Shown: positions 1 to 64,000 of the stretch, in pieces
Numbering within the stretch: position 1 is the first letter of the stretch
Layout: each line of letters starts with the position of its first letter
The notes under the pieces: model-generated
The model's database searches: none
Told to the model about the DNA's origin: nothing
The model's input: only the letters and a program-made list of their open reading frames with translations
Made by a program: the position numbers and the translations under genes
Source: Ensifer sesbaniae
GTDB taxonomy: Bacteria > Pseudomonadota > Alphaproteobacteria > Rhizobiales > Rhizobiaceae
NCBI RefSeq assembly: GCF_013283665.1
Contig: NZ_JABEKU010000001.1
Location: 1,240,001-1,304,000, forward strand
Direction: 5' to 3'
DNA: 64,000 bases

Positions 1-624
1 GCCAAGAAATTCGATGGCAAGACCGCGCTTTACGTCAAGCCGATGTACTGGGCCGAACACGGCGCCGCCGGCGTCGTTGCCATCGATCCGGAATCGACCC
101 GTTTCGCGCTTTGCCTGTTCGAAGCGCCGATGGGCAACGGTCATGGCGGCTCGTCGCTGACGCTCTCGCCCTTCCGCCGACCGACGCTGGAATCGATGCC
201 GACCGACGCCAAGGCCGGCTGCCTCTATCCGAACAATGCGCGAATCCTGACCGAGGCCCGTTCGCGCGGCTTCGACAACGCGCTCGTGCGCGACATGCTG
301 GGCAACATCGCCGAGACCGGCTCTTCCAACGTCTTCCTGGTCAAGGACGGTGTCGTCTTCACGCCGGCCGCCAACCGCACCTTCCTCGCCGGCATCACCC
401 GCTTCCGCGTCATGACGCTGCTGCGTGAAGCCGGTTTCGACGTGGTCGAGGCAACGTTGACCATGGCCGATTTCGAAGCGGCCGACGAGATCTTCACGTC
501 CGGCAACTATTCCAAGGTGCTGCCGGTGACACGCCTCGAAAGCCGCGACCTGCAGGCGGGCCCGATCGCCGCCAAGGCGCGCGATCTCTACATGGATTGG
601 GCGCACGCGGCGCGCGACGTCTGA
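1..624 (+). CDS. ilvE: branched-chain amino acid aminotransferase, C-terminal part
   Basis: The reading frame is open from base 1, so the 5' end lies outside the window; about 207 codons are present. This is a class IV PLP-dependent aminotransferase, which interconverts leucine, isoleucine and valine with their 2-oxo acids in the cytoplasm. The probable PLP lysine is residue 71 of the fragment (bases 211-213, in DAKAGCLYPNNA). It is followed by the family-typical GNIAETGSSNVFLV block, a TFLAGITR segment and the EIFTSGNYSKVLPV C-terminal block. The family usually has 280-360 residues, so roughly the N-terminal third is missing. A D-amino-acid transaminase or aminodeoxychorismate lyase is less likely because of the C-terminal block. 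Confidence 0.87.
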   Translation, partial: AKKFDGKTALYVKPMYWAEHGAAGVVAIDPESTRFALCLFEAPMGNGHGGSSLTLSPFRRPTLESMPTDAKAGCLYPNNARILTEARSRGFDNALVRDMLGNIAETGSSNVFLVKDGVVFTPAANRTFLAGITRFRVMTLLREAGFDVVEATLTMADFEAADEIFTSGNYSKVLPVTRLESRDLQAGPIAAKARDLYMDWAHAARDV

Positions 625-717
625 AACAATCCGAAGGTCCCGGCACCGAGCGCGAGGTCTGCCGCGCTCGGACGGTATACACCCGGAGTGCGTTCCCGGT
701 CGCTTGCTTTCCCGCCA

Positions 718-1233
718 TCAGCGAGAGAGGGAAGCGCGCGACGTGACTGCGGCGCGCTTATGGATCAGATAGGCCTGCACTGAAATACCCGACAGGAAGA
801 TCAGCAGCCAGACGAGCAACGTCGTTTGCACGATCGGCGATTCCGGTCCACTTGCGAGCGGCTGCGAGGCCGGCAGACGTTTCAGCGTTTCGGCGACCGC
901 CGGCACAATCAGCAGGAAGTAAGTGAAGGAGAGGCCGATCGTCGTGAGATACGGTTTGAGGCGGCCGAAGAAGTCGACGCGCGCAGCGGCAAGGCTTCCG
1001 GCGATCACGAGCAGCGTGACGATGCCAAGCGCATGCCCTGCATTGAAGCCGCCGGTGCTCGACAGCCCCGCCGTTGTCAGCACGGCGAGAACGAGAGTGG
1101 CGAGATAAATCTTGCCAGAGCGCGTCGCAGGATCGATCGCGCCATAGCGGGCGAAGCCGTAAAGCCCCGCGATGACGGGCGCCAGGCTGATTGCCGTATG
1201 TATGATGCCGAGGGTGGATAGCGGATTTGCCAT
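718..1233 (-). CDS. five-helix membrane protein under TetR control
   Basis: This is a 171-residue protein of unknown function. Hydrophobic segments lie at about residues 8-28, 42-58, 66-84, 93-115 and 135-155, with a short basic C-terminus, so an inner-membrane protein is expected. I recognise no catalytic motif. It lies downstream of, and in the same direction as, a TetR gene. A palindrome matching the one at the TetR start lies 24 bases before its ATG, so it is probably the repressed target. An AGGAGC-like ribosome binding site precedes the ATG. Confidence 0.75.
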   Translation of the reverse strand: MANPLSTLGIIHTAISLAPVIAGLYGFARYGAIDPATRSGKIYLATLVLAVLTTAGLSSTGGFNAGHALGIVTLLVIAGSLAAARVDFFGRLKPYLTTIGLSFTYFLLIVPAVAETLKRLPASQPLASGPESPIVQTTLLVWLLIFLSGISVQAYLIHKRAAVTSRASLSR

Positions 1234-1256
1234 GATCTTGCTCCTTCCATGTGACC

Positions 1257-1272
1257 GACCGACTAGTTGGTC
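1257..1272. promoter_or_regulatory. TetR operator upstream of the membrane-protein gene
   Basis: The near-perfect palindrome GACCGACTAGTTGGTC has the core ACC(G/A)ACT(A/G)GT(T/C)GGT. The same core recurs at 2047-2060 in front of the adjacent tetR. A site just upstream of the start codon would block transcription. Assignment to this TetR is inferred from the matching pair. Confidence 0.6.
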
Positions 1273-1446
1273 GACTCAATTGCAAAAAAGAGATGCGCTT
1301 GCTTTATGCCGGCGCATCGGGGGCCTTCACGCTGAACCTATACCAGCGACAGGCTACCTGGCGTTACCGTGGGAACAGCCCTCGCGAAGTCTGCGTCGTC
1401 ATTGTTGCGGCTTTGTGACGTCGCAACAACGCGGGCGAAGCCGTCA

Positions 1447-2034
1447 TCACAGTGGCTTGGTGGTCAGAAGCTGATTCATTGCGCGACGGGCGATAGCGGA
1501 AAATACGCTTGGATCGGAGCCGGCGACGCGCGCGGCCAGCATGGCGCCGTGGACCGAGGCAATCAAGGAGTCGGCCGCCACTGCCGATCCATGTTCAGCC
1601 CTAAGCACGCCTTTGGCGACGCCGTCGTCGATCACTGCGCGGAGCCAGCCGGCGAGATCGGCGAAATGGCCACGCACCTGCTGAACGACGATTTCCGGCA
1701 ATGACGGGATCTCGGAGGCGAGCAACGCGCCGATACAGAACGGCATGTCCTGCCGGCGAATGCAGTCCTCCCAAAAGCCGATATAGGCGTCAAGCCGCGC
1801 CGCCGGATCGGCGACAGCCGCCAGCAGCCCTTCGACGTGGCGGCGATTGTTCTTGCGGTAACGCGCAAGCACCGCCGCCGCCAGATCCGCCTTGGTCGCG
1901 AAGTGATGATGGATCGTTGCTTTGCCAACCCCCACTTCGGGCGCAATGTCCGCATAGCTGAATGCGTTGTAGCCCCTCGACACCATCAGGCGTTCCGCGA
2001 CATCCAGGATCTTTTCGTAGGTCTCGCTCACCAT
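1447..2034 (-). CDS. TetR/AcrR family transcriptional repressor
   Basis: A 195-residue regulator. The N-terminal helix-turn-helix covers residues 1-50 (ILDVAERLMVSRGYNAFSYA, then VGVGKATIHHHFATKADL), and the C-terminal ligand and dimer domain is typical of the family. The frame is open 36 bases further upstream, but I place the start at MVSETYEK (2034). The longer version would put the operator at 2047-2060 inside the coding sequence. The paired operators suggest autorepression and control of the membrane-protein gene downstream. The ligand cannot be predicted. Confidence 0.85.
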   Translation of the reverse strand: MVSETYEKILDVAERLMVSRGYNAFSYADIAPEVGVGKATIHHHFATKADLAAAVLARYRKNNRRHVEGLLAAVADPAARLDAYIGFWEDCIRRQDMPFCIGALLASEIPSLPEIVVQQVRGHFADLAGWLRAVIDDGVAKGVLRAEHGSAVAADSLIASVHGAMLAARVAGSDPSVFSAIARRAMNQLLTTKPL

Positions 2035-2046
2035 GGCGAAAGCTCT

Positions 2047-2060
2047 ACCAACTGGTCGGT
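2047..2060. promoter_or_regulatory. TetR autoregulatory operator
   Basis: ACCAACTGGTCGGT lies 13 bases upstream of the tetR start codon. It shares its palindromic core with the site at 1257-1272 and is flanked by a further AGCTC...GAGCT symmetry. This is consistent with repressor autoregulation. Confidence 0.6.
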
Positions 2061-2190
2061 TGGAGCTCAAGCGATAAGCGGGGCCCGAGCGTAGGGGCGG
2101 CGCAAGACGTTCGAGCTGGCAAAATCATCCGGCAGGTCGATCGTCAGGCTGCGAAGAGCGTGATGATCGTCGGGTGTCAGCGCCGGTTGC

Positions 2191-2530
2191 TCACTTGGCC
2201 TTTTCCGGTGCCTTGATGATCACTCTATCGGGCGCCAGTTCGCCGCCGATCTCGACCGTCTTCTTCTGCTTGTCGAAGACGCAGATCCGGGTCACAGCCG
2301 TGTCGGAATCCTTTGGGCGTGCCGATCACCAGCGCCAGGCCGAAGCTTTCCGAGCCGAAGGGATCGACGACCGCGCTTGCCTTCTCGAGCGACGAGGCAG
2401 CTGCGAGGCATCTTTCCGAAACCTCGGCCCGGAAAGTCTCCCATGCGTCGCCGGAGGAGGCTGCGGCATTGGACGCGAGCAGCGCCGCGGCTGCGGAAAG
2501 GGCGAGGGCGTGGATCAGGCGCGACGGCAT
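2191..2530 (-). pseudogene. small exported protein interrupted by a +1 frameshift
   Basis: From the ATG at 2530 the frame encodes a signal peptide (PSRLIHALALSAAAALLAS, cleavage near AAASS) and about 55 mature residues, up to VIGTPK. In the read frame the sequence then becomes arginine-rich and unlike a protein. If one G is removed near 2311-2315, the neighbouring frame continues sensibly: DSDTAVTRICVFDKQKKTVE, then IGGELAPDRVIIKAPEKAK and a stop at 2191. The intact product would have about 112 residues. It is either a real null allele or a single-base sequencing error. The family is not recognised. Confidence 0.7.
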
Positions 2531-2748
2531 GGGCAGTCCTTCTGCATGGTTGTGGCGGTTGAAAAGCTGCATGCAAACGGTGGCGCGATTGTGCTCGAAA
2601 GTGTCATGCTTTCAAAATGATGTTGAAAGTATATTCCGTGGGTTGAGGAAAAAATGGCATTGCATCGGTTGCCTCCATGGGGGCTGGTGCCTATGTTCCC
2701 GCTCACAGATTTCCCTCACGAAATCCCATGCCAAGAGGAGATGCCCAC

Positions 2749-3351
2749 ATGGCCTTCGAATTGCCGAACCTTCCCTATGACTACGATGCGCTGGCGCCCT
2801 ACATGTCGCGCGAGACGCTCGAATATCACCATGACAAGCACCACCTTGCCTACGTGACCAACGGCAACAAGCTCGCTGAAGAAGCCGGCCTCTCCGACCT
2901 GTCGCTCGAGGAAATCGTCAAGAAGTCCTACGGCACCAACCAGCCGCTGTTCAACAATGCCGGCCAGCACTACAACCACATCCACTTCTGGAAGTGGATG
3001 AAGAAGGGCGGCGGCGGCACCAGCCTGCCGGCCAAGCTCGAGGCGGCCATCAAGTCCGATCTCGGCGGCTACGACAAGTTCCGCGCCGATTTCATCGCCG
3101 CCGGCACCGGCCAGTTCGGCTCGGGCTGGGCCTGGCTCTCGGTCAAGAACGGCAAGCTTGAAATCTCCAAGACCCCGAACGGCGAAAACCCGCTCGTTCA
3201 CGGTGCTTCGCCGATCCTCGGCGTCGATGTCTGGGAACACTCCTATTACATCGACTACCGCAACGCCCGTCCGAAGTACCTCGAAGCCTTCGTCGACAGC
3301 CTGATCAACTGGGACTACGTGCTCGAAATGTACGAAGCGGCTGCCAAGTAA
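2749..3351 (+). CDS. sodB: superoxide dismutase, iron type
   Basis: This 200-residue enzyme dismutates superoxide to peroxide and oxygen. The metal ligands are His27, His77, Asp160 and His164 (the last two in DVWEHSYY). Gln73, in NNAGQHYNH, takes the position occupied by Gln in Fe-type enzymes, and the C-terminal Gln typical of Mn-type enzymes is absent. Some rhizobial enzymes of this type are reported to accept Mn as well, so metal use in the cell is uncertain. The start is fixed by AAGAGGAG eight bases before the ATG; the frame is open upstream but lacks the family N-terminus (AFELPNLPYDYDAL). A rho-independent terminator follows. Confidence 0.96.
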   Translation: MAFELPNLPYDYDALAPYMSRETLEYHHDKHHLAYVTNGNKLAEEAGLSDLSLEEIVKKSYGTNQPLFNNAGQHYNHIHFWKWMKKGGGGTSLPAKLEAAIKSDLGGYDKFRADFIAAGTGQFGSGWAWLSVKNGKLEISKTPNGENPLVHGASPILGVDVWEHSYYIDYRNARPKYLEAFVDSLINWDYVLEMYEAAAK

Positions 3352-3381
3352 GCCGTCCGTCTTCAATGCATCACGTTTGGG

Positions 3382-3408
3382 CCCGGCGCTTGCGCCGGGT
3401 CTTTTCGT
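3382..3408 (+). terminator. rho-independent terminator after sodB
   Basis: The arms CCCGGCGC (3382-3389) and GCGCCGGG (3392-3399) are followed by TCTTTTCGTTT. It lies 30 bases after the sodB stop, before the convergent WYL regulator. Confidence 0.8.
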
Positions 3409-3435
3409 TTGCGGCGGCCTGCTGCCGCGTGCCGG

Positions 3436-4128
3436 TCAGGCTGCCGGCGGTGTCTGCCAGCCGCTGATCCACAGTTCCCGGAGGCGGTTTCCCTCACCCG
3501 GAAAATAGGCGTCTGCCGCTTCGCAATGTTCGACGCGATCCGCCCGGAAGTTGCGGATCGCCTTCCGCAGCTCACACCAGGCAACGATGTTGGCGGTTTC
3601 GGAATAGTAGATCAGCGCTACCGGCTGGATCGTTCGCTCCGTCGCTCGGCCGAGCTCGTCGCGATAGTTGAGTTCGAGCTTCTGTTCATCGCGGATTGCC
3701 CGGCGCACCAGGGCAAGATCGATGCCGGCGGGCGAGGGGGCAATCGTTCCCCAGGCGTGCAGCGCCTGGGAGCGGAAGGCGAGCCTGAGCGGCTCGGGCA
3801 CTGCAGCGGTGATCTTCTGGTTGACCCTGACGGCCGCCGCCTTCAGTTCCTCGTCGCCGGTCCGCGACAGCAGCGCCAGCGCCACGGCAATCGCTTCCGT
3901 TTCCTCGATCGAAAACATCAGCGGCGGCAGGTCAAAGCCGGGCCTGAGGATATAGCCGATGCCGCGGCCGCCCTCGATCGGCACCCGCATCGCCTGGAGT
4001 GCCGCGATATCCCGGTAGATCGAGCGCACCGTCACCTCCAGCGTCTCGGCCATCGCCGCTCCAGTCACCGGTTTTCGCGCAAGCCTGAGGATTTGGATGA
4101 TCTCGAATAGCCGTGCCGCCTTGCGCAT
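3436..4128 (-). CDS. YafY/DeoR-like regulator with WYL domain
   Basis: A 230-residue regulator. Residues 1-60 form a winged helix (LFEIIQILRLARKPVTGAAM, then VTVRSIYRDIAALQAMRVPI with a GRGIGY wing). The C-terminal half, from about residue 130, has the WYL-domain layout (LNYRDELGRATERTIQPVAL). WYL domains usually sense a small ligand or nucleotide. The gene is divergent from a LysE exporter across 131 bases, so control of that exporter is plausible. The ligand is unknown. Confidence 0.88.
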   Translation of the reverse strand: MRKAARLFEIIQILRLARKPVTGAAMAETLEVTVRSIYRDIAALQAMRVPIEGGRGIGYILRPGFDLPPLMFSIEETEAIAVALALLSRTGDEELKAAAVRVNQKITAAVPEPLRLAFRSQALHAWGTIAPSPAGIDLALVRRAIRDEQKLELNYRDELGRATERTIQPVALIYYSETANIVAWCELRKAIRNFRADRVEHCEAADAYFPGEGNRLRELWISGWQTPPAA

Positions 4129-4259
4129 CGAAAACCGCTCCCGTCATCAACGCTCCTGACAGACCCTTGTCAGTTGCCCGGATTTATACCATCAGCCAAC
4201 GAGTTGAAAAAACAGCAATTCGTCTAGTGATATGAAAAATCGGGCGATGGACAACTGAC

Positions 4260-4892
4260 ATGACATACACGGAAAATCTCTGGCTCTTCTTCACCTTGCT
4301 TTTCGGCATCATCATCGTGCCGGGCATGGATATGGTCTTCGTTCTGGCCAACTCGCTGACGGGTGGGCGGGCCTCAGGCCTGTCGGCGACGGCAGGCATC
4401 ATGGCGGGCGGCGTGCTGCACACGCTCTATGCGGCGCTCGGCGTCAGCGTCATCCTCCACCTCGTGCCAGGGCTCTTCAACGTGCTGCTCGTCACGGGTG
4501 CTGCCTATATCGCCTGGATCGGCTTTTCGCTCGTCAAGAGTTCGATCACCATTGGCGGAATAGAAGGCTCGGGGAGGCTCTCCCGCTGGGCGAGCTTCCG
4601 GCAGGGTGCGCTGACGAGCCTGATGAACCCGAAGGCCTATCTCTTCATGCTGGCGGTCTATCCGCAGTTCCTCAAACCGCAGTTTGGGCCGATCTGGTCG
4701 CAGGCCCTGGTCATGGCCGCAATGATCGCGACGACGCAGCTCGCGATATATGGTGGCCTGGCGCTCGCCGCCGGCCGCGGCCGCGATTTCCTGGTCGGCA
4801 GCCCCGGCGCAACGGTGTGGATCGGTCGCGCCGCTGGTGTCGTGCTCATTCTGGTCGCGGTCTTCACCATCTGGCAGGGCTGGGCGAATTGA
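4260..4892 (+). CDS. LysE/RhtB family amino acid exporter
   Basis: A 210-residue inner-membrane protein with about six hydrophobic helices. It has the family pattern: an N-terminal PGMDMVFVLANSLTGGRASG segment, a GAAYIAWIGF helix, and FRQGALTSLMNPKAYLFMLA in the middle. The family exports amino acids or related metabolites by proton exchange; the substrate cannot be read from sequence. The divergent WYL regulator suggests substrate-induced expression. Confidence 0.9.
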   Translation: MTYTENLWLFFTLLFGIIIVPGMDMVFVLANSLTGGRASGLSATAGIMAGGVLHTLYAALGVSVILHLVPGLFNVLLVTGAAYIAWIGFSLVKSSITIGGIEGSGRLSRWASFRQGALTSLMNPKAYLFMLAVYPQFLKPQFGPIWSQALVMAAMIATTQLAIYGGLALAAGRGRDFLVGSPGATVWIGRAAGVVLILVAVFTIWQGWAN

Positions 4893-5130
4893 CGTTCATC
4901 GTGCCGAACGGCCGAAGTATAAATATGAATTCTGAAGTCATGTTTATTCGATTGATCGGTCGAAAGCCCGGAAAAACAAAGCGGCCAGTCGAAATTCTGT
5001 TGTCGTAACAAGCACATCAAAAAAATGTTACTTCCGCAGAATACGCAAAATGACATCATGCCGCCGCATTGGACATGAAGGCCAGCCAGGCAGATTTGCC
5101 AAACCGATTTGATTTGACCGGGAGATCCTG

Positions 5131-5577
5131 ATGAAAATACGCGCACTCATGTTGGCAGCCGCTCTTGCGGGCTTGGGTGTCACTGCCGTGACGGCAGCCG
5201 ACGAGCCGCAGGTGGTTCGCCAGCAGGCGATGAAGAAGGTGGGTGCAGCAACTGGCGCACTTGCCGGGATCGCCAAGGGTGAAAAGCCCTATGACGCGGA
5301 GGTCGTCAAGGCGTCGCTGACGACGATCAGCGAAACGATGAAGACCTTCCCCTCGCATTTCCCGGCCGGTTCCGAGACGGGTCACGAGACCGAGGCGAGC
5401 CCGAAGATCTGGGAAAACATGGACGACTTCAAGGCCAAGGCCGCCAAGCTCGACACCGATGCTGCGACGGTTCTGGCACAGCTTCCCGCTGACCAGGCGG
5501 CCGTCGGCACGGCTCTCGGCGGCATCGGCAAGGACTGTGGCAGCTGTCATGAGAGCTATCGCCTGAAGAAGGATTGA
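5131..5577 (+). CDS. cytochrome c556-type (class II) cytochrome
   Basis: A 148-residue exported haem protein. The signal peptide covers residues 1-22 (cleavage near VTAA-DEP) and a four-helix body follows. The C-terminal haem site CGSCH has Cys136, Cys139 and His140. Met34 in VVRQQAMKKVG is in the position of the sixth ligand in low-spin c556 proteins; cytochrome c' lacks it. It is probably a periplasmic electron carrier. A diheme cytochrome gene follows after a RIME1 element, so the two may work together. GGGAG lies eight bases before the ATG. Confidence 0.9.
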   Translation: MKIRALMLAAALAGLGVTAVTAADEPQVVRQQAMKKVGAATGALAGIAKGEKPYDAEVVKASLTTISETMKTFPSHFPAGSETGHETEASPKIWENMDDFKAKAAKLDTDAATVLAQLPADQAAVGTALGGIGKDCGSCHESYRLKKD

Positions 5578-5666
5578 TGGGCGGCGACGTCGCATAACGT
5601 TGACAAGGGAGGCACGCGACTTCGAGCCGCGTGCCTCGATCTGTTTTAGGGCCAGTCCGCTTGCGG

Positions 5667-5765
5667 CTGCAGCGCCGCGCGTCTTATGAGACGCGCAAAG
5701 GTCTGTAGGACTTTGATTGGCTGCATGTCTTTAAATCGAGGTCGATTTAAGGAGACGTGCAGTAG
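5667..5765. repeat. RIME1 intergenic palindromic element
   Basis: Two successive palindromes make the element: CTGCAGCGCCGCGCGTCT...AGACGCGCAAAGG, then CTGCATGTCTTTAAATCGAG with GTCGATTTAAGGAGACGTGC. This matches the Rhizobium-specific intergenic mosaic element as I recall it, and copies recur at 11486-11591 and 49603-49706. It ends nine bases before the diheme cytochrome start, so it lies in that gene's leader. Confidence 0.85.
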
Positions 5766-5774
5766 GCACGAGGG

Positions 5775-6695
5775 GTGACAATGGGGCGTCGCACGAGAAA
5801 GCTGATTTCGGGTCTTGTGGTGCTGGGCGTTGTCGGCGGGGCAGCCCTCTGGTGGCTGACGAAGCCGGCGCCGCGGAGTGCCTCTCATTGGGAGGGGCTC
5901 GGCGAGCCTGATCTCGCCAATGGCGAACAGGTCTTCTGGGCCGGCGGCTGCGTGAGCTGTCATGCCAAGCCAGGCGCCGAAGGTGATGCCCGTCTCGTTC
6001 TCTCCGGCGGCGCGCCGCTGAAGAGCCCGTTCGGAACCTTCCATGCACCGAACATCTCGCCTGATGAGACCGCCGGGATCGGTGGGTGGACACTTGCCGA
6101 ATTCGGCAACGCCATGACCCGCGGGGTGGGGCGTAACGGCGAGCACCTCTATCCCTCGTTCCCCTACGGCTCCTATGCGCGCATGACGGCGAAGGACGTC
6201 AACGACCTCTGGGGCTTCATGAAAACCCTGCCGAAGAGCGCCGAGGTGGCGCCGCCGCACGACCTGCCGTTCCCCTACAACATGCGGATGGCGCTCGGTG
6301 GCTGGAAGCTGCTGTTCCTCACCGACAAGCCGCGCGTCCGCGTCGACGGCAGCGATCCGAAGCTCACGCGCGGCCAATATCTCGTCGAGGGGCCGGGCCA
6401 TTGCGGTGAATGTCATACGCCCCGAAATGCGCTTGGCGGCTTCGAGCCTGACCAGTGGCTTGCAGGTGCGCCGAACCCGGAAGGTAAGGGCCGCATCCCC
6501 AACATCACGCCCGGCTCCAAGAGCATCGGTAGCTGGAGCGCCTCGGACATCGCCTCCTATCTGGAAACCGGTTTCACCCCGGAATTCGATTCCGTCGGCG
6601 GCTCGATGGTTGAGGTGCAGAAGAACATGGCGAAGCTGACGCCGGCCGAGCGGGAGGCGATTGCAGCCTATCTCAAGGCGGTTCCGGCGCTCTGA
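5775..6695 (+). CDS. membrane-anchored diheme cytochrome c
   Basis: A 306-residue protein with an N-terminal anchor or signal (residues 9-27, followed by WWLTKPAP). Haem-binding motifs are CVSCH (Cys57, Cys60, His61) and CGECH (Cys208, Cys211, His212). The two-domain layout, with HAPNISPDETAGIGGWTLAEF and PNITPGSKSIGSWSASDI, is that of the small subunit of periplasmic alcohol or sugar dehydrogenases. It probably passes electrons from a periplasmic dehydrogenase to the respiratory chain. The partner is not in this neighbourhood; glucose dehydrogenase at 9-11 kb reduces quinone directly. Confidence 0.9.
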   Translation: MTMGRRTRKLISGLVVLGVVGGAALWWLTKPAPRSASHWEGLGEPDLANGEQVFWAGGCVSCHAKPGAEGDARLVLSGGAPLKSPFGTFHAPNISPDETAGIGGWTLAEFGNAMTRGVGRNGEHLYPSFPYGSYARMTAKDVNDLWGFMKTLPKSAEVAPPHDLPFPYNMRMALGGWKLLFLTDKPRVRVDGSDPKLTRGQYLVEGPGHCGECHTPRNALGGFEPDQWLAGAPNPEGKGRIPNITPGSKSIGSWSASDIASYLETGFTPEFDSVGGSMVEVQKNMAKLTPAEREAIAAYLKAVPAL

Positions 6696-6697
6696 CG

Positions 6698-6743
6698 CTA
6701 CAGCACCGCGCGTCTTGTCAGACACGCAAAGGTCGCTGTAGCA
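6698..6743. repeat. half RIME1 element
   Basis: CTACAGCACCGCGCGTCTTG and GTCAGACACGCAAAGGTCGC reproduce only the first palindrome of RIME1. The second palindrome is missing. It starts two bases after the cytochrome stop codon and may act as a transcript-end hairpin between convergent genes. Confidence 0.7.
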
Positions 6744-6937
6744 GGGCGCACTCAACTCCTTCTGCATGCTTCGCTTGATCGTCACCGATGGACGGGCAGA
6801 ACATGCAGGAATTCAAGGTGCTGCGGCGATTTTTGTGCGTGGAGAGGGCGTGCGTTGCTGGGGAGAATGGGAAGGTGACTGAAACCGTGCCCTACGACCA
6901 GTCCAGCCGCTCCGACCTGCGCCCCAGGTGGCGGTTC

Positions 6938-7525
6938 TCAGCCGACGCTGGCGCTTCCGTTCATCCGATGCTCGTGTCCGTAGAGTGCCAGAAAGCCGTC
7001 GAGCTCGGGTGAGCCAAGGCCGAGGCCGCGCAGGATCTCCGCGGCAAAGCTGATCGGCGCGGTTCCTGCGGCGGTGACGACATGGCCGCTGCGTAGCGCC
7101 CGCGGCTGATCGCGATAATGCGGCCTGCCGTGATAGCGGGGCAGCGCCGCAAGGCTTTCGGCGCTGTTGCCGGTGTGATCGATGCCGTTGAGAAGACCGC
7201 TTGCGGCGAGCGCGTTGACGCCGCCGCATATGGCCGCGACCACGCGCTTGTCGCGATCGAAAGCGCGGATCGTTGCTGAGAGATCAGGAGCCTCATTGGT
7301 CTCCCAGATCGACCCGCCGCAAATGACCAGCCCGTCAAAACCCGCAGGATCGAGCGAGTCGATCGACAGATGTGCCGAGACGTCGAGGCCACCCATCGAC
7401 GTCACGCGGGCACCGTCGGCGGTGGCAACGTCGATGTCTACGCCGAGATGGGTGCGCGCCGCCGCCATCAACAGCGCACATTCCCAATCGGCGAAGCCTT
7501 CACAGAGCACGATTGCAAGGCGCAT
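6938..7525 (-). CDS. DJ-1/PfpI family protein (glutamine amidotransferase-like)
   Basis: A 195-residue protein. The nucleophile-elbow Cys100 lies in AAICGGVNALA and the conserved acidic residue Glu15 in GFADWE. Members act as glyoxalases, chaperones or isonitrile hydratases; which applies here is unknown. I use the ATG at 7525 because GAGGATGG precedes it; an ATG at 7543 would overlap the upstream gene by eight bases. The gene starts 10 bases after the acetyltransferase, so both should respond to the attenuator at 8078-8217. Confidence 0.85.
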   Translation of the reverse strand: MRLAIVLCEGFADWECALLMAAARTHLGVDIDVATADGARVTSMGGLDVSAHLSIDSLDPAGFDGLVICGGSIWETNEAPDLSATIRAFDRDKRVVAAICGGVNALAASGLLNGIDHTGNSAESLAALPRYHGRPHYRDQPRALRSGHVVTAAGTAPISFAAEILRGLGLGSPELDGFLALYGHEHRMNGSASVG

Positions 7526-7535
7526 CGTTCCATCC

Positions 7536-8039
7536 TCATCCAAGCTTCTGCATATAGCGCATGCCGGTCACCGGACGAGGCACGAAGCGTTCGGATTCGT
7601 AGAAATGATGCGCCTGGAAATTGCCGGTGGCGGCGCTGACCGAAAGGAAGTCGCAACCGGCCATCTTCGCCTGCTCGCGCGCCTTGGCAACGAGGTGACG
7701 GCCGATGCCGGTGCCGCGGCTTTCAGGACGAACGAAGAGATGGTGCAGTTCCATGCCGCGTGCGCCCTCGGCAGCCCGGTAGATCGGCACCAGGATCGCG
7801 TAGCCGATCAGCCGGTTGCCGGCCTCGGCAACGAGTGCGGTGATCCAGGGCGTGCGGCCGAAGAGGTCGCGCTCGAGCTGTTCCGGCGTGATCGGCGCGG
7901 CGTCGCCATGGTGGGCGGCCAGCTCGGCGATCATCTCGCGCAGTTCCGGCAGGTCGCGCTGCTTGGCGCAGCGGATCGTGACCATCGGCGGCCGCGTCGA
8001 CGGGACAGGATGAAGTGTGGGGATGGCGGTCTGTAGCAT
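7536..8039 (-). CDS. GNAT family N-acetyltransferase behind an attenuator
   Basis: A 167-residue acetyltransferase. The acetyl-CoA loop is RPESRGTGIGRHLV at about residues 103-116, followed by NFQAHHFYESERFVP, typical of GNAT motif B. The start at 8039 has GAGGAG eight bases upstream; a second ATG at residue 19 has no ribosome binding site. The substrate is unknown. The leader encodes an aromatic-rich peptide ahead of a terminator, which suggests induction when charged aromatic tRNA is scarce and perhaps a role in aromatic amino acid metabolism. The DJ-1-like gene follows in the same transcript. Confidence 0.87.
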   Translation of the reverse strand: MLQTAIPTLHPVPSTRPPMVTIRCAKQRDLPELREMIAELAAHHGDAAPITPEQLERDLFGRTPWITALVAEAGNRLIGYAILVPIYRAAEGARGMELHHLFVRPESRGTGIGRHLVAKAREQAKMAGCDFLSVSAATGNFQAHHFYESERFVPRPVTGMRYMQKLG

Positions 8040-8077
8040 GTCTCGGCTCCTCGGGTTCTCTCGCCATCAGGAGCCGG

Positions 8078-8103
8078 AAAAACAAAAGCCGCCTGATGGC
8101 GGC
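8078..8103 (-). terminator. attenuator terminator before the acetyltransferase
   Basis: On the minus strand GCCGCC-ATCA-GGCGGC is followed by TTTTGTTTTT, a canonical intrinsic terminator placed before the gene rather than after it. Its 5' arm overlaps bases 8099-8105, which are exactly complementary over seven bases to 8123-8129. That gives a mutually exclusive antiterminator. Confidence 0.8.
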
Positions 8104-8131
8104 CTTGTTGAATGTGATCAGCAGGCCGCTC

Positions 8132-8182
8132 CTATCGGAACAGCCAAAAATACACGCGGCAAATGGGTGCGTTCTTGATCAT
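8132..8182 (-). CDS. aromatic leader peptide, 16 residues
   Basis: The open frame reads MIKNAPICRVYFWLFR and a TAG stop. Four of the last six residues are aromatic (Tyr, Phe, Trp, Phe). The promoter at 8189-8217 places the transcription start about on the A of this ATG, so the mRNA would be leaderless, as described for the rhizobial trp leader. The stop lies three bases before the antiterminator strand (8123-8129). A ribosome that finishes the peptide would block it and allow termination; one stalled at the aromatic codons would not. Confidence 0.72.
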   Translation of the reverse strand: MIKNAPICRVYFWLFR

Positions 8183-8188
8183 GGGCGC

Positions 8189-8217
8189 TAGATTGTTCGT
8201 TTTCGCAATTTTGTCAA
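8189..8217 (-). promoter_or_regulatory. sigma-70 type promoter of the attenuated operon
   Basis: On the minus strand TTGACA (8217-8212) is separated by 17 bases from AATCTA (8194-8189). The predicted transcription start is about seven bases further on, at the leader ATG (8182). This is the best sigma-70 match I noted in the window. Confidence 0.65.
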
Positions 8218-8254
8218 CGGGGATTTTTCGCGCAGTCGATTATCCGCTGCGATC

Positions 8255-8668
8255 TCAGTGTTCGCTCTCGCACATGGAGTGGTCAGCCAAAGCCCGGATC
8301 ACATAGCAGTCACCCACCGTGTGATTGCCGTCGCAGGCGACGATGCGTTCCAGCTCCTGCTCCAGCTTCTTCAACCGGGCGATCTTCTCGCGAACGGTCG
8401 CCAGATGTTCGCTTGCGATCCGGTCGGCTTCGCCGCACGGGCGTTCCGGGTGCTGGCTGAGGGCGAGCAGATCCCGGATCGAATCGATCGACAGACCGAG
8501 ATCGCGCGCGTGGCGGATGAAGGCCAGTCGCTCGAGTTCGCTTTTCTCGTAGCGCCGCTGGTTGCCTTCGGAACGCTCGGGCGCCGCGATCAGCCCCATC
8601 TGCTCGTAATAGCGAATGGTCGGAATTTTCACGCCGGTGCGCCGCGAGAGTTCGCCGATGGAGTACAT
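8255..8668 (-). CDS. MerR family metal-responsive regulator
   Basis: A 137-residue regulator. The MerR winged helix (MYSIGELSRRTGVKIPTIRY...RRYEKSELERLAFI) is followed by a long dimer helix and a cysteine-bearing C-terminus. PCGEAD and the CDGNHTVGDCYVIRAL loop resemble the metal-binding loop of the ZntR/CadR/PbrR group. A divalent metal is therefore the likely signal; this is inference. I start at 8668, where the family N-terminus begins; the frame is open further upstream. No metal-efflux gene is adjacent, so it may act at a distance. Confidence 0.85.
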   Translation of the reverse strand: MYSIGELSRRTGVKIPTIRYYEQMGLIAAPERSEGNQRRYEKSELERLAFIRHARDLGLSIDSIRDLLALSQHPERPCGEADRIASEHLATVREKIARLKKLEQELERIVACDGNHTVGDCYVIRALADHSMCESEH

Positions 8669-8681
8669 GGTTGCCTCAAAC

Positions 8682-8702
8682 CTATAGCTTCTGGAGCAAT
8701 AG
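8682..8702. promoter_or_regulatory. MerR-type operator in front of merR
   Basis: CTATAGCT-TCTGG-AGCAATAG is an inverted repeat with eight-base arms (seven matching) and a five-base centre. It lies 14 bases upstream of the merR start, the layout usual for autoregulated MerR genes. Confidence 0.5.
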
Positions 8703-8723
8703 ATAGTTGCGCGCTGTTGGGTG

Positions 8724-8888
8724 TCAATGGCGGGGGCGAGGGAAGAACTCGTATGGGACCTTCGTTGCGATTGTCGGGGCAAGCCGCGGGCGCGCGTTGG
8801 TGCCGGTCTCTTCGATCGGCGAAACCGTACCCATCTGCTGGCGGCGCTCGGAGACGTAGTAGCTCGAGATGCAGTTGTCGATCTTCAT
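8724..8888 (-). CDS. 54-residue small protein, unrecognised
   Basis: The ATG at 8888 opens a 54-codon frame starting MKIDNCISSYYVSERRQQMG and ending PRPRH. Third codon positions are strongly G/C-biased, as in the real genes around it. A purine run (GGGGGA) stands six bases before the ATG. It forms the 3' arm of a perfect eight-base stem (8895-8902 with 8911-8918), so translation could be gated by RNA structure. The gene lies between glucose dehydrogenase and merR on the same strand. I do not recognise it. Confidence 0.5.
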   Translation of the reverse strand: MKIDNCISSYYVSERRQQMGTVSPIEETGTNARPRLAPTIATKVPYEFFPRPRH

Positions 8889-8992
8889 CGGAATCCCCCG
8901 GAATCTGTCGTCCGGGGGACGCTGCTTTTGCGGGCTTGCGTGGTGCTTGCTCCTGCAACCTTCTAGCGAGAATTAGGGATGCTTCTCGCGCA

Positions 8993-11326
8993 TCAGGGCA
9001 GGGTGTAGGCGATGATGTAATCACCCGGCCTGGTGCCGACCGAACCGTGGCCTCCGGCGACGATCAGCACATATTGCTTGTCGCCGACCGCATAGCTCAT
9101 CGGTGTCGACTGGCCGCCGGCGGGCAGGCGTGCCTCCCAGAGCTGGCGGCCGGTCGTCAGGTCGTAGGCGCGCAGATAATCGTCGACCGCAGCACCCAGG
9201 AAGGCGACGCCGCCCTTGGTGATCATCGGTCCGCCGATGCCCGGCACGCCCACCTTGAACGGCAACGGCAGCGGCGTCATGTCTTCGACGGTGCCGTTCT
9301 TGTGCTTGTAGGCAATCTTTCCGGTTCGAAGATCCGCGCCGGCGACATAACCCCATGGCGGCGCCTGGCAGGGAATGCCGAGCGGTCCGAGGAAGGGACC
9401 CATGAAGACGCCATAGGGCGCGCCTTCGTTGCGGTTGAGGCCTTGTTCCGACCCTTTCTCGTCCTGTCCCCTTGGCGGAATCTGATCACGAGGCACGAGA
9501 CGCGAGGTGAAGGCGAGGTAGGTCGGCATGCCGAACATCACCTGCCGTTCCGGATCGACGGCGACGGAGCCCCAATTGAAGGTGCCGAAGTTGCCGGGGT
9601 AGACGAGCGTCCCCTCGATCGACGGCGGCGTGTAGCGCCCCTCGTATTTCAGCGACCGGAACGCGATGCGGCAGGCCAGCTGGTCGAAGAGCGTGATGCC
9701 CCACATGTCCTTCTCCTGCAGCGGCGCAGGCATGAAGGTGAGGCCAGAGACCGGCTGGCTCGGCGCGCTGAAATCCTCGGGGATCGCTCCGCCCGGGGCC
9801 TGAACCTCTTCGACCGGGATGATCGGCTCGCCGTTTCTGCGGTCGAGCACGTAGATATCGCCCTGTTTCGTCGGTCCGACCAGCGCCGGGACCACCGTGC
9901 CGTCGTCCTTGGTGATGTCGAGCAGGGCCGGTTGCGCCGGCACGTCCATGTCCCAGAGGTCGTGATGCACGGTCTGGCGGACCCAGCGCACCGCGCCGGA
10001 GTTGATGTCGAGCGCGACGATCGAGGACGAATATTTCTCGACGTGCTCGCTTCGACCCATGCCGAGCTGGTCCGGCACCTGGTTGCCCATGGGGATGTAG
10101 ACCATGCCGAGCGCCTCGTCATAGCTGAACACCGACCAGCTGTTCGGCGAGTTGGTCGTGTAGGTCTGGCCTTCGGGAAGGGGCGTCGTCACGTCCGGGT
10201 TGCCGCTGTCCCAATTCCAGATCAGCGCGCCCGTGTTGATGTCGAAGGCACGGATCACGCCGGATTGTTCCTGGGTCGAATAGTTGTCGTTGACGGCGCC
10301 GCCGATGATGAGCTTGCCGGCCACTGCCACCGGCGGTGACGTCGAATAGTAGTAGCCGGCCGGATTGTACTTCATGCCCGTTTCGAGCCCCAGCACGCCG
10401 TTGTCGGCAAAGCTGGTGCAGACGGAGCCGGTCGCCGCGTCGAGCGCGATCAGGCGCGCATCGGAGGTCGGCAGGTAGACCCGCTCGGCGCAGGGGCTGC
10501 CGGGAGCTGCGGCCGGGTCGGCCCAATAGGTGACACCGCGGCAGGTCTGATGCTGGCGGTCGGGGTTCATGCCCGAGTTGGAATCATATTTCCATTTCTC
10601 CTCACCGGTCGCCGCATCGAGCGCGATCGCCCAATTGTGCGGCGTGCAGGCATAGAGCGTGTCTTTCACCTTGAGCGGCGTGACCTGATAGGTCGTCTCT
10701 CCGACGTCGTCGGGCCGTTTGACGTCGCCGGTCTGGTACTGCCAGGCAAGCTTGAGAGTGCCGACATTGTCCGGCGTTATCTGGTTGAGCGGCGAGTACC
10801 TTTGACCGAACGGCGTCCGCCCGTACTGGTGCCATTCGGCCGGAGGCACCGAGCCTCCGAGCGGCGGATTGGCGGCAACGACATCGCTTGGCAGATCTCC
10901 GCGAATGTCGTGCGGGTCCTGCGTCAGGGCATAGCCGGCCACGCCGATCGAGATCAGCACGGCGATCGCCAGCGGCCAGGCGCTCACCGCGTAACGCTCG
11001 CCCGTTGGGCTCTCGAAACCAAGTGGACGACGGACGGACGGCAGCAGCAGCCAGAGCCCCAGAAGCACGATGACACCACCGCGCGGGCCGAGTTGCCACC
11101 AGTCGAAGCCGACCTCGGAGACCGCCCAGCCGAGCGATCCGAGAACGATGAACGCATAGAGCCAGATCGCCGCCGATTTCCGCATGAATATGAGCACGGC
11201 CGTCAGCAGGAAGCCGATACCGACGACGAGGTAGTAGGGGCTGCCGCCGAGCATCAGCAGCTTGGCTCCGCCACCGCCGAGCACGAGGCCAATGAGAGCG
11301 AAGACGATGGCCGTCAGGATGAGCAT
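8993..11326 (-). CDS. gcd: membrane-bound PQQ-dependent glucose dehydrogenase
   Basis: A 777-residue quinoprotein that oxidises glucose (or other aldoses) to gluconolactone in the periplasm and passes electrons to ubiquinone. Five transmembrane helices occupy about residues 1-135. The eight-bladed propeller follows, with repeated W-motifs (ALDAATGEEKWKY, AFDINTGALIWNW, ALDINSGAVRWVR, AYDLTTGRQLWEA). The DLWDMDVPAQP motif carries the catalytic Asp (Asp466 in E. coli). Length is close to the E. coli enzyme (796). PQQ synthesis genes are not in the window. Gluconate made this way can solubilise mineral phosphate. A RIME1 element lies 160 bases upstream. Confidence 0.95.
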   Translation of the reverse strand: MLILTAIVFALIGLVLGGGGAKLLMLGGSPYYLVVGIGFLLTAVLIFMRKSAAIWLYAFIVLGSLGWAVSEVGFDWWQLGPRGGVIVLLGLWLLLPSVRRPLGFESPTGERYAVSAWPLAIAVLISIGVAGYALTQDPHDIRGDLPSDVVAANPPLGGSVPPAEWHQYGRTPFGQRYSPLNQITPDNVGTLKLAWQYQTGDVKRPDDVGETTYQVTPLKVKDTLYACTPHNWAIALDAATGEEKWKYDSNSGMNPDRQHQTCRGVTYWADPAAAPGSPCAERVYLPTSDARLIALDAATGSVCTSFADNGVLGLETGMKYNPAGYYYSTSPPVAVAGKLIIGGAVNDNYSTQEQSGVIRAFDINTGALIWNWDSGNPDVTTPLPEGQTYTTNSPNSWSVFSYDEALGMVYIPMGNQVPDQLGMGRSEHVEKYSSSIVALDINSGAVRWVRQTVHHDLWDMDVPAQPALLDITKDDGTVVPALVGPTKQGDIYVLDRRNGEPIIPVEEVQAPGGAIPEDFSAPSQPVSGLTFMPAPLQEKDMWGITLFDQLACRIAFRSLKYEGRYTPPSIEGTLVYPGNFGTFNWGSVAVDPERQVMFGMPTYLAFTSRLVPRDQIPPRGQDEKGSEQGLNRNEGAPYGVFMGPFLGPLGIPCQAPPWGYVAGADLRTGKIAYKHKNGTVEDMTPLPLPFKVGVPGIGGPMITKGGVAFLGAAVDDYLRAYDLTTGRQLWEARLPAGGQSTPMSYAVGDKQYVLIVAGGHGSVGTRPGDYIIAYTLP

Positions 11327-11835
11327 GATGGAAACTCCCGCATTGAAGAAAGGTGCCGCGGCACGGTTTTTTCCATAACGCCGGTCCCGTTCGGGGCCGC
11401 GTGAGACAAGTCGGTTTCGGAGTTGGCGGCCGCAAGCGACGTCGCGGCAGCCGGGTGTGGAAAGGCGCGCCTGGCACCCTTACCGCTACAGCCCGCGCGT
11501 TTTCTCAAACGCGCAAAGGTCGCTGTAGCACTTTGAGTTGCTGCATGTTTTCGTCCTCAAATCAGAGACGATTTAAGGAAACACGCAGTAGCACCTAACG
11601 CGCCGCACATGCCTTTCAATAGCCACAATTCCGCAGCGCGGAAATTTAGGGGTGTGCGATGGGGTTGCGCTCAAGCTGCAGCGATAAATGAACACAAGGC
11701 CGATGGGTATGGACTCATCTGCTGGCGAGCCGTGCCATCACGCCATGAAAAAACAAGAAGTTAGAACGTTTCGGTGATTCAGGACGAGAAGCAGCCGGCC
11801 GGATCGCGTCGAGGTGGGAAAGCTTCAGATGACTG
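11327..11835. other. intergenic region with RIME1 and no supported gene
   Basis: This 509-base gap lies between the gcd start and the SelO stop, both on the minus strand. It holds the gcd promoter region and a RIME1 copy. A 51-codon plus-strand frame at 11609 has no ribosome binding site, and I do not call it. Confidence 0.6.
11486..11591. repeat. RIME1 intergenic palindromic element
   Basis: This is the best preserved copy in the window. CTACAGCCCGCGCGTTTTCT pairs around AAACGCGCAAAGGTCGCTGT, then CTGCATGTTTTCGTCC...GATTTAAGGAAACACGCAG forms the second palindrome. It lies upstream of gcd. Confidence 0.88.
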
Positions 11836-13341
11836 TCACGTGCCGCAGAAGGTTTGCAGGACTTCTTCTTCGGGCTTCGGCGGCTCCTGGTAGGCAGCAA
11901 AGTGCGGCTGGTCTTCGTAGGGTTTTGCGGTGACCTCGGCGAGCGCCTCGAACAGCGAAAAATCGCCGTCGTTGGTTGCTGCTGCAATCGCCTGTTCGAT
12001 GCGGTGATTGCGGGGGATGTAGGCCGGATTCACGGCCTTCATCGCGTTCGAGCGCGCCTCGGGCGTCGCCGTTTCGCGGGAAAGCCGTTGGCGCCAGTCC
12101 TGAAGCCATGGCTGGACCGTCTCGGCCGCGGCGAAAGTAGCGCTGAACGTCGCATCGCCTGCCGGATCGCGAGCACTGTCGCACAGCCGCCGGAAGGTCA
12201 GAGTGAAATCGGCCTCGCCCTTGTGCATGGCCGTCAGCAGTGCCTGCACGAGATCAAGGTCGCCTTCTTCGCTCGTGGCCAACCCGATCTTGGCCCGCAT
12301 GCCGTCCAACCAATGGCGCTGGAAGATTGCGCCGTATTCGCCGAGCGCATCGTTGGCCAGTTCCACCGCCGTGTCCGCATTGTCGTCGAAGAGTGGCACC
12401 AGCGTCTCGGCGAGGCGCGCGAGGTTCCATTGGCCGATGCCGGGCTGGCTCGCATAGGCATAACGGCCGATATGGTCGATCGAGGAGAATACCTTCTTGG
12501 GGTCGTAGGCATCCATGAAGGCGCAGGGGCCGAAATCGATCGTCTCGCCGGATATCGTCATGTTGTCGGTGTTCATCACGCCATGGATGAAGCCGACATG
12601 CAGCCAGCGGGCAATCAGCTCCGCCTGGCGCGCCGCCACCGCCTTGAAGAAGGCGAGATAGGGCCGCTCATGGTCCTTGATCTCGGGATAGTGCCGGTCG
12701 ATCGCGTAGTCGGCGAGGATCTTCACGGATGCCACGTCGCCGCGTGCGGCGAAGAACTGGAAAGTGCCGACGCGCAGGTGGCTCGCTGCCACGCGCGTGA
12801 CGATCGCGCCGGGCAGGATCTGCTCGCGATAGACGGGCTGGCCGGTGACCACGGCCGCAAGCGCCCGTGTCGTTGGGATACCCAAGGCAAACATCGCCTC
12901 GCTGACGATATATTCGCGCAGCACCGGCCCGAGCGCCGCGCGCCCGTCGCCACGCCGCGAAAACGGCGTTTGGCCCGGTCCCTTCAACTGGATGTCGCGC
13001 CGCTTTCCGTTGCGGTCGATCACCTCGCCGAGCAGGATCGCCCGGCCGTCGCCAAGCTGCGGCACGAAGGTGCCGAACTGGTGCCCGGCATAGGCCATGG
13101 CAAGCGGCTCGGCGCCAGCGGGCACACGGTTTCCGGAGAAGATCTGGGCACCTTCGCGCTCGAGCACGGCGACGTCGAGCCCGAGTTCCTCGGCGAGCGG
13201 CTTGTTGAGCTTGATCAGCCAGGGCTCCGCGACGGGCGTCGGCTCGACGCGCGCAAAGAACTGCTGCGGCAGCCGCGCATAGCTGTTGTCGAAGGCAAAG
13301 GCTTCGGCATTTCCGGTCGGTGAGGGGGGAGCATAGTTCAT
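11836..13341 (-). CDS. selO: SelO/YdiU family protein adenylyltransferase
   Basis: A 501-residue pseudokinase-fold protein. The family transfers AMP from ATP to Ser, Thr or Tyr of target proteins and is linked to redox homeostasis. Hallmarks are FDNSYARLPQQFFARVEPTP at the N-terminus, AGHQFGTFVPQLGDGRA, the RRDIQLKGPGQTPFSRRGDG nucleotide region, and GFIHGVMNTDNM followed by IDFGPCAFMD with the metal-binding Asn/Asp residues. The C-terminus ends in QTFCGT; a C-terminal cysteine is used for redox control in E. coli. I choose the ATG at 13341; the frame opens at 13413 but that extension is unlike the family. Confidence 0.92.
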   Translation of the reverse strand: MNYAPPSPTGNAEAFAFDNSYARLPQQFFARVEPTPVAEPWLIKLNKPLAEELGLDVAVLEREGAQIFSGNRVPAGAEPLAMAYAGHQFGTFVPQLGDGRAILLGEVIDRNGKRRDIQLKGPGQTPFSRRGDGRAALGPVLREYIVSEAMFALGIPTTRALAAVVTGQPVYREQILPGAIVTRVAASHLRVGTFQFFAARGDVASVKILADYAIDRHYPEIKDHERPYLAFFKAVAARQAELIARWLHVGFIHGVMNTDNMTISGETIDFGPCAFMDAYDPKKVFSSIDHIGRYAYASQPGIGQWNLARLAETLVPLFDDNADTAVELANDALGEYGAIFQRHWLDGMRAKIGLATSEEGDLDLVQALLTAMHKGEADFTLTFRRLCDSARDPAGDATFSATFAAAETVQPWLQDWRQRLSRETATPEARSNAMKAVNPAYIPRNHRIEQAIAAATNDGDFSLFEALAEVTAKPYEDQPHFAAYQEPPKPEEEVLQTFCGT

Positions 13342-13404
13342 GATCAAGCGGTCAACGGCGTCTGCCGGGATTGCCCGGGGCCGTCCTTTCCGCTCAAGTC
13401 TACA

Positions 13405-13486
13405 CGAGATCACGATGATTTTGCGCCGACCCGAGCAAAAATCATCGTGATCGATTCTTGGAAGTTGGAGCGGGATGCGGGCGGAA
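13405..13486. repeat. two-module mosaic palindrome, copy 1
   Basis: Module A is the hairpin GATCACGATGATTTT...AAAAATCATCGTGATC. Module B, at 13468-13486, is a half copy of the GAGCGGGATG...CATCCCGCTC palindrome (GAGCGGGATGCGGGCGGAA). Read on the minus strand, both modules occur in the same order as at 58557-58667, which marks them as one dispersed family. Confidence 0.65.
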
Positions 13487-13524
13487 GACGCTCCGGCACC
13501 ATGGCTTTTCGCGAGAGCGGCGGC

Positions 13525-13552
13525 GCCCTCCCGCGATCACTCGCGAGAGGGC
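13525..13552 (-). terminator. hairpin after the homocysteine methyltransferase gene
   Basis: GCCCTCCCGCGA and TCGCGAGAGGGC form a 12-base stem with one mismatch and a four-base loop. It lies 23 bases after the stop at 13575 on the minus strand. There is no U-run, so intrinsic termination is uncertain. Confidence 0.4.
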
Positions 13553-13574
13553 CGGGAGGGCGAGGCCCCGTGCC

Positions 13575-14531
13575 TCAGGCGCTGAGCGCCGTCGGTGGAA
13601 GGCAGGCCTCGCAGATTGCCGCGATATGGCGATGATCGGTGCCGCAGCAGCCACCGAGGATGCGCAATCGTGGCAAATGCGCCGTCAGTGTTCTGTACCG
13701 CCGCCCAAGGTCGGCGGGATCGCCGGCATCGAGCGTTTCGCTGTCGTCGAGCTCGGCGTGGCTCATCATCGAGGCATTGGCCCGGATCCCGGCAATGCGT
13801 TGCGTCCAGCTGGCTCGGGCGTCGAGGACCGTGTCGAAATGGCTCGGATGGGCACAGTTGATCATGTAGTAATGCGGATAGCCGCCGGTCGCGGCGTCGA
13901 CGGTCTCGACCGCAGCCTGAAGCGTGCGGCCGTCCGGCAGCCGACCATTTGTCTCCACCGTGAAGGAGATGGCTGAGGGCATGCCGTGGCTCTGAGCGGC
14001 CCGGGCGATGCCGATCGCTTCGTCGATGCTGGTCAGCGTATAGGCGCTGACCATGTCCGCCTCGCTGGCCGCAAAGGCCGAGATTTGCGCCGAATGATAG
14101 TCTTCGGCCTCGTCAGGGCTCATGCGGCCGAGACGGTAGCCGTCGCCACGCGGACCGATCGCTCCGCTGAGCACGATCGGTGCCTGCGGGCGCTCGTATT
14201 CGGAGCGCAGTTCCGAGAGGATGTAGATGGCATTCTGGTTTGTGACGGCCAGCGCCTCGTCATTGTAGCCGAGCTTGACGCCCCAGTCCGAGCTTGCCCG
14301 CCAAGTGGGCGTGTCGAGCACGAAGCCGGTGCCATGTTGTTGGGCGATCGCGAGATAGCGTGCGTAGTAGTTGAGCAGCCGCCGCCGCCCATCGGCGGTC
14401 GCAAGCAACACGAAGGCTGCGAAATGCGGAAGCGGGACGCCTTCGTGGAAGATCAGCGTCGTCTCCATGCCGCCGTCGCTTAAGAACAGCCCACCGTTCA
14501 AGAGTGGCAGGCTCCGTCGGTATTTGGCCAT
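13575..14531 (-). CDS. homocysteine S-methyltransferase family protein
   Basis: A 318-residue TIM-barrel methyltransferase that transfers a methyl group, probably from S-methylmethionine or a betaine, to homocysteine to give methionine. The zinc site is INCAHP plus the C-terminal GGCCGTDHRHI pair, and the DGGMET N-terminal loop is conserved. I use the ATG at 14531, which has GGTGGAG six bases upstream; the frame can start four codons earlier at a GTG. A TetR gene is divergent from it across about 240 AT-rich bases and may regulate it. The methyl donor cannot be told from sequence. Confidence 0.88.
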   Translation of the reverse strand: MAKYRRSLPLLNGGLFLSDGGMETTLIFHEGVPLPHFAAFVLLATADGRRRLLNYYARYLAIAQQHGTGFVLDTPTWRASSDWGVKLGYNDEALAVTNQNAIYILSELRSEYERPQAPIVLSGAIGPRGDGYRLGRMSPDEAEDYHSAQISAFAASEADMVSAYTLTSIDEAIGIARAAQSHGMPSAISFTVETNGRLPDGRTLQAAVETVDAATGGYPHYYMINCAHPSHFDTVLDARASWTQRIAGIRANASMMSHAELDDSETLDAGDPADLGRRYRTLTAHLPRLRILGGCCGTDHRHIAAICEACLPPTALSA

Positions 14532-14769
14532 GTCGGTCTCCACCGTTTCAGTCTTGCTGATGGGTCCGGGGACGCCTCCTATCCCGTAGAACCAAGTAAA
14601 TTACTGCCTTTTAATCATCTTCTAAACTAGACGACTTAAGGTATACTATTGCTAATATATCCGCATATTGTAGCGAAATCAGTAACTTACTGCGTTGGTT
14701 CCGTCACGGCGTCGCCGGCTGGTGGCCCCTTCGTTGTCGGAAACCGCACCAATGGTAGGGCACCGGCTA

Positions 14770-15387
14770 ATGCGAAAGGGTGAGGAAACGCGGGCGAGGA
14801 TCCTCGACATCGCGGAGGCGGCGGTGTTGGCGAAGGGTTTCGGCGCGACCTCGATCGACGAACTGATCGCCGAGATCGGCATTACCAAGAGCGGTTTCTT
14901 CTACCATTTCCGCGACAAGAACGAGCTCGCGCGGGCGCTGCTCGAGCGCTACATCGAGAATGACGAGCGCATCTACGACGAGATCTTTGGGCGGGCCCAT
15001 CAATTGGCCGACGATCCGCTGCAGGCTCTCCTGCTCGGACTGAAACTGCTTTCCGAAACGCTGTCCGACCTGCCGAACGGCCACCCCGGTTGTCTGGTCG
15101 CGGTGATGTGTACCCAGGAACGCGCCTTCGATCGCGAGATCCAGGAGATCAACCGGCAGGCGGCGCTGATGTGGCGCCGGCGCTTCGGCGCGATGTTCGA
15201 GGAGATCATGCGCGTTTATCGGCCGCGCGAACCGCTGGATGTCGATCAACTCGCCGACATGGTTTCGACGGTGCTCGAAGGCGGCATCATTTTATCCAAG
15301 GCGCTGAAGCAGCCGGAGAGCCTGCCGCAGCAGTTGCTCGTGCTTAGATCCCTTCTCCGGCTGCTGTTCCAGCCGGCGACCGCCTGA
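14770..15387 (+). CDS. TetR/AcrR family regulator
   Basis: About 205 residues from the start I prefer (MRKGEETRARILDIAEAAVL). The helix-turn-helix is KGFGATSIDELIAEIGITKS and GFFYHFRDKNEL. The C-terminal domain includes PNGHPGCLVAVMCTQERAFD, as in regulators related to AcuR/NemR. In-frame ATG codons at 14752 and 14695 are possible alternatives; ribosome binding sites are weak at all three. It is divergent from the homocysteine methyltransferase. The half-site CTAGACGA at about 14626 is compatible with this subgroup, but I see no second arm. Confidence 0.85.
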   Translation: MRKGEETRARILDIAEAAVLAKGFGATSIDELIAEIGITKSGFFYHFRDKNELARALLERYIENDERIYDEIFGRAHQLADDPLQALLLGLKLLSETLSDLPNGHPGCLVAVMCTQERAFDREIQEINRQAALMWRRRFGAMFEEIMRVYRPREPLDVDQLADMVSTVLEGGIILSKALKQPESLPQQLLVLRSLLRLLFQPATA

Positions 15388-15467
15388 GTCATGCCGCGCA
15401 AAAGAGCGCAGCGGTTTTCCGACAACAGAAAGAACGCCTCAATCGGCTTGAGGAAACGGATGCCTTA
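15388..15467. repeat. intergenic repeat (ATGCCGCGCAAAAG type), partial copy
   Basis: ATGCCGCGCAAAAGAGCGCA followed by GCGGTTTTCCGACAAC aligns with 47714-47756 (ATGTCGCGCAAATGTGCGCA...TGCGACAAC), and both copies end in TGCCTTA. This copy is shorter. It separates the convergent tetR and DUF1697 genes. Confidence 0.55.
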
Positions 15468-15983
15468 TCTTTCCATTTCGAGCGCCAGAGCAGCGAGCTT
15501 GCGCACTGTGTTCAGGTTGCGGGCAGTGCCGGATTTCGTAGCCGGCAGCTTGAACTTCGAACGGCCGGAACCGTTCGGAAAATGGATGTAGATTTCGCTC
15601 CCAGCCAACCGCGCTTCCTCGCCATCCGGCGCGACGAGCTTGTCGAGTGCGTCCGCTGGTGCGGGCTGCGAAAGGAAGACGACGTGAAGCAGGTTGGGTT
15701 GGGCGCCCGGGAACGGCGCGCGATCGGCGATCGCCTGCAATTGCGCGCCGGTCCGGATCATCACGCCCGGCGCCTTCCCGAGTTTTTCCTGAAGGGCGCC
15801 GTCGAGCATCGCTGCTACCTTCTCTGCCGGCAGATCCGAGCGGAACAGCACGTTGCCGCTCTGGATGTAGGTCTTGACGTCGGCAAAGCCGAGCCCCTCG
15901 CAGATCGCCTTGAGGTCGGCCATCGCCAGCGGTGTCGTGCCGCCGACATTGACGGCACGGAGCAGGGCGACATGAACGGGCAT
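15465..15983 (-). CDS. DUF1697 family protein
   Basis: A 172-residue cytoplasmic protein of the DUF1697 family. It has the typical N-terminus VALLRAVNVGGTTPLAMADL, then FADVKTYIQSGNVLF and the C-terminal YIHFPNGSGRSKFKLP...GTARNLNTVRKL block. Function is unknown. Its stop overlaps the end of the repeat at 15388-15467. It is transcribed in the same direction as the unrelated oligopeptidase B gene, with a palindromic repeat between them. Confidence 0.88.
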   Translation of the reverse strand: MPVHVALLRAVNVGGTTPLAMADLKAICEGLGFADVKTYIQSGNVLFRSDLPAEKVAAMLDGALQEKLGKAPGVMIRTGAQLQAIADRAPFPGAQPNLLHVVFLSQPAPADALDKLVAPDGEEARLAGSEIYIHFPNGSGRSKFKLPATKSGTARNLNTVRKLAALALEMER

Positions 15984-16011
15984 GGGGGACCTCCGGGAAT
16001 CTCATGGGGTA

Positions 16012-16059
16012 GAGCGGGATGCGGGCGGAAAACCGCGAACACTTTTCCTCATCCCGCTC
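16012..16059. repeat. palindromic repeat GAGCGGGATG...CATCCCGCTC, copy 2
   Basis: Perfect ten-base arms (16012-16021 and 16050-16059) flank GCGGGCGGAAAACCGC and CACTTTTCCT. This is module B alone, inverted relative to the copy at 58557-58604. It starts 28 bases upstream of the DUF1697 start and ends three bases short of the ptrB stop codon (16063). Confidence 0.75.
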
Positions 16060-16062
16060 CGG

Positions 16063-18171
16063 TTATATCTTGCCGGCGACCTTGATCGCGAAGGCATATT
16101 CGAAGGCGATCTCTTCCAGCCGCTGGAAGCGTCCCGAGGCACCGCCGTGGCCGGCGTCCATATTGGTCTTCAGCAGAATGGGCTCGCTGCCGGTGGTCTT
16201 TTCGCGCAGCCGCGCTACCCATTTCGCCGGCTCCCAATAGGTGACGCGCGGATCGGTCAGGCCACCGAGCGCGAGGATCGCCGGGTAGGACTTTGCGTCG
16301 ACATTGTCGTAGGGCGAATAGCCGGCGATGATGTCGTAGAATTCACGGCTTTCGATCGGGTTGCCCCATTCCGGCCACTCCGGCGGGGTGAGTGGCAGGG
16401 TGTCGTCGAGCATGGTGTTGAGCACGTCGACGAAGGGCACGGCGGCGATGATGCCGGCGAACTTCTCCGGTGCCATGTTGGCGATCGCGCCCATCAGCAT
16501 CCCGCCGGCCGAGCCGCCCTCGGCGACGATCTTCGCGTAGGACGTGAACTTCTGTTGATTCAGATAGTCAGCGGCGGCGATGAAATCCTTGAAGGTGTTG
16601 GTCTTCTTGGCCATCTTGCCGTCTTCGTACCAGGCAAAGCCGCGATCCTTGCCGCCGCGGATATGGGCGATGGCATAGACGAAGCCGCGGTCGGCAAGCG
16701 ACAGGCAATTGGTGTTGAAGCCGGCCGGAATGGTGATGCCGTAAGCGCCGTAGCCGTAGAGCAGGCACGGCGCCGAGCCGTCGAGCGGCGTGTCCTTGCG
16801 GTAGAGCAACGTCACCGGTACCTCGGTGCCGTCCCAGGACGGGGCGAAGACGCGCCGGGTGACATAGTCGTCCGGGTTGTGGCCGGAGGGCACCTCCTGG
16901 GTCTTGAGCAGCGTGCGCTCGCGCGTCGCCATGTCGTAGTCGAAGAGCTGCGATGGCGTCGTCATCGACGAATAGGAGAAGCGGATGACGTTGGTGTCGT
17001 ATTCGGCGGCACCGGAAAGGCCGAGCGAATAGGCCTCTTCCGCAAAGGCGATCGCATGCTCTTCGCCGGTCTGCCGGTCGCGGATGACGATCTCCGGCAG
17101 GCCCTCGCGCCGCTGCAGCCAGACGAGATGGCGGGCATAGGCCATGTGGCTGAGGATGAGCGTTCCCGGCTTGTGCGGCACGACCTCGCGCCAGTTTTCC
17201 TTGCCCGGCGCATGGACCGGTGCCTCGACGATCTTGAAGTCCTTGGCGCCGTCGGCATTGGTCAGGATGTAGAAGACGTCGCCGCCTTCGGTCATCGAAT
17301 ATTCGAGCCCGGTCACGCGTTCGGCGACGAGCTTCGGTTCGGCCGTCAGGTCACTGGTCGAGAGCAGCCAGTATTCGCTGGTCTCGTGATCGTGGATGTC
17401 GATATAGATGAAATCGTCGAGCAGCGAACCGCCGACCGACATGAAGAAGCCCGGATCGTCCTCTTCGTAGACCAGCCGGTCGTCCGCCTGGCTGGTGCCG
17501 AGCACGTGATGGAAGATCTTCGACGGGCGATGGTTGTCGTCGAGCACGGTGTAGAAGAAGCTCTTGCCATCGGGCGCCCACGCGCCGCCGCCGCCGGTAT
17601 TCTCGATCACGTCGGCCAGATCTTGGCCGGTGGCGAGATCGCGGACCCTGAGCGTGAAGTATTCCGAGCCCTTGTCGTCGTAACCCCAGATGCCGAGGCT
17701 GTGGTCGGTCGAATGGTCGAGGCCGGCGAGGCGGAAATAGGCCTTGCCTTCCGCCTCCTTGTCGCCGTCGAGCAGCAGTTGCCGGATCGCCTCATCCTTG
17801 TGGTCGCCGTCGCGGGGAATGCGGAAGTAGCGCGGCTGCTCGCCGCCGGTGACATAGGCGTGGCCATAGGCAAACGGACCGTCCTTGACCGGTACCGAAC
17901 TGTCGTCTTCCTTGATCCGGCCGCGCATCTCGGCAAAAAGCGTCTTTTGCAGCGGCTTCGTGTCGTCCATGGCCGCGTTCATGTAGGCGTTTTCGGCTTC
18001 CAGATGCTTGCGGATTTCCGGGTCGAGGATCGAAGGATCCCGGAACATCGCCTGCCAATTGTCCGCGCGCAGCCAGGCGTAGTCGTCCGTGCGGGTAATG
18101 CCGTGGCGCGTATCGCTCACCGGCTTTTTCGCGCTGACGGGAGCTTTGGGGAGGTTGCTGAATACGGACAA
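16063..18171 (-). CDS. ptrB: oligopeptidase B (prolyl oligopeptidase family S9A)
   Basis: A 702-residue serine peptidase that cleaves short peptides after Arg or Lys in the cytoplasm. The N-terminal seven-bladed propeller filter is followed by an alpha/beta-hydrolase domain from about residue 440. The catalytic triad is Ser554 (EGGSAGGML), Asp640 (GLTDPRV) and His675 (DAGHGGASG). The length equals that of the E. coli enzyme (about 690). It stands alone, between a palindromic repeat and a 12-base inverted repeat. Confidence 0.94.
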   Translation of the reverse strand: MSVFSNLPKAPVSAKKPVSDTRHGITRTDDYAWLRADNWQAMFRDPSILDPEIRKHLEAENAYMNAAMDDTKPLQKTLFAEMRGRIKEDDSSVPVKDGPFAYGHAYVTGGEQPRYFRIPRDGDHKDEAIRQLLLDGDKEAEGKAYFRLAGLDHSTDHSLGIWGYDDKGSEYFTLRVRDLATGQDLADVIENTGGGGAWAPDGKSFFYTVLDDNHRPSKIFHHVLGTSQADDRLVYEEDDPGFFMSVGGSLLDDFIYIDIHDHETSEYWLLSTSDLTAEPKLVAERVTGLEYSMTEGGDVFYILTNADGAKDFKIVEAPVHAPGKENWREVVPHKPGTLILSHMAYARHLVWLQRREGLPEIVIRDRQTGEEHAIAFAEEAYSLGLSGAAEYDTNVIRFSYSSMTTPSQLFDYDMATRERTLLKTQEVPSGHNPDDYVTRRVFAPSWDGTEVPVTLLYRKDTPLDGSAPCLLYGYGAYGITIPAGFNTNCLSLADRGFVYAIAHIRGGKDRGFAWYEDGKMAKKTNTFKDFIAAADYLNQQKFTSYAKIVAEGGSAGGMLMGAIANMAPEKFAGIIAAVPFVDVLNTMLDDTLPLTPPEWPEWGNPIESREFYDIIAGYSPYDNVDAKSYPAILALGGLTDPRVTYWEPAKWVARLREKTTGSEPILLKTNMDAGHGGASGRFQRLEEIAFEYAFAIKVAGKI

Positions 18172-18274
18172 GATGCGTCTCCGGGATCGATGCGGCGGGA
18201 GACAATGAGATAGAGAGCCTGGCGATAGCGATCAAGCGCAAAGGCAGCAGCGGCCGACTGTTCGCCTGGGAATT

Positions 18275-18303
18275 GCCTTCTCCCCATGTCGTGGGGAGAA
18301 GGC
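18275..18303. repeat. perfect 12-base inverted repeat
   Basis: GCCTTCTCCCCA-TGTCG-TGGGGAGAAGGC lies between the tautomerase stop and the ptrB start. It is not followed by a U-run on either strand. It may be a stabilising or terminating hairpin for the GST operon, or a small dispersed repeat; no second copy was noticed here. Confidence 0.6.
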
Positions 18304-18311
18304 ATTTCCTC

Positions 18312-18524
18312 TTACGTCTGAGCCTTGATCTTTCGTCGATATTCCTCGACCGGCAATCCCCCGATGCCCGAGTCTTCGCGCGCCACTTCGTCGATGACGA
18401 CGAAGGTGGTGGCCGGGTTCTTGTCGAGAACGGTGGCAAGCAGGTCGGTGACGCCCTTGATCAGGGCCGCCTTCTGTTCGGCCGTTGCACCTTCTCGGGT
18501 GATCTTTATGTTCACATACGGCAT
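18312..18524 (-). CDS. 4-oxalocrotonate tautomerase family protein
   Basis: A 70-residue small tautomerase. Pro2, the catalytic base once the initiator Met is removed, is followed by YVNIKITREGATAEQKAALI, as in the family; TTFVVIDEVAREDSGIGG gives the C-terminal strand. It normally forms a hexamer. It is the last gene of a three-gene unit with GST and an NTF2-like protein, 10 bases after the latter. The substrate is unknown; the context suggests processing of electrophilic or aromatic compounds. Confidence 0.88.
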   Translation of the reverse strand: MPYVNIKITREGATAEQKAALIKGVTDLLATVLDKNPATTFVVIDEVAREDSGIGGLPVEEYRRKIKAQT

Positions 18525-18534
18525 GTGGCCTCCC

Positions 18535-18930
18535 TTATTGCACGGGTTTGATGTCGTAGTGGAAGACCTTGGCGATGATCTGCCATCGGCCGTCTACGTA
18601 GACGAGAGACAGCAGGTCGATAAAAGCCTTGTCGCCGATGGCGCATTGCACTTTCGCGAGCGCCGTCACCGGCCCTGCGAATTCGATCGAAAGGATACGG
18701 TCGGCGCGCTCCTCGCCACGGCTGGCCGGCGAAGGGCGTCCGTCGACGATCGAAAAGTACCTGTCCATGTCAAGCTCGAGCAGGATATCGTCCGTTGCCG
18801 TGGCGTAGAGCGCCTTCGGATGGAAGACCCGTCGGAGAATGCTCGTGTCGCTCCGGTGGAGTCCGTCGAAGTAGTGGTAAAGCACCTCGACGACGGCGGC
18901 GAATTGGGGATCGGTCGACGGGCCGCTCAT
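18535..18930 (-). CDS. NTF2-like protein (lumazine-binding-like fold)
   Basis: A 131-residue protein with the NTF2-like cone-fold pattern: an N-terminal helix pair (AAVVEVLYHYFDGLHRSDTS), then LRRVFHPKALYAT and a C-terminal YVDGRWQIIAKVFHYD. The fold occurs in isomerases, dehydratases and ligand carriers; no catalytic residue can be assigned. The ATG overlaps the GST stop by four bases, so translation is coupled. It belongs to the GST/tautomerase unit. Confidence 0.78.
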   Translation of the reverse strand: MSGPSTDPQFAAVVEVLYHYFDGLHRSDTSILRRVFHPKALYATATDDILLELDMDRYFSIVDGRPSPASRGEERADRILSIEFAGPVTALAKVQCAIGDKAFIDLLSLVYVDGRWQIIAKVFHYDIKPVQ

Positions 18931-19541
18931 GCCGCGATCAGCCCTTCACTCTGCATGGCGGCACGCACTGCCGGCCGTTCGCCGATCCGTTGCATATAGG
19001 CTTCAAGATGCGGCCAGGGGGCGAGGGAGATGCCGGTGGTGCCGCTCCAGTTGACGACGGTGAAGAGATAGGCATCGGCGACCGAAAATTCCGCACCGAG
19101 CAGATAGCGGCGCCCGTCGGCGAGCAGGCTTTCGATATTGCCGAAGCGTTTGGCCACTTGCTCCTTTGCTGCCTCCTTTGCCTCAGCGCCTGCCGCGCCG
19201 TTGAACAGCGGCGAGAACGCCTTGTGCAGTTCGGACGAGATGAAGTTCAGCTGTTCCTGCAGGCGGGTGCGCTCCAGCGTGCCGTTAGCCGGCGCAAGCT
19301 TTGCCTCCGGAAAGCGGTCGGCGATGTATTGCACCACGGCCGCACCCTCGGTGACGACATCGCCGCTCTCCAGCACCAGGGCCGGTACATAGCCCTTGGG
19401 GTTGATTGCCTTGAAATCGGCTCCGGCTTCCGTGAGATGCGTCTTCGTATCGACCCTGACGATCTCGAAGTCGGCGCCGGCTTCGCGCAGGCTGATATGA
19501 GGGGAAAGCGAGCAAGCGCCGGGGGCGTAATAGAGCTTCAT
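18927..19541 (-). CDS. glutathione S-transferase, beta class
   Basis: A 204-residue enzyme that conjugates glutathione to electrophiles or binds them. The thioredoxin-like N-terminal domain contains Cys10 in YYAPGACSLSPHI, the beta-class active-site cysteine, and the cis-Pro in GYVPALVLESG. The all-helical C-terminal domain follows (SVADAYLFTVVNWS). I start at MKLYYAPG (19541). It is the first gene of the unit with the NTF2-like and tautomerase genes, and is divergent from an HxlR regulator with a shared operator region. Confidence 0.92.
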   Translation of the reverse strand: MKLYYAPGACSLSPHISLREAGADFEIVRVDTKTHLTEAGADFKAINPKGYVPALVLESGDVVTEGAAVVQYIADRFPEAKLAPANGTLERTRLQEQLNFISSELHKAFSPLFNGAAGAEAKEAAKEQVAKRFGNIESLLADGRRYLLGAEFSVADAYLFTVVNWSGTTGISLAPWPHLEAYMQRIGERPAVRAAMQSEGLIAA

Positions 19542-19602
19542 GAGCAAGTTCCTTCCTGAAATGACTGCCCCTTGTCGGGGACGGCGGAACCTAAGCGGAA
19601 GC

Positions 19603-19637
19603 GATAACCTTTGTATATTAGATAACCTTATGTTACC
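19603..19637. promoter_or_regulatory. probable HxlR operator between GST and hxlR
   Basis: GATAACCTT occurs twice, 18 bases apart (19603 and 19621). The second copy belongs to the palindrome GATAAC-CTTAT-GTTACC (19621-19637). It sits in the 137-base divergent promoter region; HxlR proteins commonly bind GTAAC-type palindromes. Confidence 0.5.
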
Positions 19638-19678
19638 TCCTTTTCCGGTTTCCCGTCGGTAACTGGAAAATTTTGTCG

Positions 19679-20086
19679 ATGAGCTTGAAAATTCGGAAAA
19701 ATCGGGCCCCGGCCCTGCCGCCCAGTTGCCCGGTGGGCGAGTGCATGGTGCTGCTCGGCGGCGCCTGGACGCCGAACATCCTCTGGTCCTTGAGCGCAGG
19801 CCCGCGCCGCTTCAGCGAGCTCAGGATCGACGTTCCCGGCATTTCGGCAAAAGTCCTGAGCACACGGTTGAAGGAGCTCGAGGAGAAGGGGGCGATCGAC
19901 CGGCGGATTGTCCCGACGTCGCCGCCCTCGGTGGAATACAGCCTCAGCGATCTCGGCCAGGAGTTCATTCCAGCAATCCACGCCATCGTCGAGGTCGGCT
20001 ACCGGCTGAAGCAGCGGCGTGCGGCCGAACAGTTGCCTGCCGAAGCCGCGGCGCCAAGTGCCGCACCCGCTACCGGTGGCGCGTGA
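19679..20086 (+). CDS. HxlR family regulator
   Basis: A 135-residue winged-helix regulator. CPVGECMVLLGGAWTPNILW at the N-terminus contains the cysteine that senses quinones or other electrophiles in relatives such as YodB. GISAKVLSTRLKELEEKGAI is the recognition region and VEYSLSDLGQEF the wing. The C-terminus is Ala/Pro-rich. I use the ATG at 19679 rather than the upstream TTG. It probably represses the divergent GST operon until electrophile stress. Confidence 0.88.
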   Translation: MSLKIRKNRAPALPPSCPVGECMVLLGGAWTPNILWSLSAGPRRFSELRIDVPGISAKVLSTRLKELEEKGAIDRRIVPTSPPSVEYSLSDLGQEFIPAIHAIVEVGYRLKQRRAAEQLPAEAAAPSAAPATGGA

Positions 20087-20089
20087 AAG

Positions 20090-21022
20090 CTACCAACGCC
20101 CTTTCAGCGATTGCGCGGCGTGCTCGATGAATGCCCGGACCTTCGGGGTTTCCGCCTGGCGGTCGGCAAAGCAGGCATAGAAGTCGAAGGGCTCGTGGTC
20201 GGTGTTGGCCACCCCCTCGCGTGGAAGGCCGCCGAACAGCGGCACGAGCTGACCGCGCTCGATCAGCGGCGCTGCGATGAAGGCGCCGAGCCGCGCGATG
20301 CCGGCGCCGGCGATCGCCATTTCCGCCAGCGTATCGATGTCGTTGCTGACGATCGTCGCTTTCAGTTCCGGCTCGAAGCGCAGGCCGTCGCGGGTGAATG
20401 CCCAGCGAAAGATGCGCCCATGCCCGGCATAGCGATAGACGAGGCAATCGTGGTGGATGAGGTCTTCCGGCCGTTGCGGACGGCCACGTCGCTCCAGATA
20501 GGACGGCGCCGCGCAGATCATCATCGGCACTGACGCAAGTTTGCGCGCGATCAGGCCCGGTTCCAATTGCAGGCCGAAACGCACGCTGATGTCGATACCT
20601 TCGCCGATATGGTCGATCTCGCGGTCGGTGACGACGAGTTCGATCGAAACATCCGGATACTTTGCAGCGAAGGACGGCACCAATGGCGACACCACATGGC
20701 GACCGAAGGCGACGGAGGAGGCGATCTTAAGCGAGCCACGCGGCTCGGCGTTGAGCGCGGAGACGGCCGCTGCGGCGAGTTCCAGCTCATGAACGACGCC
20801 GCGTACCCGCTCGTAATAGAGCCGGCCGCTCTCGGTGAGACCGAGCTGGCGTGTGGTTCGGCTGAGAAGCCGGCTGCCGAGCGTTCGCTCCAGGCGCGCG
20901 ATGTTCTGGCTTGCCGAGGCCGGGGTGATCCCGAGCTTACGCGCGGCCGCGGCGATGCTGCCTTCCTCGACGCTTCTGACGAAACTCTCCACTCCGCGCA
21001 ACGTGTCCATAAGCCCATCCAT
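20090..21022 (-). CDS. LysR family transcriptional regulator
   Basis: A 310-residue regulator. The helix-turn-helix is at residues 8-65 (FVRSVEEGSIAAAARKLGIT, PASASQNIARLERTLGSRLL), and the effector domain from about 90 has the typical GSLKIASS and VVTDREIDHIGEGIDISVRF segments. A second ATG four codons in is an alternative start. It is divergent from a DUF2798 gene across 136 bases and may control it. The effector is unknown. Confidence 0.9.
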   Translation of the reverse strand: MDGLMDTLRGVESFVRSVEEGSIAAAARKLGITPASASQNIARLERTLGSRLLSRTTRQLGLTESGRLYYERVRGVVHELELAAAAVSALNAEPRGSLKIASSVAFGRHVVSPLVPSFAAKYPDVSIELVVTDREIDHIGEGIDISVRFGLQLEPGLIARKLASVPMMICAAPSYLERRGRPQRPEDLIHHDCLVYRYAGHGRIFRWAFTRDGLRFEPELKATIVSNDIDTLAEMAIAGAGIARLGAFIAAPLIERGQLVPLFGGLPREGVANTDHEPFDFYACFADRQAETPKVRAFIEHAAQSLKGRW

Positions 21023-21158
21023 CGAATGCTTGCGTCTATTCGATAGTTTTGCCTATTTCTGAAGGAAGCTGCAATGGCCTACTTCGCTAATCCGCTATCC
21101 GTATAGTGCGCTCCGAAGCGAGGGGATGGTCCTCTCGGTCATCTCGGGAGAGCTTCTG

Positions 21159-21431
21159 ATGGAAGATACCCTATCGGCTCCGCGGATCGCGCGTCGCCGC
21201 AAGCTGCCGCCCCGGGCGGCGCCCGTCGCCTTTGCCTTCTTCATGTCGGCGATCATGGCGTTTCTGATGTGCTGCGTCATCGTCGGCGCCAATACGGGGA
21301 TTGATGCCGGCTATCCGGCCCGCGTGCTCAATTCCTACAGCTTGGCGATGCCCGTCGCCTTCATCTGCGTGCTGCTCGTGCGGCCGCTGGTTGCCAGGCT
21401 CGTCGGCGTCGTCTGCCACCTGCCCGGCTGA
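21159..21431 (+). CDS. DUF2798 family two-helix membrane protein
   Basis: A 90-residue protein with two hydrophobic helices, about residues 22-44 (PVAFAFFMSAIMAFLMCCVI) and 62-80 (SLAMPVAFICVLLVRPL). This is the DUF2798 pattern. Function is unknown. GGGAGAG seven bases before the ATG at 21159 decides the start; an in-frame ATG at 21126 has no such site. It is divergent from the LysR gene. A perfect eight-base hairpin follows the stop. Confidence 0.78.
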   Translation: MEDTLSAPRIARRRKLPPRAAPVAFAFFMSAIMAFLMCCVIVGANTGIDAGYPARVLNSYSLAMPVAFICVLLVRPLVARLVGVVCHLPG

Positions 21432-21440
21432 GCAAAGCAC

Positions 21441-21460
21441 CGTCCCGGAAAGCCGGGACG
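21441..21460. terminator. hairpin after the DUF2798 gene
   Basis: CGTCCCGG-AAAG-CCGGGACG is a perfect eight-base stem ten bases after the stop. No U-run follows, so it is a possible but unproven terminator between convergent units. Confidence 0.4.
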
Positions 21461-21560
21461 GGCAGTCCTATGTATCGCGGATCGGATGAAGCGGCCGCCC
21501 GAAGCGGCTGCGGCCGGCGCGTTGCCGCAAACTCCATTCGTCTGCGGTCCGGGAGAGAGG

Positions 21561-22424
21561 TCAGGCGACCAGCTTGAGGCCGATGCCCCAGGGGTCGATG
21601 AGGCTGTAGCCATCGCCGGCGCGGCTGACCGGAATTTCCAGCGCATCGAGCTTGACCAGCGCCGCCGTGCGTTCCGCCGGGTCCTTGTACTGGATCGTGT
21701 AGTCCGAAAGCCCGGTCATGTGGCCTTCGCGCTTCGGGGCGCCGCGCGAATTCCAGATATTGGCGGCGACGTGGTGATGGTACTTGCCCGAGCCGAAGAA
21801 GCTGGCGCCCGGATAGCGGGCCATCAGCCCGAGACCCAATACGTCGCGGAAGAAGGCATCGGCCTGAGGAATATCGGAGACCTGCAGGTGGATATGGCCG
21901 ATGGCGGTTCCATCGGCCATGCCGTCCCAGTCGCCCTTGGGCGCTTCATCGTAGAGTGCCTGCAGATTGAGCGGCAGCGTGTCCATGCCGACGGTGCCGT
22001 CGGGCTTGAAGCTCCACTCGGAGCGTGGCCGGTCACGATAGACCTCGATGCCGTTGCCTTCGGGGTCGGCGAGATAGATGGCTTCGCTGACCAGGTGGTC
22101 GGAGGCGCCCTGCAGCCGGATGTTGTTGTGCGCGGCGTGGGCCAGCCAGCGAGCGAGTTCTTCGCGGCTCGGTACGAGAAAGGCGTTGTGGAAGAGACCC
22201 GGCGCATTGCGGGGTGCCCTGGCGGCGTTGCCTTCGGTCGTCAGGCTGAGGAGCGGACGGCCGGCAACGCCGAGTGTCTCGCCGCTCTTGCTCGTTTCGA
22301 TCGGCTTCAAACCGATGATCTTCTGGTACCAGGCCGAAACGACGGGCAGATCCTGGACGACCAGGTGTGCGCAGTCGACATGCGCCGGCATGGCAATGGC
22401 GTGGTCGGTCGGGATAGCTGTCAA
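21561..22424 (-). CDS. VOC superfamily protein, catechol 2,3-dioxygenase-like
   Basis: A 287-residue protein of two vicinal-oxygen-chelate modules (about residues 15-135 and 170-285). Potential metal ligands in the first module are AHLVVQD and GNGIEVYRD; in the second, IGHIHLQVSD and KYHHHVAANIW. The second module ends in PWGIGLKLVA, where extradiol enzymes carry a Glu, so dioxygenase activity is not assured. The start is a TTG at 22424, preceded at six bases by GAGGAGG; the frame is open much further upstream but without coding character. Confidence 0.85.
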   Translation of the reverse strand: MTAIPTDHAIAMPAHVDCAHLVVQDLPVVSAWYQKIIGLKPIETSKSGETLGVAGRPLLSLTTEGNAARAPRNAPGLFHNAFLVPSREELARWLAHAAHNNIRLQGASDHLVSEAIYLADPEGNGIEVYRDRPRSEWSFKPDGTVGMDTLPLNLQALYDEAPKGDWDGMADGTAIGHIHLQVSDIPQADAFFRDVLGLGLMARYPGASFFGSGKYHHHVAANIWNSRGAPKREGHMTGLSDYTIQYKDPAERTAALVKLDALEIPVSRAGDGYSLIDPWGIGLKLVA

Positions 22425-22620
22425 ATCTGCCTCCTCGGGCGTCGAACTGCAGCCGGTCTGCCGGCCCAGTTGCGTTGAAACTGTTGCCCGGAATATGGGC
22501 CGGCGCGTCCGTTCACGGAAGCCCGTCAGTCGCTTGATGTTGTGTTCGATGAGCGTTGACAGTGGTTGCCGTCGCCCTACCTCCATTTGAGTAGGGTCAC
22601 GCGAGCGCGGCGCTTTCGAT

Positions 22621-22634
22621 TTGATTTCAATCAA
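22621..22634. promoter_or_regulatory. FixK/FNR box upstream of usp-dksA
   Basis: TTGATTTCAATCAA matches the anaerobox consensus TTGAT-N4-ATCAA at every defined position. Its centre is about 101 bases upstream of the universal stress protein start, compatible with activation near -41 of a transcript with a leader of about 60 bases. Confidence 0.7.
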
Positions 22635-22728
22635 AGCCGGGAAAGCGGTCGGGGCGCAATCTCCAGACGAGGGATTCGCCCGCCACATCCGGTGCGGCGA
22701 TCCGTGAGGGCAACAGAAGGAGTGCAGC

Positions 22729-23151
22729 ATGTACAAGAAGATCATCGTCCCGATTGCCATGGACCAGCTCGAGCACGGTGAATCTGTGCTGGGCATTGCC
22801 GAGAAGCTGATTGACGAAGGGGGCGAGATTGTTCTGCTCAATGTCGTTGAGGATCTGAACGCCTATGCGCAGGGCTACATGATCGTCGATTTCCCGCTGG
22901 AGATGGTCGAGGAGTCCCGCAAGCAGGCAAAGAAGACGCTCGAGGACATGAAGACCAAGCACGGGATCAGCGGGCGTGTCGAAATTCGCACCGGCGGCGC
23001 TGCTGGCACCATCAACGCCTTCGCGAGCGAAGAGAATGCCGATTTGGTGATCATCGCCTCCCACCGGCCGGGTCTGATTGATTACTTCATCGGCTCGACC
23101 GCCAGCCGCGTGGTCAGCCATTGCCCCTGCGCCGTACTCGTCGACCGGTAA
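22729..23151 (+). CDS. universal stress protein (UspF/G-like)
   Basis: A 140-residue Usp domain. KKIIVPIAMD opens the domain, VLLNVVEDLNAY follows, and the nucleotide region near the C-terminus reads IIASHRPGLIDYFIGSTASR, resembling ATP-binding UspF/UspG. These small proteins help survival in growth arrest or low oxygen. AAGGAG lies eight bases upstream. The FixK/FNR box at 22621 suggests microoxic induction. A DksA-like gene follows after 62 bases in the same direction. Confidence 0.92.
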   Translation: MYKKIIVPIAMDQLEHGESVLGIAEKLIDEGGEIVLLNVVEDLNAYAQGYMIVDFPLEMVEESRKQAKKTLEDMKTKHGISGRVEIRTGGAAGTINAFASEENADLVIIASHRPGLIDYFIGSTASRVVSHCPCAVLVDR

Positions 23152-23213
23152 TCTGCCAACAATAAGAGCGGCTGCGGCGCGATCTTGCGCCGCCACCGCC
23201 GAGGAGTCTTCAG

Positions 23214-23558
23214 ATGGACAAGTTTGCGCTTGACGATTTTCGCAGCCGCCTCACTCACCGCAAGGAGGAGCTGCAGGGGCGACTGGTCAAGATCGAGCAC
23301 GATCTCGATCAGCCCATGAACGCCGATGTACCGGATCGCGTGACCGAGCGGGAAGACGATGAGGTTCTGGAGGGCCTCGGTCTTGCCGGCCAGGAAGAGA
23401 TCCGCGCGATCGATGCGGCCCTCGACCGGATCGCCGCCGGCACCTTCGGCACCTGCGTCCGCTGCGGCCTGCCGATTTCGTCAGCGCGCCTGCAGGCCGT
23501 GCCCCATGCGCCGCTCTGTCAGGAATGTGCGGCGGAAGTTACCCGCGGTGCAAGATGA
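23214..23558 (+). CDS. TraR/DksA family zinc-finger protein
   Basis: A 114-residue protein. The N-terminal coiled coil is at about residues 5-35, an acidic tip-like region (REDDEVLEGLGLAGQEEIRA) is in the middle, and the four-cysteine zinc finger is CVRCG...CQEC at the C-terminus. DksA relatives bind the RNA polymerase secondary channel; whether this short form does is unknown. It probably forms an operon with the preceding usp gene under the FixK/FNR box. GAGGAG precedes the ATG. Confidence 0.88.
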   Translation: MDKFALDDFRSRLTHRKEELQGRLVKIEHDLDQPMNADVPDRVTEREDDEVLEGLGLAGQEEIRAIDAALDRIAAGTFGTCVRCGLPISSARLQAVPHAPLCQECAAEVTRGAR

Positions 23559-23602
23559 TCCATCGAACGATCGCCGCGCCAGCGGCGGCGAACTTCCGAT
23601 CG

Positions 23603-24058
23603 TCATCTTAGTTCCAGCTTCAGTCTCGGCAGAAAGCGTCCCGGGATGACGGTCGATGCGATGACGGCGTCATCGACGGCGCCCATGTGGCGATAGAAAT
23701 CGGCAGCGCCCGGGTCGGCGTCGATCGTCATGACCGTGGCGCCACGGTTGATCGCCGCCTCGACACACCAGTCGAAAAGGCTTCGGCCAATGCCGGCGGC
23801 GCGGGCGTCCGGCTCGATGAAGAGCTTGTCGAGTTCGGCGATCTGGCCATGGGAGCGAACCTGCGCCAGACCGAGGATCCGTTCACCATCGACGGCGATC
23901 TGCAGATCGGAAACCTTCCAGTCTTCGGCCGTCAGCGTCAACGCCGGACGACACGCCTCCAGGAAGGCGGCGTCGTATCCCCATACGGCTTTCGACCGCA
24001 GGCAGAGGTCGCTGAGCGCGGCCGCCAGTTGCGGCTGCGGGGTGCGTAAGATTGGCAT
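23603..24058 (-). CDS. GNAT family N-acetyltransferase
   Basis: A 151-residue acetyltransferase. KLFIEPDARAAGIGRSLFDW is the acetyl-CoA binding motif A, and DADPGAADFYRHMGA is motif B. The start at 24058 (MPILRTPQ) is preceded by GGGAGGAGG, whereas the open frame upstream has no such site. The substrate is unknown. It is convergent with the dksA-like gene. Confidence 0.87.
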   Translation of the reverse strand: MPILRTPQPQLAAALSDLCLRSKAVWGYDAAFLEACRPALTLTAEDWKVSDLQIAVDGERILGLAQVRSHGQIAELDKLFIEPDARAAGIGRSLFDWCVEAAINRGATVMTIDADPGAADFYRHMGAVDDAVIASTVIPGRFLPRLKLELR

Positions 24059-24305
24059 CGTCCTCCTCCCGATCGGCACGTCATCCTGCGCGCCCCATGT
24101 GGTCGTGGCCGGGCCTGCAAACAAGGTCCCATGCACTTCGCAAACATGTCATTCGATTGTTGTAATGCGTTGCAAAAGTTGATGCTTTCGCCACGCCACC
24201 CTACCTTTGCGGCAGCTCGGGGCTGTGGCAGGATGACGATGGCGGCGCCACAGCGACGGGGCGCACGGCAGGAAAGAGGGACAGAGACCCGGGGAGAGGG
24301 ACTGC

Positions 24306-24962
24306 GTGGAATTTGCTGGCGTCAAATGGAACTATGACCGCTCGGAACTGATTGCCGACGGCATCGTGCACGGCATCGGCCTTGCCGCCGCGCTGGTCGG
24401 TGTCACCGCGTTGATTTTCTATGCGACGCTCTGGAGCACCAGTGGCCAGCTTGCCGCCGCCGCCGTCTACGGGGCGGGGCTGCTTGCGACCCTCTCGATT
24501 TCGTTTCTCTACAACCTCTATCCGATTTCGCGCACCAAATGGTTCCTGCGCCGCGTCGACCATTCCTCCATCTTCATCCTGATCGCAGCAACCTATACGC
24601 CGTTCCTGCAGCGCGGCGTGGACGACCCGTTCCTGTTCGTGATGCTGATCGGCATTTGGGCGATCGCCGCCCTCGGCGTTGCGATCAAGTGTCTGTTTCC
24701 CGGCCGGTTCGACCGGCTGGCGATCCTGCTTTATCTCGCCATGGGCTGGAGCGGCGTGCTCGCCGCCGGGCCGCTCCTGTCGACGCTGACGGCAACGACG
24801 CTGGTGCTGATCCTGATCGGCGGAATCATCTATTCCGCCGGCGTCATTTTCCATGTTTGGGAAAAGCTGCGCTTCCAGAACGCGATCTGGCACGGCTTCG
24901 TCGTGACCGGTGCGGCCGTGCATTATTCGGCCGTGCTGACCTGCTATAGCGCCGCATCCTGA
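24306..24962 (+). CDS. hemolysin III / PAQR family membrane protein
   Basis: A 218-residue protein with seven predicted helices. The family signature includes ADGIVHGIG near the N-terminus, RVDHSSIFILIAATYTPF in the middle and WHGFVVTGAAVHYSAV at the C-terminus, which supply the His and Asp residues of the zinc site. PAQR proteins may be hydrolases; the name hemolysin is historical. The start is a GTG at 24306 with GAGAGGG six bases upstream. Confidence 0.9.
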   Translation: MEFAGVKWNYDRSELIADGIVHGIGLAAALVGVTALIFYATLWSTSGQLAAAAVYGAGLLATLSISFLYNLYPISRTKWFLRRVDHSSIFILIAATYTPFLQRGVDDPFLFVMLIGIWAIAALGVAIKCLFPGRFDRLAILLYLAMGWSGVLAAGPLLSTLTATTLVLILIGGIIYSAGVIFHVWEKLRFQNAIWHGFVVTGAAVHYSAVLTCYSAAS

Positions 24963-24969
24963 ACCGTGG

Positions 24970-25494
24970 TCAGTTTGGCGCTTCGCCCGCAACGGCAGCG
25001 ACAGGCGGATGCTGACAGCCTTCCGATGGCCTCAGCGCTTCCGCCATGCGTGAGATCACGCCGTCGAAACTGGTGAGCCGGCTCTTGCGGTACTGCAGGC
25101 GGAAATAGGCGGCGCTGCCGTCGCAGAGAGCGATGGCGCGCGTATAAAACACCTCTTTGCCACGGACCCCCGAAAAGCTTGCCCAGGCGGTCGTCACGCG
25201 CGAATAGGCGATGCGCCAGTCGCCCTCGCGCTCGTAGCCGATGCGGTCGTTGACGTCGGTTTCGAAGTCGCCATCCAGCAATGTGCTGCCAAAGACCGAA
25301 AGGGTCGCGCCATTGTCGTTGGCATGGAAGCTGGCGCCGTCGCCATTGTCTCCCTGGCTCTGCAACTCGAAGCCAGGCGGTATGTCGAGCACGTAACCGA
25401 AACGCGCATTGGCATAGGGTACCCAGTCGTCGGCGGCCGTCGCTGCCAGGGCCGACGAGAGCAGGAGAGTGAGTGCTGTCAGTATGCGCAGCAT
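24970..25494 (-). CDS. exported protein of unknown function
   Basis: A 174-residue protein with a clear signal peptide (MLRILTALTLLLSSALAATA, cleavage near TAA-DDW). The mature part starts with WVPYANARFGYVLDIPPGFE, a pattern seen in small periplasmic proteins of the alphaproteobacteria, and contains Cys residues near 143 and 165. The start at 25494 has GAGAGGAGG five bases upstream. No function is suggested by the neighbours, which converge or are unrelated. Confidence 0.8.
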   Translation of the reverse strand: MLRILTALTLLLSSALAATAADDWVPYANARFGYVLDIPPGFELQSQGDNGDGASFHANDNGATLSVFGSTLLDGDFETDVNDRIGYEREGDWRIAYSRVTTAWASFSGVRGKEVFYTRAIALCDGSAAYFRLQYRKSRLTSFDGVISRMAEALRPSEGCQHPPVAAVAGEAPN

Positions 25495-25604
25495 GCGGAC
25501 CTCCTCTCGCTTGCTTGACAGATAGTCTAGATAGCGCGGCCTCGGCTCAGGGCCTGTTCCTGATGGAACACCAGACCCCATGCCACTCCTTCCGCGCGTC
25601 GGTG

Positions 25605-26012
25605 TCAATCCTCGGTAAACGTCATCGCATGGCCGTTGAGGCAATAGCGAAGTCCCGTCGGCGGCGGGCCATCCGGGAACACGTGTCCGAGATGGGCGTC
25701 ACAGTCGGCACAGCGGATCTCCGTGCGCACCATGAAGTGCGAGCGGTCCTCGATTTCCCGGATCGCCTAGTCGTCGATCGCTGCGAAATAGCTCGGCCAG
25801 CCACAGCCGGAATCGAACTTGGTGTCCGAGCGGAAGAGGGCCCGGCCGCAACAGACGCATTCATAGGTGCCGGTCCGTTTGTTGTTGAGGAAAGGGCCGG
25901 TGAACGGACGCTCGGTACCCTGCTGCCGGGTGATGCGGTATTGTTCCGGCGAGAGCATGGCCCGCCATTCCGCATCGGTCTTCACCACCTTGGGCGTCTT
26001 TACGGTCGTCAT
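25605..26012 (-). pseudogene. msrB: methionine-R-sulfoxide reductase interrupted by an amber codon
   Basis: The 135-codon frame is intact except for TAG at codon 82 (bases 25767-25769), between AAIDD and [10 protein letters not shown]. Upstream are the zinc cysteines Cys52 and Cys55 and SGCGWPSYF. Downstream are the second zinc pair (Cys101, Cys104, in [12 protein letters not shown]) and the catalytic Cys124 in RYCLN. Without read-through the product would lack the catalytic residue and half of the zinc site. The family reduces methionine-R-sulfoxide in proteins. It is either a recent null allele or a base error; relatives have an ordinary residue at that position. Confidence 0.88.
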
Positions 26013-26098
26013 GAAAGATCTCCTGTCGTTGCGCCGACTATATAGGAATGCTGCCGGAAGCGCGCAATTGACGTGTCTCGGAGGCGACGCGGCGTAGG

Positions 26099-27691
26099 TC
26101 AGGCGATCTCCCGGCGGATCACCGTCGGACCGGCCCCGCGCCGGCGTTTGCTGTTGTTGTAGAAGGCGATGAATTCCGCTGCCGGCAACGCCTTGGAGAA
26201 CAGCCAGCCCTGGCCGTACTGCACGCCGCGCTCGATGAGATAATCGGCTTGCTCCTGCCGCTCGATGCCCTCGGCGACGATGTAAAGGTCGAGCGACTTG
26301 GCGATGTCGATGATATGCGGCGTGATCGAGCTGGTGGCGGAATCCGTTCCGATTGTGTCGATGAAGGACTTGTCGATCTTCAGTGCATCGAGCGGAAGCT
26401 CCTGCAGATATTGCAGGCTCGAGTAGCCGGTGCCGAAGTCGTCAATCGCCACCGAGTGGCCGCGCCGGCGGGCTTCCTCGATCGTCGCGCGAGCCGATTT
26501 CACGTCCATGAAGCCGCGCTCGGTCGCTTCCAGCCAGATCTGCTGGGTCACTATGCCGGTGTTTTCCAGTGCTGCCTCTATCACCGGTAGGATGCGCCCT
26601 GATTTGATGTCATCGGCGGCGAGGTTGACGGCAATGTGCAGCGAGCGATCCGCAAGGAGTATCGTTCTCAGCTCGGCGACCATGGCATGGATGACTTGGT
26701 CGGTGATTTCTTCGATCAGGCCATTCTCCTCCGCCAACGGGATGAAGAGATCGGGGCGGACCATTTGCCCATCGGGCCGCCGCCAGCGCACGAGCGCTTC
26801 CGCGCCGACGCAGATGCCGGTCTTTAGTTCGATCAGCGGCTGATAGTGGACGATGAACTCGCGCCGCTGGACGGCGATCGAGAGCTCTCCGAGCGGCGAA
26901 AGGCGGCGCCGCGACGTCCAGACGACGAGACCGACCATGAGTGCTGCGACCAGGGCGCCGACCGGCAGGAGCAGCAGCCGCTCCCGGTCCATGTCGTTGA
27001 GAATGGAGATACCGGGGGCGCTGGCAACGGCAATCCAGTTTGCGCCCCGTGAGGTTGCGAACAGGTCGTCGCCGTCACTGCCGGTTTTGGGAAGATCGGC
27101 GAGCCGCGCTGTAAGCGACGCGTTCGGATTGTTCAGAGTGCTGATCAGCACACCGTTTTTCGTGGCCACCGCAAGCCGGGTGCCGGGCTCCGCAATCACG
27201 TCGACGAATCGAGCCGGATTGGTCAGCACGGTGTAGGAGCGATATCGAAACGCCGTCATGGGGGTGCCGGTACTGATCGTCGGATACATCCGCGGGATGA
27301 CTTCGACGCCGTTGCTCGCGAAAAAATCGGCGGACGGAGAGCGGGTGAGACGGCGCGGCGGGTAGCCCCACGACGTGCACCTCAGCAGCCCGTTCTCGAA
27401 GTAGCCGATATCTTCGATGGAGGTCGTGTTGACGACGAGCGAGCGCAGCGCTGCGATGTGCGTCGACATGCACGGCGGCATGTCGAACCGGTCGGCGACC
27501 TTCAGCGCCCGGGAGGCCTCCTCGAGCGCCGCATCGGCGCGCATGATGGCGTAGTCGGCAAGGCGCGAAAGCCGCATCTGCTCGCTGCGCACCGCGATCG
27601 ACCAGGAAAGATAATAGGTCGCCAGCATCGGCAGGATCGCGCCGAGTGCAGCCAGGATACTGGCGATGACGACTATGCGAGATCGTTCCAA
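26099..27691 (-). CDS. c-di-GMP phosphodiesterase with CSS-type sensor and EAL domain
   Basis: About 530 residues from a TTG start at 27691, which has GGGCGAGG upstream; no suitable ATG exists. A transmembrane helix at about residues 5-30 and a second at about 242-260 bracket a periplasmic CSS-motif domain with Cys74 (PPCMSTHI) and Cys105 (RCTSWGYP). The EAL domain follows with GAEALVRW (Glu298), [34 protein letters not shown] and VAEGIER, so the catalytic set looks complete. The protein hydrolyses c-di-GMP and is probably gated by periplasmic thiol redox state through DsbA/DsbB, as in E. coli PdeC. Confidence 0.87.
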
Positions 27692-28150
27692 GCAGGCCTC
27701 GCCCGTGATCGTTGTGTTCTTCAGTTCATGCTGCTTGCGGCAGAAAGACGGTCGATGAGCGAGCCTGCGGGTTGGCAGATATCGTCGAAGGCAGACGTTG
27801 CGAGCAGCCGTCGGTTTCCGCCGGCCCGGCGATCCAGGCTTCGTATTATTTTGAATTGAAGAAGCCTTTACGTACAACTACCACGTCTTATTGTCCCGAT
27901 TCCAGGGCGTTCGATCCTGCTGCGACGACAAGTGAATATTATGCTAACAGCATTTTAATTGTAGTCGGTGGCCGCCGCATGAAACGAACGAATCTGATAG
28001 TGCTTGGACTGCTGCATCCGATCTCCGAAGCGACTTTACGGCCCATAACGTCGTTTTTATCTGGATAAGGCTTGAGGCGCCATAACCCTTCTTTTATGTC
28101 GGGTCTTCGATTGATTGCATGGTGAAAATATAAAGGAGCAGGCCAGGACG
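27692..28150. other. divergent intergenic region, no gene seen
   Basis: These 459 AT-richer bases lie between the EAL gene and mrpA and should hold both promoters. ATGCTAACAGCAT at about 27940 is a short palindrome. Nothing here has coding character. Confidence 0.5.
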
Positions 28151-30511
28151 ATGGATGTTGCGGCCCTGACATTTCTGGCCCTCGCACTCCCTTTCGTGGG
28201 GGCTTTGGTCGCGCCGCTGCTCACGCGCCTGCTCGGGCACAAGGCGGCCTGGGTTCTGGCACTCTTCCCCGCGGCCATTGTCCTGCATTTCACCCGCTTC
28301 TGGCCGGAAGTGGCCAAAGGCGAGGTGGTCACCGGCGGCTATGCCTGGATCCCGTCGTTCAATGTCAGCTTTTCCTGGCTGATCGACGGTCTGTCGCTGA
28401 CCTTCGCCCTGTTGATCGCCGGCATCGGCACGCTGATCGTGCTCTATTCCGGCGGTTACCTGAAAGGCCATCCGCAGCAGGGGCGGTTCTTCTCGTTCAT
28501 CCTGATGTTCATGGGGTCGATGCTCGGCCTCGTCGTGTCCGACAGCTTTCTGATGCTCTTCGTCTTCTGGGAACTGACCTCGATCACGTCGTTCCTGCTG
28601 ATCGGCTTCGACCATTCGCGCGAAGCGGCCCGGCGTGCGGCGCTTCAGGCGCTGGTCGTGACCGGAGGAGGCGGGCTCGTCCTGCTCGCAGGACTTCTGA
28701 TCATCTGGAACGTCAGCGGCGTCACCCAGCTTTCGCTGCTCATGGCCTTTGGCACGGAGATGCGCGAAAGCCCGTTCTACCTGGCGGCACTTCTTCTCGT
28801 TCTCGGCGGCGCCTTTACGAAGTCGGCGCAGTTCCCCTTCCATTTCTGGCTGCCGAACGCGATGGAAGCACCGACACCCGTCTCGGCCTATCTGCATTCG
28901 GCGACCATGGTGAAGGCTGGCGTCTATCTGCTGATGCGGCTCAATCCCGTTTTCGGCGGTACGCCTGAATGGCAGATCCTGCTGCCGCTCTTTGGCGGTG
29001 CTACGCTCGTCATCGGTGCAGCCCTTGCCTGCCGTCAGACCGACCTGAAGCTGATGCTCGCCTATACGACGATGGCGTCGCTCGGCCTGCTCGTCATGCT
29101 GACCGGTCTCGGCGCCCCGCATGCGATCGAGGCGGCGGCGCTCTATCTCGTCGCACACTCCCTGTTCAAGGGCGCGCTTTTCATGGTCGCCGGCATCATC
29201 GACCATGAGACCGGCGCGCGCGACGTGACCAGGCTCGGGGGCTTGCGCTCGGCCATGCCTCTCACCTTCGTCATTGCGCTTGCCGCGGCATTCTCGATGG
29301 GCGGGCTGTTCCCCTTCTTTGGCTTCATCGCCAAGGAGGAAATCTATTACGCACTCTCCGGCTTCGACCGCCGCTCGATGGTCTTTGCTGCGCTCGCGAT
29401 CTTCGGCAATGCGCTGATGTTTGCGGTGGCCTTCGCCGTAGCCCTCAAGCCATTCGTCGGTGCGAAGGTCGAGACGCCGAAGGCAGCGCACGAGGCGCCG
29501 GTGCTGCTCTGGCTCGGGCCGGCGCTGCTCGCCGCCAAGGGGCTTTCGACGGCCTTGCTCTCGGGGCTGACCCATGAACTCGTTTCGACGCCGATGGCAT
29601 CGGCGATATCAGGCGAACCGCGTGCGGTCGCGATATCGGTCGTTCCGCACGTCGGGATGCCGTTGGCCATGTCGATCGCGACCGCGTTGATCGGGATCGT
29701 CTTCTACCTCAAGCTCGATCGCCTGCGTGACTTCATCGCCACGATCCTTGCCGATATCGGCTGGGGGCCGGACCGTGGTTTCGACCAGTTCATTCGCGGG
29801 CTCGTTCGTTTTTCCGGGGCGCTGACGCGCCGGCTGCAATCCGGCAGGCTCGACGTTTACATGACGGTGACCTTCATCCTGGTTGCCTTCGTCCTGCTGC
29901 TCGTTCCGCTCATCTATGGCGAACTGCCGCGCGCGCCGTTCTTCGCACCCGACGTACCGCTGCACGAGCTCGCGATTATGGCAATCGCGGTCATCGGTCT
30001 CCTTGCCGTCGTACTCGCGCCCGATCGGCTGACGGCGATCGTCTCGCTCGGCATCCAGGGCTTTGCCGTGGCCGTCATCTTCCTGCTCTATGGCGCGCCG
30101 GACCTCGCCTTCACGCAGTTCATGATCGAGACGCTGTCGGTCGTCGTTCTGGCGCTGGTGATGACAAGGCTCAGGCTCTCGCCGTCCGACCATCGGCCGC
30201 TCGCACAGAAGGTCCCGGATTTCGCCATCGCGCTCGCCTGCGGCGTCGGCTTCAGCTTGATGTTGCTGAAGGCGACGGGTGTTCCCTTCGACGCCACGCT
30301 GACCGAATTCTTCAATCTCTATTCGAAGTCGATCGCGCACGGGGCCAATGTGGTGAACGTCATCATCGTCGATTTCCGCGGCACGGACACGCTGGGCGAG
30401 ATCGCCGTGCTGATGGTCACCGGTCTTGCCATCCTGTCGCTGGTCCGCTTGAGGGCCGGTTCGCTTCGCCGTATCGCCGACAACGATCCGGATGCGGAGG
30501 AGCGCGCATGA
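28151..30511 (+). CDS. mrpA: Mrp/Pha cation:proton antiporter subunit A
   Basis: A 786-residue polytopic membrane protein related to NuoL. The proton-channel region includes [60 protein letters not shown] and [18 protein letters not shown]. The C-terminal extension ([20 protein letters not shown], then [13 protein letters not shown]) is characteristic of MrpA. The complex exchanges Na+ or K+ for protons, and rhizobial Pha systems support growth at high pH or salt and symbiosis. Start at MDVAALTF, with AAAGGAGC upstream. It is the first gene of seven, overlapping mrpB. Confidence 0.95.
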
Positions 30512-30927
30512 AGTCGGTGATCTTCCGGGCCGTCGCCCCGTTTCTCGCCAGCCTGATGGTGCTGTTTTCGATCTTCGTGCTGCTGCGCGGCCATAACGAA
30601 CCCGGTGGCGGTTTCATCGGCGGGTTGATCGCAGTATCGGCGCTGGCGATCTACGGCATCGCCTGCGGGGTCGAGACCGTGCGCCGCGCGATCTATTTCC
30701 ATCCGATGGCAATCGCCGGCGCGGGGCTCTTCGCATCGGCGGTCGCTGGACTGATCTCGATTGCCGCACGCGTCCCGTTCATGACCGGTCTCTGGATCTA
30801 TCCCTCGGTTCTCGGTGTGGAGATCCCGCTGTCGACCGTGATGCTGTTCGATTGCGGCGTCTATCTCGTCGTCGTTGGCGCGATCAGCTCGGTTGCGCTT
30901 TCGCTCGAAGAGCGGGGAGGCGAGTGA
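30508..30927 (+). CDS. mrpB: Mrp antiporter subunit B
   Basis: A 139-residue membrane protein with four helices. [20 protein letters not shown] and the C-terminal [20 protein letters not shown] are typical MrpB blocks. Its ATG overlaps the mrpA stop (ATGA), and its stop overlaps the mrpC start (TGATG), so translation is coupled. Confidence 0.93.
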
Positions 30928-31304
30928 TGGAAGCCTGGTTTGCGTTGCTCGTCGGCATCTTCTTCACGGTGGCGGTCTATCTGCTGCTGTCGAAGTCCAT
31001 CATCCGCGTCTTGCTTGGCGTCGCCATCCTCGGCAACGCGGTCAACCTGTTGATCTTCACCGGCGGGCGGCTGACGCGCGGCGTGCCGCCGGTTATTCCC
31101 GGCCACCAGGATACGCTCACGGGACCGGCCGCAAACGCTCTCCCGCAGGCGCTGATCCTGACGGCAATCGTCATCTCCTTCTCCTTCTTCGCTTTCCTGC
31201 TGGTTCTGGCCTGGCGCGCCTACGAGGAACTGCAAACCGACAATACCGACGAGATGCGCGTAGCCGAGCCGAAGGACGAGCCGGCTCCGCCGCTTGGATA
31301 CTGA
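30927..31304 (+). CDS. mrpC: Mrp antiporter subunit C
   Basis: A 125-residue NuoK-like membrane protein with three helices. GVAILGNAVNLLIFTGGRLT and DTLTGPAANALPQALILTAI are family-typical, and the C-terminal tail is hydrophilic. GGGGAGG precedes the ATG, which overlaps the mrpB stop. Confidence 0.92.
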   Translation: MEAWFALLVGIFFTVAVYLLLSKSIIRVLLGVAILGNAVNLLIFTGGRLTRGVPPVIPGHQDTLTGPAANALPQALILTAIVISFSFFAFLLVLAWRAYEELQTDNTDEMRVAEPKDEPAPPLGY

Positions 31305-31311
31305 CCGACCC

Positions 31312-32874
31312 ATGGCCGCTTCGACTTCTCCCCCCGCAGATCTCTCCGCCGCGCTCGTTCTCGATCCGGTCGCCTCTGCCGAATGGCTGGTGATCCTGCC
31401 TGTCGCCTGGTGCCTGGCGATCGGCGCACTGCTGGTGATGCTGCGCCGAAAGATCGACTGGCACCCTTACATTGCGGTCCTTGGTCTTGCCGGCCTCGTT
31501 CTCATCGACGTTTTCCTGCTCCGGCATGTACTCGCAAGCGGTCCGTTGACGATGGTCATGGGGCGCTGGCTGCCGCCCTTCGGCATCGCCTTCACCGTCG
31601 ATCTCAGCGGCGCGCTCTTTGCGCTGGCCGCCTCGGTGGTGGCGCTTGCCGGCGGGATCTATTCGCTGGCCGATATCAATGACAGCGGCCGGCGCTACGG
31701 CTTCTATCCGTTCCTGATGCTCCTGATGGCGGGGGTCTCCGGCGCCTTCCTGACCGGCGACATCTTCAACCTCTACGTCTGGTTCGAGGTGCTGCTGATT
31801 TCCTCCTTCGGCCTGATCGTACTCGGCTCCGAGCGGGAGCAGATCGACGGCGCAGTGAAGTACGGCTTCCTCAACCTGATCGCGACCACGCTGTTCCTGA
31901 TCACCACAGGCTATCTCTATGCGAGCTTCGGCACGCTCAACATGGCCGATATCGCCCGCAAGGCGGAAGGCCTTGCCGGTACTGCGCCGCTGATGACGCT
32001 GACGGCGCTCTTCGTGCTCGCCTTCGGCATGAAGGCGGCGGCCTTTCCGGTCAATTTCTGGCTGCCGGCGTCCTATCACACGCCGCGCGTCGTGGTGTCG
32101 GCGCTCTTCGCCGGCCTGCTGACCAAGGTCGGCATCTACGCCCTGATCCGCGTCACCGTGATGCTGCTGCCGCTCCAGCGCGAGGAACTGAGTTTCGTCA
32201 TTGCCCTGGTCGCCGCGCTGACCATGCTCGTCGGCGCGTTCGGGGCGCTGGCGCAATCGGATTTCCGCCGCATGCTCGGCTATCTCGTGGTCGCCGGCAT
32301 CGGCTCGATCCTCGCCGGTATTGCCGTCGGCGGGCCGGGCGGTATCGGCGGCGCGATCTTCTATGCGCTGCACTCGATGTTGGTGATGACCGCGCTTTAT
32401 TTCGCATCCGGCATTGCGGCCAGGCTCGGCGGCAGCTTCTCGCTTTCGTCGCTTGCAGGCCTTTATCGTCGCCATGCCGGTTTCGCGGCGCTTACGCTGA
32501 TGCTCGCCTTCGCCGTTTCCGGTCTGCCGCCTTTCTCCGGCTTCTGGCCGAAGGTGATGCTGGTCAAGGCGGCGCTCGATATCGGCGCCTGGTGGTTGGC
32601 AGGGGCCCTGCTTCTCACCGGTTTCCTGACGACTGTTGTCACCGGGAGGTTCTTCCTGTTGGCCTATTGGCGCGATGCTGGCGCCGGCGAGGGAGCGACG
32701 GCGTCCGCGACGATCTCGCCCGCGGCACTCCTGCCGCTCACCGCATTGACCGTCCTCGCCCTGGCGATCGGCCTCTATCCGGAGCCGCTGCTTGCGACCA
32801 TTCAAACTGCGGCGACCGGGCTCGCCGAGCCCTCGGCCTACCTGAACTCGGTTTTCCCGGGAGGTGCCCCGTGA
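31312..32874 (+). CDS. mrpD: Mrp antiporter subunit D
   Basis: A 520-residue NuoN/NuoM-like subunit. [40 protein letters not shown] and [20 protein letters not shown] are the conserved channel regions. I start at the ATG at 31312; an in-frame TTG at 31294 would overlap mrpC. The stop overlaps the mrpE start. Confidence 0.94.
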
Positions 32875-33347
32875 CCAAGTTCCTCACCATCAACCTGGTG
32901 TTCACGGCGATCTGGGGTGCGATCAGCGCCAGCTTCTCGCTGGCCAATCTGATCCTCGGCTTCGCCGTCGGAGCCCTGTCCCTGTGGCTGATCCGGCGCG
33001 AGCTCCAGCCCGTCACCTATCCAGTGCGGCCGCTCAAACTGTTTCTGCTGACGGCTCTGTTCTTCAAGGAGCTGGCAATCTCGGCAACCAAGGTCGCCCT
33101 CATGGTGATCCAGCCGAAAATGGTGTTGAAGCCCGGAATCTTTGCCTTTCCGCTGACGGTCAAGAGCGATTTCGAGATCGCGCTGCTTGCCAATCTCATC
33201 ACGCTGACGCCGGGAACTCTTTCGGTCGACGTCTCCGACGACCGCCGGACGCTCTACGTCCATGCGCTCGATTGCGCCGATCCCGGCGGCTTGCGGCGCG
33301 ACATCGCCAACGGCTTCGAACGGCGGATAAAGGAGGCTTTCGAATGA
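32871..33347 (+). CDS. mrpE: Mrp antiporter subunit E
   Basis: A 158-residue membrane protein. [20 protein letters not shown] and [20 protein letters not shown] are the MrpE signature blocks. The start is a GTG overlapping the mrpD stop (GTGA), with GGGAGG upstream, so expression depends on coupled translation. Confidence 0.92.
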
Positions 33348-33709
33348 GCCTGCCAGACCAGATCGAAGCCTTTGCCACGGGCTTCGCACTTATCGCGCTG
33401 TCTATCGCCCTTCTGATTACCGTCTGGCGCATCATCCGCGGTCCGACCTTGCCGGACCGCGTGCTCGGCCTCGACATGCTGGTGGCGATCGCCATCGGCC
33501 TGATTGCCGTCGTTGCGATCCGCACCGGTTTTAACCTTTACATCGACATTGCCATCGCCCTGGGCCTAGTCGGCTTCCTGGCGACGGTCGCCTTTGCTCG
33601 TTTCGTGCTGGCCCGCGGGCTTTCGCCGGAAAGCGCGCCGGAAGCAACGCGCGTCTCCACACCGCGATCCAACGCGGTCCGGCGCAAGCACAAGGGAGGC
33701 CGCCTATGA
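33344..33709 (+). CDS. mrpF: Mrp antiporter subunit F
   Basis: A 121-residue protein with three helices. [20 protein letters not shown] and [20 protein letters not shown] are typical of MrpF. The hydrophilic C-terminal tail is longer than in many homologues. AAAGGAGG precedes the ATG, which overlaps mrpE. Confidence 0.92.
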
Positions 33710-34065
33710 ACCCTGTCCTGAACATGGCCATCGCCGTATTGGTTGCCGCTCTGTTGATCGTCGGCGCGGTCTTTTCGCTGCTTGCGGCAATTGGCATCTT
33801 GCGGTTTCCTGATCTTTACACGCGGATGCACGCGGCGTCGAAGGCCGGCACCATAGGTTCCGGCCTGTTGCTGCTGGCTGCAGGCGTCCATTCTCTGGAT
33901 GCGGCAATACTGATTCGGGCGCTTGCAGGCTTCTTCTTCTTCGTGCTGACTGCACCAATTTCGGCTCATCTCTTGGCAAAAGCCGCACATCAGGCCGGTT
34001 ACAAACTTACGAAACTGTCAGTCGTAGATCAGCTTCCGCAAAAGGAAGAGCCACGTCGTCGCTGA
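33706..34065 (+). CDS. mrpG: Mrp antiporter subunit G
   Basis: A 119-residue protein with three helices. [20 protein letters not shown] followed by [20 protein letters not shown] is the MrpG signature, and [19 protein letters not shown] lies near the C-terminus. It is the last gene of the operon and overlaps mrpF by four bases (ATGA). Confidence 0.93.
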
Positions 34066-34468
34066 TCGATGACATTTCTGTATCTGTATTTCAGAACTTT
34101 GCGATGCAGTGTGGCTATTTTAGCAATTTGGAGATAAAGTTGCTAAGTGTCGGCAAATTTATGTTTGGACATTTCACGCTTCGATGTTAATCGGGTAAAT
34201 GTAAAGTGTCGTCGCGGAAAATACTTTGATCTGAAATTCCAGCTTGAGTTGTGAATGTTTGGTTGTTGCTTTGAGAGTTCGGTCGTCCCGGTGACTCGGC
34301 AGCAGGTTTCGTAATCAAAATTCCAACTCTTGATATCGTGGCCGGCGTTTGTCTTCGCCGCGTTTGATGGTCCATCCCAAGGCAGCGAAGGCTTCCTGAC
34401 GGCTCTTGCAAGCGTTCCTCCCCCGAGACGTCGTTTCGGGTTGTGCTGAAGTCCGATAGGAGAAAGAA
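34066..34468. other. long AT-richer leader region of mucR
   Basis: These 403 bases hold no supported gene. MucR proteins bind AT-rich DNA with T-A steps and repress their own genes, so autoregulatory sites are expected here. I cannot place a single site from the sequence. The first 200 bases are the most AT-rich. Confidence 0.45.
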
Positions 34469-34900
34469 ATGACTGAAACAGCGCTTGGCGCGAGCCATGA
34501 ACTTCTGGTTGAACTGACGGCGGAAATCGTTGCCGCCTACGTCAGCAATCATGTGGTTCCCGTCGCCGAGCTTCCCACGCTGATCGCAGACGTGCACTCG
34601 GCCCTCAACAACACCGCGGCGCCGGCACCGGTTGTCATCCCGGTTGAAAAGCCGAAGCCGGCCGTGTCGGTTCGCAAGTCCGTCCAGGACGACCAGATCA
34701 CCTGCCTCGAATGCGGCGGCACCTTCAAGTCGCTGAAGCGTCACCTGATGACCCACCACAATTTGTCGCCGGAAGAATACCGCGAGAAGTGGGACCTGCC
34801 GACCGACTACCCGATGGTCGCACCCGCCTATGCGGAAGCACGCTCGCGCCTCGCCAAGGAAATGGGCCTCGGCCAGCGCCGCAAGCGCCGCGGCAAGTAA
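34469..34900 (+). CDS. mucR: MucR/Ros family zinc-finger regulator
   Basis: A 143-residue regulator that controls exopolysaccharide, motility and cell-cycle genes in rhizobia. The N-terminal oligomerisation region ([20 protein letters not shown]) is followed by a Pro-rich linker and the Ros-type zinc finger with Cys79, Cys82, His92 and His96/97 ([19 protein letters not shown]). [20 protein letters not shown] and the basic tail QRRKRRGK complete the DNA-binding domain. Length equals that of S. meliloti MucR. AGGAGAAAG precedes the ATG. It is transcribed after the mrp operon but has its own long leader. Confidence 0.97.
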
Positions 34901-34923
34901 GGCTTCAACCGTCTGGTGAAGCC
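34901..34923 (+). terminator. hairpin directly after mucR
   Basis: GGCTTCA-ACCGTCTGG-TGAAGCC begins right after the stop codon and is followed by TTGCGGCTGTTTGCT. The poor U-run makes it a weak candidate. Confidence 0.45.
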
Positions 34924-35029
34924 TTGCGGCTGTTTGCTGCGAGTACCTGACGTTATTTTATTTGATTACAAAGGGCCGGGCCTGAGCGTCCGGCTCTTGT
35001 ACTTTGTGCTGTCGGGTCCTGACGGTCCG

Positions 35030-35452
35030 TCAGGCGGCCAGCCGAAGCTCCGCTTCGTTCTTGATGCGGCGGATCATCGAGCGCAGGCCGTTGGCGCGCT
35101 GCGTCGAGAGATGCTCGATCAGGCCGATCTTGCCGAAGGTATCGATGGCGTCGATCTCGGCGATCTCCGAGGCATGCTTGCCGGAAAAGATGGCAAGCGC
35201 GATCGCGACTAGGCCGCGCACGATATGCGCATCCGATTCACCTTCGAAAGTCAGGACAGGGTCCTCCGGATCACCCGTCGTCTGGGTGACGAGCCAGACC
35301 TGGCTGGCGCAGCCCTGAACCTTGTTTTCCTGGGTCCGCTTGGCCTCAGGCATCTCCGGCAGCGCCTTGCCGAGTTCGATCACATAGCGATAGCGATCCT
35401 CCCACTCGTCGAGGAAGGCGAAATCGTCGATGATCTGCTCAAGCGTCGTCAT
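35030..35452 (-). CDS. sufE: cysteine desulfuration protein SufE
   Basis: A 140-residue sulfur acceptor that takes persulfide sulfur from SufS for iron-sulfur cluster assembly. The active Cys48 lies in ENKVQGCASQVWL, preceded by YRYVIELGKALPEMP, and the C-terminal helix is HLSTQRANGLRSMIRRIK. The suf operon itself is not in the window; stand-alone sufE genes are common in this group. The gene is convergent with mucR. Confidence 0.94.
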   Translation of the reverse strand: MTTLEQIIDDFAFLDEWEDRYRYVIELGKALPEMPEAKRTQENKVQGCASQVWLVTQTTGDPEDPVLTFEGESDAHIVRGLVAIALAIFSGKHASEIAEIDAIDTFGKIGLIEHLSTQRANGLRSMIRRIKNEAELRLAA

Positions 35453-35634
35453 GATCCGGGTCCAGTTGTCAGAATATTATACCCCCGCCGGCCCTTGCCG
35501 CGAACGAGGTTCGTCCCTGCCATGCCCTTTGCTGTCGGGCACGCAGGCTTTCAGCCCTCATATAGGGGATCGAAAGGCCATTGAGAACCGTCAATAACGG
35601 TTGTCTTGGGCATCGGCGGCATTTCGCAGGCAGG

Positions 35635-36120
35635 TTAGATCGAAACGCTTGACGGAAAGGTGAAGGCATTTCCGGCGCTTGCGTCGATCCCGCCGAGTTT
35701 GCCGATGGTGGCCGACAAGACATGGCCGGCCGCGCGCGCATCGTCAGCGCCGCGGGCAGATCCATCGTTGCGCAATTCCTGCTCGGCCCTTCGCAACAGT
35801 TGCTTTACCTGTTCGGCAACCGATTTGAGTTCGGCGACCACTTTCACGGTGGAACCGGACTCGCGATCTCCGTCGCTGAATTCGCGATAGGCGCGCTCGG
35901 CGAAGTTTGCCGGCTCGGAGGGCGCGACTGCATCGTCGCCTGTCGCAGCACCTTCCGTCTGCGCATTGCCGGCCTCTGGCAGGGCAGCCGCGGCTGCGGC
36001 AGATGCAACACCATCTGCCGCTTCGATACCGCCTGCGCCGGCCAATTGCTGGGCGGCGGACCTAAGCAGCGACGCCTTGTGCGTGGCTGGCTCGGGCGCG
36101 ATCCAGGGTTGTGCCAGCAA
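35635..36120 (-). CDS. hypothetical protein, start uncertain
   Basis: The open frame of up to 161 codons has an Ala/Glu-rich N-terminal half. Its charged C-terminal half (FAERAYREFSDGDRESGSTV, then KVVAELKSVAEQVKQLLRRA) suggests a helical protein. The only possible start near its beginning is a TTG at 36120 that lies inside the U-tract of the preceding terminator and has no ribosome binding site; no in-frame ATG exists. It is either a gene with an unusual start, a decayed gene, or not a gene. I recognise no family. Confidence 0.35.
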   Translation of the reverse strand: MLAQPWIAPEPATHKASLLRSAAQQLAGAGGIEAADGVASAAAAAALPEAGNAQTEGAATGDDAVAPSEPANFAERAYREFSDGDRESGSTVKVVAELKSVAEQVKQLLRRAEQELRNDGSARGADDARAAGHVLSATIGKLGGIDASAGNAFTFPSSVSI

Positions 36121-36157
36121 AAAAGAAAACGCCGCGAGGGGATGGGATCCTCGCGGC
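36119..36157 (-). terminator. strong intrinsic terminator after DUF5330
   Basis: On the minus strand the arms pair GCCGCGAGG (36157-36149) with CCTCGCGGC (36139-36131), and the run GTTTTCTTTTTT follows. It ends transcription of the DUF5330 gene. Confidence 0.85.
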
Positions 36158-36242
36158 GGCCACGACAGGGCGGCAAGTCAGGCAGTTAAGTTGCGGATGG
36201 GTGAATGGCGGCCCGCCGGCCCCGACCGAGGGCCTGGCGTGA

Positions 36243-36710
36243 TTACTGGATGATCGCGGCCTTGGGATCGAGGCGCTTTTCCGGAACCGGCGTGCGCTTG
36301 AAGACGGGCTCTGCGTCGATGGTGCTGACCTCGGTGGTCGGAGCGGCCACATCGGCCTGCGGCTTTACCGTGCCGGTCATCGCCGGTGCGACCGTTCCGG
36401 TCGTCACCTTGGCATCGGGCTGGGCATCGGTTTCGGCAAACTGGGTATCCAGGAATTCATAGGCGATACGAGCGCCTTCGCGAGCCCGATGACCGAGGGC
36501 GACGAAGGTCTCGGCACCCTTCTCGCAGATCTCAGGCTTCTGGATGCAGATGGCGCTGATGTATTGGAAAGCCTCATTGGCGGCGGCGAAGGTGTCGCCA
36601 AGCTCGACCTTGGGGGCGTGCTCCAGCTTCTGCGAACTCGACGGATCGAGGAACGGCAGCAGCACCAGCACCAGCGAGAACCAGAATGTCGCCTTGATGA
36701 GAAACCACAT
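36243..36710 (-). CDS. DUF5330 family protein
   Basis: A 155-residue protein with an N-terminal membrane or signal segment (residues 3-20, FLIKATFWFSLVLVLLPFLD). A conserved helical middle follows, with Cys55 and Cys62 (YISAICIQKPEICEKG), then a low-complexity Thr/Val/Pro-rich tail. It is recognised as the rhizobial DUF5330 type; function is unknown. The two cysteines could form a disulfide in the periplasm. Confidence 0.75.
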   Translation of the reverse strand: MWFLIKATFWFSLVLVLLPFLDPSSSQKLEHAPKVELGDTFAAANEAFQYISAICIQKPEICEKGAETFVALGHRAREGARIAYEFLDTQFAETDAQPDAKVTTGTVAPAMTGTVKPQADVAAPTTEVSTIDAEPVFKRTPVPEKRLDPKAAIIQ

Positions 36711-37333
36711 GTTCTGCCCATCCTTCGTTCAGTTGCCTGAGCTCACCGGTCTTCTAGCCGGCTTGTGCGCCTTCGGCATCCCGCAGCGCCGCCGTATCCC
36801 CTGATACCCGCTCACGCTGCCGTCGTTTCCTCGGGGAACCCGCTGCCTTCGATGCAGCGTCGACCCTTTGTTGACACCGACACTAGGACGGGAATCACAA
36901 GACGGCTTTTCAAAATCGAGCGGCATTTGCTTCAATTTTTAATGAAATGCCGCCGTCGGCTGCTTTGCCGCGCATTTGTGTCGCATTTTAGCTTTCACCG
37001 TTAAGGTTCGTGGCGAACCTCTTGGCGCGAAGCCCGGAAGCGTCGGCAATGGCGTGCCGGTGGGGGCGCCACAATCATTAACAGTGTCCAGAAAATGCAC
37101 AGAAATCCGTTGCTTACGCCCCGTTAACCACAAGAAATGAAGGTCGCTCGATTTGCTTCAAAACGGGATTTTTCAGCCGTTTCGCACCGTTCCGACACGG
37201 GCGCGTTTATTCTTTCATTAAGCCGGGGGTGCGAGATTCCGACATGTCACGAGGCAGTCTGAATCGCGATTCCCAGGTAGGGGAATTCGGTCGCGCCAGC
37301 CTCGCAAGAACAACAAATGTAGCAGGGTAAAGC
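36711..37333. other. divergent intergenic region before the PAS kinase
   Basis: These 623 bases hold no supported gene. TTAA-containing half-sites (GTTAAGG at 36999, ATTAACAG at 37077, GTTAACC at 37126) resemble CtrA half-sites, but none is paired as TTAA-N7-TTAA. The segment from 36890 to 37210 is AT-richer and probably contains promoters for both flanking genes. Confidence 0.4.
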
Positions 37334-38920
37334 GTGAGCGTATTGCGTAACATGGCTGGCAGATGGGCGTCCCGCGTGGACGAGGTCGCGGCCCTGTGGC
37401 TGCCCCGTCGTGAAGCTTCCTCGCTCGCCGGACGCCGCGATACGAAACGCCTGCGTGCCGTCGCGGCCGTCTCGCTGACGACGCTGCCGGTGGTGCCGCT
37501 CGCCCTGTCGCTCGCCATGCCCGTGTCCTCGGCCCTGCCGCTCGGCACCGCCCTTTGGGCTTCCGCTTCGCTGCTGGCGGCGGCCGTTGCGATCGCTCGC
37601 GGTCGGGCGCCGGACGCTGGTGCGCCGGCTCCGTCCGATCCCGCCCTCCCGGACCTCTCGGCCGCCTATGATCTTTTTGCGGGTATCGTCACCGTGCACG
37701 ACCTGCGCGGCAACGTTCTCTCCGTGCATGGGCGCGATGCAGCCGAGCACCTGACGTTGATGCGCGACCCCGCAGGCCGCGGATTCATCGAGCAGATTCA
37801 CGTCTCCGACCGCATCACCTTCCTGAGCGCGATCGACATCCTCCGCCAGGGCGGCGACCGGGCGACGGTCGATATCCGCATCGAACGGCGGACATTGCCG
37901 ATTGAAGGCGAACAGTTCGTCTACATGTCCTGCGAACTGGCGCCGCTACGCGATCGCGATGGCAACCTGACGGGGATCCTTGCCCAGTCGCGCGATGTCT
38001 CCCAGGAGGCCGGTCTGCGCGCCGAGGCCGCTGCCCGGACGGCCGAGGCTGAGTCTGCGAACGACGCCAAGACCCGTTTCCTCGCTGCCGTCAGCCACGA
38101 ACTGCGCACGCCGCTCAACGCCATCCTCGGTTTCTCCGACGTGTTGGCCGGCGAATATTTCGGCAAGCTCGAGAACGATCGCCAGCGCGAATATGTAGGC
38201 CTCATCCACAAGTCGGGCGAACATCTGCTCTCCGTCGTCAACACCATGCTCGACATGAGCAAGATCGAGGCGGGGCGCTACGAACTCCTGCCCGAGCCTT
38301 TCCGCGTCGCCGAGGCGGTTGCCGCCTGCGAGGCGATGCTGTCGCACCAGGCCGCGGAAAAGGGCGTCAAGCTGGTCAGCCGCGTCACCCGCGGCATCGG
38401 CGAAATCAATGCCGATCAGCGCGCCTTCCAACAGGTTCTCATCAACCTGATCGGCAACGCCGTGAAGTTCACGGACCATGGCGGTGTCGTGACGATCGAC
38501 GCCGAGGTGGATGGTGCGATGCTGAAGCTCTCTGTCAGCGATACCGGCATCGGTATCGCCGCCGACAAGCTGGAACTGCTCGGTCAACCTTTTGTCCAGA
38601 TCCAGAACGACTATACGCGCCGCTACGAGGGCACCGGCCTCGGCCTTTCGCTGGTCAAGGGCCTCGTTGCGCTTCATGGTGGCGACCTGACGATTCGCAG
38701 CCGCGAGGGCGAGGGAACCATCATCGTCGTGACGATACCGCGCGACGGCTCCGGCATCGCCGTTGCCGAGCGCCAGGAACAGCGTTCGTCGGTAACGGTG
38801 GAGTTTCCGCCACGCCTGCGCGATGGAGAAACGAAACCGGTTGCCGAAGGGGGGCGGCCCGAAGACGTCGGTTTGAACGAGGAACGGGGATATGGCGCCG
38901 CGCAAGCGAAAACAGCCTGA
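37334..38920 (+). CDS. PAS-domain sensor histidine kinase of the DivJ/PleC type
   Basis: A 528-residue kinase. Two hydrophobic segments (about residues 42-64 and 68-88) are followed by a PAS-like domain (about 110-225) with VHDLRGNVLSVHG. The dimerisation domain contains His255 in FLAAVSHELRTPLNAILGFS, and the ATPase domain has NLIGNAVKFTDHGG, DTGIGIAADKLELLGQPFVQ and GTGLGLSLVKGL. The DHp sequence resembles rhizobial cell-cycle kinases, but I cannot name the orthologue. The start is a GTG. The last 29 bases overlap the next gene, suggesting coupled expression. Confidence 0.88.
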   Translation: MSVLRNMAGRWASRVDEVAALWLPRREASSLAGRRDTKRLRAVAAVSLTTLPVVPLALSLAMPVSSALPLGTALWASASLLAAAVAIARGRAPDAGAPAPSDPALPDLSAAYDLFAGIVTVHDLRGNVLSVHGRDAAEHLTLMRDPAGRGFIEQIHVSDRITFLSAIDILRQGGDRATVDIRIERRTLPIEGEQFVYMSCELAPLRDRDGNLTGILAQSRDVSQEAGLRAEAAARTAEAESANDAKTRFLAAVSHELRTPLNAILGFSDVLAGEYFGKLENDRQREYVGLIHKSGEHLLSVVNTMLDMSKIEAGRYELLPEPFRVAEAVAACEAMLSHQAAEKGVKLVSRVTRGIGEINADQRAFQQVLINLIGNAVKFTDHGGVVTIDAEVDGAMLKLSVSDTGIGIAADKLELLGQPFVQIQNDYTRRYEGTGLGLSLVKGLVALHGGDLTIRSREGEGTIIVVTIPRDGSGIAVAERQEQRSSVTVEFPPRLRDGETKPVAEGGRPEDVGLNEERGYGAAQAKTA

Positions 38921-39863
38921 ACGGAAGAAGGTCGCGCGGCGTGCGCCCGGCCTGGCCGTGCGCGGGCTGGCTCTTGCCGGACAGGGTGTTCGACTTGCCG
39001 GCCGCCTGATGGCGCGTCATCCGCTGGTCTCGGGCGGCTCGGCCGCCTTCCTGGTCGTGTTCTCCTTCGTGGCCGCCAATGCCATGTGGTATCAGCACGG
39101 CGTGCACCCGTCGCCGCTCCTGCGCACCCGCGTGCCGCTCGTCAGTGCCGAAACCGCGCAGCGGATCGCCATCGCCAAGGGTGAGGAGGTCGAGCAGCGC
39201 AACGTGACCACCTTCGTCATCGAACGCGAGGGCGAGGCCAAGGCCAAGGCGGACAATGTCGAGGACGTGATCGCCGCTGCTTCCGCGGACCTGCCGGCGG
39301 ACAAGCCGTCGCCCGAGCGCGTGGCAAGCGTGCCCGGCGGCGCGACCTCGAAGCTCGTCGCCGACATCCAGAAGGAATTGAACCGGATCGGACTTTACGA
39401 CGGCGCACCGGACGGCCGCAGCGGCCCGCGGACGGCGGCAGCGATCCTGCGCTTCGAAGCGCAGGCGGGCCGCGCCGAGACGGGCTTGGCAAGCACCGAG
39501 TTGCTGCAGGCGCTGCGAGCCGTACCGAGCGACAAGGCTGCTCAGGTCACGCCGGCGGGAAGGCCTCTCGCCGAGACAAAGGGCAACGGCGTGGAGATCG
39601 ATCCGGTCGCTGCCGCCATTCGTTCCTCCGAGAAGGAAGGTAATTTCATTCCGCGTGCCGAAATCCCGGCTTCGAGCGACCTGGTGCTGAACATCCAGAA
39701 GGGGCTGAGCAATCTCGCCTATGCGGATGTTGCGGTCGATGGCGTCGCTGGAGAGCAGACGCGGGCAGCGATCCGCCACTTTGAAAAACACTACCGCCTG
39801 CCGCAGACCGGCGAGCCGAATACGCAGGTCTTGAAAAAGCTCAAGGAAATCGGCGCACTCTGA
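38892..39863 (+). CDS. membrane-anchored protein with two peptidoglycan-binding domains
   Basis: A 323-residue protein. A very basic N-terminus is followed by a transmembrane helix at about residues 46-64 (SGGSAAFLVVFSFVAANAMW), then periplasmic PG_binding_1 domains at about 158-200 (VADIQKELNRIGLYDGAPDG) and 262-318 (VLNIQKGLSNLAYADVAVDG). It probably anchors to or senses the cell wall. Its start overlaps the kinase gene by 29 bases, so the pair may be linked in envelope signalling. Confidence 0.85.
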   Translation: MAPRKRKQPERKKVARRAPGLAVRGLALAGQGVRLAGRLMARHPLVSGGSAAFLVVFSFVAANAMWYQHGVHPSPLLRTRVPLVSAETAQRIAIAKGEEVEQRNVTTFVIEREGEAKAKADNVEDVIAAASADLPADKPSPERVASVPGGATSKLVADIQKELNRIGLYDGAPDGRSGPRTAAAILRFEAQAGRAETGLASTELLQALRAVPSDKAAQVTPAGRPLAETKGNGVEIDPVAAAIRSSEKEGNFIPRAEIPASSDLVLNIQKGLSNLAYADVAVDGVAGEQTRAAIRHFEKHYRLPQTGEPNTQVLKKLKEIGAL

Positions 39864-39928
39864 CCGATGGTCGGGTTTGACCGCATCGCCGATTTGCCTG
39901 CGCCAGCCGGCACGTGTATCAGCCTTCC

Positions 39929-40288
39929 ATGCGCTTGAAGTCTCACATCTTCGTCTCGTCCCTGTTGCGCCGCGCGTTTTCGCTCGGCGGCTATGCGGCC
40001 GTGCTGCGCAAGGGAGCGGAGGAGGCCGGCGCGATCTTCATCCGCCAGCGCACGCGGCTCGGCACCGAGACGCTGTTTGCCCCGGCACCGCAGAATTTCT
40101 TCGCCGACGAAGTCGATATCGGCCGCAAGTTTGAAGTGAGGTTGCGTGACAGCGACGCCGAAGGGGTCGATGCAGCCCTTGCGAGCGAAATCCGGTTCGA
40201 TCCGGATTGCTGGATCGTGGAAATCGAACTGGACGACCATGGCGAACTGTTTGAGGTCGTTCCGCAGGATGGCGCAAGCCGGTCCTGA
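39929..40288 (+). CDS. DUF1491 family protein
   Basis: A 119-residue alphaproteobacterial protein. SHIFVSSLLRRAFSLGGYAA, GAEEAGAIFIRQ and RFDPDCWIVEIE are typical DUF1491 blocks. Function is unknown. The start at 39929 (MRLKSHIF) fits the family; five more codons are open upstream. It follows the peptidoglycan-binding gene after 65 bases and may be cotranscribed. Confidence 0.87.
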   Translation: MRLKSHIFVSSLLRRAFSLGGYAAVLRKGAEEAGAIFIRQRTRLGTETLFAPAPQNFFADEVDIGRKFEVRLRDSDAEGVDAALASEIRFDPDCWIVEIELDDHGELFEVVPQDGASRS

Positions 40289-40408
40289 CACCGATTTGCC
40301 GAACGTGCGAACCTGCTTGCCTCTCCACTTGGCGGAGGCCGCAGGACGCGCTCACGGACGATCAAATCGACTTGCATCAAGGCGGCGCAAGATGAGAGAT
40401 TTCTGCGT

Positions 40409-41479
40409 CTAGCCGCGTCGCCGGCCGAAAAGTCGCAGTGGCAGCACATTGCCGGCGGCCGCTGCGATCCTGCGAGGGCCGATCTGCCGCGCATCGTTGG
40501 CGGGATTTTCAGCGAAGTATGCTTCGTGCCTTGCAGCCGGGGTCGATTCCCCGGCCTCCGCCTCGATCCAGGCGTCGAGCTGTTCGCGGCAGGCGGCGCG
40601 GTTCATGGCGCCGATCAACGCTTCGGCATGGGTCGTCTCGCCGAAAGGCTCGCGAAGATGCGGATATAGCGCCTTGAGCACGAAGCCGGCATCGGATGTC
40701 TCGACATCGAGCGCGATGAGGCTCGTCGCGAGCCGCTGTCCGGAGATGTCGAGCAGGATGCGTTCGACTTGCGCGTCATTGGTGCCGAGTGCCTGGCCGA
40801 GGACACGTGAGAACAGGATGATCTCGCCGCTGCGGGCAAAGCGCACGAGCAGCGCCGCATGCACGTCGCCGATCGCGTCGGTTGAGGTCGTCGATGCGGT
40901 GCTGCGTGACCCCGCTCGTGCCAGCGTCTTGATCTCGTGTCGCAGCGCCTCTTCGCGGGCCGCGCGCACCGAAGCGGCCTCGGCCTCCGGGTTCGCCCGC
41001 TCGGCCACCACCTGCCTTGCTGCGTTGCGTGCGGCGAGCCCGGGCGGATTGTGATGCTCGACCAGGGCATCGACGACAAGGGGAGAGAGGTTCGGGCGGC
41101 GCGCGATCGCCGCGGCATGTTCCGGCCCGCGGTCGCGGATGACCGCGATCAGGGTGCGGTCGGTGATCGCCTTCGAGCGGGTCAGAAAAATCGCGGCAAT
41201 CGAAATCGGCATGCCGCCGATCAGTGCGGCGACCGGCTCCGGGATCTGTGGACACTGGGAAAGCGCTGCCGCCGCCTGACGGCGGGCTTCGTTGCTGGAA
41301 CCGAGAAAAAGCGGCTCGAACAGTTCGGCAAACTGCTTCATGTCGGACTTGCCGGGGATGCGCAGGCTTTCGAAACCGGTGACCGTCGCCATCAGGACGA
41401 CGTCCTTCAAGCGGCCGGTCTGTGGCCTTTCCAACTCACGAAAGCGATCCGTCACGATAATTCCCTGCACGCAAAACAT
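40409..41479 (-). CDS. DUF2336 family protein
   Basis: About 356 residues. The helical-repeat pattern (LFLGSSNEARRQAAAALSQC, HAAAIARRPNLSPLVVDAL) is that of DUF2336, a HEAT-like family found near cell-cycle and signalling genes in this class. It lacks obvious membrane segments. The start could be the ATG at 41479, a GTG at 41512 or a GTG about nine codons downstream; none has a strong ribosome binding site. Function is unknown. Confidence 0.8.
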   Translation of the reverse strand: MFCVQGIIVTDRFRELERPQTGRLKDVVLMATVTGFESLRIPGKSDMKQFAELFEPLFLGSSNEARRQAAAALSQCPQIPEPVAALIGGMPISIAAIFLTRSKAITDRTLIAVIRDRGPEHAAAIARRPNLSPLVVDALVEHHNPPGLAARNAARQVVAERANPEAEAASVRAAREEALRHEIKTLARAGSRSTASTTSTDAIGDVHAALLVRFARSGEIILFSRVLGQALGTNDAQVERILLDISGQRLATSLIALDVETSDAGFVLKALYPHLREPFGETTHAEALIGAMNRAACREQLDAWIEAEAGESTPAARHEAYFAENPANDARQIGPRRIAAAAGNVLPLRLFGRRRG

Positions 41480-41536
41480 GATCGCCGTTTCCGGTGATCC
41501 GGAAAGGCACACGTCGCAAAAATTAGAAGAAAAGCG

Positions 41537-41551
41537 TTAGCGTACTGTTAA
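41537..41551. promoter_or_regulatory. CtrA-like site
   Basis: TTAG-CGTACTG-TTAA differs by one base from the TTAA-N7-TTAA site of the cell-cycle regulator CtrA. It lies 58 bases upstream of the DUF2336 start and 226 upstream of the SH3 gene. One match of this quality can occur by chance. Confidence 0.3.
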
Positions 41552-41776
41552 CTATGGATGTTGGAGCTTTATTCAGGCTTGCGGCACATGCGTGGCGCCC
41601 GGCAAGGCCGACAGATTGCCGATGGGCCCCGGCATTTCCCGGGGACATTCGCGGCATCAGCCATAAAAAATCCACATGCGGTCACGAGTTATCGCGGCGA
41701 CGGTCAAGGGCTCCGGACGCCCGCCGACGCCTGGAGGCCAAGTGAAGAGGGGCCTCTCCATGGGAGATATGGAACT

Positions 41777-42442
41777 GTGAAGAAATTTATCCTGCGCGCA
41801 GCGGCGGTCTGCGCGCTGCTTGCGGCCCCGGCGATCGCCGAAGCCGCGGAAGGCTTTGCCACTGCCAATGTCAACATGCGCTCCGGTCCGAGCACCCGTT
41901 ATCCGGCGGTATCGCTGATTCCGGTCGGCGAATCCGTCGAAATTCACGGATGCCTGGCGGATCTGCCGTGGTGCGACGTCTCGTTCTATGGCGGGCGCGG
42001 CTGGGTTGCCGGGCGTTACGTCCAGGCCGACTATCGCCGCAATCGCGTGTATGTCGAGCCTCGCTATTATCGCCCGCTCGGCATACCGACGGTCGTCTTC
42101 CAATTCGACAGCTATTGGGACCGCAACTACCGTGGCCGCGATTTCTATCGTGAGCGCGATCGGTGGCGCCGGGGACCGGATTGGGTCGATGACAGCCGGG
42201 ATCGTCGCTACTGGGAACGGCAGCGCGAGCGCGACCGCCGCGACAGGGAAACCGGCCAGCGTGAAGAGGAGTGGCGTAGCCGCGAGAGCGAATGGAACCG
42301 CGAGCTGACGGTGCGTGAAGATCGCCGAGAATGGGAACGTCGCAGCGTCCGTATTCGCCAGGACGATGGCGGCATCTACGAAGGCGCCCGCCCGGCGCCG
42401 TTTGTTCGGTGCGAGTTCGACGATCCAGACTGCGACGATTGA
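41777..42442 (+). CDS. exported SH3-domain protein with an Arg-rich charged tail
   Basis: A 221-residue protein. The signal peptide KKFILRAAAVCALLAAPAIA is followed by a bacterial SH3 domain (about residues 27-85) with VNMRSGPSTRYPAVSLIPVG and GGRGWVAGRYVQ. The C-terminal half is dominated by Arg, Glu, Asp and Trp (RERDRWRRGPDWVDDSRDRR and more) and is probably extended or helical in the periplasm. The start is a GTG at 41777 with GGGAG upstream. The SH3 part may bind peptidoglycan peptides. Confidence 0.82.
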   Translation: MKKFILRAAAVCALLAAPAIAEAAEGFATANVNMRSGPSTRYPAVSLIPVGESVEIHGCLADLPWCDVSFYGGRGWVAGRYVQADYRRNRVYVEPRYYRPLGIPTVVFQFDSYWDRNYRGRDFYRERDRWRRGPDWVDDSRDRRYWERQRERDRRDRETGQREEEWRSRESEWNRELTVREDRREWERRSVRIRQDDGGIYEGARPAPFVRCEFDDPDCDD

Positions 42443-42540
42443 CGTGAAGCGCCGTGCTTCGGCGTTATTCCGGTGAACAGAAAATGGGCGGCGCGACCGC
42501 CCGTTTGCTTTTGGTGGGCTCGGTTTCTGTGGTCTCAGGC

Positions 42541-42565
42541 GGAACCAAACGCCATCCGGAGCGTT
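42541..42565 (+). promoter_or_regulatory. EcfG/RpoE2-type promoter for the DUF883 gene
   Basis: GGAAC (42541-42545), 16 bases, then CGTT (42562-42565) matches the general-stress sigma factor consensus GGAAC-N16/17-CGTT exactly. It ends 28 bases before the ATG of the downstream gene. Confidence 0.65.
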
Positions 42566-42593
42566 GAGACCGCGCAGACAAGGGAGCGTTGCA

Positions 42594-42875
42594 ATGGTGG
42601 AAAAGAAACTGGAGGCCGTGCAGAAAGTCGGTGAAAACGTTTCGCAGGTGCAAGCGCGTGCCGAGGTTGACGTTCAGATCGCCGAACTGCGGGCGGAAAT
42701 CGCTCGACTGACCGAAGCTGTCTCGGCAATCGGGAGCGGTACGAAGGCGGTTGTTCAGGGGGAGGCGGAACTGATGGCGGAACGCGTCCGCGAGCGGGTA
42801 CGCGAGGAGCCCTTGTCGACGCTGGTGGCGGTTGCCGGTGTGTCGTTCCTGCTTGGTCTGATATCGCGACGCTGA
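42594..42875 (+). CDS. DUF883 (ElaB/YqjD-like) membrane-anchored stress protein
   Basis: A 93-residue protein. A long amphipathic helix (RAEVDVQIAELRAEIARLTE) is followed by a Glu/Arg-rich stretch and a C-terminal anchor (STLVAVAGVSFLLGLISRR). ElaB/YqjD relatives associate with ribosomes at the membrane in stationary phase. GGGAG lies nine bases upstream of the ATG. The preceding EcfG-type promoter fits a general-stress role. Confidence 0.85.
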   Translation: MVEKKLEAVQKVGENVSQVQARAEVDVQIAELRAEIARLTEAVSAIGSGTKAVVQGEAELMAERVRERVREEPLSTLVAVAGVSFLLGLISRR

Positions 42876-43190
42876 CTGCGGTTTGATGCCGCTCCGGATT
42901 GTTACCGCGGATACATCTCGAGGGATCGTCTGGCGCGATAATGAGTGTAAGGTTGGTGCCGTAGTGGTGTATTAGCATTCTGTTAACCAGCCTATGGCTC
43001 AATCGGGGCGGACCCGTTATCATCGGGCTGTGTCGTGTGAACCAGAAGAGCAACATCCGGGCGACCGGAAGAAGGAGCAAACGAGAAAAGCGCGCCTGTC
43101 CAGGCAAGCCTGGAAAAATGCGCTGGCCCGAGAGGGCAGGGTGAAATCTGTACGGTAGTTCATCCGTCTCAAGACTTTGTGGAGACGAGC
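42876..43190. other. intergenic region, no gene seen
   Basis: This 315-base gap lies between the DUF883 gene and the 56-residue protein. A small hairpin, CCAGGC-AA-GCCTGG, occurs at about 43101. Short basic frames here lack ribosome binding sites. Confidence 0.4.
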
Positions 43191-43361
43191 ATGGCAGACG
43201 TGATCAGAATTCAGGACCGAAAGGTTCGCGTACCGCCGCGTAGACCACCGGCCATATCGAGCGGAGCCAAAGTGCTTCTGTTCACCGGCATCCGCTACGA
43301 GCGCCTCGACCGTGACCCGCAGCCGACGGCCCCGGATGGACGCCGGATCAAGAAGCAGTAG
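43191..43361 (+). CDS. 56-residue basic small protein
   Basis: Starts MADVIRIQDRKVRVPPRRPP and ends DGRRIKKQ, a Pro/Arg/Lys-rich cytoplasmic protein with a central SSGAKVLLFTGIRYERL strand-like part. GGAGACGAGC directly precedes the ATG. Third-position GC bias and a good ribosome binding site support a real gene. No function is recognised. Confidence 0.65.
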   Translation: MADVIRIQDRKVRVPPRRPPAISSGAKVLLFTGIRYERLDRDPQPTAPDGRRIKKQ

Positions 43362-43526
43362 CGTTCGCATTCCCGCGTCGACGACCGGCGACGGCCGGGC
43401 GCCTGTCCTTGGCCCGAAACATCAGGGCCTCTTCAGCATAATTCTTGCACTGAACGTAATCTTTGCCTTGGCTATCTGCCGAGCGCGGCAGCGACTGCGC
43501 GGCAATCCGTCTCGCGTCCGAAGCAC

Positions 43527-44072
43527 TTAGCGCCGAAATGGCTCACAGCTTGATTCCGCAAGGAAGTTGCGGACCTGCTCCTCGAAACTGTCGACCGGCG
43601 CCATCGCCCTCAGAACGGCATAGCCGTCCTGTTCCTTCATCTCCACCATGATCGATTGCGCCAGCGCTGACGGCGGCGACTTGCGCAGTTCCACCAGTTG
43701 AATCGGCGTCGCGACGACAAGATCGAGCTTGCCGTTGACTGCCGTGTGGTCGTTCATGCTGAAGACTTCATTCGAATTGCTGTCGAAGACCGCAAGCGAC
43801 CAGAACGGCACATTGCCGCTGGCGAGGAAGCGCGCCGGTCCGTCCGAGATCGAGAAGCTGCAAACGGCCGTCCTGAGATAGGGGTCGTCATTGGCAAGGC
43901 CGGTCGGCCCCGGCGTGCTCGTCAGCGCGAAGAAGCTGTCCATCTCCAACAATCCCAGCACGCGGGTATAGGCGTCGCGGCCGGTAAACTGCGGCAGCGC
44001 CAGGATGATGATGATGTGCAGCAGGGCGGCGCCGACGAGGCCGAGGACCGTGGCGAAGAGAACCTTACGCAT
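43527..44072 (-). CDS. DUF1254 domain protein
   Basis: A 181-residue protein with an N-terminal membrane segment (residues 4-26, VLFATVLGLVGAALLHIIII) and a periplasmic domain of the DUF1254 type (GRDAYTRVLGLLEMDSFFAL, GNVPFWSLAVFDSNSNEVFS). Its start overlaps the end of the DUF1214 gene by eight bases. The two domains are often fused in one protein elsewhere, so the pair probably form one complex. Function is unknown. Confidence 0.83.
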   Translation of the reverse strand: MRKVLFATVLGLVGAALLHIIIILALPQFTGRDAYTRVLGLLEMDSFFALTSTPGPTGLANDDPYLRTAVCSFSISDGPARFLASGNVPFWSLAVFDSNSNEVFSMNDHTAVNGKLDLVVATPIQLVELRKSPPSALAQSIMVEMKEQDGYAVLRAMAPVDSFEEQVRNFLAESSCEPFRR

Positions 44073-44706
44073 CGCCGCACCCGGTCTTGGTGATGATTGG
44101 CATGGCGAGGTCGAGCAGCCCCGACGAACCTGCCGTCGGCGTGTCGAGCAGCGTCAGAACCAGTCGGAAGGTGCCTGCATGACGCAAGGCCAGCCAATTG
44201 TCCGGCTGGGCGTTCGGCGACACATGGATAGTGAAATTGCTGTTTTCGCTGCGCAGCACTGTCCAGGAATTGACGGCCGAGGGCAGGTCGGAGCCGGGAC
44301 GCAACGGCAGGCCGTCGGCATTCGCCGCATAGAGCGTCCAGAAGCGAGCCTGTGGCGTCAGCCCCGTGACGTCATAGGAGCAGGAAGCCTGGAGCTTCTG
44401 GCCCTTGTCGTCGGTCTGCGCGCTGAACATCAGTCCTTCGGCGCCGCCGTAAAGAAGTTCTCCGGCGCGCGCCCGGTGCGCCTTGGCATAGGGATCGGCG
44501 TTGATCGTCTGCGCCTCCGGGAAAGCGACCCACGGGCCGATCGCGATCGAACCGAAGCCGACGGTCGCCTTCAGCGCCCATACGGCCGAGGCAATGCCGC
44601 CGCCGAAGGCGATGGCAAGGGCGAGCGCGACGAGGAAGGGGATTCGGAACAAGGGCGGCTCTATCGGAAATCGTTCTGCGGCGGGGCAAGATGAGTTTGC
44701 CCCCAT
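44065..44706 (-). CDS. DUF1214 domain protein
   Basis: A 213-residue protein. A membrane segment lies at about residues 22-46 (IPFLVALALAIAFGGGIASA). The DUF1214 domain follows (ADPYAKAHRARAGELLYGGA, ARFWTLYAANADGLPLRPGS, DNWLALRHAGTFRLVLTLLD). The N-terminal 18 residues before the helix are atypical, and a TTG near residue 19 is an alternative start. It is the partner gene of the DUF1254 protein. Confidence 0.83.
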   Translation of the reverse strand: MGANSSCPAAERFPIEPPLFRIPFLVALALAIAFGGGIASAVWALKATVGFGSIAIGPWVAFPEAQTINADPYAKAHRARAGELLYGGAEGLMFSAQTDDKGQKLQASCSYDVTGLTPQARFWTLYAANADGLPLRPGSDLPSAVNSWTVLRSENSNFTIHVSPNAQPDNWLALRHAGTFRLVLTLLDTPTAGSSGLLDLAMPIITKTGCGDA

Positions 44707-44799
44707 ATCTCGCCGAAATCGGCGACCGGTGCAACGGCCGCCGACGCGGCGCGTGCGGCTTCCTGTCGAGATCGTTGCCGCAGGTCTGCGCGGGAGAAT

Positions 44800-46998
44800 C
44801 TAGTTGCTGGCGGCATTGGGGTTCGTCTGTCCGGAGCGTCTTTCTTCGGCAGTACCGAGGGCGGCGAGCTTGCCGCCGCTCTCCGGCGCTTTCAGGGCCG
44901 GTGCCTTTTCAAAGGTCTCGCCGATCGTGCGTAGCAGGCGGGTAACCTCGGCCGACAACGAGCGTGGACGGACGAGTGGCGGCAGGGCATTCTCATCCGG
45001 CTTCGCCGTCGCGACCTGCGGCTGTTTCGCCGGCGCCGTCGGCGCGACTACACCGGGGATCGCGCGGTGCTCGATGCCTTGCTCGGCATAGTCCATCAGC
45101 CGTTTGAACGTCATCGCCGGCAGCGAACCGCCGGTCATGTTGTTGGTCGAGGTGTAGTCGTCGTTACCGAACCAGACGGCGGTCGTATAGTCGCCGGTGA
45201 AGCCGACGAACCAGGCGTCGCGATAGGCCTGCGTCGTGCCGGTCTTGCCGCCGACGACGATGCCGTTGTCGAGGGCGGCCTTGCGCGCGGTACCGATGAT
45301 CGGGATCTGCGTCAGCATCGAATTCATCGACGTATTCGCGGCTTCCGAAAGCACGCGCCGCGCCGGCGGTTCGTCGCGACTGAAGTCGTAGAGGATATCG
45401 CCGTCATAGTTGAGGATCTGGCTGATGCCATGACGGCGCGACTGTACACCGCCCGCCGGGAACACCGCGTAAGCCGTCGCCTGATCGAGCACGGTGACTT
45501 CCGATGTTCCGAGCGGCATGGTCTTGTCGGTACGGAGTGGGGTCTCGATACCCATCGCCTTGGCGGTCTGGGCGATCAGATCGGTGCCGAGCTTGTCCTT
45601 GGCGAGGCGCACGGGGATGGTGTTGATCGACTTGGCGATCGCCGTCAGGATCGTGATGCGCCCGGCATAGCTCCGGCCGTAATTCTGCGGCGACCAGCCA
45701 CGCCAGGTGATCGGCGCATCGACGACGACCGTTTCCGGCGTCATGCCCTTCTCCATCGCCGCAGCGTAGGTGTAGACCTTGAAAGAGGAGCCCGGCTGCC
45801 GCAGGGCGCGGGTCGCGCGGTTGAACTGGCTCTCGCCGTAGTCACGGCCGCCGACCATGGCGCGCACCGCGCCGCCATTCTCGATCATGACGATGGCGCC
45901 CTGCTTCACATGGAAGCTCTCGCCATATTGGCGCAGGCTCGATTCCACCGAGTCCTCGGCGGCGTTCTGCAGGCCCATGTCGATCGTGGTGCGCACGATC
46001 AACGAATGCTGCGCAAAGGGGCGAGCGATACGCTGGACCTCGTCAAAGGCCCAATCGAGGAAGAAGTCGGGCGCTTTTACCTGCGCGCGGTCGATAACGC
46101 TGGCTGGATTGAGGCGTGCGGCGATCACCTGGCCCTCGGTCATCAGCCCGCCCTGGACAAGGTTGGTCAGAACCTCGTTGGCGCGTCCGCGCGCGGCCGG
46201 CAGGTTGACGTGCGGCGCGTAGCGGGCCGGCGCCTTGAAGAGCCCGGCGAGCATCGCCGACTCCGCAAGGTTCACATCGGTGATCGACTTGCCGAAATAG
46301 AACTGCGCGGCCGCAGCCGCCCCGAAGGTACCGCCGCCCATATAGGCGCGGTCGAGATAGAGCCGGAGGATTTCCTTCTTCGACAGGTTGCATTCGAGCC
46401 AGACCGCCAGGAAGGCTTCCTTGATCTTGCGCTCGATCGTGCGTTCGTTCGACAGAAAGAGATTCTTGGCAAGCTGCTGCGTCAGCGTCGAGCCGCCCTG
46501 GACGACGCCGCCGGCGCGGGCATTCTCGGTCATCGCGCGGGCAAGGCCGAGGAAATCGATGCCCCAATGGTCGAAGAAACGGCGGTCTTCGGTCGCGAGC
46601 ACCGCCTTGATCAGATGGTCAGGCAACTCGTCGATCGGTACGGAATCTTCGTGAATGATGCCGCGGTGGCCGATTTCATTGCCGTAGCGATCGAGGAAGG
46701 TAACGGCGAAGTCGCTCTGGGCGCGCCAGTTGCCCTTGGTCTCCTCGAAGGCCGGAAGCGCCAAGGCCAGCATCAGCACCGAGCCGACGGTACCCCAGGT
46801 CATGCCTTCGCCGAGCACCTCGAACACGACCCTTTTCCAGCCCGTGACGCGAAACCGGCGGAAGAAGATGGTGGTGTCTTCCCACCATTGCGCCAGTTTG
46901 AAGCCGGCATTCCAGACCGTGGAATCGATCCAGGAGTCGATCCTGAGAAAGATGTGCCGTTTTTTCGGCCGGTTATCGTCTTTCCTCGGTTCCCGCAC
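44800..46998 (-). CDS. class A penicillin-binding protein (transglycosylase/transpeptidase)
   Basis: A 732-residue bifunctional peptidoglycan synthase. A cytoplasmic N-terminus and membrane helix (about residues 66-84) are followed by the glycosyltransferase domain with Glu137 in [15 protein letters not shown] and [15 protein letters not shown]. The transpeptidase domain has Ser404-x-x-Lys407 (GSSFK), Ser457-Ile-Asn459 and Lys585-Thr-Gly-Thr. The C-terminal tail, about 90 residues, is Pro/Ala-rich and disordered. All catalytic motifs are present. It stands alone between convergent and divergent genes. Confidence 0.94.
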
Positions 46999-47155
46999 GT
47001 CTCGACGTCCTGAAGGCTCTGCGGCATCATGCCGGCGCCGTGTAATATTTGCACGGCGTCAAATTCCAATCTACTTGCATATCGCGCCGGCGGCCTTAAA
47101 AAACCGGCAATTTTCTGCGAAATTTCTGTATCGCAGGCTATTTGACGAAAGTGTG

Positions 47156-47629
47156 ATGACGATGGGCGAAATGCCTTTCTGGAAGGCGAAGAGCCTTGAG
47201 GACATGACCAATACGGAGTGGGAAAGTCTCTGCGACGGCTGCGGGCTCTGTTGTCTGAACAAGCTGGAGGATTGGGATACCGGCGAGATCGCCTGGACCT
47301 CGATCCGTTGCACGCTTCTCGATGGCAAGAGCTGCCGCTGCAGGGACTATGAAAACCGGCAGGCGACGGTGCCCGACTGCATCCAGCTGACGCCCAAGGC
47401 CGTGCGCGAGATCACCTGGCTGCCGCCGACCTGCGGTTATCGGCTCGTCGCCGAGGGGCGCGATCTCTATTGGTGGCACCCGCTGATTTCGGGCGATCCG
47501 GAAACGGTTCATGCTGCCGGCATTTCGGTGCGCGGCCGCACCGTCGCCGAGGACGACGTCGATATCGAAGACTATGAAGACTATATCGTCACCTGGCCGT
47601 TGGAAGTGGGGCAGGAAAGCGTGGAATAA
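47156..47629 (+). CDS. UPF0260 (YcgN) family cysteine-cluster protein
   Basis: A 157-residue protein. The cysteine cluster [30 protein letters not shown] and PDCIQL is typical of YcgN/UPF0260 and probably binds a metal or iron-sulfur centre. [20 protein letters not shown] is the other conserved block. In-frame ATGs at 47156, 47162 and 47171 compete; ribosome binding is weak at each. Function is unknown. It is divergent from the penicillin-binding protein gene. Confidence 0.87.
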
Positions 47630-47706
47630 GAGGGGATTGGCCGGCGTTCGGGATCGATTTGCGTCGGTACCGCGCGAACCGGAAATCCACTTCCTCTTGA
47701 GGCAGC

Positions 47707-47814
47707 CCAAAGCATGTCGCGCAAATGTGCGCAGCCGTACTGCGACAACGATATGCGAAATATCAAAGGCTTAAAGCGCAAGGAGCGAATCTCGAAGATC
47801 GCGATGTGCCTTAG
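47707..47814. repeat. intergenic repeat (ATGTCGCGCAAATG type), full copy
   Basis: CATGTCGCGCAAATGTGCGC, TGCGACAACGATATGCG, CTTAAAGCGCAAGGAGCGAA and GATCGCGATGTGCCTTA together match, from memory, a common intergenic repeat of Rhizobiaceae. The partial copy at 15388-15467 shares both ends. It runs into the stop codon of the mmcQ-like gene (47811-47813). Confidence 0.65.
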
Positions 47815-48149
47815 TGGCTGCCGCCGTTCTTCTTGACGAGGCTTTTCGGCGCGACGTTGCGCCAGGCGGTTTCCATCGACTGACGGACGAGGCCTTCGTC
47901 CGCTTCGACGAAGTAGAATGAGGTCCAGCCACGATCGCCCCAGCCGCCGGGCACGGCGGCGCAGACCCCAGGCTCCATTTCCAGGAGCATGCGTTGTTGG
48001 TCAGGCGTGAGTTTGAAGACCGCACGACCGGCCTCCGGCAAGGTCATGAAAATGCGCTTGCCCACGCGGAAGTCCCGTGTGCCGAAATGCGCGTTCTCCT
48101 CCGTTCCCGGCAAGCTTAGCGCGAGTTTTTCAATCTCTTCGGTCAGCAT
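47811..48149 (-). CDS. MmcQ/YjbR family protein
   Basis: A 112-residue protein. LALSLPGTEENAHFGTRDFR, FKLTPDQQRMLLE and GWGDRGWTSFYFVEADEGLV are the MmcQ/YjbR (CyaY-like fold) blocks. The fold suggests nucleic-acid or protein binding; function is unknown. I start at MLTEEIEKL (48149); the longer open frame is unlike the family. Its stop codon lies in a dispersed repeat. Confidence 0.87.
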   Translation of the reverse strand: MLTEEIEKLALSLPGTEENAHFGTRDFRVGKRIFMTLPEAGRAVFKLTPDQQRMLLEMEPGVCAAVPGGWGDRGWTSFYFVEADEGLVRQSMETAWRNVAPKSLVKKNGGSH

Positions 48150-48368
48150 ACGGAAAGAGTAACATGGTTTTTCCGAATGGCCAAAAGGCTGAAAATAGCC
48201 ACAAATATTCAAGGGCCGCAGCTTCTGCCACAGCCCTATCCGTTTGCGCAATGACACGACACAAGCGTTGCAGGATGCGGCCCATCCTGGCACTCAAGGT
48301 TCAACTTCGTGTTGCGTCTTGCATAGCTCGGGATGGTGGTGGCGAGAACCAGCTCGCCACCGACGGCT

Positions 48369-48509
48369 TTACTCGGCCGGTTGGATCGGCTTCGGGGTGC
48401 TTTCGCCGGCAGCGCGCATGGCGCGCCATTCGTTTTCGAAACGGTCGAGCAGCGATTGCGGTACTTTGGACTGCTGAGATGCGGGCTGGTTGTTCGCGAG
48501 CGTCTGCAT
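48369..48509 (-). CDS. 46-residue small protein
   Basis: The ATG at 48509 opens MQTLANNQPASQQSKVPQSL followed by LDRFENEWRAMRAAGESTPK and a PIQPAE end. GGAGG stands five bases upstream, one of the best ribosome binding sites nearby. Codon choice fits the genome. The Gln/Ser-rich start and short amphipathic helix suggest a cytoplasmic adaptor-like peptide; no family is recognised. Confidence 0.6.
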   Translation of the reverse strand: MQTLANNQPASQQSKVPQSLLDRFENEWRAMRAAGESTPKPIQPAE

Positions 48510-49342
48510 CCGATCCTCCGGGCCTATGACGGTTTCATGACGTTTGACGGGGCGGACAATTTCACATCGTAAAGGCTTTGTAAATCAGTGGCTTAAATCA
48601 TTTAAACGATTAGAAAATATTTAAATCGATTAATTTTTGGTTGATCCACAGCCGTCCGTCGGTGCGCATGCATGCCGGTGTCGATATGTCAAAATTAGGC
48701 ATTCTTTTGAAGTAATTTCGCGGACATCTTTTCTGCCGCGCAGGCCAATCTTGGCGCTGTTCAGCGGCTGATGCATGTGCCGAACGCGAGGGACGCTCGC
48801 GCCCTCGGTGGGGAAACCGTGGCGACGAAATCGAAGCGTGTCAGTGGCTTAGTCTGGCTTTCGGAATCGAAATGCGATCATCTTGAATCAACCTTGCAGG
48901 ATGGTGACTCAACTTTTGAACGATCGCCGCCAAGGGATTCAAAGGAATTGCGAATCGCTTCCTGCTGGATGCGATATCTCAGCGTTCAGGATATGGCGGA
49001 TACCTTCGGTGACGCGACGCGAGAGCCTTGCTGACCTCTCAACCCTAGCGGAACATGCTTAACAAAAGGCTGATTTCCGCCTGCCGCGAGCAATGCCGCA
49101 GAGCGTGAGACCATATCCTCACGGCGCCGCTCGAGGTGAAACTGCCGCATGAAGTGGCGATTGCGGCCTTCAACCGGGTTCCGTCGGGAACGGAATCGCT
49201 GCAATCTAGGGTCGGATTTCCGGTGAGGTCGACGGGTTCCGCGATGGGCGCCCGGCGGGTCGGAAGGCCGACATTCATTTGCCATTCAGCCTCGTTCGGT
49301 TATTGCTTCTGCTATGATGCTTCCCAAGTTGAAAGTGCGTTC
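48510..49342. other. gene-poor region upstream of feuN
   Basis: These 833 bases hold no frame I can support. The part 48560-48720 is AT-rich and contains ATTTAAACGATTA and ATTTAAATCGATTA as near-direct repeats at 48600-48633. Frames at 48771-49034 (plus) and 48986-49285 (minus) have no ribosome binding site and poor codon bias. The feuN promoter (possible TATGAT at about 49312), any FeuP site and perhaps a small RNA could lie here. Confidence 0.45.
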
Positions 49343-49597
49343 ATGTCTTCACCAGTGATCATAGCCGCGCTTGCTGCAGGCCTCGCGGGCTTCAGCCTGC
49401 CTGCGATCAGCGTGCCGTCGGATAACGTCGTCCGCGTGTCCGGCGATTGCAGTGCGGCCGCTGCACAGGTGGTCGCCGACACCGGCGGCGAATTGCTGTC
49501 GGCGCAGCCGACGTCTGATGGCCAGTGTGTGATCACGGTGCTCGTTCCCGGTAATGGCGGGCGACCGAAAAAGGTGACCGTCAAGGTGCCGATGTAA
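49343..49597 (+). CDS. feuN: FeuN-like periplasmic modulator of FeuPQ
   Basis: An 84-residue protein with a signal peptide (MSSPVIIAALAAGLAGFSLP, cleavage near the following AIS-VPS). The mature part of about 60 residues has two cysteines (SGDCSAAA, DGQCVITV) that could form a disulfide, and a basic end RPKKVTVKVPM. In S. meliloti a periplasmic protein of this size encoded just upstream of feuP restrains FeuQ signalling. Position, size and export signal match. AAGTTGAAAG precedes the ATG. A RIME1 element separates it from feuP. Confidence 0.78.
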   Translation: MSSPVIIAALAAGLAGFSLPAISVPSDNVVRVSGDCSAAAAQVVADTGGELLSAQPTSDGQCVITVLVPGNGGRPKKVTVKVPM

Positions 49598-49602
49598 GCC
49601 AT

Positions 49603-49706
49603 CCCTGTGGCGCCATGCGTCTTGCCAGGTGCAAAGGTCACTGTGGCGCTTTGAAAGCCTGCATGTTTCTATCGTAAATCGGCTAGGATTGAGCCGAAGC
49701 ATGCAG
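49603..49706. repeat. RIME1 element between feuN and feuP
   Basis: A diverged copy: CCCTGTGGCGCCATGCGTCT...GGTGCAAAGGTCACTGTGGC, then CTGCATGTTTCTATCG...GAGCCGAAGCATGCAG. It starts six bases after the feuN stop and ends 31 bases before feuP, so the feuN-feuP mRNA would carry both hairpins. Confidence 0.75.
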
Positions 49707-49736
49707 CGGGATGGCCGCGAGAGGAAGTAGAGACGA

Positions 49737-50408
49737 ATGCGCATTCTGATTGTCGAGGACGACGCCAACCTGAACCGGCAACTCGCCGAGGTGCTGAAGG
49801 AGGCCGGCTACGTCGTCGACCAGGCCTATGACGGCGAGGAGGGACACTATCTCGGCGATGCCGAGCCCTACGATGCCGTGATCCTCGATATCGGCCTGCC
49901 GGAGATGGATGGCATCACGGTACTGGAGAAGTGGCGCGGCGACGGCAAGACCATGCCGGTCCTGATCTTGACGGCGCGCGATCGCTGGAGCGACAAGGTC
50001 GCCGGCATCGATGCCGGCGCCGACGACTATGTCGCGAAGCCCTTCCATGTCGAAGAGGTTCTTGCCCGCATCCGCGCCCTGATCCGCCGTGCTGCCGGGC
50101 ATGCAAGCTCGGAGATCGTCTGCGGCCCGGTGCGCCTCGATACCAAGGGGTCCAAGGCAACCGTGGATGGCGTGGCACTGAAGCTGACGTCGCACGAGTT
50201 CCGGCTGCTCTCCTATCTCATGCACCACATGGGTCAGGTCGTTTCGCGCACGGAACTGGTCGAACATATGTACGATCAGGACTTCGATCGCGATTCCAAT
50301 ACGATCGAAGTGTTCATCGGCCGGCTGCGCAAGAAGATCGGCAACGATCTGATCGAAACGGTGCGCGGTCTCGGATACCGAATGCAAGCGCCGGGCAATG
50401 GCAATTAG
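49737..50408 (+). CDS. feuP: OmpR-family response regulator FeuP
   Basis: A 223-residue regulator. The receiver domain (residues 1-120) has Glu7, Asp8 and Asp9, the phosphoacceptor Asp51 (VILDIGLPEMDG), Thr/Ala at LTARDRW and Lys at DDYVAKPF. The winged helix (about 128-218) has LTSHEFRLLSYLMHHMGQVV and NTIEVFIGRLRKKIG. In S. meliloti FeuP activates cyclic glucan export (ndvA) under low osmolarity. GAGAGGAAG precedes the ATG. It overlaps feuQ by 11 bases. Confidence 0.93.
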   Translation: MRILIVEDDANLNRQLAEVLKEAGYVVDQAYDGEEGHYLGDAEPYDAVILDIGLPEMDGITVLEKWRGDGKTMPVLILTARDRWSDKVAGIDAGADDYVAKPFHVEEVLARIRALIRRAAGHASSEIVCGPVRLDTKGSKATVDGVALKLTSHEFRLLSYLMHHMGQVVSRTELVEHMYDQDFDRDSNTIEVFIGRLRKKIGNDLIETVRGLGYRMQAPGNGN

Positions 50409-51783
50409 ATCGCTCACAGCACGCGTACTGGCGGTTTCCACCGTCTGGGCGGTCGTCGCCCTGGTCGTGATCGGTGTGGTCATTTCCGAACTCTATCGCC
50501 AGGGTTCCGAACGCGGCTTCAAGGACCTGCTGCGGGCGCAGCTTTTCAACGTCGTCAACTCGATTTCCGTCAACGAGAAGACGGTGCTTTCAGGCAGTCC
50601 GCAGCTCGGCGATCTCCGCTTTTCGCAGCCGCAGACCGGCTGGTACTGGATCGTCGATCCGATCGGCGAATTCGACACGCCACCCCTGATCTCGACGTCT
50701 CTCGGCAACGGCAAGCTGCCGATCGCCAGCGTCGATGAGGTTCCGTTCGACACCGGCTACGTCCGCTTCTATACCACCAAGGATCCGTTCGGTAACGAGG
50801 TCGAGGTCTCCGAGACCGAGGTCGTGCTCGACATCCAGGGCCACACCGCGCGCTTTCGCGTTGCCGGCAACCGTGACGTGCTCGAGGCTGACATCAATCG
50901 CTTCACCCGCAATCTGACCATCGCGCTCTCCATCTTCGGTCTCGGCGGACTCGGCGTGAACGCGCTCACCATTCTCTTCGGCCTGCATCCGCTCGATCAG
51001 GTTCGTCGCTCGCTGGAGAAGATCCGCACCGGTGAGAGCGAGCGGCTTGACGGGGCCTTCCCGCGCGAGATCCAGCCGCTGGCCAACGAGGTCAACGCGC
51101 TTATCGACAGCAACCGCCGTATCGTCGAGCGTGCCCGTATGCAGGTCGGCAACCTTGCGCATTCACTGAAGACGCCGATCGCCGTTCTGCTCAACGAAGC
51201 CCGCGTGCTCGATGCGCCGCATGGCGAACTGGTGCGGAACCAAGTGGATGCGATGCAGACGCAGGTTCAATCCTATCTCAGCCGCGCGCGGATCGCGGCG
51301 CAGCGGGAATCCGTCCTGGCGAGGACCGAGGCACAGCCGGCGCTCGAACGTCTCGTTCGGGTGATGCGCAAGCTCAACCCGGAAAAACAGGTTCACCTGT
51401 CGATCAATCCGCCGGCATTGGTGCTCGCGATGGAATTGCAGGATGTCGAGGAAACCGTCGGCAACCTGCTTGAGAATGCTGCCCGCCACGCCCGTGGCGA
51501 AGTGTGGCTGAACGTGCGGCCGGCGCCGAGCGAGCTTCATGCGAAGGAGCCCGGTAGACAGTGGATCGTGCTCGACATCGATGACGATGGTCCGGGGCTC
51601 AATCCCGACCAGATCGCGCTGGCGATGAAGCGCGGCAAGCGGCTTGACGAAAGCAAGCCTGGAACCGGGCTTGGGCTCTCGATCGTCAGCGAGATCGTGC
51701 GGGAATACCAGGGCAGCATTACGCTGTCGCGGCGGGACGAAGGGGGACTGCGCGCGCAGCTCCTGTTGCCGGCCGCAGCGTAG
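50398..51783 (+). CDS. feuQ: PhoQ-like sensor histidine kinase FeuQ
   Basis: A 461-residue kinase. Transmembrane helices lie at about residues 10-31 and 172-197, and the intervening periplasmic domain of about 140 residues senses the envelope and is the FeuN target in S. meliloti. A HAMP-like linker follows, then His255 in GNLAHSLKTPIAVLLNEARV and an ATPase domain with NLLENAARHARGEV, DIDDDGPGLNPDQ and GTGLGLSIVSEI. It phosphorylates FeuP. The overlap with feuP indicates coupled translation. Confidence 0.92.
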   Translation: MAIRSLTARVLAVSTVWAVVALVVIGVVISELYRQGSERGFKDLLRAQLFNVVNSISVNEKTVLSGSPQLGDLRFSQPQTGWYWIVDPIGEFDTPPLISTSLGNGKLPIASVDEVPFDTGYVRFYTTKDPFGNEVEVSETEVVLDIQGHTARFRVAGNRDVLEADINRFTRNLTIALSIFGLGGLGVNALTILFGLHPLDQVRRSLEKIRTGESERLDGAFPREIQPLANEVNALIDSNRRIVERARMQVGNLAHSLKTPIAVLLNEARVLDAPHGELVRNQVDAMQTQVQSYLSRARIAAQRESVLARTEAQPALERLVRVMRKLNPEKQVHLSINPPALVLAMELQDVEETVGNLLENAARHARGEVWLNVRPAPSELHAKEPGRQWIVLDIDDDGPGLNPDQIALAMKRGKRLDESKPGTGLGLSIVSEIVREYQGSITLSRRDEGGLRAQLLLPAAA

Positions 51784-52000
51784 GGCGGGATGACGAAGAG
51801 TGCACAGGCGTTCGTGATCAAGGTGTCACACCCGTGCTCGAAAATGTCACGGCGGCAGGGCGCGCCGTTGCCTCGGCAAGCGGGGAATGCCAAAAGAAAA
51901 TCAAGGACAAGTCGTCATTTGACCCGAATGCACGGGGTTCACGAATACGGCTTCGGATAGGAATGGTTGAGTGTCGCGGATCATGAGGAACCAGGCAGAA
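51784..52000. other. intergenic region with a degraded palindromic repeat
   Basis: GCGGGATGACGAAGAGTGCA from 51785 resembles the first arm of the GAGCGGGATG repeat (58557 copy), but no closing arm is present. Otherwise nothing is seen in these 217 bases. Confidence 0.35.
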
Positions 52001-52444
52001 ATGACACGGACTTTTGTCGTTGGCGGTAGGATCGCGGTGATCGCGTCGGCCGTGGCTCTTGCCGGTTGCGGCACCCCGGGCGGCAGCAAGGGGGCTGTCG
52101 CCGGCCTTGGCTCGACCGCCACCCGTGGGGTTTCCTCGACGACCTACATCGCTGCGCTTCAGGGCGGAGTGATCGGTCGTATTGCCGATCTCGATATCGG
52201 TTCGTCCGACCGCCAGCGCGCGCTCGAGGCGGAGTATCGCGCGCTCGAGGCAGCGCCGGGCGGCCAGCCGGTGACCTGGGACGGACGCGGCGTCAGCGGC
52301 TCCGTCGTTGCGGCCGCTCCCTATCAGGTCGGATCACAGAACTGCCGCCAATACAGCCATACCGTGACGATCAAGAGCCAGGCGAAGACGGCACGCGGCG
52401 CTGCCTGCCGCAATCCCGACGGCAGTTGGACGCCGCTCACCTGA
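52001..52444 (+). CDS. surface-antigen-like lipoprotein
   Basis: A 147-residue lipoprotein. The signal peptide ends in the lipobox LAGC (Cys at residue 23), then GTPGGSKGAVAGLGSTATRG. The C-terminal part (SQNCRQYSHTVTIKSQAKTA, RGAACRNPDGSWTPL) is the pattern of RT0821/Lpp0805-like surface proteins with two cysteines. I start at MTRTFVVGG (52001), which has AGGAACCAGGCAG upstream; GTG at 51971 and ATG at 51983 are alternatives. Function is unknown, probably in the outer membrane. Confidence 0.83.
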   Translation: MTRTFVVGGRIAVIASAVALAGCGTPGGSKGAVAGLGSTATRGVSSTTYIAALQGGVIGRIADLDIGSSDRQRALEAEYRALEAAPGGQPVTWDGRGVSGSVVAAAPYQVGSQNCRQYSHTVTIKSQAKTARGAACRNPDGSWTPLT

Positions 52445-52574
52445 GCGCGTGCCTTCTCGGGCGTCCGAAGCGTTGCCAGACGGCTTCATCGGCTGTTGCG
52501 GCGAAACGCCTCAAATCTCCGTCATGGCGGGTTTTCGAGTTGGAATGGCATGGGCCTCATAGTATTGAGCGTGC

Positions 52575-53717
52575 ATGTTGTTCTGGATCCTCGTCGCCAT
52601 TTTGACGGCGGCCGTTGCCGTCGTGCTGATCCTGCCGCTGATGCGGGCAGGGGAAGCCCCTTCGTCTCCCCACAGCCATGACATCGAGGTCTATCGCGAC
52701 CAGCTCGACGAACTGAAACGCGATCAGGACAGCGGCCTGATTTCGAGTGATGATGCCGAGCTTGCGCGGGCCGAGGTGGCGCGCCGATTGCTGGCAGCCG
52801 GCGAGAGCGACCGGGTAGTGACGCCGGCCGTTTCGCCGCGGCGCGGGGCCAATCGTCTGGCCCAGGCCTTCGTGCTGCTCTGTCTTCCCGTCGTCGGCCT
52901 TTGTCTTTACCTGCTGACGGGTAGCCCGGGCGTGCCGGCGCAGCCGCTTGCCGCTCGTCTTGCCGATCCCAATGGCGACATCAATGTCCTGATCGCCAAG
53001 GCTGAAAACCACCTTGCGGTGAACCCGAACGACGGCGCCGGCTGGGACCTGCTCGCGCCGATCTACATGCGCAACGGACGTATCGAGGAAGCGGTTGACG
53101 CCTATGACCGGGCGATACGTTTGCTCGGACCGACGCCGGCGCGCCTCGGGGGATATGCGGAGGCGCTCGTCGTGCAGTCCGATGGTCTCGTGACAACGAA
53201 GGCCCAGGAGGCACTCCAGCAGGCGCTGGCGCTCGATCCCAATGACCCGCGCTCGGAATTCTACCTTGCCCTCGGCCTCAAGCAGGAAGGCAAGAAGGAC
53301 GAGGCGCTGACCGCCTTCAATAGGCTGGTCGCGACGTCGCCTGCCGATGCGCCCTGGCTGCCGCTGGTCAAGCAGCATGTCGCCGAGTTGACGGGCGCCG
53401 CCGCCGGCAGCGCGGCGGCACCCGGCAATCCCAGCGCCGAGGATGTCGCGGCCGCGGAGAACATGAGCAGCGGTGATCGGCAGGAAATGATCCGCGGCAT
53501 GGTCGAAAGCCTCGAAAGCCGCCTCAAGGCAAATCCTGACAACCTCGAAGGCTGGGCGCGGCTGATCCGCTCCCACGTTGTCCTCGATCAACGAGACAAG
53601 GCGGCGGCAGCGCTAAAGGAGGGGTTGAAGACCTTCCCGGCCGATGGCGACGGGGGCAAGCAGCTCCTGGCGCTTGCTCGTGAACTCGGTATTGCGACCG
53701 ATGGAGTGACGCAATGA
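52575..53717 (+). CDS. cycH: cytochrome c maturation protein CycH (CcmI)
   Basis: A 380-residue protein. Two N-terminal helices (about residues 2-22 and 95-115) bracket a leucine-zipper-like cytoplasmic loop ([20 protein letters not shown]). TPR repeats in the periplasmic part (about 140-265) include [20 protein letters not shown]. CcmI captures apocytochrome c and hands it to CcmF/CcmH for haem attachment. It is the first gene of cycHJKL; all four overlap by four bases. The cytochromes at 5-7 kb would be clients. Confidence 0.93.
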
Positions 53718-54166
53718 CGCGCAAACAAAAAAGACTGGCGATCATCGGCGGCGGTGTCGGCTTCCTGGTTCTCGCAGCCTTCCTGGTGATGTTCGCCTTC
53801 AGCCAGGCGATTGCCTATTTCTACGTGCCGAGCGACCTCGCCAAGGCAAACTTGTCGCCGGGTACGCGCATCCGCCTCGGCGGCGTGGTCGAAGGGGGAT
53901 CGGTAAAGCGCGGCGACGGCAAGACCGTCACCTTCACCGTCACCGACACGCTTGCCGGCGTGCCGGTAACCTACACGGGCATCCTGCCCGACCTGTTCCG
54001 CGAGGGGCAGGGCGTGGTAACGGAGGGAGCCTTCGTTCAAGGGAGCTCGGTCTTCGTGGCGGATACGGTTCTCGCCAAGCATGACGAGACCTACATGCCC
54101 AAGGATGTCGCCGACCGCTTGAAGGCCCAGGGCGTTGAGCTCAGCGGGAAGGAAACCATCAAATGA
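53714..54166 (+). CDS. cycJ: haem chaperone CycJ (CcmE)
   Basis: A 150-residue periplasmic haem chaperone anchored by an N-terminal helix (residues 8-30). The OB-fold domain includes [15 protein letters not shown] and [11 protein letters not shown]. His123 in AKHDETYMP, with Tyr127, is the covalent haem-binding site. It carries haem from CcmC to the CcmF/H ligase. The ATG overlaps the cycH stop and its own stop overlaps cycK. Confidence 0.95.
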
Positions 54167-56151
54167 TCATCGAGCTCGGACATTACGCGCTGGTCCTGGC
54201 ATTGGCCACGGCGGTCATCCAGGCCGCTTTGCCGATCCTCGGTGCGCGGCTGAATGATCGCGGCTTGATGGAGTTGGCGTCGAGCACTGCGGTCGCCTGT
54301 TTTCTGCTGGTCGCCTTCGCGTTCACGGTGCTGACCTTCGCTTATGTGACCTCGGACTTCTCGGTCCGCAACGTCTGGGAGAACTCCCATTCGCTGAAGC
54401 CGCTGATCTACAAGATCTCGGGCGTATGGGGGAACCACGAAGGCTCGATGCTTCTGTGGCTGCTGATCCTGACATTTTTCTCGGCGCTGGTGGCAGCCTT
54501 TGGGCGCAACCTGCCGGAAACGCTGAAGGCGAACGTGCTCGCCGTGCAGGGCTGGATCGCCATGGCCTTTGCTCTCTTCATTCTCTTGACGTCCAACCCG
54601 TTCGCGCGGCTGGTCCCGGCGCCGGGCGAGGGCAAGGACCTGAACCCGATCCTGCAGGATGTCGGCCTCGCCATTCATCCGCCGCTGCTCTATCTCGGTT
54701 ATGTCGGCTTCTCCGTCTGCTTCTCCTTTGCGATCGCCGCACTGATCGAGGGCCGGATCGATGCCGCCTGGGCGCGTTGGGTCCGCCCGTGGACGCTTGC
54801 CGCCTGGACCTTCCTTACTGCCGGCATTTCCATGGGATCCTACTGGGCCTATTACGAGCTCGGCTGGGGCGGCTGGTGGTTCTGGGATCCGGTGGAAAAT
54901 GCCTCCTTCATGCCCTGGCTCGCGGGCACCGCCCTTCTGCATTCGGCTCTGGTCATGGAGAAGCGCGAGGCGCTGAAGATCTGGACCGTGCTGCTCGCGA
55001 TCATGACCTTCTCGCTGTCGCTGCTCGGCACCTTCCTCGTCCGTTCGGGCGTCTTGACCTCGGTTCATGCCTTCGCCACGGATCCGACCCGCGGCATTTT
55101 CATTCTCGCCATCCTCGTCTTTTTCATCGGTGGCGCCTTCGCGCTTTTCGCCTTGCGGGCCTCGCACCTGAAAGCCGGCGGCATATTTGCGCCGATTTCA
55201 CGCGAGGGTTCGCTGGTCTTCAACAATCTCATCCTGACGACGGCCGCGGCGACAGTCCTGACCGGCACGCTCTATCCGCTGGTGCTGGAGGCGCTCACAG
55301 GCGACAAGATCTCCGTCGGTCCGCCGTTCTTCAACATGACCTTCGGCCTCTTGATGCTGCCACTGCTCTTCGCAGTGCCGTTCGGTCCATTGCTCGCGTG
55401 GAAGCGCGGGGACATCCTCGGCGTCTCCCAGCGGCTCTTCGCCGCGGTCGCGATCGGTCTCGTCTTCGGTACAGGCTACTATTATGCGATGAATGGCGGC
55501 CCGGTGCTGGCGCTCTTCGGCATCGCTCTCGGGGTCTACCTGATCGTGGGTTCCGTGACGGATGTCGCGTTGCGTTCCGGCCTCGGCAAGGTTGCGCGTA
55601 ATGTCGCCTGGCGGCGCTTCACCGGCCTGCCGCGCTCGGCCTTCGGCACTGCGCTCGCCCATATCGGTCTCGGCGTCACCCTGATCGGCATCGTCGCCGT
55701 TACGGCCTTTGAAACAGAGACCGTCGTCGAGATGAAGCCAGGCATGACAGTCGAAGCCGGTGGCTACACCCTGCGCTTCGACGGCATGCGCAACGGCAGC
55801 GGCCCGAATTACACGGAAGAATCCGGCCACTTCACCATCAGCCGCGGCGGTGTTGCCGTCTCCGAGGTCTGGTCGTCGAAGCGCCTCTACCAGGCGCGCC
55901 GCATGCCGACGACGGAAGCCGGCATCCGCACCTTCGGCCTCAGCCAGCTCTACGTTTCACTCGGCGACCAGATCGGCGAAGGCGGCATCGTCGTGCGCAT
56001 CTGGTGGAAGCCGATGATCCTGTGCATCTGGGGCGGAACGCTGTTCATGATGGCGGGCGGTTTCGTGTCCTTGAGCGACCGCCGCCTGCGGGTCGGCGCG
56101 CCTGCGCGGGCCAAGCGGCCGAAGACGGTGCCGGTGGGAGCTGCCGAATGA
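54163..56151 (+). CDS. cycK: haem lyase subunit CycK (CcmF)
   Basis: A 662-residue polytopic membrane protein. The periplasmic tryptophan-rich WWD domain [20 protein letters not shown] binds haem. [20 protein letters not shown] and [20 protein letters not shown] supply conserved His ligands, and the C-terminal periplasmic domain contains [20 protein letters not shown]. With CycH and CycL it attaches haem to apocytochrome c. Length matches the family (about 650). Confidence 0.96.
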
Positions 56152-56603
56152 TGCGTTTGCTGCTTGCACTTCTGCTGTTTATCGCGCCGATCGGCCCGGC
56201 CTTCGCGGTCAACCCGGATGAGGTTCTGGCCGACCCCGCGCTCGAGGCGCGGGCGCGGGCGATCTCGGCAGAGCTGCGCTGTATGGTCTGTCAGAACCAG
56301 TCGATCGACGATTCCAACGCCGAACTCGCCAAGGATCTGCGCGTGCTGGTGCGCGAGCGGCTGGCCAATGGGGACAGCGACGAGGCGGTGATCGATTATG
56401 TCGTGTCCCGTTACGGCGAATTCGTGCTGCTGAAGCCGCGCTTCGAAACGAAGACACTGATCCTGTGGGGCATGCCCGCAACCCTGCTTCTCGTCGGGGC
56501 GATCACCCTCGTCGTCGCGGCTCGCCGTCGCGGCACCCAAGCAAAGGGGACTCCGCTTTCCGAGGATGAAAAGGAAAAGCTGAAGAAGCTGCTTCAGCCC
56601 TGA
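56148..56603 (+). CDS. cycL: cytochrome c maturation thioreductase CycL (CcmH)
   Basis: A 151-residue protein. The signal peptide ([19 protein letters not shown]) is followed by the [15 protein letters not shown] redox motif, [20 protein letters not shown] and a C-terminal membrane helix. CcmH reduces apocytochrome cysteines before haem ligation. The start at 56148 overlaps the cycK stop (ATGATG), with GTGGGAG upstream; the second ATG is an alternative. Confidence 0.94.
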
Positions 56604-56929
56604 CGGTCGGTCCGGGGTCGATGACAATTGCCGCCCTGGCCCAATAATGTTTTGAAATCGCTGAAAGATTGTCCGTGGCGGGCACCAAAGGTGACGGCGC
56701 GTGTTGTCTCCCGTCGGCCGGCAATCCATGCGTTTAGCATCGCGTCCCGCAACATTACCAAAAATTCATCTTCCGGACAGAACTCAGTAAGGTCCCATCC
56801 GTTACATGTTTCGTCATCGGCTGTTCCTCCAGTCAGCCAAAAAAACGAACCCGTCTTCATCGAGACGGGCGCGCAGTCAGGTTCGATGCTGCCGCTTGGC
56901 GGCATCAAGGAAGAGAAAAGGCAAAACGG
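56604..56929. other. intergenic region between cycL and degP with a minus-strand terminator
   Basis: CCCGTCT-TCATCG-AGACGGG (56850-56869) reads on the minus strand as a hairpin followed by TTCGTTTTTTT, a good intrinsic terminator against antisense transcription. An 88-codon minus-strand frame (56594-56860) starts in the loop, has no ribosome binding site and has AT-biased third positions, so I do not call it a gene. The degP promoter should lie here. Confidence 0.5.
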
Positions 56930-58489
56930 ATGATTACGACCAAATCCCTGCGTCCCTCCCTCAAGACCGTTCTGAAGGCCTCGACGGTTGCCGGTCTTGC
57001 TGCGGTCATGCTGACCTCCGGTCTGCCGGCGCGTGTCTCCCAGTCCTTTGCGGAAGCAGTCAAGGTGGAAGCGCCGCCGGTGCCGAGCTTTGCCAATGTC
57101 GTCGACGCGGTCTCGCCCGCCGTCGTTTCGGTTCGCGTCCAGTCGCGCGTCAATCCGGTCTCCGAAGATGGCAGCGACTTCACCTTTGGCTTCGGCGGCC
57201 GTGGCTTCGACGAACTGCCGGACGATCACCCGCTGAAGCGCTTCTTCAAGGAATTCGGCCCGCGCGGCGATGACCATAGCGAGCGCGGCGGTCCGGGTCG
57301 CCGTGGCCCGCATGGCGAAGGTCGCCTGCGTCCGACGTCCCAGGGCTCGGGCTTCTTCATCTCCGAAGACGGCTACCTCGTCACCAACAACCACGTGGTT
57401 TCCGATGGCTCGGCCTTCACCGTCATCCTCAACGACGGCACCGAACTCGATGCCAAGCTGATCGGCAAGGACAGCCGCACCGATCTCGCCGTGCTCAAGG
57501 TCGATGACAAGCGCAAGTTCACCTATGTCGGCTGGGCCGATGACAGCAAGGTCCGCGTCGGCGACTGGGTGGTTGCTGTCGGCAACCCGTTCGGTCTCGG
57601 CGGTACCGTGACCTCGGGCATCATCTCCGCCCGTGGCCGCGATATCGGCTCCGGCCCCTATGACGACTACCTGCAAGTCGACGCTGCCGTGAACCGCGGC
57701 AACTCGGGTGGTCCGACCTTCAACCTCTCCGGCGAAGTGGTCGGCATCAACACCGCGATCTTCTCGCCGTCGGGCGGCAATGTCGGCATTGCCTTTGCGA
57801 TCCCCGCGGCCGTTGCCAAGGATGTGGTTACCGACCTGATCAAGGACGGTTCGGTTTCCCGCGGCTGGCTGGGCGTACAGATCCAGCCCGTCACCAAGGA
57901 CATCGCTGAATCGCTCGGCCTTGCGGAAGCAAGCGGCGCGTTGGTCGTCGAACCCCAGGCGGGTTCGCCGGGTGAAAAGGCCGGCATCAAGAAGGGCGAC
58001 GTGGTGACTGCGCTGAACGGCGACACCATCAAGGATCCGCGCGATCTCGCCCGCAAGGTTGCCGCCATCCGCCCGGGCACGACCGTTGACCTGAGCCTCT
58101 GGCGCAACGGCAAGTCCGAAAGCGTCAAGCTGGAGATCGGCACGCTGCCGAAGGATGACAAGGAGGCCGCCAAGAGCCAGGACAGCCAGTCCGAAGACAC
58201 GCAGCCTTCGAGCGAGCAGGCCCTAGCTAACCTCGGCGTCACCGTCGTCCCGTCCGATGACGGCAAGGGTGTCACCATCGCCTCCGTCGATGAGGACTCC
58301 GATGCCAGCGATCGTGGCCTGAAGACGGGCGAGAAGATCGTCTCCGTCAACAATCAGGAAGTGAAGTCCGCCGACGATATCCTGAAGGTCATCAACGCTG
58401 CCAAGAAGGACGGCCGTAGCAAGGCGCTCTTCCAGATCGAGGCCGAAAACGGCAGCCGCTTCGTGGCCCTCCCGATCGATCAGGGCTGA
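56930..58489 (+). CDS. degP: periplasmic serine protease/chaperone DegP (HtrA)
   Basis: A 519-residue protease. A signal peptide of about 42 residues is followed by the trypsin-like domain with His155 (TNNHVV), Asp185 (SRTDLAVLKV) and Ser259 (NRGNSGGP). PDZ1 begins at about residue 315 (GWLGVQIQPVTKDIAESLGL) and PDZ2 at about 430. The loop between residues 85 and 135 is Gly/Arg/His-rich. It degrades or refolds damaged periplasmic proteins. AAGGAAGAGAAAAGG precedes the ATG. The two-component pair downstream may report on the same stress. Confidence 0.96.
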   Translation: MITTKSLRPSLKTVLKASTVAGLAAVMLTSGLPARVSQSFAEAVKVEAPPVPSFANVVDAVSPAVVSVRVQSRVNPVSEDGSDFTFGFGGRGFDELPDDHPLKRFFKEFGPRGDDHSERGGPGRRGPHGEGRLRPTSQGSGFFISEDGYLVTNNHVVSDGSAFTVILNDGTELDAKLIGKDSRTDLAVLKVDDKRKFTYVGWADDSKVRVGDWVVAVGNPFGLGGTVTSGIISARGRDIGSGPYDDYLQVDAAVNRGNSGGPTFNLSGEVVGINTAIFSPSGGNVGIAFAIPAAVAKDVVTDLIKDGSVSRGWLGVQIQPVTKDIAESLGLAEASGALVVEPQAGSPGEKAGIKKGDVVTALNGDTIKDPRDLARKVAAIRPGTTVDLSLWRNGKSESVKLEIGTLPKDDKEAAKSQDSQSEDTQPSSEQALANLGVTVVPSDDGKGVTIASVDEDSDASDRGLKTGEKIVSVNNQEVKSADDILKVINAAKKDGRSKALFQIEAENGSRFVALPIDQG

Positions 58490-58513
58490 TCGCGGCAGTC
58501 AAATGAATGACCG

Positions 58514-58548
58514 GAGCGCCGCGATTTCCACGTGATTTCGCGGCGCTC
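58514..58548 (+). terminator. long hairpin after degP
   Basis: GAGCGCCGCGA (58514-58524) pairs perfectly with TCGCGGCGCTC (58538-58548), 25 bases after the degP stop. Only GCCGTTTGG follows, so the U-run is poor, but the 11-base stem could still end the transcript. Confidence 0.55.
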
Positions 58549-58556
58549 GCCGTTTG

Positions 58557-58667
58557 GAGCGGGATGAGGAAAAGTGTGTGCGGTGTTCCGCCCGCATCCC
58601 GCTCTCACCGACGAGAATCGATCACCATGAGTTTGGCTCGATCCGGCCGATACCATCGTGATCGAGG
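58557..58667. repeat. two-module mosaic palindrome, copy 3
   Basis: Module B is complete (GAGCGGGATG 58557-58566 with CATCCCGCTC 58595-58604) and is followed by module A (AATCGATCACCATGAG...CATCGTGATCGAG). The same module order is found at 13405-13486 on the opposite strand, and module B alone at 16012-16059. Confidence 0.7.
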
Positions 58668-58728
58668 GCACTCGCCAATCCGGTGGCGGAAAGCCGAAAC
58701 CGGTTGAGACAGACAGGGGTCCGGGACT

Positions 58729-59427
58729 ATGGTCGCGCGTATGAAGATTCTTATCATTGAAGACGATCTCGAGGCGGCAGCCTATCTGGCGAAGGCCTTC
58801 CGTGAGGCGGGTATCGTTTCCGACCACGCCAGTGACGGCGAGAGCGGTCTCTTCATGGCCAGCGAGAACAGCTACGACGTTCTGGTGATCGATCGCATGC
58901 TGCCGCGCCGCGACGGCCTGTCCGTCATCACCGAGCTCAGGCGCAAGGACATCCACACACCGGTGCTGATCCTCTCCGCGCTTGGGCAGGTCGATGACCG
59001 TGTCAAGGGGCTTCGTGCCGGCGGCGACGACTATCTGCCGAAACCCTATGCCTTCAACGAACTGCTGGCGCGTGTCGAGGTGCTCGGCCGCCGCAAGGGC
59101 ACGCCCGAACAGGATATGGTCTACCGCGTTGGCGATCTCGAACTCGACCGCCTGTCGCATTCGGTGCGCCGACAGGGCAAGGAGATCCCGCTGCAGCCGC
59201 GCGAGTTCCGCCTGCTCGAATATCTCATGAAGAATGCCGGCCAGGTCGTCACCCGTACCATGCTGCTCGAAAATGTCTGGGACTATCACTTCGACCCGCA
59301 GACCAACGTGATCGATGTGCATGTGTCGCGGCTGCGTTCGAAGATCGAGAAGGACTTTGACGTGCCGCTGCTGCGCACCGTGCGCGGCGCCGGCTACATG
59401 ATCAAGGATGACCGGGCCTCCGCATGA
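58729..59427 (+). CDS. OmpR-family response regulator
   Basis: A 232-residue regulator. The receiver domain has Glu11, Asp12, Asp13, the phosphoacceptor Asp55 (VLVIDRMLPRRDG) and DDYLPKPYAF. The winged helix has LQPREFRLLEYLMKNAGQVV and NVIDVHVSRLRSKIEKDFDV. It resembles CusR/QseB-type regulators. GGGGTCCGGG stands a few bases before the ATG at 58729; an ATG four codons later would match the usual family N-terminus. It overlaps the kinase gene by four bases. Placement after degP suggests an envelope-stress signal. Confidence 0.92.
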   Translation: MVARMKILIIEDDLEAAAYLAKAFREAGIVSDHASDGESGLFMASENSYDVLVIDRMLPRRDGLSVITELRRKDIHTPVLILSALGQVDDRVKGLRAGGDDYLPKPYAFNELLARVEVLGRRKGTPEQDMVYRVGDLELDRLSHSVRRQGKEIPLQPREFRLLEYLMKNAGQVVTRTMLLENVWDYHFDPQTNVIDVHVSRLRSKIEKDFDVPLLRTVRGAGYMIKDDRASA

Positions 59428-60830
59428 GCAAGCTTCGCGTTCTCTTCAGAACGACCGCGGTTCGGCTTTCCGCCCTTTATCTCATTCTCTTTTCGCTCTG
59501 TGCAGCCTTTCTGGTGTTCTATGTCACCGGCATGTCGGAGCGGTTGCTGCAGCAGCAGACCCGTGACGCCATCACCGCGGAGGTGACGCAGATCGAGCAG
59601 GTCTACACGCGGGCCGGCATGAACGGCCTGCTGCGCTCGCTCGAGCGGCGCGCGCGGCAGCCGGGCGCCAATCTCTATGTTATCGCCGGGCCGAGCGGCG
59701 AGATCCTTGCAGGCAACGTCGCGAGCCTCGAGCCCGGACTGCTCGACAGCGAAGGTTGGACCGAACGCCCCTTTGCCTATCAGCGCTATACGGACGAGAC
59801 GAAGAAGGACAGTCATGTGGCGCTCGCCCATGTGCTGGTGCTCGACAATGGCCTGCGCATTCTCGTCGGCCGTGACCTTCAGGAGCCGCAGAAGTTTCGC
59901 GCTTTGGTGCGTCAGGCGCTCATGGTAGCGCTCGGCGTCATGGGGCTTGGCGCGCTCGTCATCTGGTTCGGCATTGGCCGCAATGCCCTGAAGCGCATCG
60001 ACCGCATGTCGGAGGCGAGCACCAAGATCATGGCTGGCGATCTCTCGCAGCGCCTGCCGATGAGCGGTTCCGGCGATGAGTTCGACCGGCTGTCGGAAAG
60101 CCTGAATGCCATGCTCGGCCGCATCGAGAAGCTGAACGAAGGTCTGCGCCAGGTCTCCGACAACATCGCCCACGACCTGAAAACGCCGCTGACGCGGCTG
60201 CGCAACAAGGCCGAAGCAGCACTCGCCCGCAAGGGCACGAGCCAGCGTGGCGCGCTCGAAGAGATCATCGGTGAGTCCGACCAGTTGATCCGGACCTTCA
60301 ATGCGCTCCTGATGATCTCGCGCGTCGAGGCCGGCTCGTCCGCCGCCGAGATGAGCGAGATCAACCTCTCGCAGATCGTTGCCGATTGCGTCGAGCTCTA
60401 TGAGCCTGTTGCGGAGGATGTCGGTCTGACGCTGGAAGCCGCAGTCGCGCAAAACATCACAATCTCCGGCAACCGAGAACTGGTTGGCCAGGCGCTCGGC
60501 AACCTTATCGACAACGCGATCAAGTATGCCGATGGCGCCGACAATCCGCTGATCAGGGTCTCGCTGGAAAAGCGCGATAGCCATGTACTCTTGTCCGTCG
60601 CCGATCACGGGCCCGGCATACCGGCAGCAATGCATGACGAGGTGGTCAAGCGCTTCGTTCGCCTCGATGAGAGCCGGTCCAAGCCGGGCACGGGCCTCGG
60701 ATTGTCCTTGGTCGAGGCGGTCATGGAGATGCATCACGGCTCGCTGCGTCTCGCCGATACCGATCCGGCGGCGGGGGATGGTGGCAAAGGCCTGACGGTG
60801 CAGATGGTTTTCCCCGCGGCTGCAACCTGA
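59424..60830 (+). CDS. HAMP sensor histidine kinase
   Basis: A 468-residue kinase. Helices lie at about residues 14-34 and 166-186, and the periplasmic sensor between them has about 130 residues. A HAMP domain follows (KIMAGDLSQRLPMSGSGDEF), then His250 in NIAHDLKTPLTRLRNKAEAA, and an ATPase domain with NLIDNAIKYADGAD, DHGPGIPAAMHDEVVKRFVR and GTGLGLSLVEAV. It is the partner of the preceding regulator, with which it overlaps (ATGA). The signal is unknown. Confidence 0.92.
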   Translation: MSKLRVLFRTTAVRLSALYLILFSLCAAFLVFYVTGMSERLLQQQTRDAITAEVTQIEQVYTRAGMNGLLRSLERRARQPGANLYVIAGPSGEILAGNVASLEPGLLDSEGWTERPFAYQRYTDETKKDSHVALAHVLVLDNGLRILVGRDLQEPQKFRALVRQALMVALGVMGLGALVIWFGIGRNALKRIDRMSEASTKIMAGDLSQRLPMSGSGDEFDRLSESLNAMLGRIEKLNEGLRQVSDNIAHDLKTPLTRLRNKAEAALARKGTSQRGALEEIIGESDQLIRTFNALLMISRVEAGSSAAEMSEINLSQIVADCVELYEPVAEDVGLTLEAAVAQNITISGNRELVGQALGNLIDNAIKYADGADNPLIRVSLEKRDSHVLLSVADHGPGIPAAMHDEVVKRFVRLDESRSKPGTGLGLSLVEAVMEMHHGSLRLADTDPAAGDGGKGLTVQMVFPAAAT

Positions 60831-60910
60831 TAGACCGGTTCGTTGAGAACAGGAGACGAGCACGGCTTGCCGCTGCGTGGGATGTGCAGGCTGTTGCAAG
60901 GGGAGAGGGC

Positions 60911-63865
60911 ATGCAGGACCAAGTGCAGCAGTGCTGGGAGATCGAGACGGCGCCAATCCGTCCGGCGAGCCAGGCCGATGCCAAAACGGCGCTCTCAGTG
61001 CTAAAGGACATGGCCAAGGGTCATGACCAGATCGCGAAACTGCTCGCCTCCGAAAGTCCGTTCAAGACCTTTATTGTCTCGGCCTTTGCGCTGTCGCCCT
61101 TCCTGCGCGATACGGGCGACAGCCGCCCGGCCATTCTCGAAGAACTCCTGTCCACCGATCTGACGGCCTTCCTGACCGAACGGGTGCGCCGCGCCCGCGA
61201 TGCCTGGAAACCCAACGAAGGCGGCGCGGCCCTGCCGGACACGGAGATCATGGCGCGGCTGAGGCGGGCCAAACGCGAGCTCGCCTTCGCCGTGGCGCTC
61301 GCCGATCTCTCCCGGCACTTCGACGGCCGCGAAACCACGCGCTGGCTCAGCGATTTTGCTGGTGCTGCCGTCTCCGCAACCATCGATCACCTGCTGCTGA
61401 GCGCGCACGAGAGCGGCAAGCTGATCGTCAAGGACGTCGCCAACCCCAGCATCGGTTCCGGGGTCATCGTGCTTGGCATGGGCAAGCTCGGCGCCTTCGA
61501 GCTCAACTATTCCTCCGATATCGATCTCGTCGTCTTTTACGATCCGCAATCCGGCGTCATCGTCGACCGCGACGATGCCTCGGAGACCTTCGGCCGGCTG
61601 CTGCGCCGGCTGATCCGCATCCTGCAGGAGCGCAGCGGCGACGGCTATGTCTTCCGCACCGACCTGCGGCTGCGCCCCGACCCAGGCTCGACGCCGCTCG
61701 CGATTCCAGTCGAGGCGGCGATGCTCTATTACGAGAGCAGGGGGCAGAACTGGGAACGGGCCGCCTTCATCAAGGCGCGGCCGGTCGCCGGCGATATCGA
61801 AGCCGGTGAGCGGTTCCTCAGGGAATTGGTCCCCTTCGTCTTCCGCAAATATCTCGACTATGCGGCGATCGCTGACATTCATTCGATCAAACGGCAGATC
61901 CACGCCCACAAGGGCCACGGCGAAATCGCGGTCAAGGGACACAACATCAAGCTCGGCCGCGGCGGCATCCGCGAGATCGAATTCTTCGTGCAGACGCAGC
62001 AGTTGATCGCCGGCGGTCGCATGCCGGAGCTACGCCAGCGCGCCACCGAGCCGATGCTGCGCGCCCTGGTCAAGGCCGGCTGGATCGACGAGGAGACGGC
62101 TGATGAACTCGTAGAGGCCTATTGGTTCCTGCGCGACGTCGAGCACCGGATCCAGATGGTACGCGACGAACAGACCCATGTGCTGCCCGAGACCGAAGCG
62201 GAGCTGAAGCGCATCGCCTATATGCTTGGCTTCGACGATACGGCCGCCTTCTCGAAGGCGCTTTCGCGCGTGTTGAAGACGGTCGAGCGCCGCTACGCCC
62301 AGCTCTTCGAGCAGGAGGCGAAGCTTTCGATCGAGACCGGCAATCTCGTCTTCACCGGCCAGCGCGACGACCCGGATACGCTGGAGACGCTGAAGAAGCT
62401 CGGCTTCCAGCGGCCGTCGGACATTTCCCATACGATCCGCACCTGGCACTATGGCCGCTACCGCGCGACGCAATCGGTGGAAGCGCGCGAGCGCCTGACC
62501 GAACTGACGCCGGAGCTTCTGCGCGTCTTCGGCGAAAGCCGCCGAGCCGACGAAGCGCTGCTGCGCTTCGACAATTTCATTTCCGGCCTGCCGGCGGGCA
62601 TTCAGCTCTTTTCGCTGCTCGGCAACAATCCGGGCCTCCTGTCGCTGATCGTCAACGTCATGTCGTCGGCGCCGCGGCTTGCCGAAATCATCGCCGCGCG
62701 CCCGCATGTCTTCGACGGCATGCTCGATCCGGGCCTCCTTGCCGAATTGCCGACGAGGGACTATCTCGCGCCGCGTATTGCCAATTTCGTCGGTGGCGCG
62801 CGACACTATGAGGAAGTGCTCGACCGCCTGCGCATCATTGCCGCCGAGCAGCGCTTCCTGATCGGCATCCGGCTTTTGACCGGCGCCATCTCGGGGGCAC
62901 AGGCCGGCCGCGCCTTTACCGATCTCGCTGACCTGATCATCGCCGCGGCGGTGAAGGCGGTGCAGGACGAGATTGGCTCGGTACACGGCGATTTCCCCGG
63001 CGGCCGCATCGCCGTCGTCGGCATGGGCAAGCTCGGCAGTCACGAGCTGACCGCGGGCTCTGACGTCGATCTGATCCTGCTTTACGATTACGATGAGGCG
63101 GCGACCGAGTCCGACGGCCCAAAGCCGCTCGACCCGACGCGCTATTTCACGCGGGTAACGCAGCGCCTGATCGCCGCACTTTCCGCGCCGACGGCAGAGG
63201 GCATTCTCTACGAGGTCGACATGCGGCTTCGTCCGTCCGGCAACAAGGGGCCGGTCGCGACGAGGATCAATGCCTTCGCCAAGTATCAGCGCGAAGAGGC
63301 CTGGACCTGGGAGCATCTGGCCCTGACGCGGGCGCGCTGCATCTGTGGCGACGAAAGGCTGATCGCCGAGGCCAATGCAATCTTTGCCGAAATCCTCGGC
63401 CGTAAGCGAGATGTTGCCAAGGTCAGCGCCGACGTGATCTCCATGCGCGAGATGATCGACAGCGAGAAGCCGCCGAGCGATATCTGGGATTTCAAGCTGA
63501 TCCCGGGTGGTCTCGTCGATATCGAGTTCATCAGCCAGTACCTGGCGCTCGTTGCGCCCGCGAAGGGCATTCAACCGCTGACATCAGGCACGAATACGGC
63601 CGATGCACTGAAGCTGCTCGGCGACTCCTTGATGAACCCCAATGATCTCGATGTTGCTCTGGAGGCGCTGCACCTCTTTACCGAGTTGTCGCAGATCGTG
63701 CGGCTGTGCATCGAGGGAGAGTTCGAGCCGAAGGAAGCACCGGCCGGGCTGATCGATCTCGTCTGCCGGGCAGGGGACTATCCCGACCTGAAGACACTGG
63801 AGGGAGATATCCGGCGGCTGTCGAAGTCCGCGCGGCGTGTCTTCCAATCGGTCGTTTCGGCGTGA
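60911..63865 (+). CDS. glnE: bifunctional glutamine synthetase adenylyltransferase/deadenylase
   Basis: A 984-residue enzyme that adenylylates and deadenylylates GlnA in response to PII and glutamine, so matching ammonium assimilation to nitrogen supply. The two nucleotidyltransferase domains are visible: GMGKLGAFELNYSSDIDLVV (adenylyl removal, about residue 187) and GMGKLGSHELTAGSDVDLIL (adenylylation, about residue 705), each followed by its helical domain. The start at 60911 is preceded by GGGGAGAGGGC; an ATG nine codons upstream lacks a site. It follows the two-component genes after 80 bases. Confidence 0.96.
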   Translation: MQDQVQQCWEIETAPIRPASQADAKTALSVLKDMAKGHDQIAKLLASESPFKTFIVSAFALSPFLRDTGDSRPAILEELLSTDLTAFLTERVRRARDAWKPNEGGAALPDTEIMARLRRAKRELAFAVALADLSRHFDGRETTRWLSDFAGAAVSATIDHLLLSAHESGKLIVKDVANPSIGSGVIVLGMGKLGAFELNYSSDIDLVVFYDPQSGVIVDRDDASETFGRLLRRLIRILQERSGDGYVFRTDLRLRPDPGSTPLAIPVEAAMLYYESRGQNWERAAFIKARPVAGDIEAGERFLRELVPFVFRKYLDYAAIADIHSIKRQIHAHKGHGEIAVKGHNIKLGRGGIREIEFFVQTQQLIAGGRMPELRQRATEPMLRALVKAGWIDEETADELVEAYWFLRDVEHRIQMVRDEQTHVLPETEAELKRIAYMLGFDDTAAFSKALSRVLKTVERRYAQLFEQEAKLSIETGNLVFTGQRDDPDTLETLKKLGFQRPSDISHTIRTWHYGRYRATQSVEARERLTELTPELLRVFGESRRADEALLRFDNFISGLPAGIQLFSLLGNNPGLLSLIVNVMSSAPRLAEIIAARPHVFDGMLDPGLLAELPTRDYLAPRIANFVGGARHYEEVLDRLRIIAAEQRFLIGIRLLTGAISGAQAGRAFTDLADLIIAAAVKAVQDEIGSVHGDFPGGRIAVVGMGKLGSHELTAGSDVDLILLYDYDEAATESDGPKPLDPTRYFTRVTQRLIAALSAPTAEGILYEVDMRLRPSGNKGPVATRINAFAKYQREEAWTWEHLALTRARCICGDERLIAEANAIFAEILGRKRDVAKVSADVISMREMIDSEKPPSDIWDFKLIPGGLVDIEFISQYLALVAPAKGIQPLTSGTNTADALKLLGDSLMNPNDLDVALEALHLFTELSQIVRLCIEGEFEPKEAPAGLIDLVCRAGDYPDLKTLEGDIRRLSKSARRVFQSVVSA

Positions 63866-63874
63866 TGGAGTGCC

Positions 63875-64000
63875 TCAGGCTCGGTCGGGGATTCTGACCG
63901 AGATGATCGTACCGACGTTTTCCGTCGAGTGTATTTTCATGCTGCCGCCATGCAAGCGGGTGAGCGAGCGCGAAATCGCCAGCCCCAGGCCCGAGCCGCC
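63875..64000 (-). CDS. pleC: C-terminal end of a histidine kinase, probably PleC
   Basis: The last 41 codons of a kinase ATPase domain are visible on the minus strand: GGSGLGLAISRSLTRLHGGS followed by MKIHSTENVGTIISVRIPDR and a stop at 63875. The N-terminus is outside the window. A cell-cycle kinase of the PleC type lies next to glnE in Sinorhizobium as I recall, and the sequence fits, but the fragment alone only proves a HATPase domain. It is convergent with glnE. Confidence 0.65.
   Translation of the reverse strand, partial: GGSGLGLAISRSLTRLHGGSMKIHSTENVGTIISVRIPDRA

Follow-up and report, generated by a model that had tools for sequence, protein, structure and literature searches.

The window analysed here is a 64,000 nt stretch of the Ensifer sesbaniae contig NZ_JABEKU010000001.1 (1,240,001-1,304,000), within which all positions given below are counted. 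On its minus strand lies a gene for a GNAT acetyltransferase, followed by a DJ-1/PfpI gene and preceded by a short leader with its own promoter, open reading frame and terminator (Table 1). By sequence and fold similarity the acetyltransferase is of the SSAT/SSAT2 type, a likeness that does not by itself give the substrate; NCBIfam gave nothing above cut-off for this protein, and a PADLOC search returned no matches. Separately, in the interval that parts the MerR gene from the PQQ dehydrogenase gene, the plus strand has a strong GC hairpin at 8894-8921 with T-rich sequence after it.

Table 1. Features of the leader and of the genes that follow it (window positions)
Feature	Position	Strand	Detail	Basis
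Promoter	8189..8217	-	TTGACA 8217-8212, 17-nt spacer, AATCTA 8194-8189	sequence
Leader ORF MIKNAPICRVYFWLFR	8132..8182	-	16 codons and stop	sequence and relatives
Proposed sensor Tyr codon UAU	8150..8152	-	sixth codon before stop	conservation
Segment 1 GGCUGUUCC	8137..8145	-	pairs with segment 2	fold and swap control
Segment 2 GGAGCGGCCU	8123..8132	-	partner of 1 or 3	fold and swap control
Segment 3 AAGGCCGCC	8098..8106	-	terminator 5' arm	terminator scan, alignment
Segment 4	8085..8093	-	terminator 3' arm	terminator scan
Terminator U tract	8078..8087	-	overlaps end of segment 4	sequence
Segment 5 CCUGAUGGCG	8062..8071	-	complementary to 8101-8092 (arm 3 end, loop, arm 4 start)	
Anti-Shine-Dalgarno strand CGGCUCCU	8069..8076	-	overlaps segment 5 at 8071-8069	
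Segment 6 AGGAGCCG	8044..8051	-	Shine-Dalgarno region of GNAT gene; pairs with 8076-8069	
GNAT acetyltransferase	7536..8039	-	closest solved folds SSAT2/SSAT (diamine and thialysine acetyltransferases)	
DJ-1/PfpI gene	6938..7525	-	10 nt 3' of GNAT	

Architecture and conservation of the leader

A first-pass annotation, made from the letters of the window, had described a transcription attenuator at this place, and most of its parts proved to be as it had drawn them. The TTGACA-N17-AATCTA promoter was found where it had been placed; the 16-codon frame at 8182-8132 is conserved and begins with an ATG on the predicted +1 (8182, seven bases past the -10 box), that is, without an untranslated leader; a terminator hairpin (8106-8085) precedes the acetyltransferase gene; and the seven-base antiterminator, 8129-8123 with 8105-8099, is perfect and outperforms a swap control. 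A strict promoter scan of 6500-9800 called no promoter. Among relatives, TTGAC is retained 34-44 nt 5' of the leader ATG in 102 of 104 GNAT leaders, the exceptions being L067 and L121. Taken by themselves the scans of the window are weak: the terminator scan found four hairpins against 2.4 in shuffles (sd 1.6), which is within the shuffled range. The 103-nt leader RNA does fold 4 sd better than shuffles (z -4.0). It is because the arrangement is conserved that the attenuator is accepted as real, and comparison of sequences supports leaderless, apparently ribosome-mediated attenuation ahead of the GNAT gene.

With the GNAT protein as query, a scan of species genomes yielded 69 loci from Rhizobiaceae and Rhodobacterales, and a short ORF with a tyrosine core precedes the GNAT gene in all 69 (67 found automatically, L059 cut by a contig end and L069 read by eye). 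The controlled genes had been given in the annotation as the acetyltransferase together with the DJ-1/PfpI gene; the first keeps its place under the leader throughout, whereas the second accompanies it in just 45/69 loci and was rejected as a constant partner of the unit. Searches at other taxonomic depths recovered GNAT in 16/16 genomes of the genus (a count of gene presence only), in 4/249 of the order with the leader in 4/4, in 12/385 of the class with the leader in 3/12, and in 25/248 Rhodobacteraceae genomes with the leader in 17/25, none being found at the other eight matches. In a tree of 48 GNATs, whose bootstrap had not converged completely and from which L123 was left out as too short, a supported clade of 38 contains all 31 leader-bearing rows and 7 rows without a leader, and 0/10 rows outside that clade carry one. 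This confinement suggests that the leader was probably ancestral to the clade and has been lost at times.

Three pairings within the leader are supported, namely 1:2 (8145-8137 / 8132-8124), 2:3 (8129-8123 / 8105-8099) and the terminator hairpin itself, 3:4. In swap controls the native 1:2 pairing was reached by 20/5000 permutations and the native 2:3 pairing by 4/5000, these permutations, like those used for 4:5 and 5:6 below, leaving shared ancestry in place. The third structure of the first-pass annotation, a pairing of 8160-8156 with 8125-8129, can be drawn in the window; with GCCGC at that place in only 19/67 leaders it was discarded as the competitor in favour of 8145-8137 / 8132-8124. 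For Rhizobiaceae alone, RNAalifold recorded double changes in 1/11 pairs, as the terminator core is invariant in this family. In the window and in the Rhizobiaceae alignment alike, an intrinsic terminator stands ahead of the first structural gene. Seven of the 12 Rhodobacterales leaders examined (L068, L069, L083, L105, L108, L122 and L124) have the hairpin and lack the U tract, and leaders of this form may work on translation only.

To model occupancy, a ribosome was set on the codons of 20 leaders one after another, kinetics lying outside the model. In 19/20 leaders segment 2 captured segment 3 to at least 0.64 when the ribosome sat at Tyr, and in 18/20 this capture was no higher than 0.36 when it sat at the stop codon. 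Together with the fold and the swap controls, this gives mutually exclusive 1:2, 2:3 and 3:4 pairings with a control codon at which the ribosome uncovers segment 2; the exception is L124, which behaves oppositely. The tyrosine position is not unique in the model, capture being high at many upstream codons also, and without a ribosome capture reached at least 0.5 in 13/20 leaders, including all 8 from Rhizobiaceae. As a separate feature of the fold, UGAUCA in the start region (8181-8176) is able to pair with UGAUCA at 8120-8115, between segments 2 and 3; the pairing is mostly retained in relatives and may mask the leader start codon.

The amino acid read by the leader

The 105 GNAT leaders encode 65 distinct peptides (L059 is truncated, and L123 came later and stands outside the count), which are the safer basis for counting because two of the loci may in some cases belong to a single species. 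Tyrosine is found in 65/65 of them, and in 61 it is exactly the sixth residue counted from the C-terminus; the peptides with Tyr elsewhere are MATSFYWTRSHTLRAVARV, MIMLKTNFMTYRCRLIRAR, MINALKIARY and MTQCAAMTVTYRAFA. Phe follows the tyrosine in 50 of the 61 and Trp comes next in 39, and the L123 leader, MTTHSRSNFYYYPRSS, likewise has its Tyr in the sixth place from the end, with Trp absent. The conserved ORF thus appears, on peptide composition, to hold control codons for one amino acid.

In the first-pass annotation the attenuator had been assigned to aromatic amino acids in general, so that shortage of Phe, Tyr or Trp would release it, and an alignment of the three kinds of codon in relatives had been suggested as a check. 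Most Rhizobiaceae leaders do read YFW, and in the ribosome model a stall on the Phe or Trp codons likewise leaves segment 2 free; yet Trp is absent from 15/65 and Phe from 5/65 distinct peptides, Tyr is never absent, and the leaders of tyrS2, described below, have YY with no Phe or Trp. The attenuator stands, the alignment bears out tyrosine and drops the other two, and general aromatic sensing, which we regard as improbable, was rejected on this composition, Tyr alone being universal.

The codon at the sensor place is UAU in 67/67 leaders of the L002-L070 set and in 54/56 of a mixed set that overlaps it; background tyrosine codons in nine genes of the window stand at 45 UAU to 39 UAC. The near-invariance of UAU over UAC, at 8152-8150 and in relatives, is an observation in its own right, and it may be linked to wobble decoding or to the queuosine modification that tRNA-Tyr can carry. 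Most GNAT leaders hold a single Tyr codon at this place, which is few for an attenuator and counts against one.

Leaders may also act as arrest peptides, the type to which the erm and tna leaders belong, in which case a ligand or drug would stall the ribosome through the nascent chain. Near-constancy of the leader peptide within Ensifer would suit such a device, as would the fact that acetyltransferases are often drug-resistance genes; across families, however, only Tyr is constant, the residues that would lie within the exit tunnel vary, and the occurrence of the same RNA before tyrS2 points to the codon. As none of the residues before Tyr is constant across families in the 65 distinct peptides, arrest was rejected, and we hold it to be highly improbable. 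The signal sensed is instead most likely the charging of tRNA-Tyr, because tyrosine is universal in the peptides and the same RNA precedes tyrS2.

A second target and a catalogued RNA

A covariance model, R1, was built from 17 Rhizobiaceae leaders and run on 247 Rhizobiaceae genomes. Counting E<=1.4e-8 only, and among the matches listed, it gave 57 matches, of which 54 lie before GNAT, 2 before tyrS and 1 before neither (an orphan); the tyrosyl-tRNA synthetase was identified by TIGR00234, run on one of the two tyrS loci. A second tyrS (tyrS2) is present in 8/16 genomes of the genus (L192-L199) and has the leader in 8/8, the peptides ending YYATSP or YYAASP with Tyr again sixth from the end. 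The encoded enzyme shares 52-59% identity with the housekeeping TyrRS and has HVGH in place of its HAGG; in G350 (L199) the reading frame is seemingly broken. The orphan leader, MINTALIAAIYYATSP, belongs to the E. sesbaniae genome itself (L156 1018-1130; G000:C1:2250917-2251029) and has neither GNAT nor tyrS after it. Judging from coordinates, tyrS2 has probably been lost from this genome, since the orphan lies ~196 kb from the housekeeping tyrS, much as tyrS2 in G154 lies 194 kb from its own.

Housekeeping tyrS was rejected as a further target of the leader. Two tyrS genes occur only in G071 among 111 Rhizobiaceae genomes; Rhodobacteraceae have one tyrS in 118/120 genomes and none in 2, and no leader of this type was found at the 30 Rhodobacteraceae tyrS loci examined. 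At the housekeeping tyrS loci fetched, R1 gave no match at E<0.001, and a leader of this type was found at 0/75 tyrS loci other than tyrS2 (L176-L191, L200-L258). Eight of those 75 have a short ORF with Tyr near its end, in L177, L222 and L253, for example, sixth from the end, and none has TTGAC at the usual place. With the same RNA standing before tyrS2 in sister strains, the best explanation of the pattern is that GNAT and tyrS2 form one predicted Tyr-charging regulon.

We therefore consider it likely, at a probability of roughly 0.85, that the leader works by ribosome-mediated attenuation and senses the charging of tRNA-Tyr, with a regulon of GNAT and tyrS2 and a possible translational step. 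The ORF, the Tyr codon and its distance, the promoter, the terminator, the pairings and the link to tyrS2 come from comparison; stalling on tyrosine shortage and the read-through that follows are what we infer from them. The first base transcribed would be the A of the leader's own start codon. Where tyrosyl-tRNA is plentiful the ribosome would reach the stop and cover segment 2, or depart and let 1:2 form, whereupon the 3:4 terminator would form and an RNA of ~105 nt would be released. Where charged tRNA-Tyr is scarce the ribosome would pause at the UAU six codons before the stop, covering segment 1 and not segment 2, so that 2:3 could form and RNA polymerase would read into the GNAT gene; the auxiliary tyrosyl-tRNA synthetase of sister strains would be governed by this RNA too.

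The short terminated RNA that this mechanism predicts has probably been catalogued already. In S. meliloti the leader measures about 105 nt to the end of its U tract. According to Table 1 of PMC2573895, sm145 lies between SMc00108 and SMc00109 of S. meliloti 2011 on the same strand, and passages of that paper give an expected length of 100-120 nt, Northern bands of ~120 and ~110 nt, and a rise of more than sixfold in salt and of over twofold with SDS or ethanol and on a shift from 28 to 37 C, with apparently lower levels in saturated cultures. Passages in other papers equate Sm145 with SmelC222 (PMC2873474) and describe SMc00108 as a putative acetyltransferase (PMC3511301) and SMc00109 as a probable transcriptional regulator (PMC4941405); this gene order agrees with the S. 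meliloti locus L023. The terminated leader RNA is accordingly taken to be, probably, Sm145, matched by gene names and place rather than by published sequence, which would give a candidate function to an RNA catalogued in 2008 as an sRNA. Salt, SDS or ethanol, and heat are not an evident tyrosine signal, and this counts against the tyrosine reading. The passages on Sm145/SmelC222 available from these papers never name an attenuator or a leader peptide, and a literature search with subscription papers mostly, and supplements, outside its scope gave no description that we recognised of this leader peptide or of a tyrosine attenuator of this gene.

Should Sm145 be what its cataloguing as an sRNA gene implies (passages of PMC2573895 and PMC2873474), it would be a stand-alone, trans-acting RNA that merely happens to lie upstream of the acetyltransferase gene, and trans action is reported for rnTrpL. 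Against this, the strong R1 matches keep to the two genes (54/57 before GNAT, 2 before tyrS2) and the pairings reach into the GNAT Shine-Dalgarno region, and we judge an independent sRNA very unlikely. Trans action in addition to attenuation, which the first-pass annotation had suggested for the released RNA and peptide, is another matter, and the leader may be capable of it.

Pairings past the terminator and possible function

Two further pairings, absent from the first-pass annotation, extend past the terminator, one with the terminator loop and the other with the acetyltransferase Shine-Dalgarno site. Loop and segment 5 change together between families (ATCA/TGAT, GTCA/TGAC, TTCG/CGAA, CGAG/CTCG, GCAAG/CTTGT), and the complementarity of segment 5 is individually significant at p<=0.02 in 17/25 leaders, many of them close relatives. 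In the 4:5 swap test, on 33 distinct terminator cores out of 60 leaders, the native score of 662 compares with 478 +/- 18.7 for reshuffled partners and 0/2000 reach native; only 7/33 cores have their native partner in first place, alone or tied, and in cores L082, L122, L163, L168 and L160 it is no better than swapped ones. The Shine-Dalgarno pairing attains p<=0.05 individually in 5/25 leaders, its anti-Shine-Dalgarno strand overlaps segment 5 in 13/25, and the 5:6 swap test (20 representatives) gives 325 for native against 254.5 +/- 12.5, with 0/5000 reaching it.

Segment 5 would have as its partner either the terminator loop and arms or the GNAT Shine-Dalgarno strand, and from this choice we infer a translational step and its direction. 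The OFF chain would consist of 1:2, 3:4 and 5:6, the ON chain of 2:3 and 4:5 with the Shine-Dalgarno site free, and on this scheme translation of the acetyltransferase may be switched too. The step remains a proposal because equilibrium folding leaves the Shine-Dalgarno site open in the proposed ON state in 6/25 leaders, none of them Ensifer. Should these pairings function in the way proposed, a single ribosome on the leader would govern the downstream gene at the levels of transcription and translation alike.

Attenuation itself is of a known kind; what is unusual here, as far as comparison of sequences goes, is the target and the possible extension into translation. The enterobacterial trp and phe operons have segments 1-4, mutually exclusive pairings and control codons just before segment 1, as here, whereas the present leader has one control codon, for Tyr, a target outside amino-acid biosynthesis, and segments 5 and 6 in addition. 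Bacillus tyrZ and tyrS are also under control by tRNA-Tyr charging, through a T-box, whereas here the ribosome is the proposed sensor; Rfam gave 0 matches in the window at gathering score, the T-box covariance model included, by which a T-box was ruled out for the window. Vecchione and Sello are said to have described, in 2010, how ribosome-mediated attenuation controls an auxiliary, indolmycin-resistant TrpRS in Streptomyces, likewise a spare synthetase whose induction depends on the uncharged form of its own tRNA; the present case differs in reading Tyr for Trp, in occurring in unrelated bacteria and in a control common with an acetyltransferase. Closest in form, in the passages available, is S. 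meliloti trpL (rnTrpL/peTrpL) of trpE(G), with a leaderless ORF at +1, ribosome-mediated choice of terminator and a short terminated RNA (PMC10117765, PMC7298713), as against which the leader described here has a single Tyr codon, targets that are an acetyltransferase and an auxiliary TyrRS, and further pairings that reach the Shine-Dalgarno site. What emerges is a conserved and testable candidate for a tyrosine-specific attenuator in alphaproteobacteria, tying an acetyltransferase family without an assigned role to tRNA-Tyr charging.

Control common with an auxiliary TyrRS allows a concrete guess about the acetyltransferase, and it is because GNAT and the spare TyrRS share this control that we favour a role for GNAT when TyrRS is inhibited or tyrosine is short. 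In both the HIT and the GNAT families, enzymes are known that disarm aminoacyl-nucleotide antibiotics. A HIT-domain (HinT-like) gene lies directly after GNAT in L109, L117 and L118, all Rhodobacteraceae (3 of 124 loci scanned; Pfam on L109 and L118), an adjacency that is a hint and no more. Tentatively, and with more doubt than belief, the whole switch may be pictured as a defence against TyrRS poisons, in which one UAU senses the loss of charging, GNAT inactivates the poison, a spare TyrRS of different build takes part where present, and the RNA, through its six segments, links antitermination with release of the Shine-Dalgarno site. GNAT might then, for example, N-acetylate a tyrosyl-nucleotide or a tyrosine analogue, and, were the picture true, transcription and translation of the defence would both follow one ribosome.
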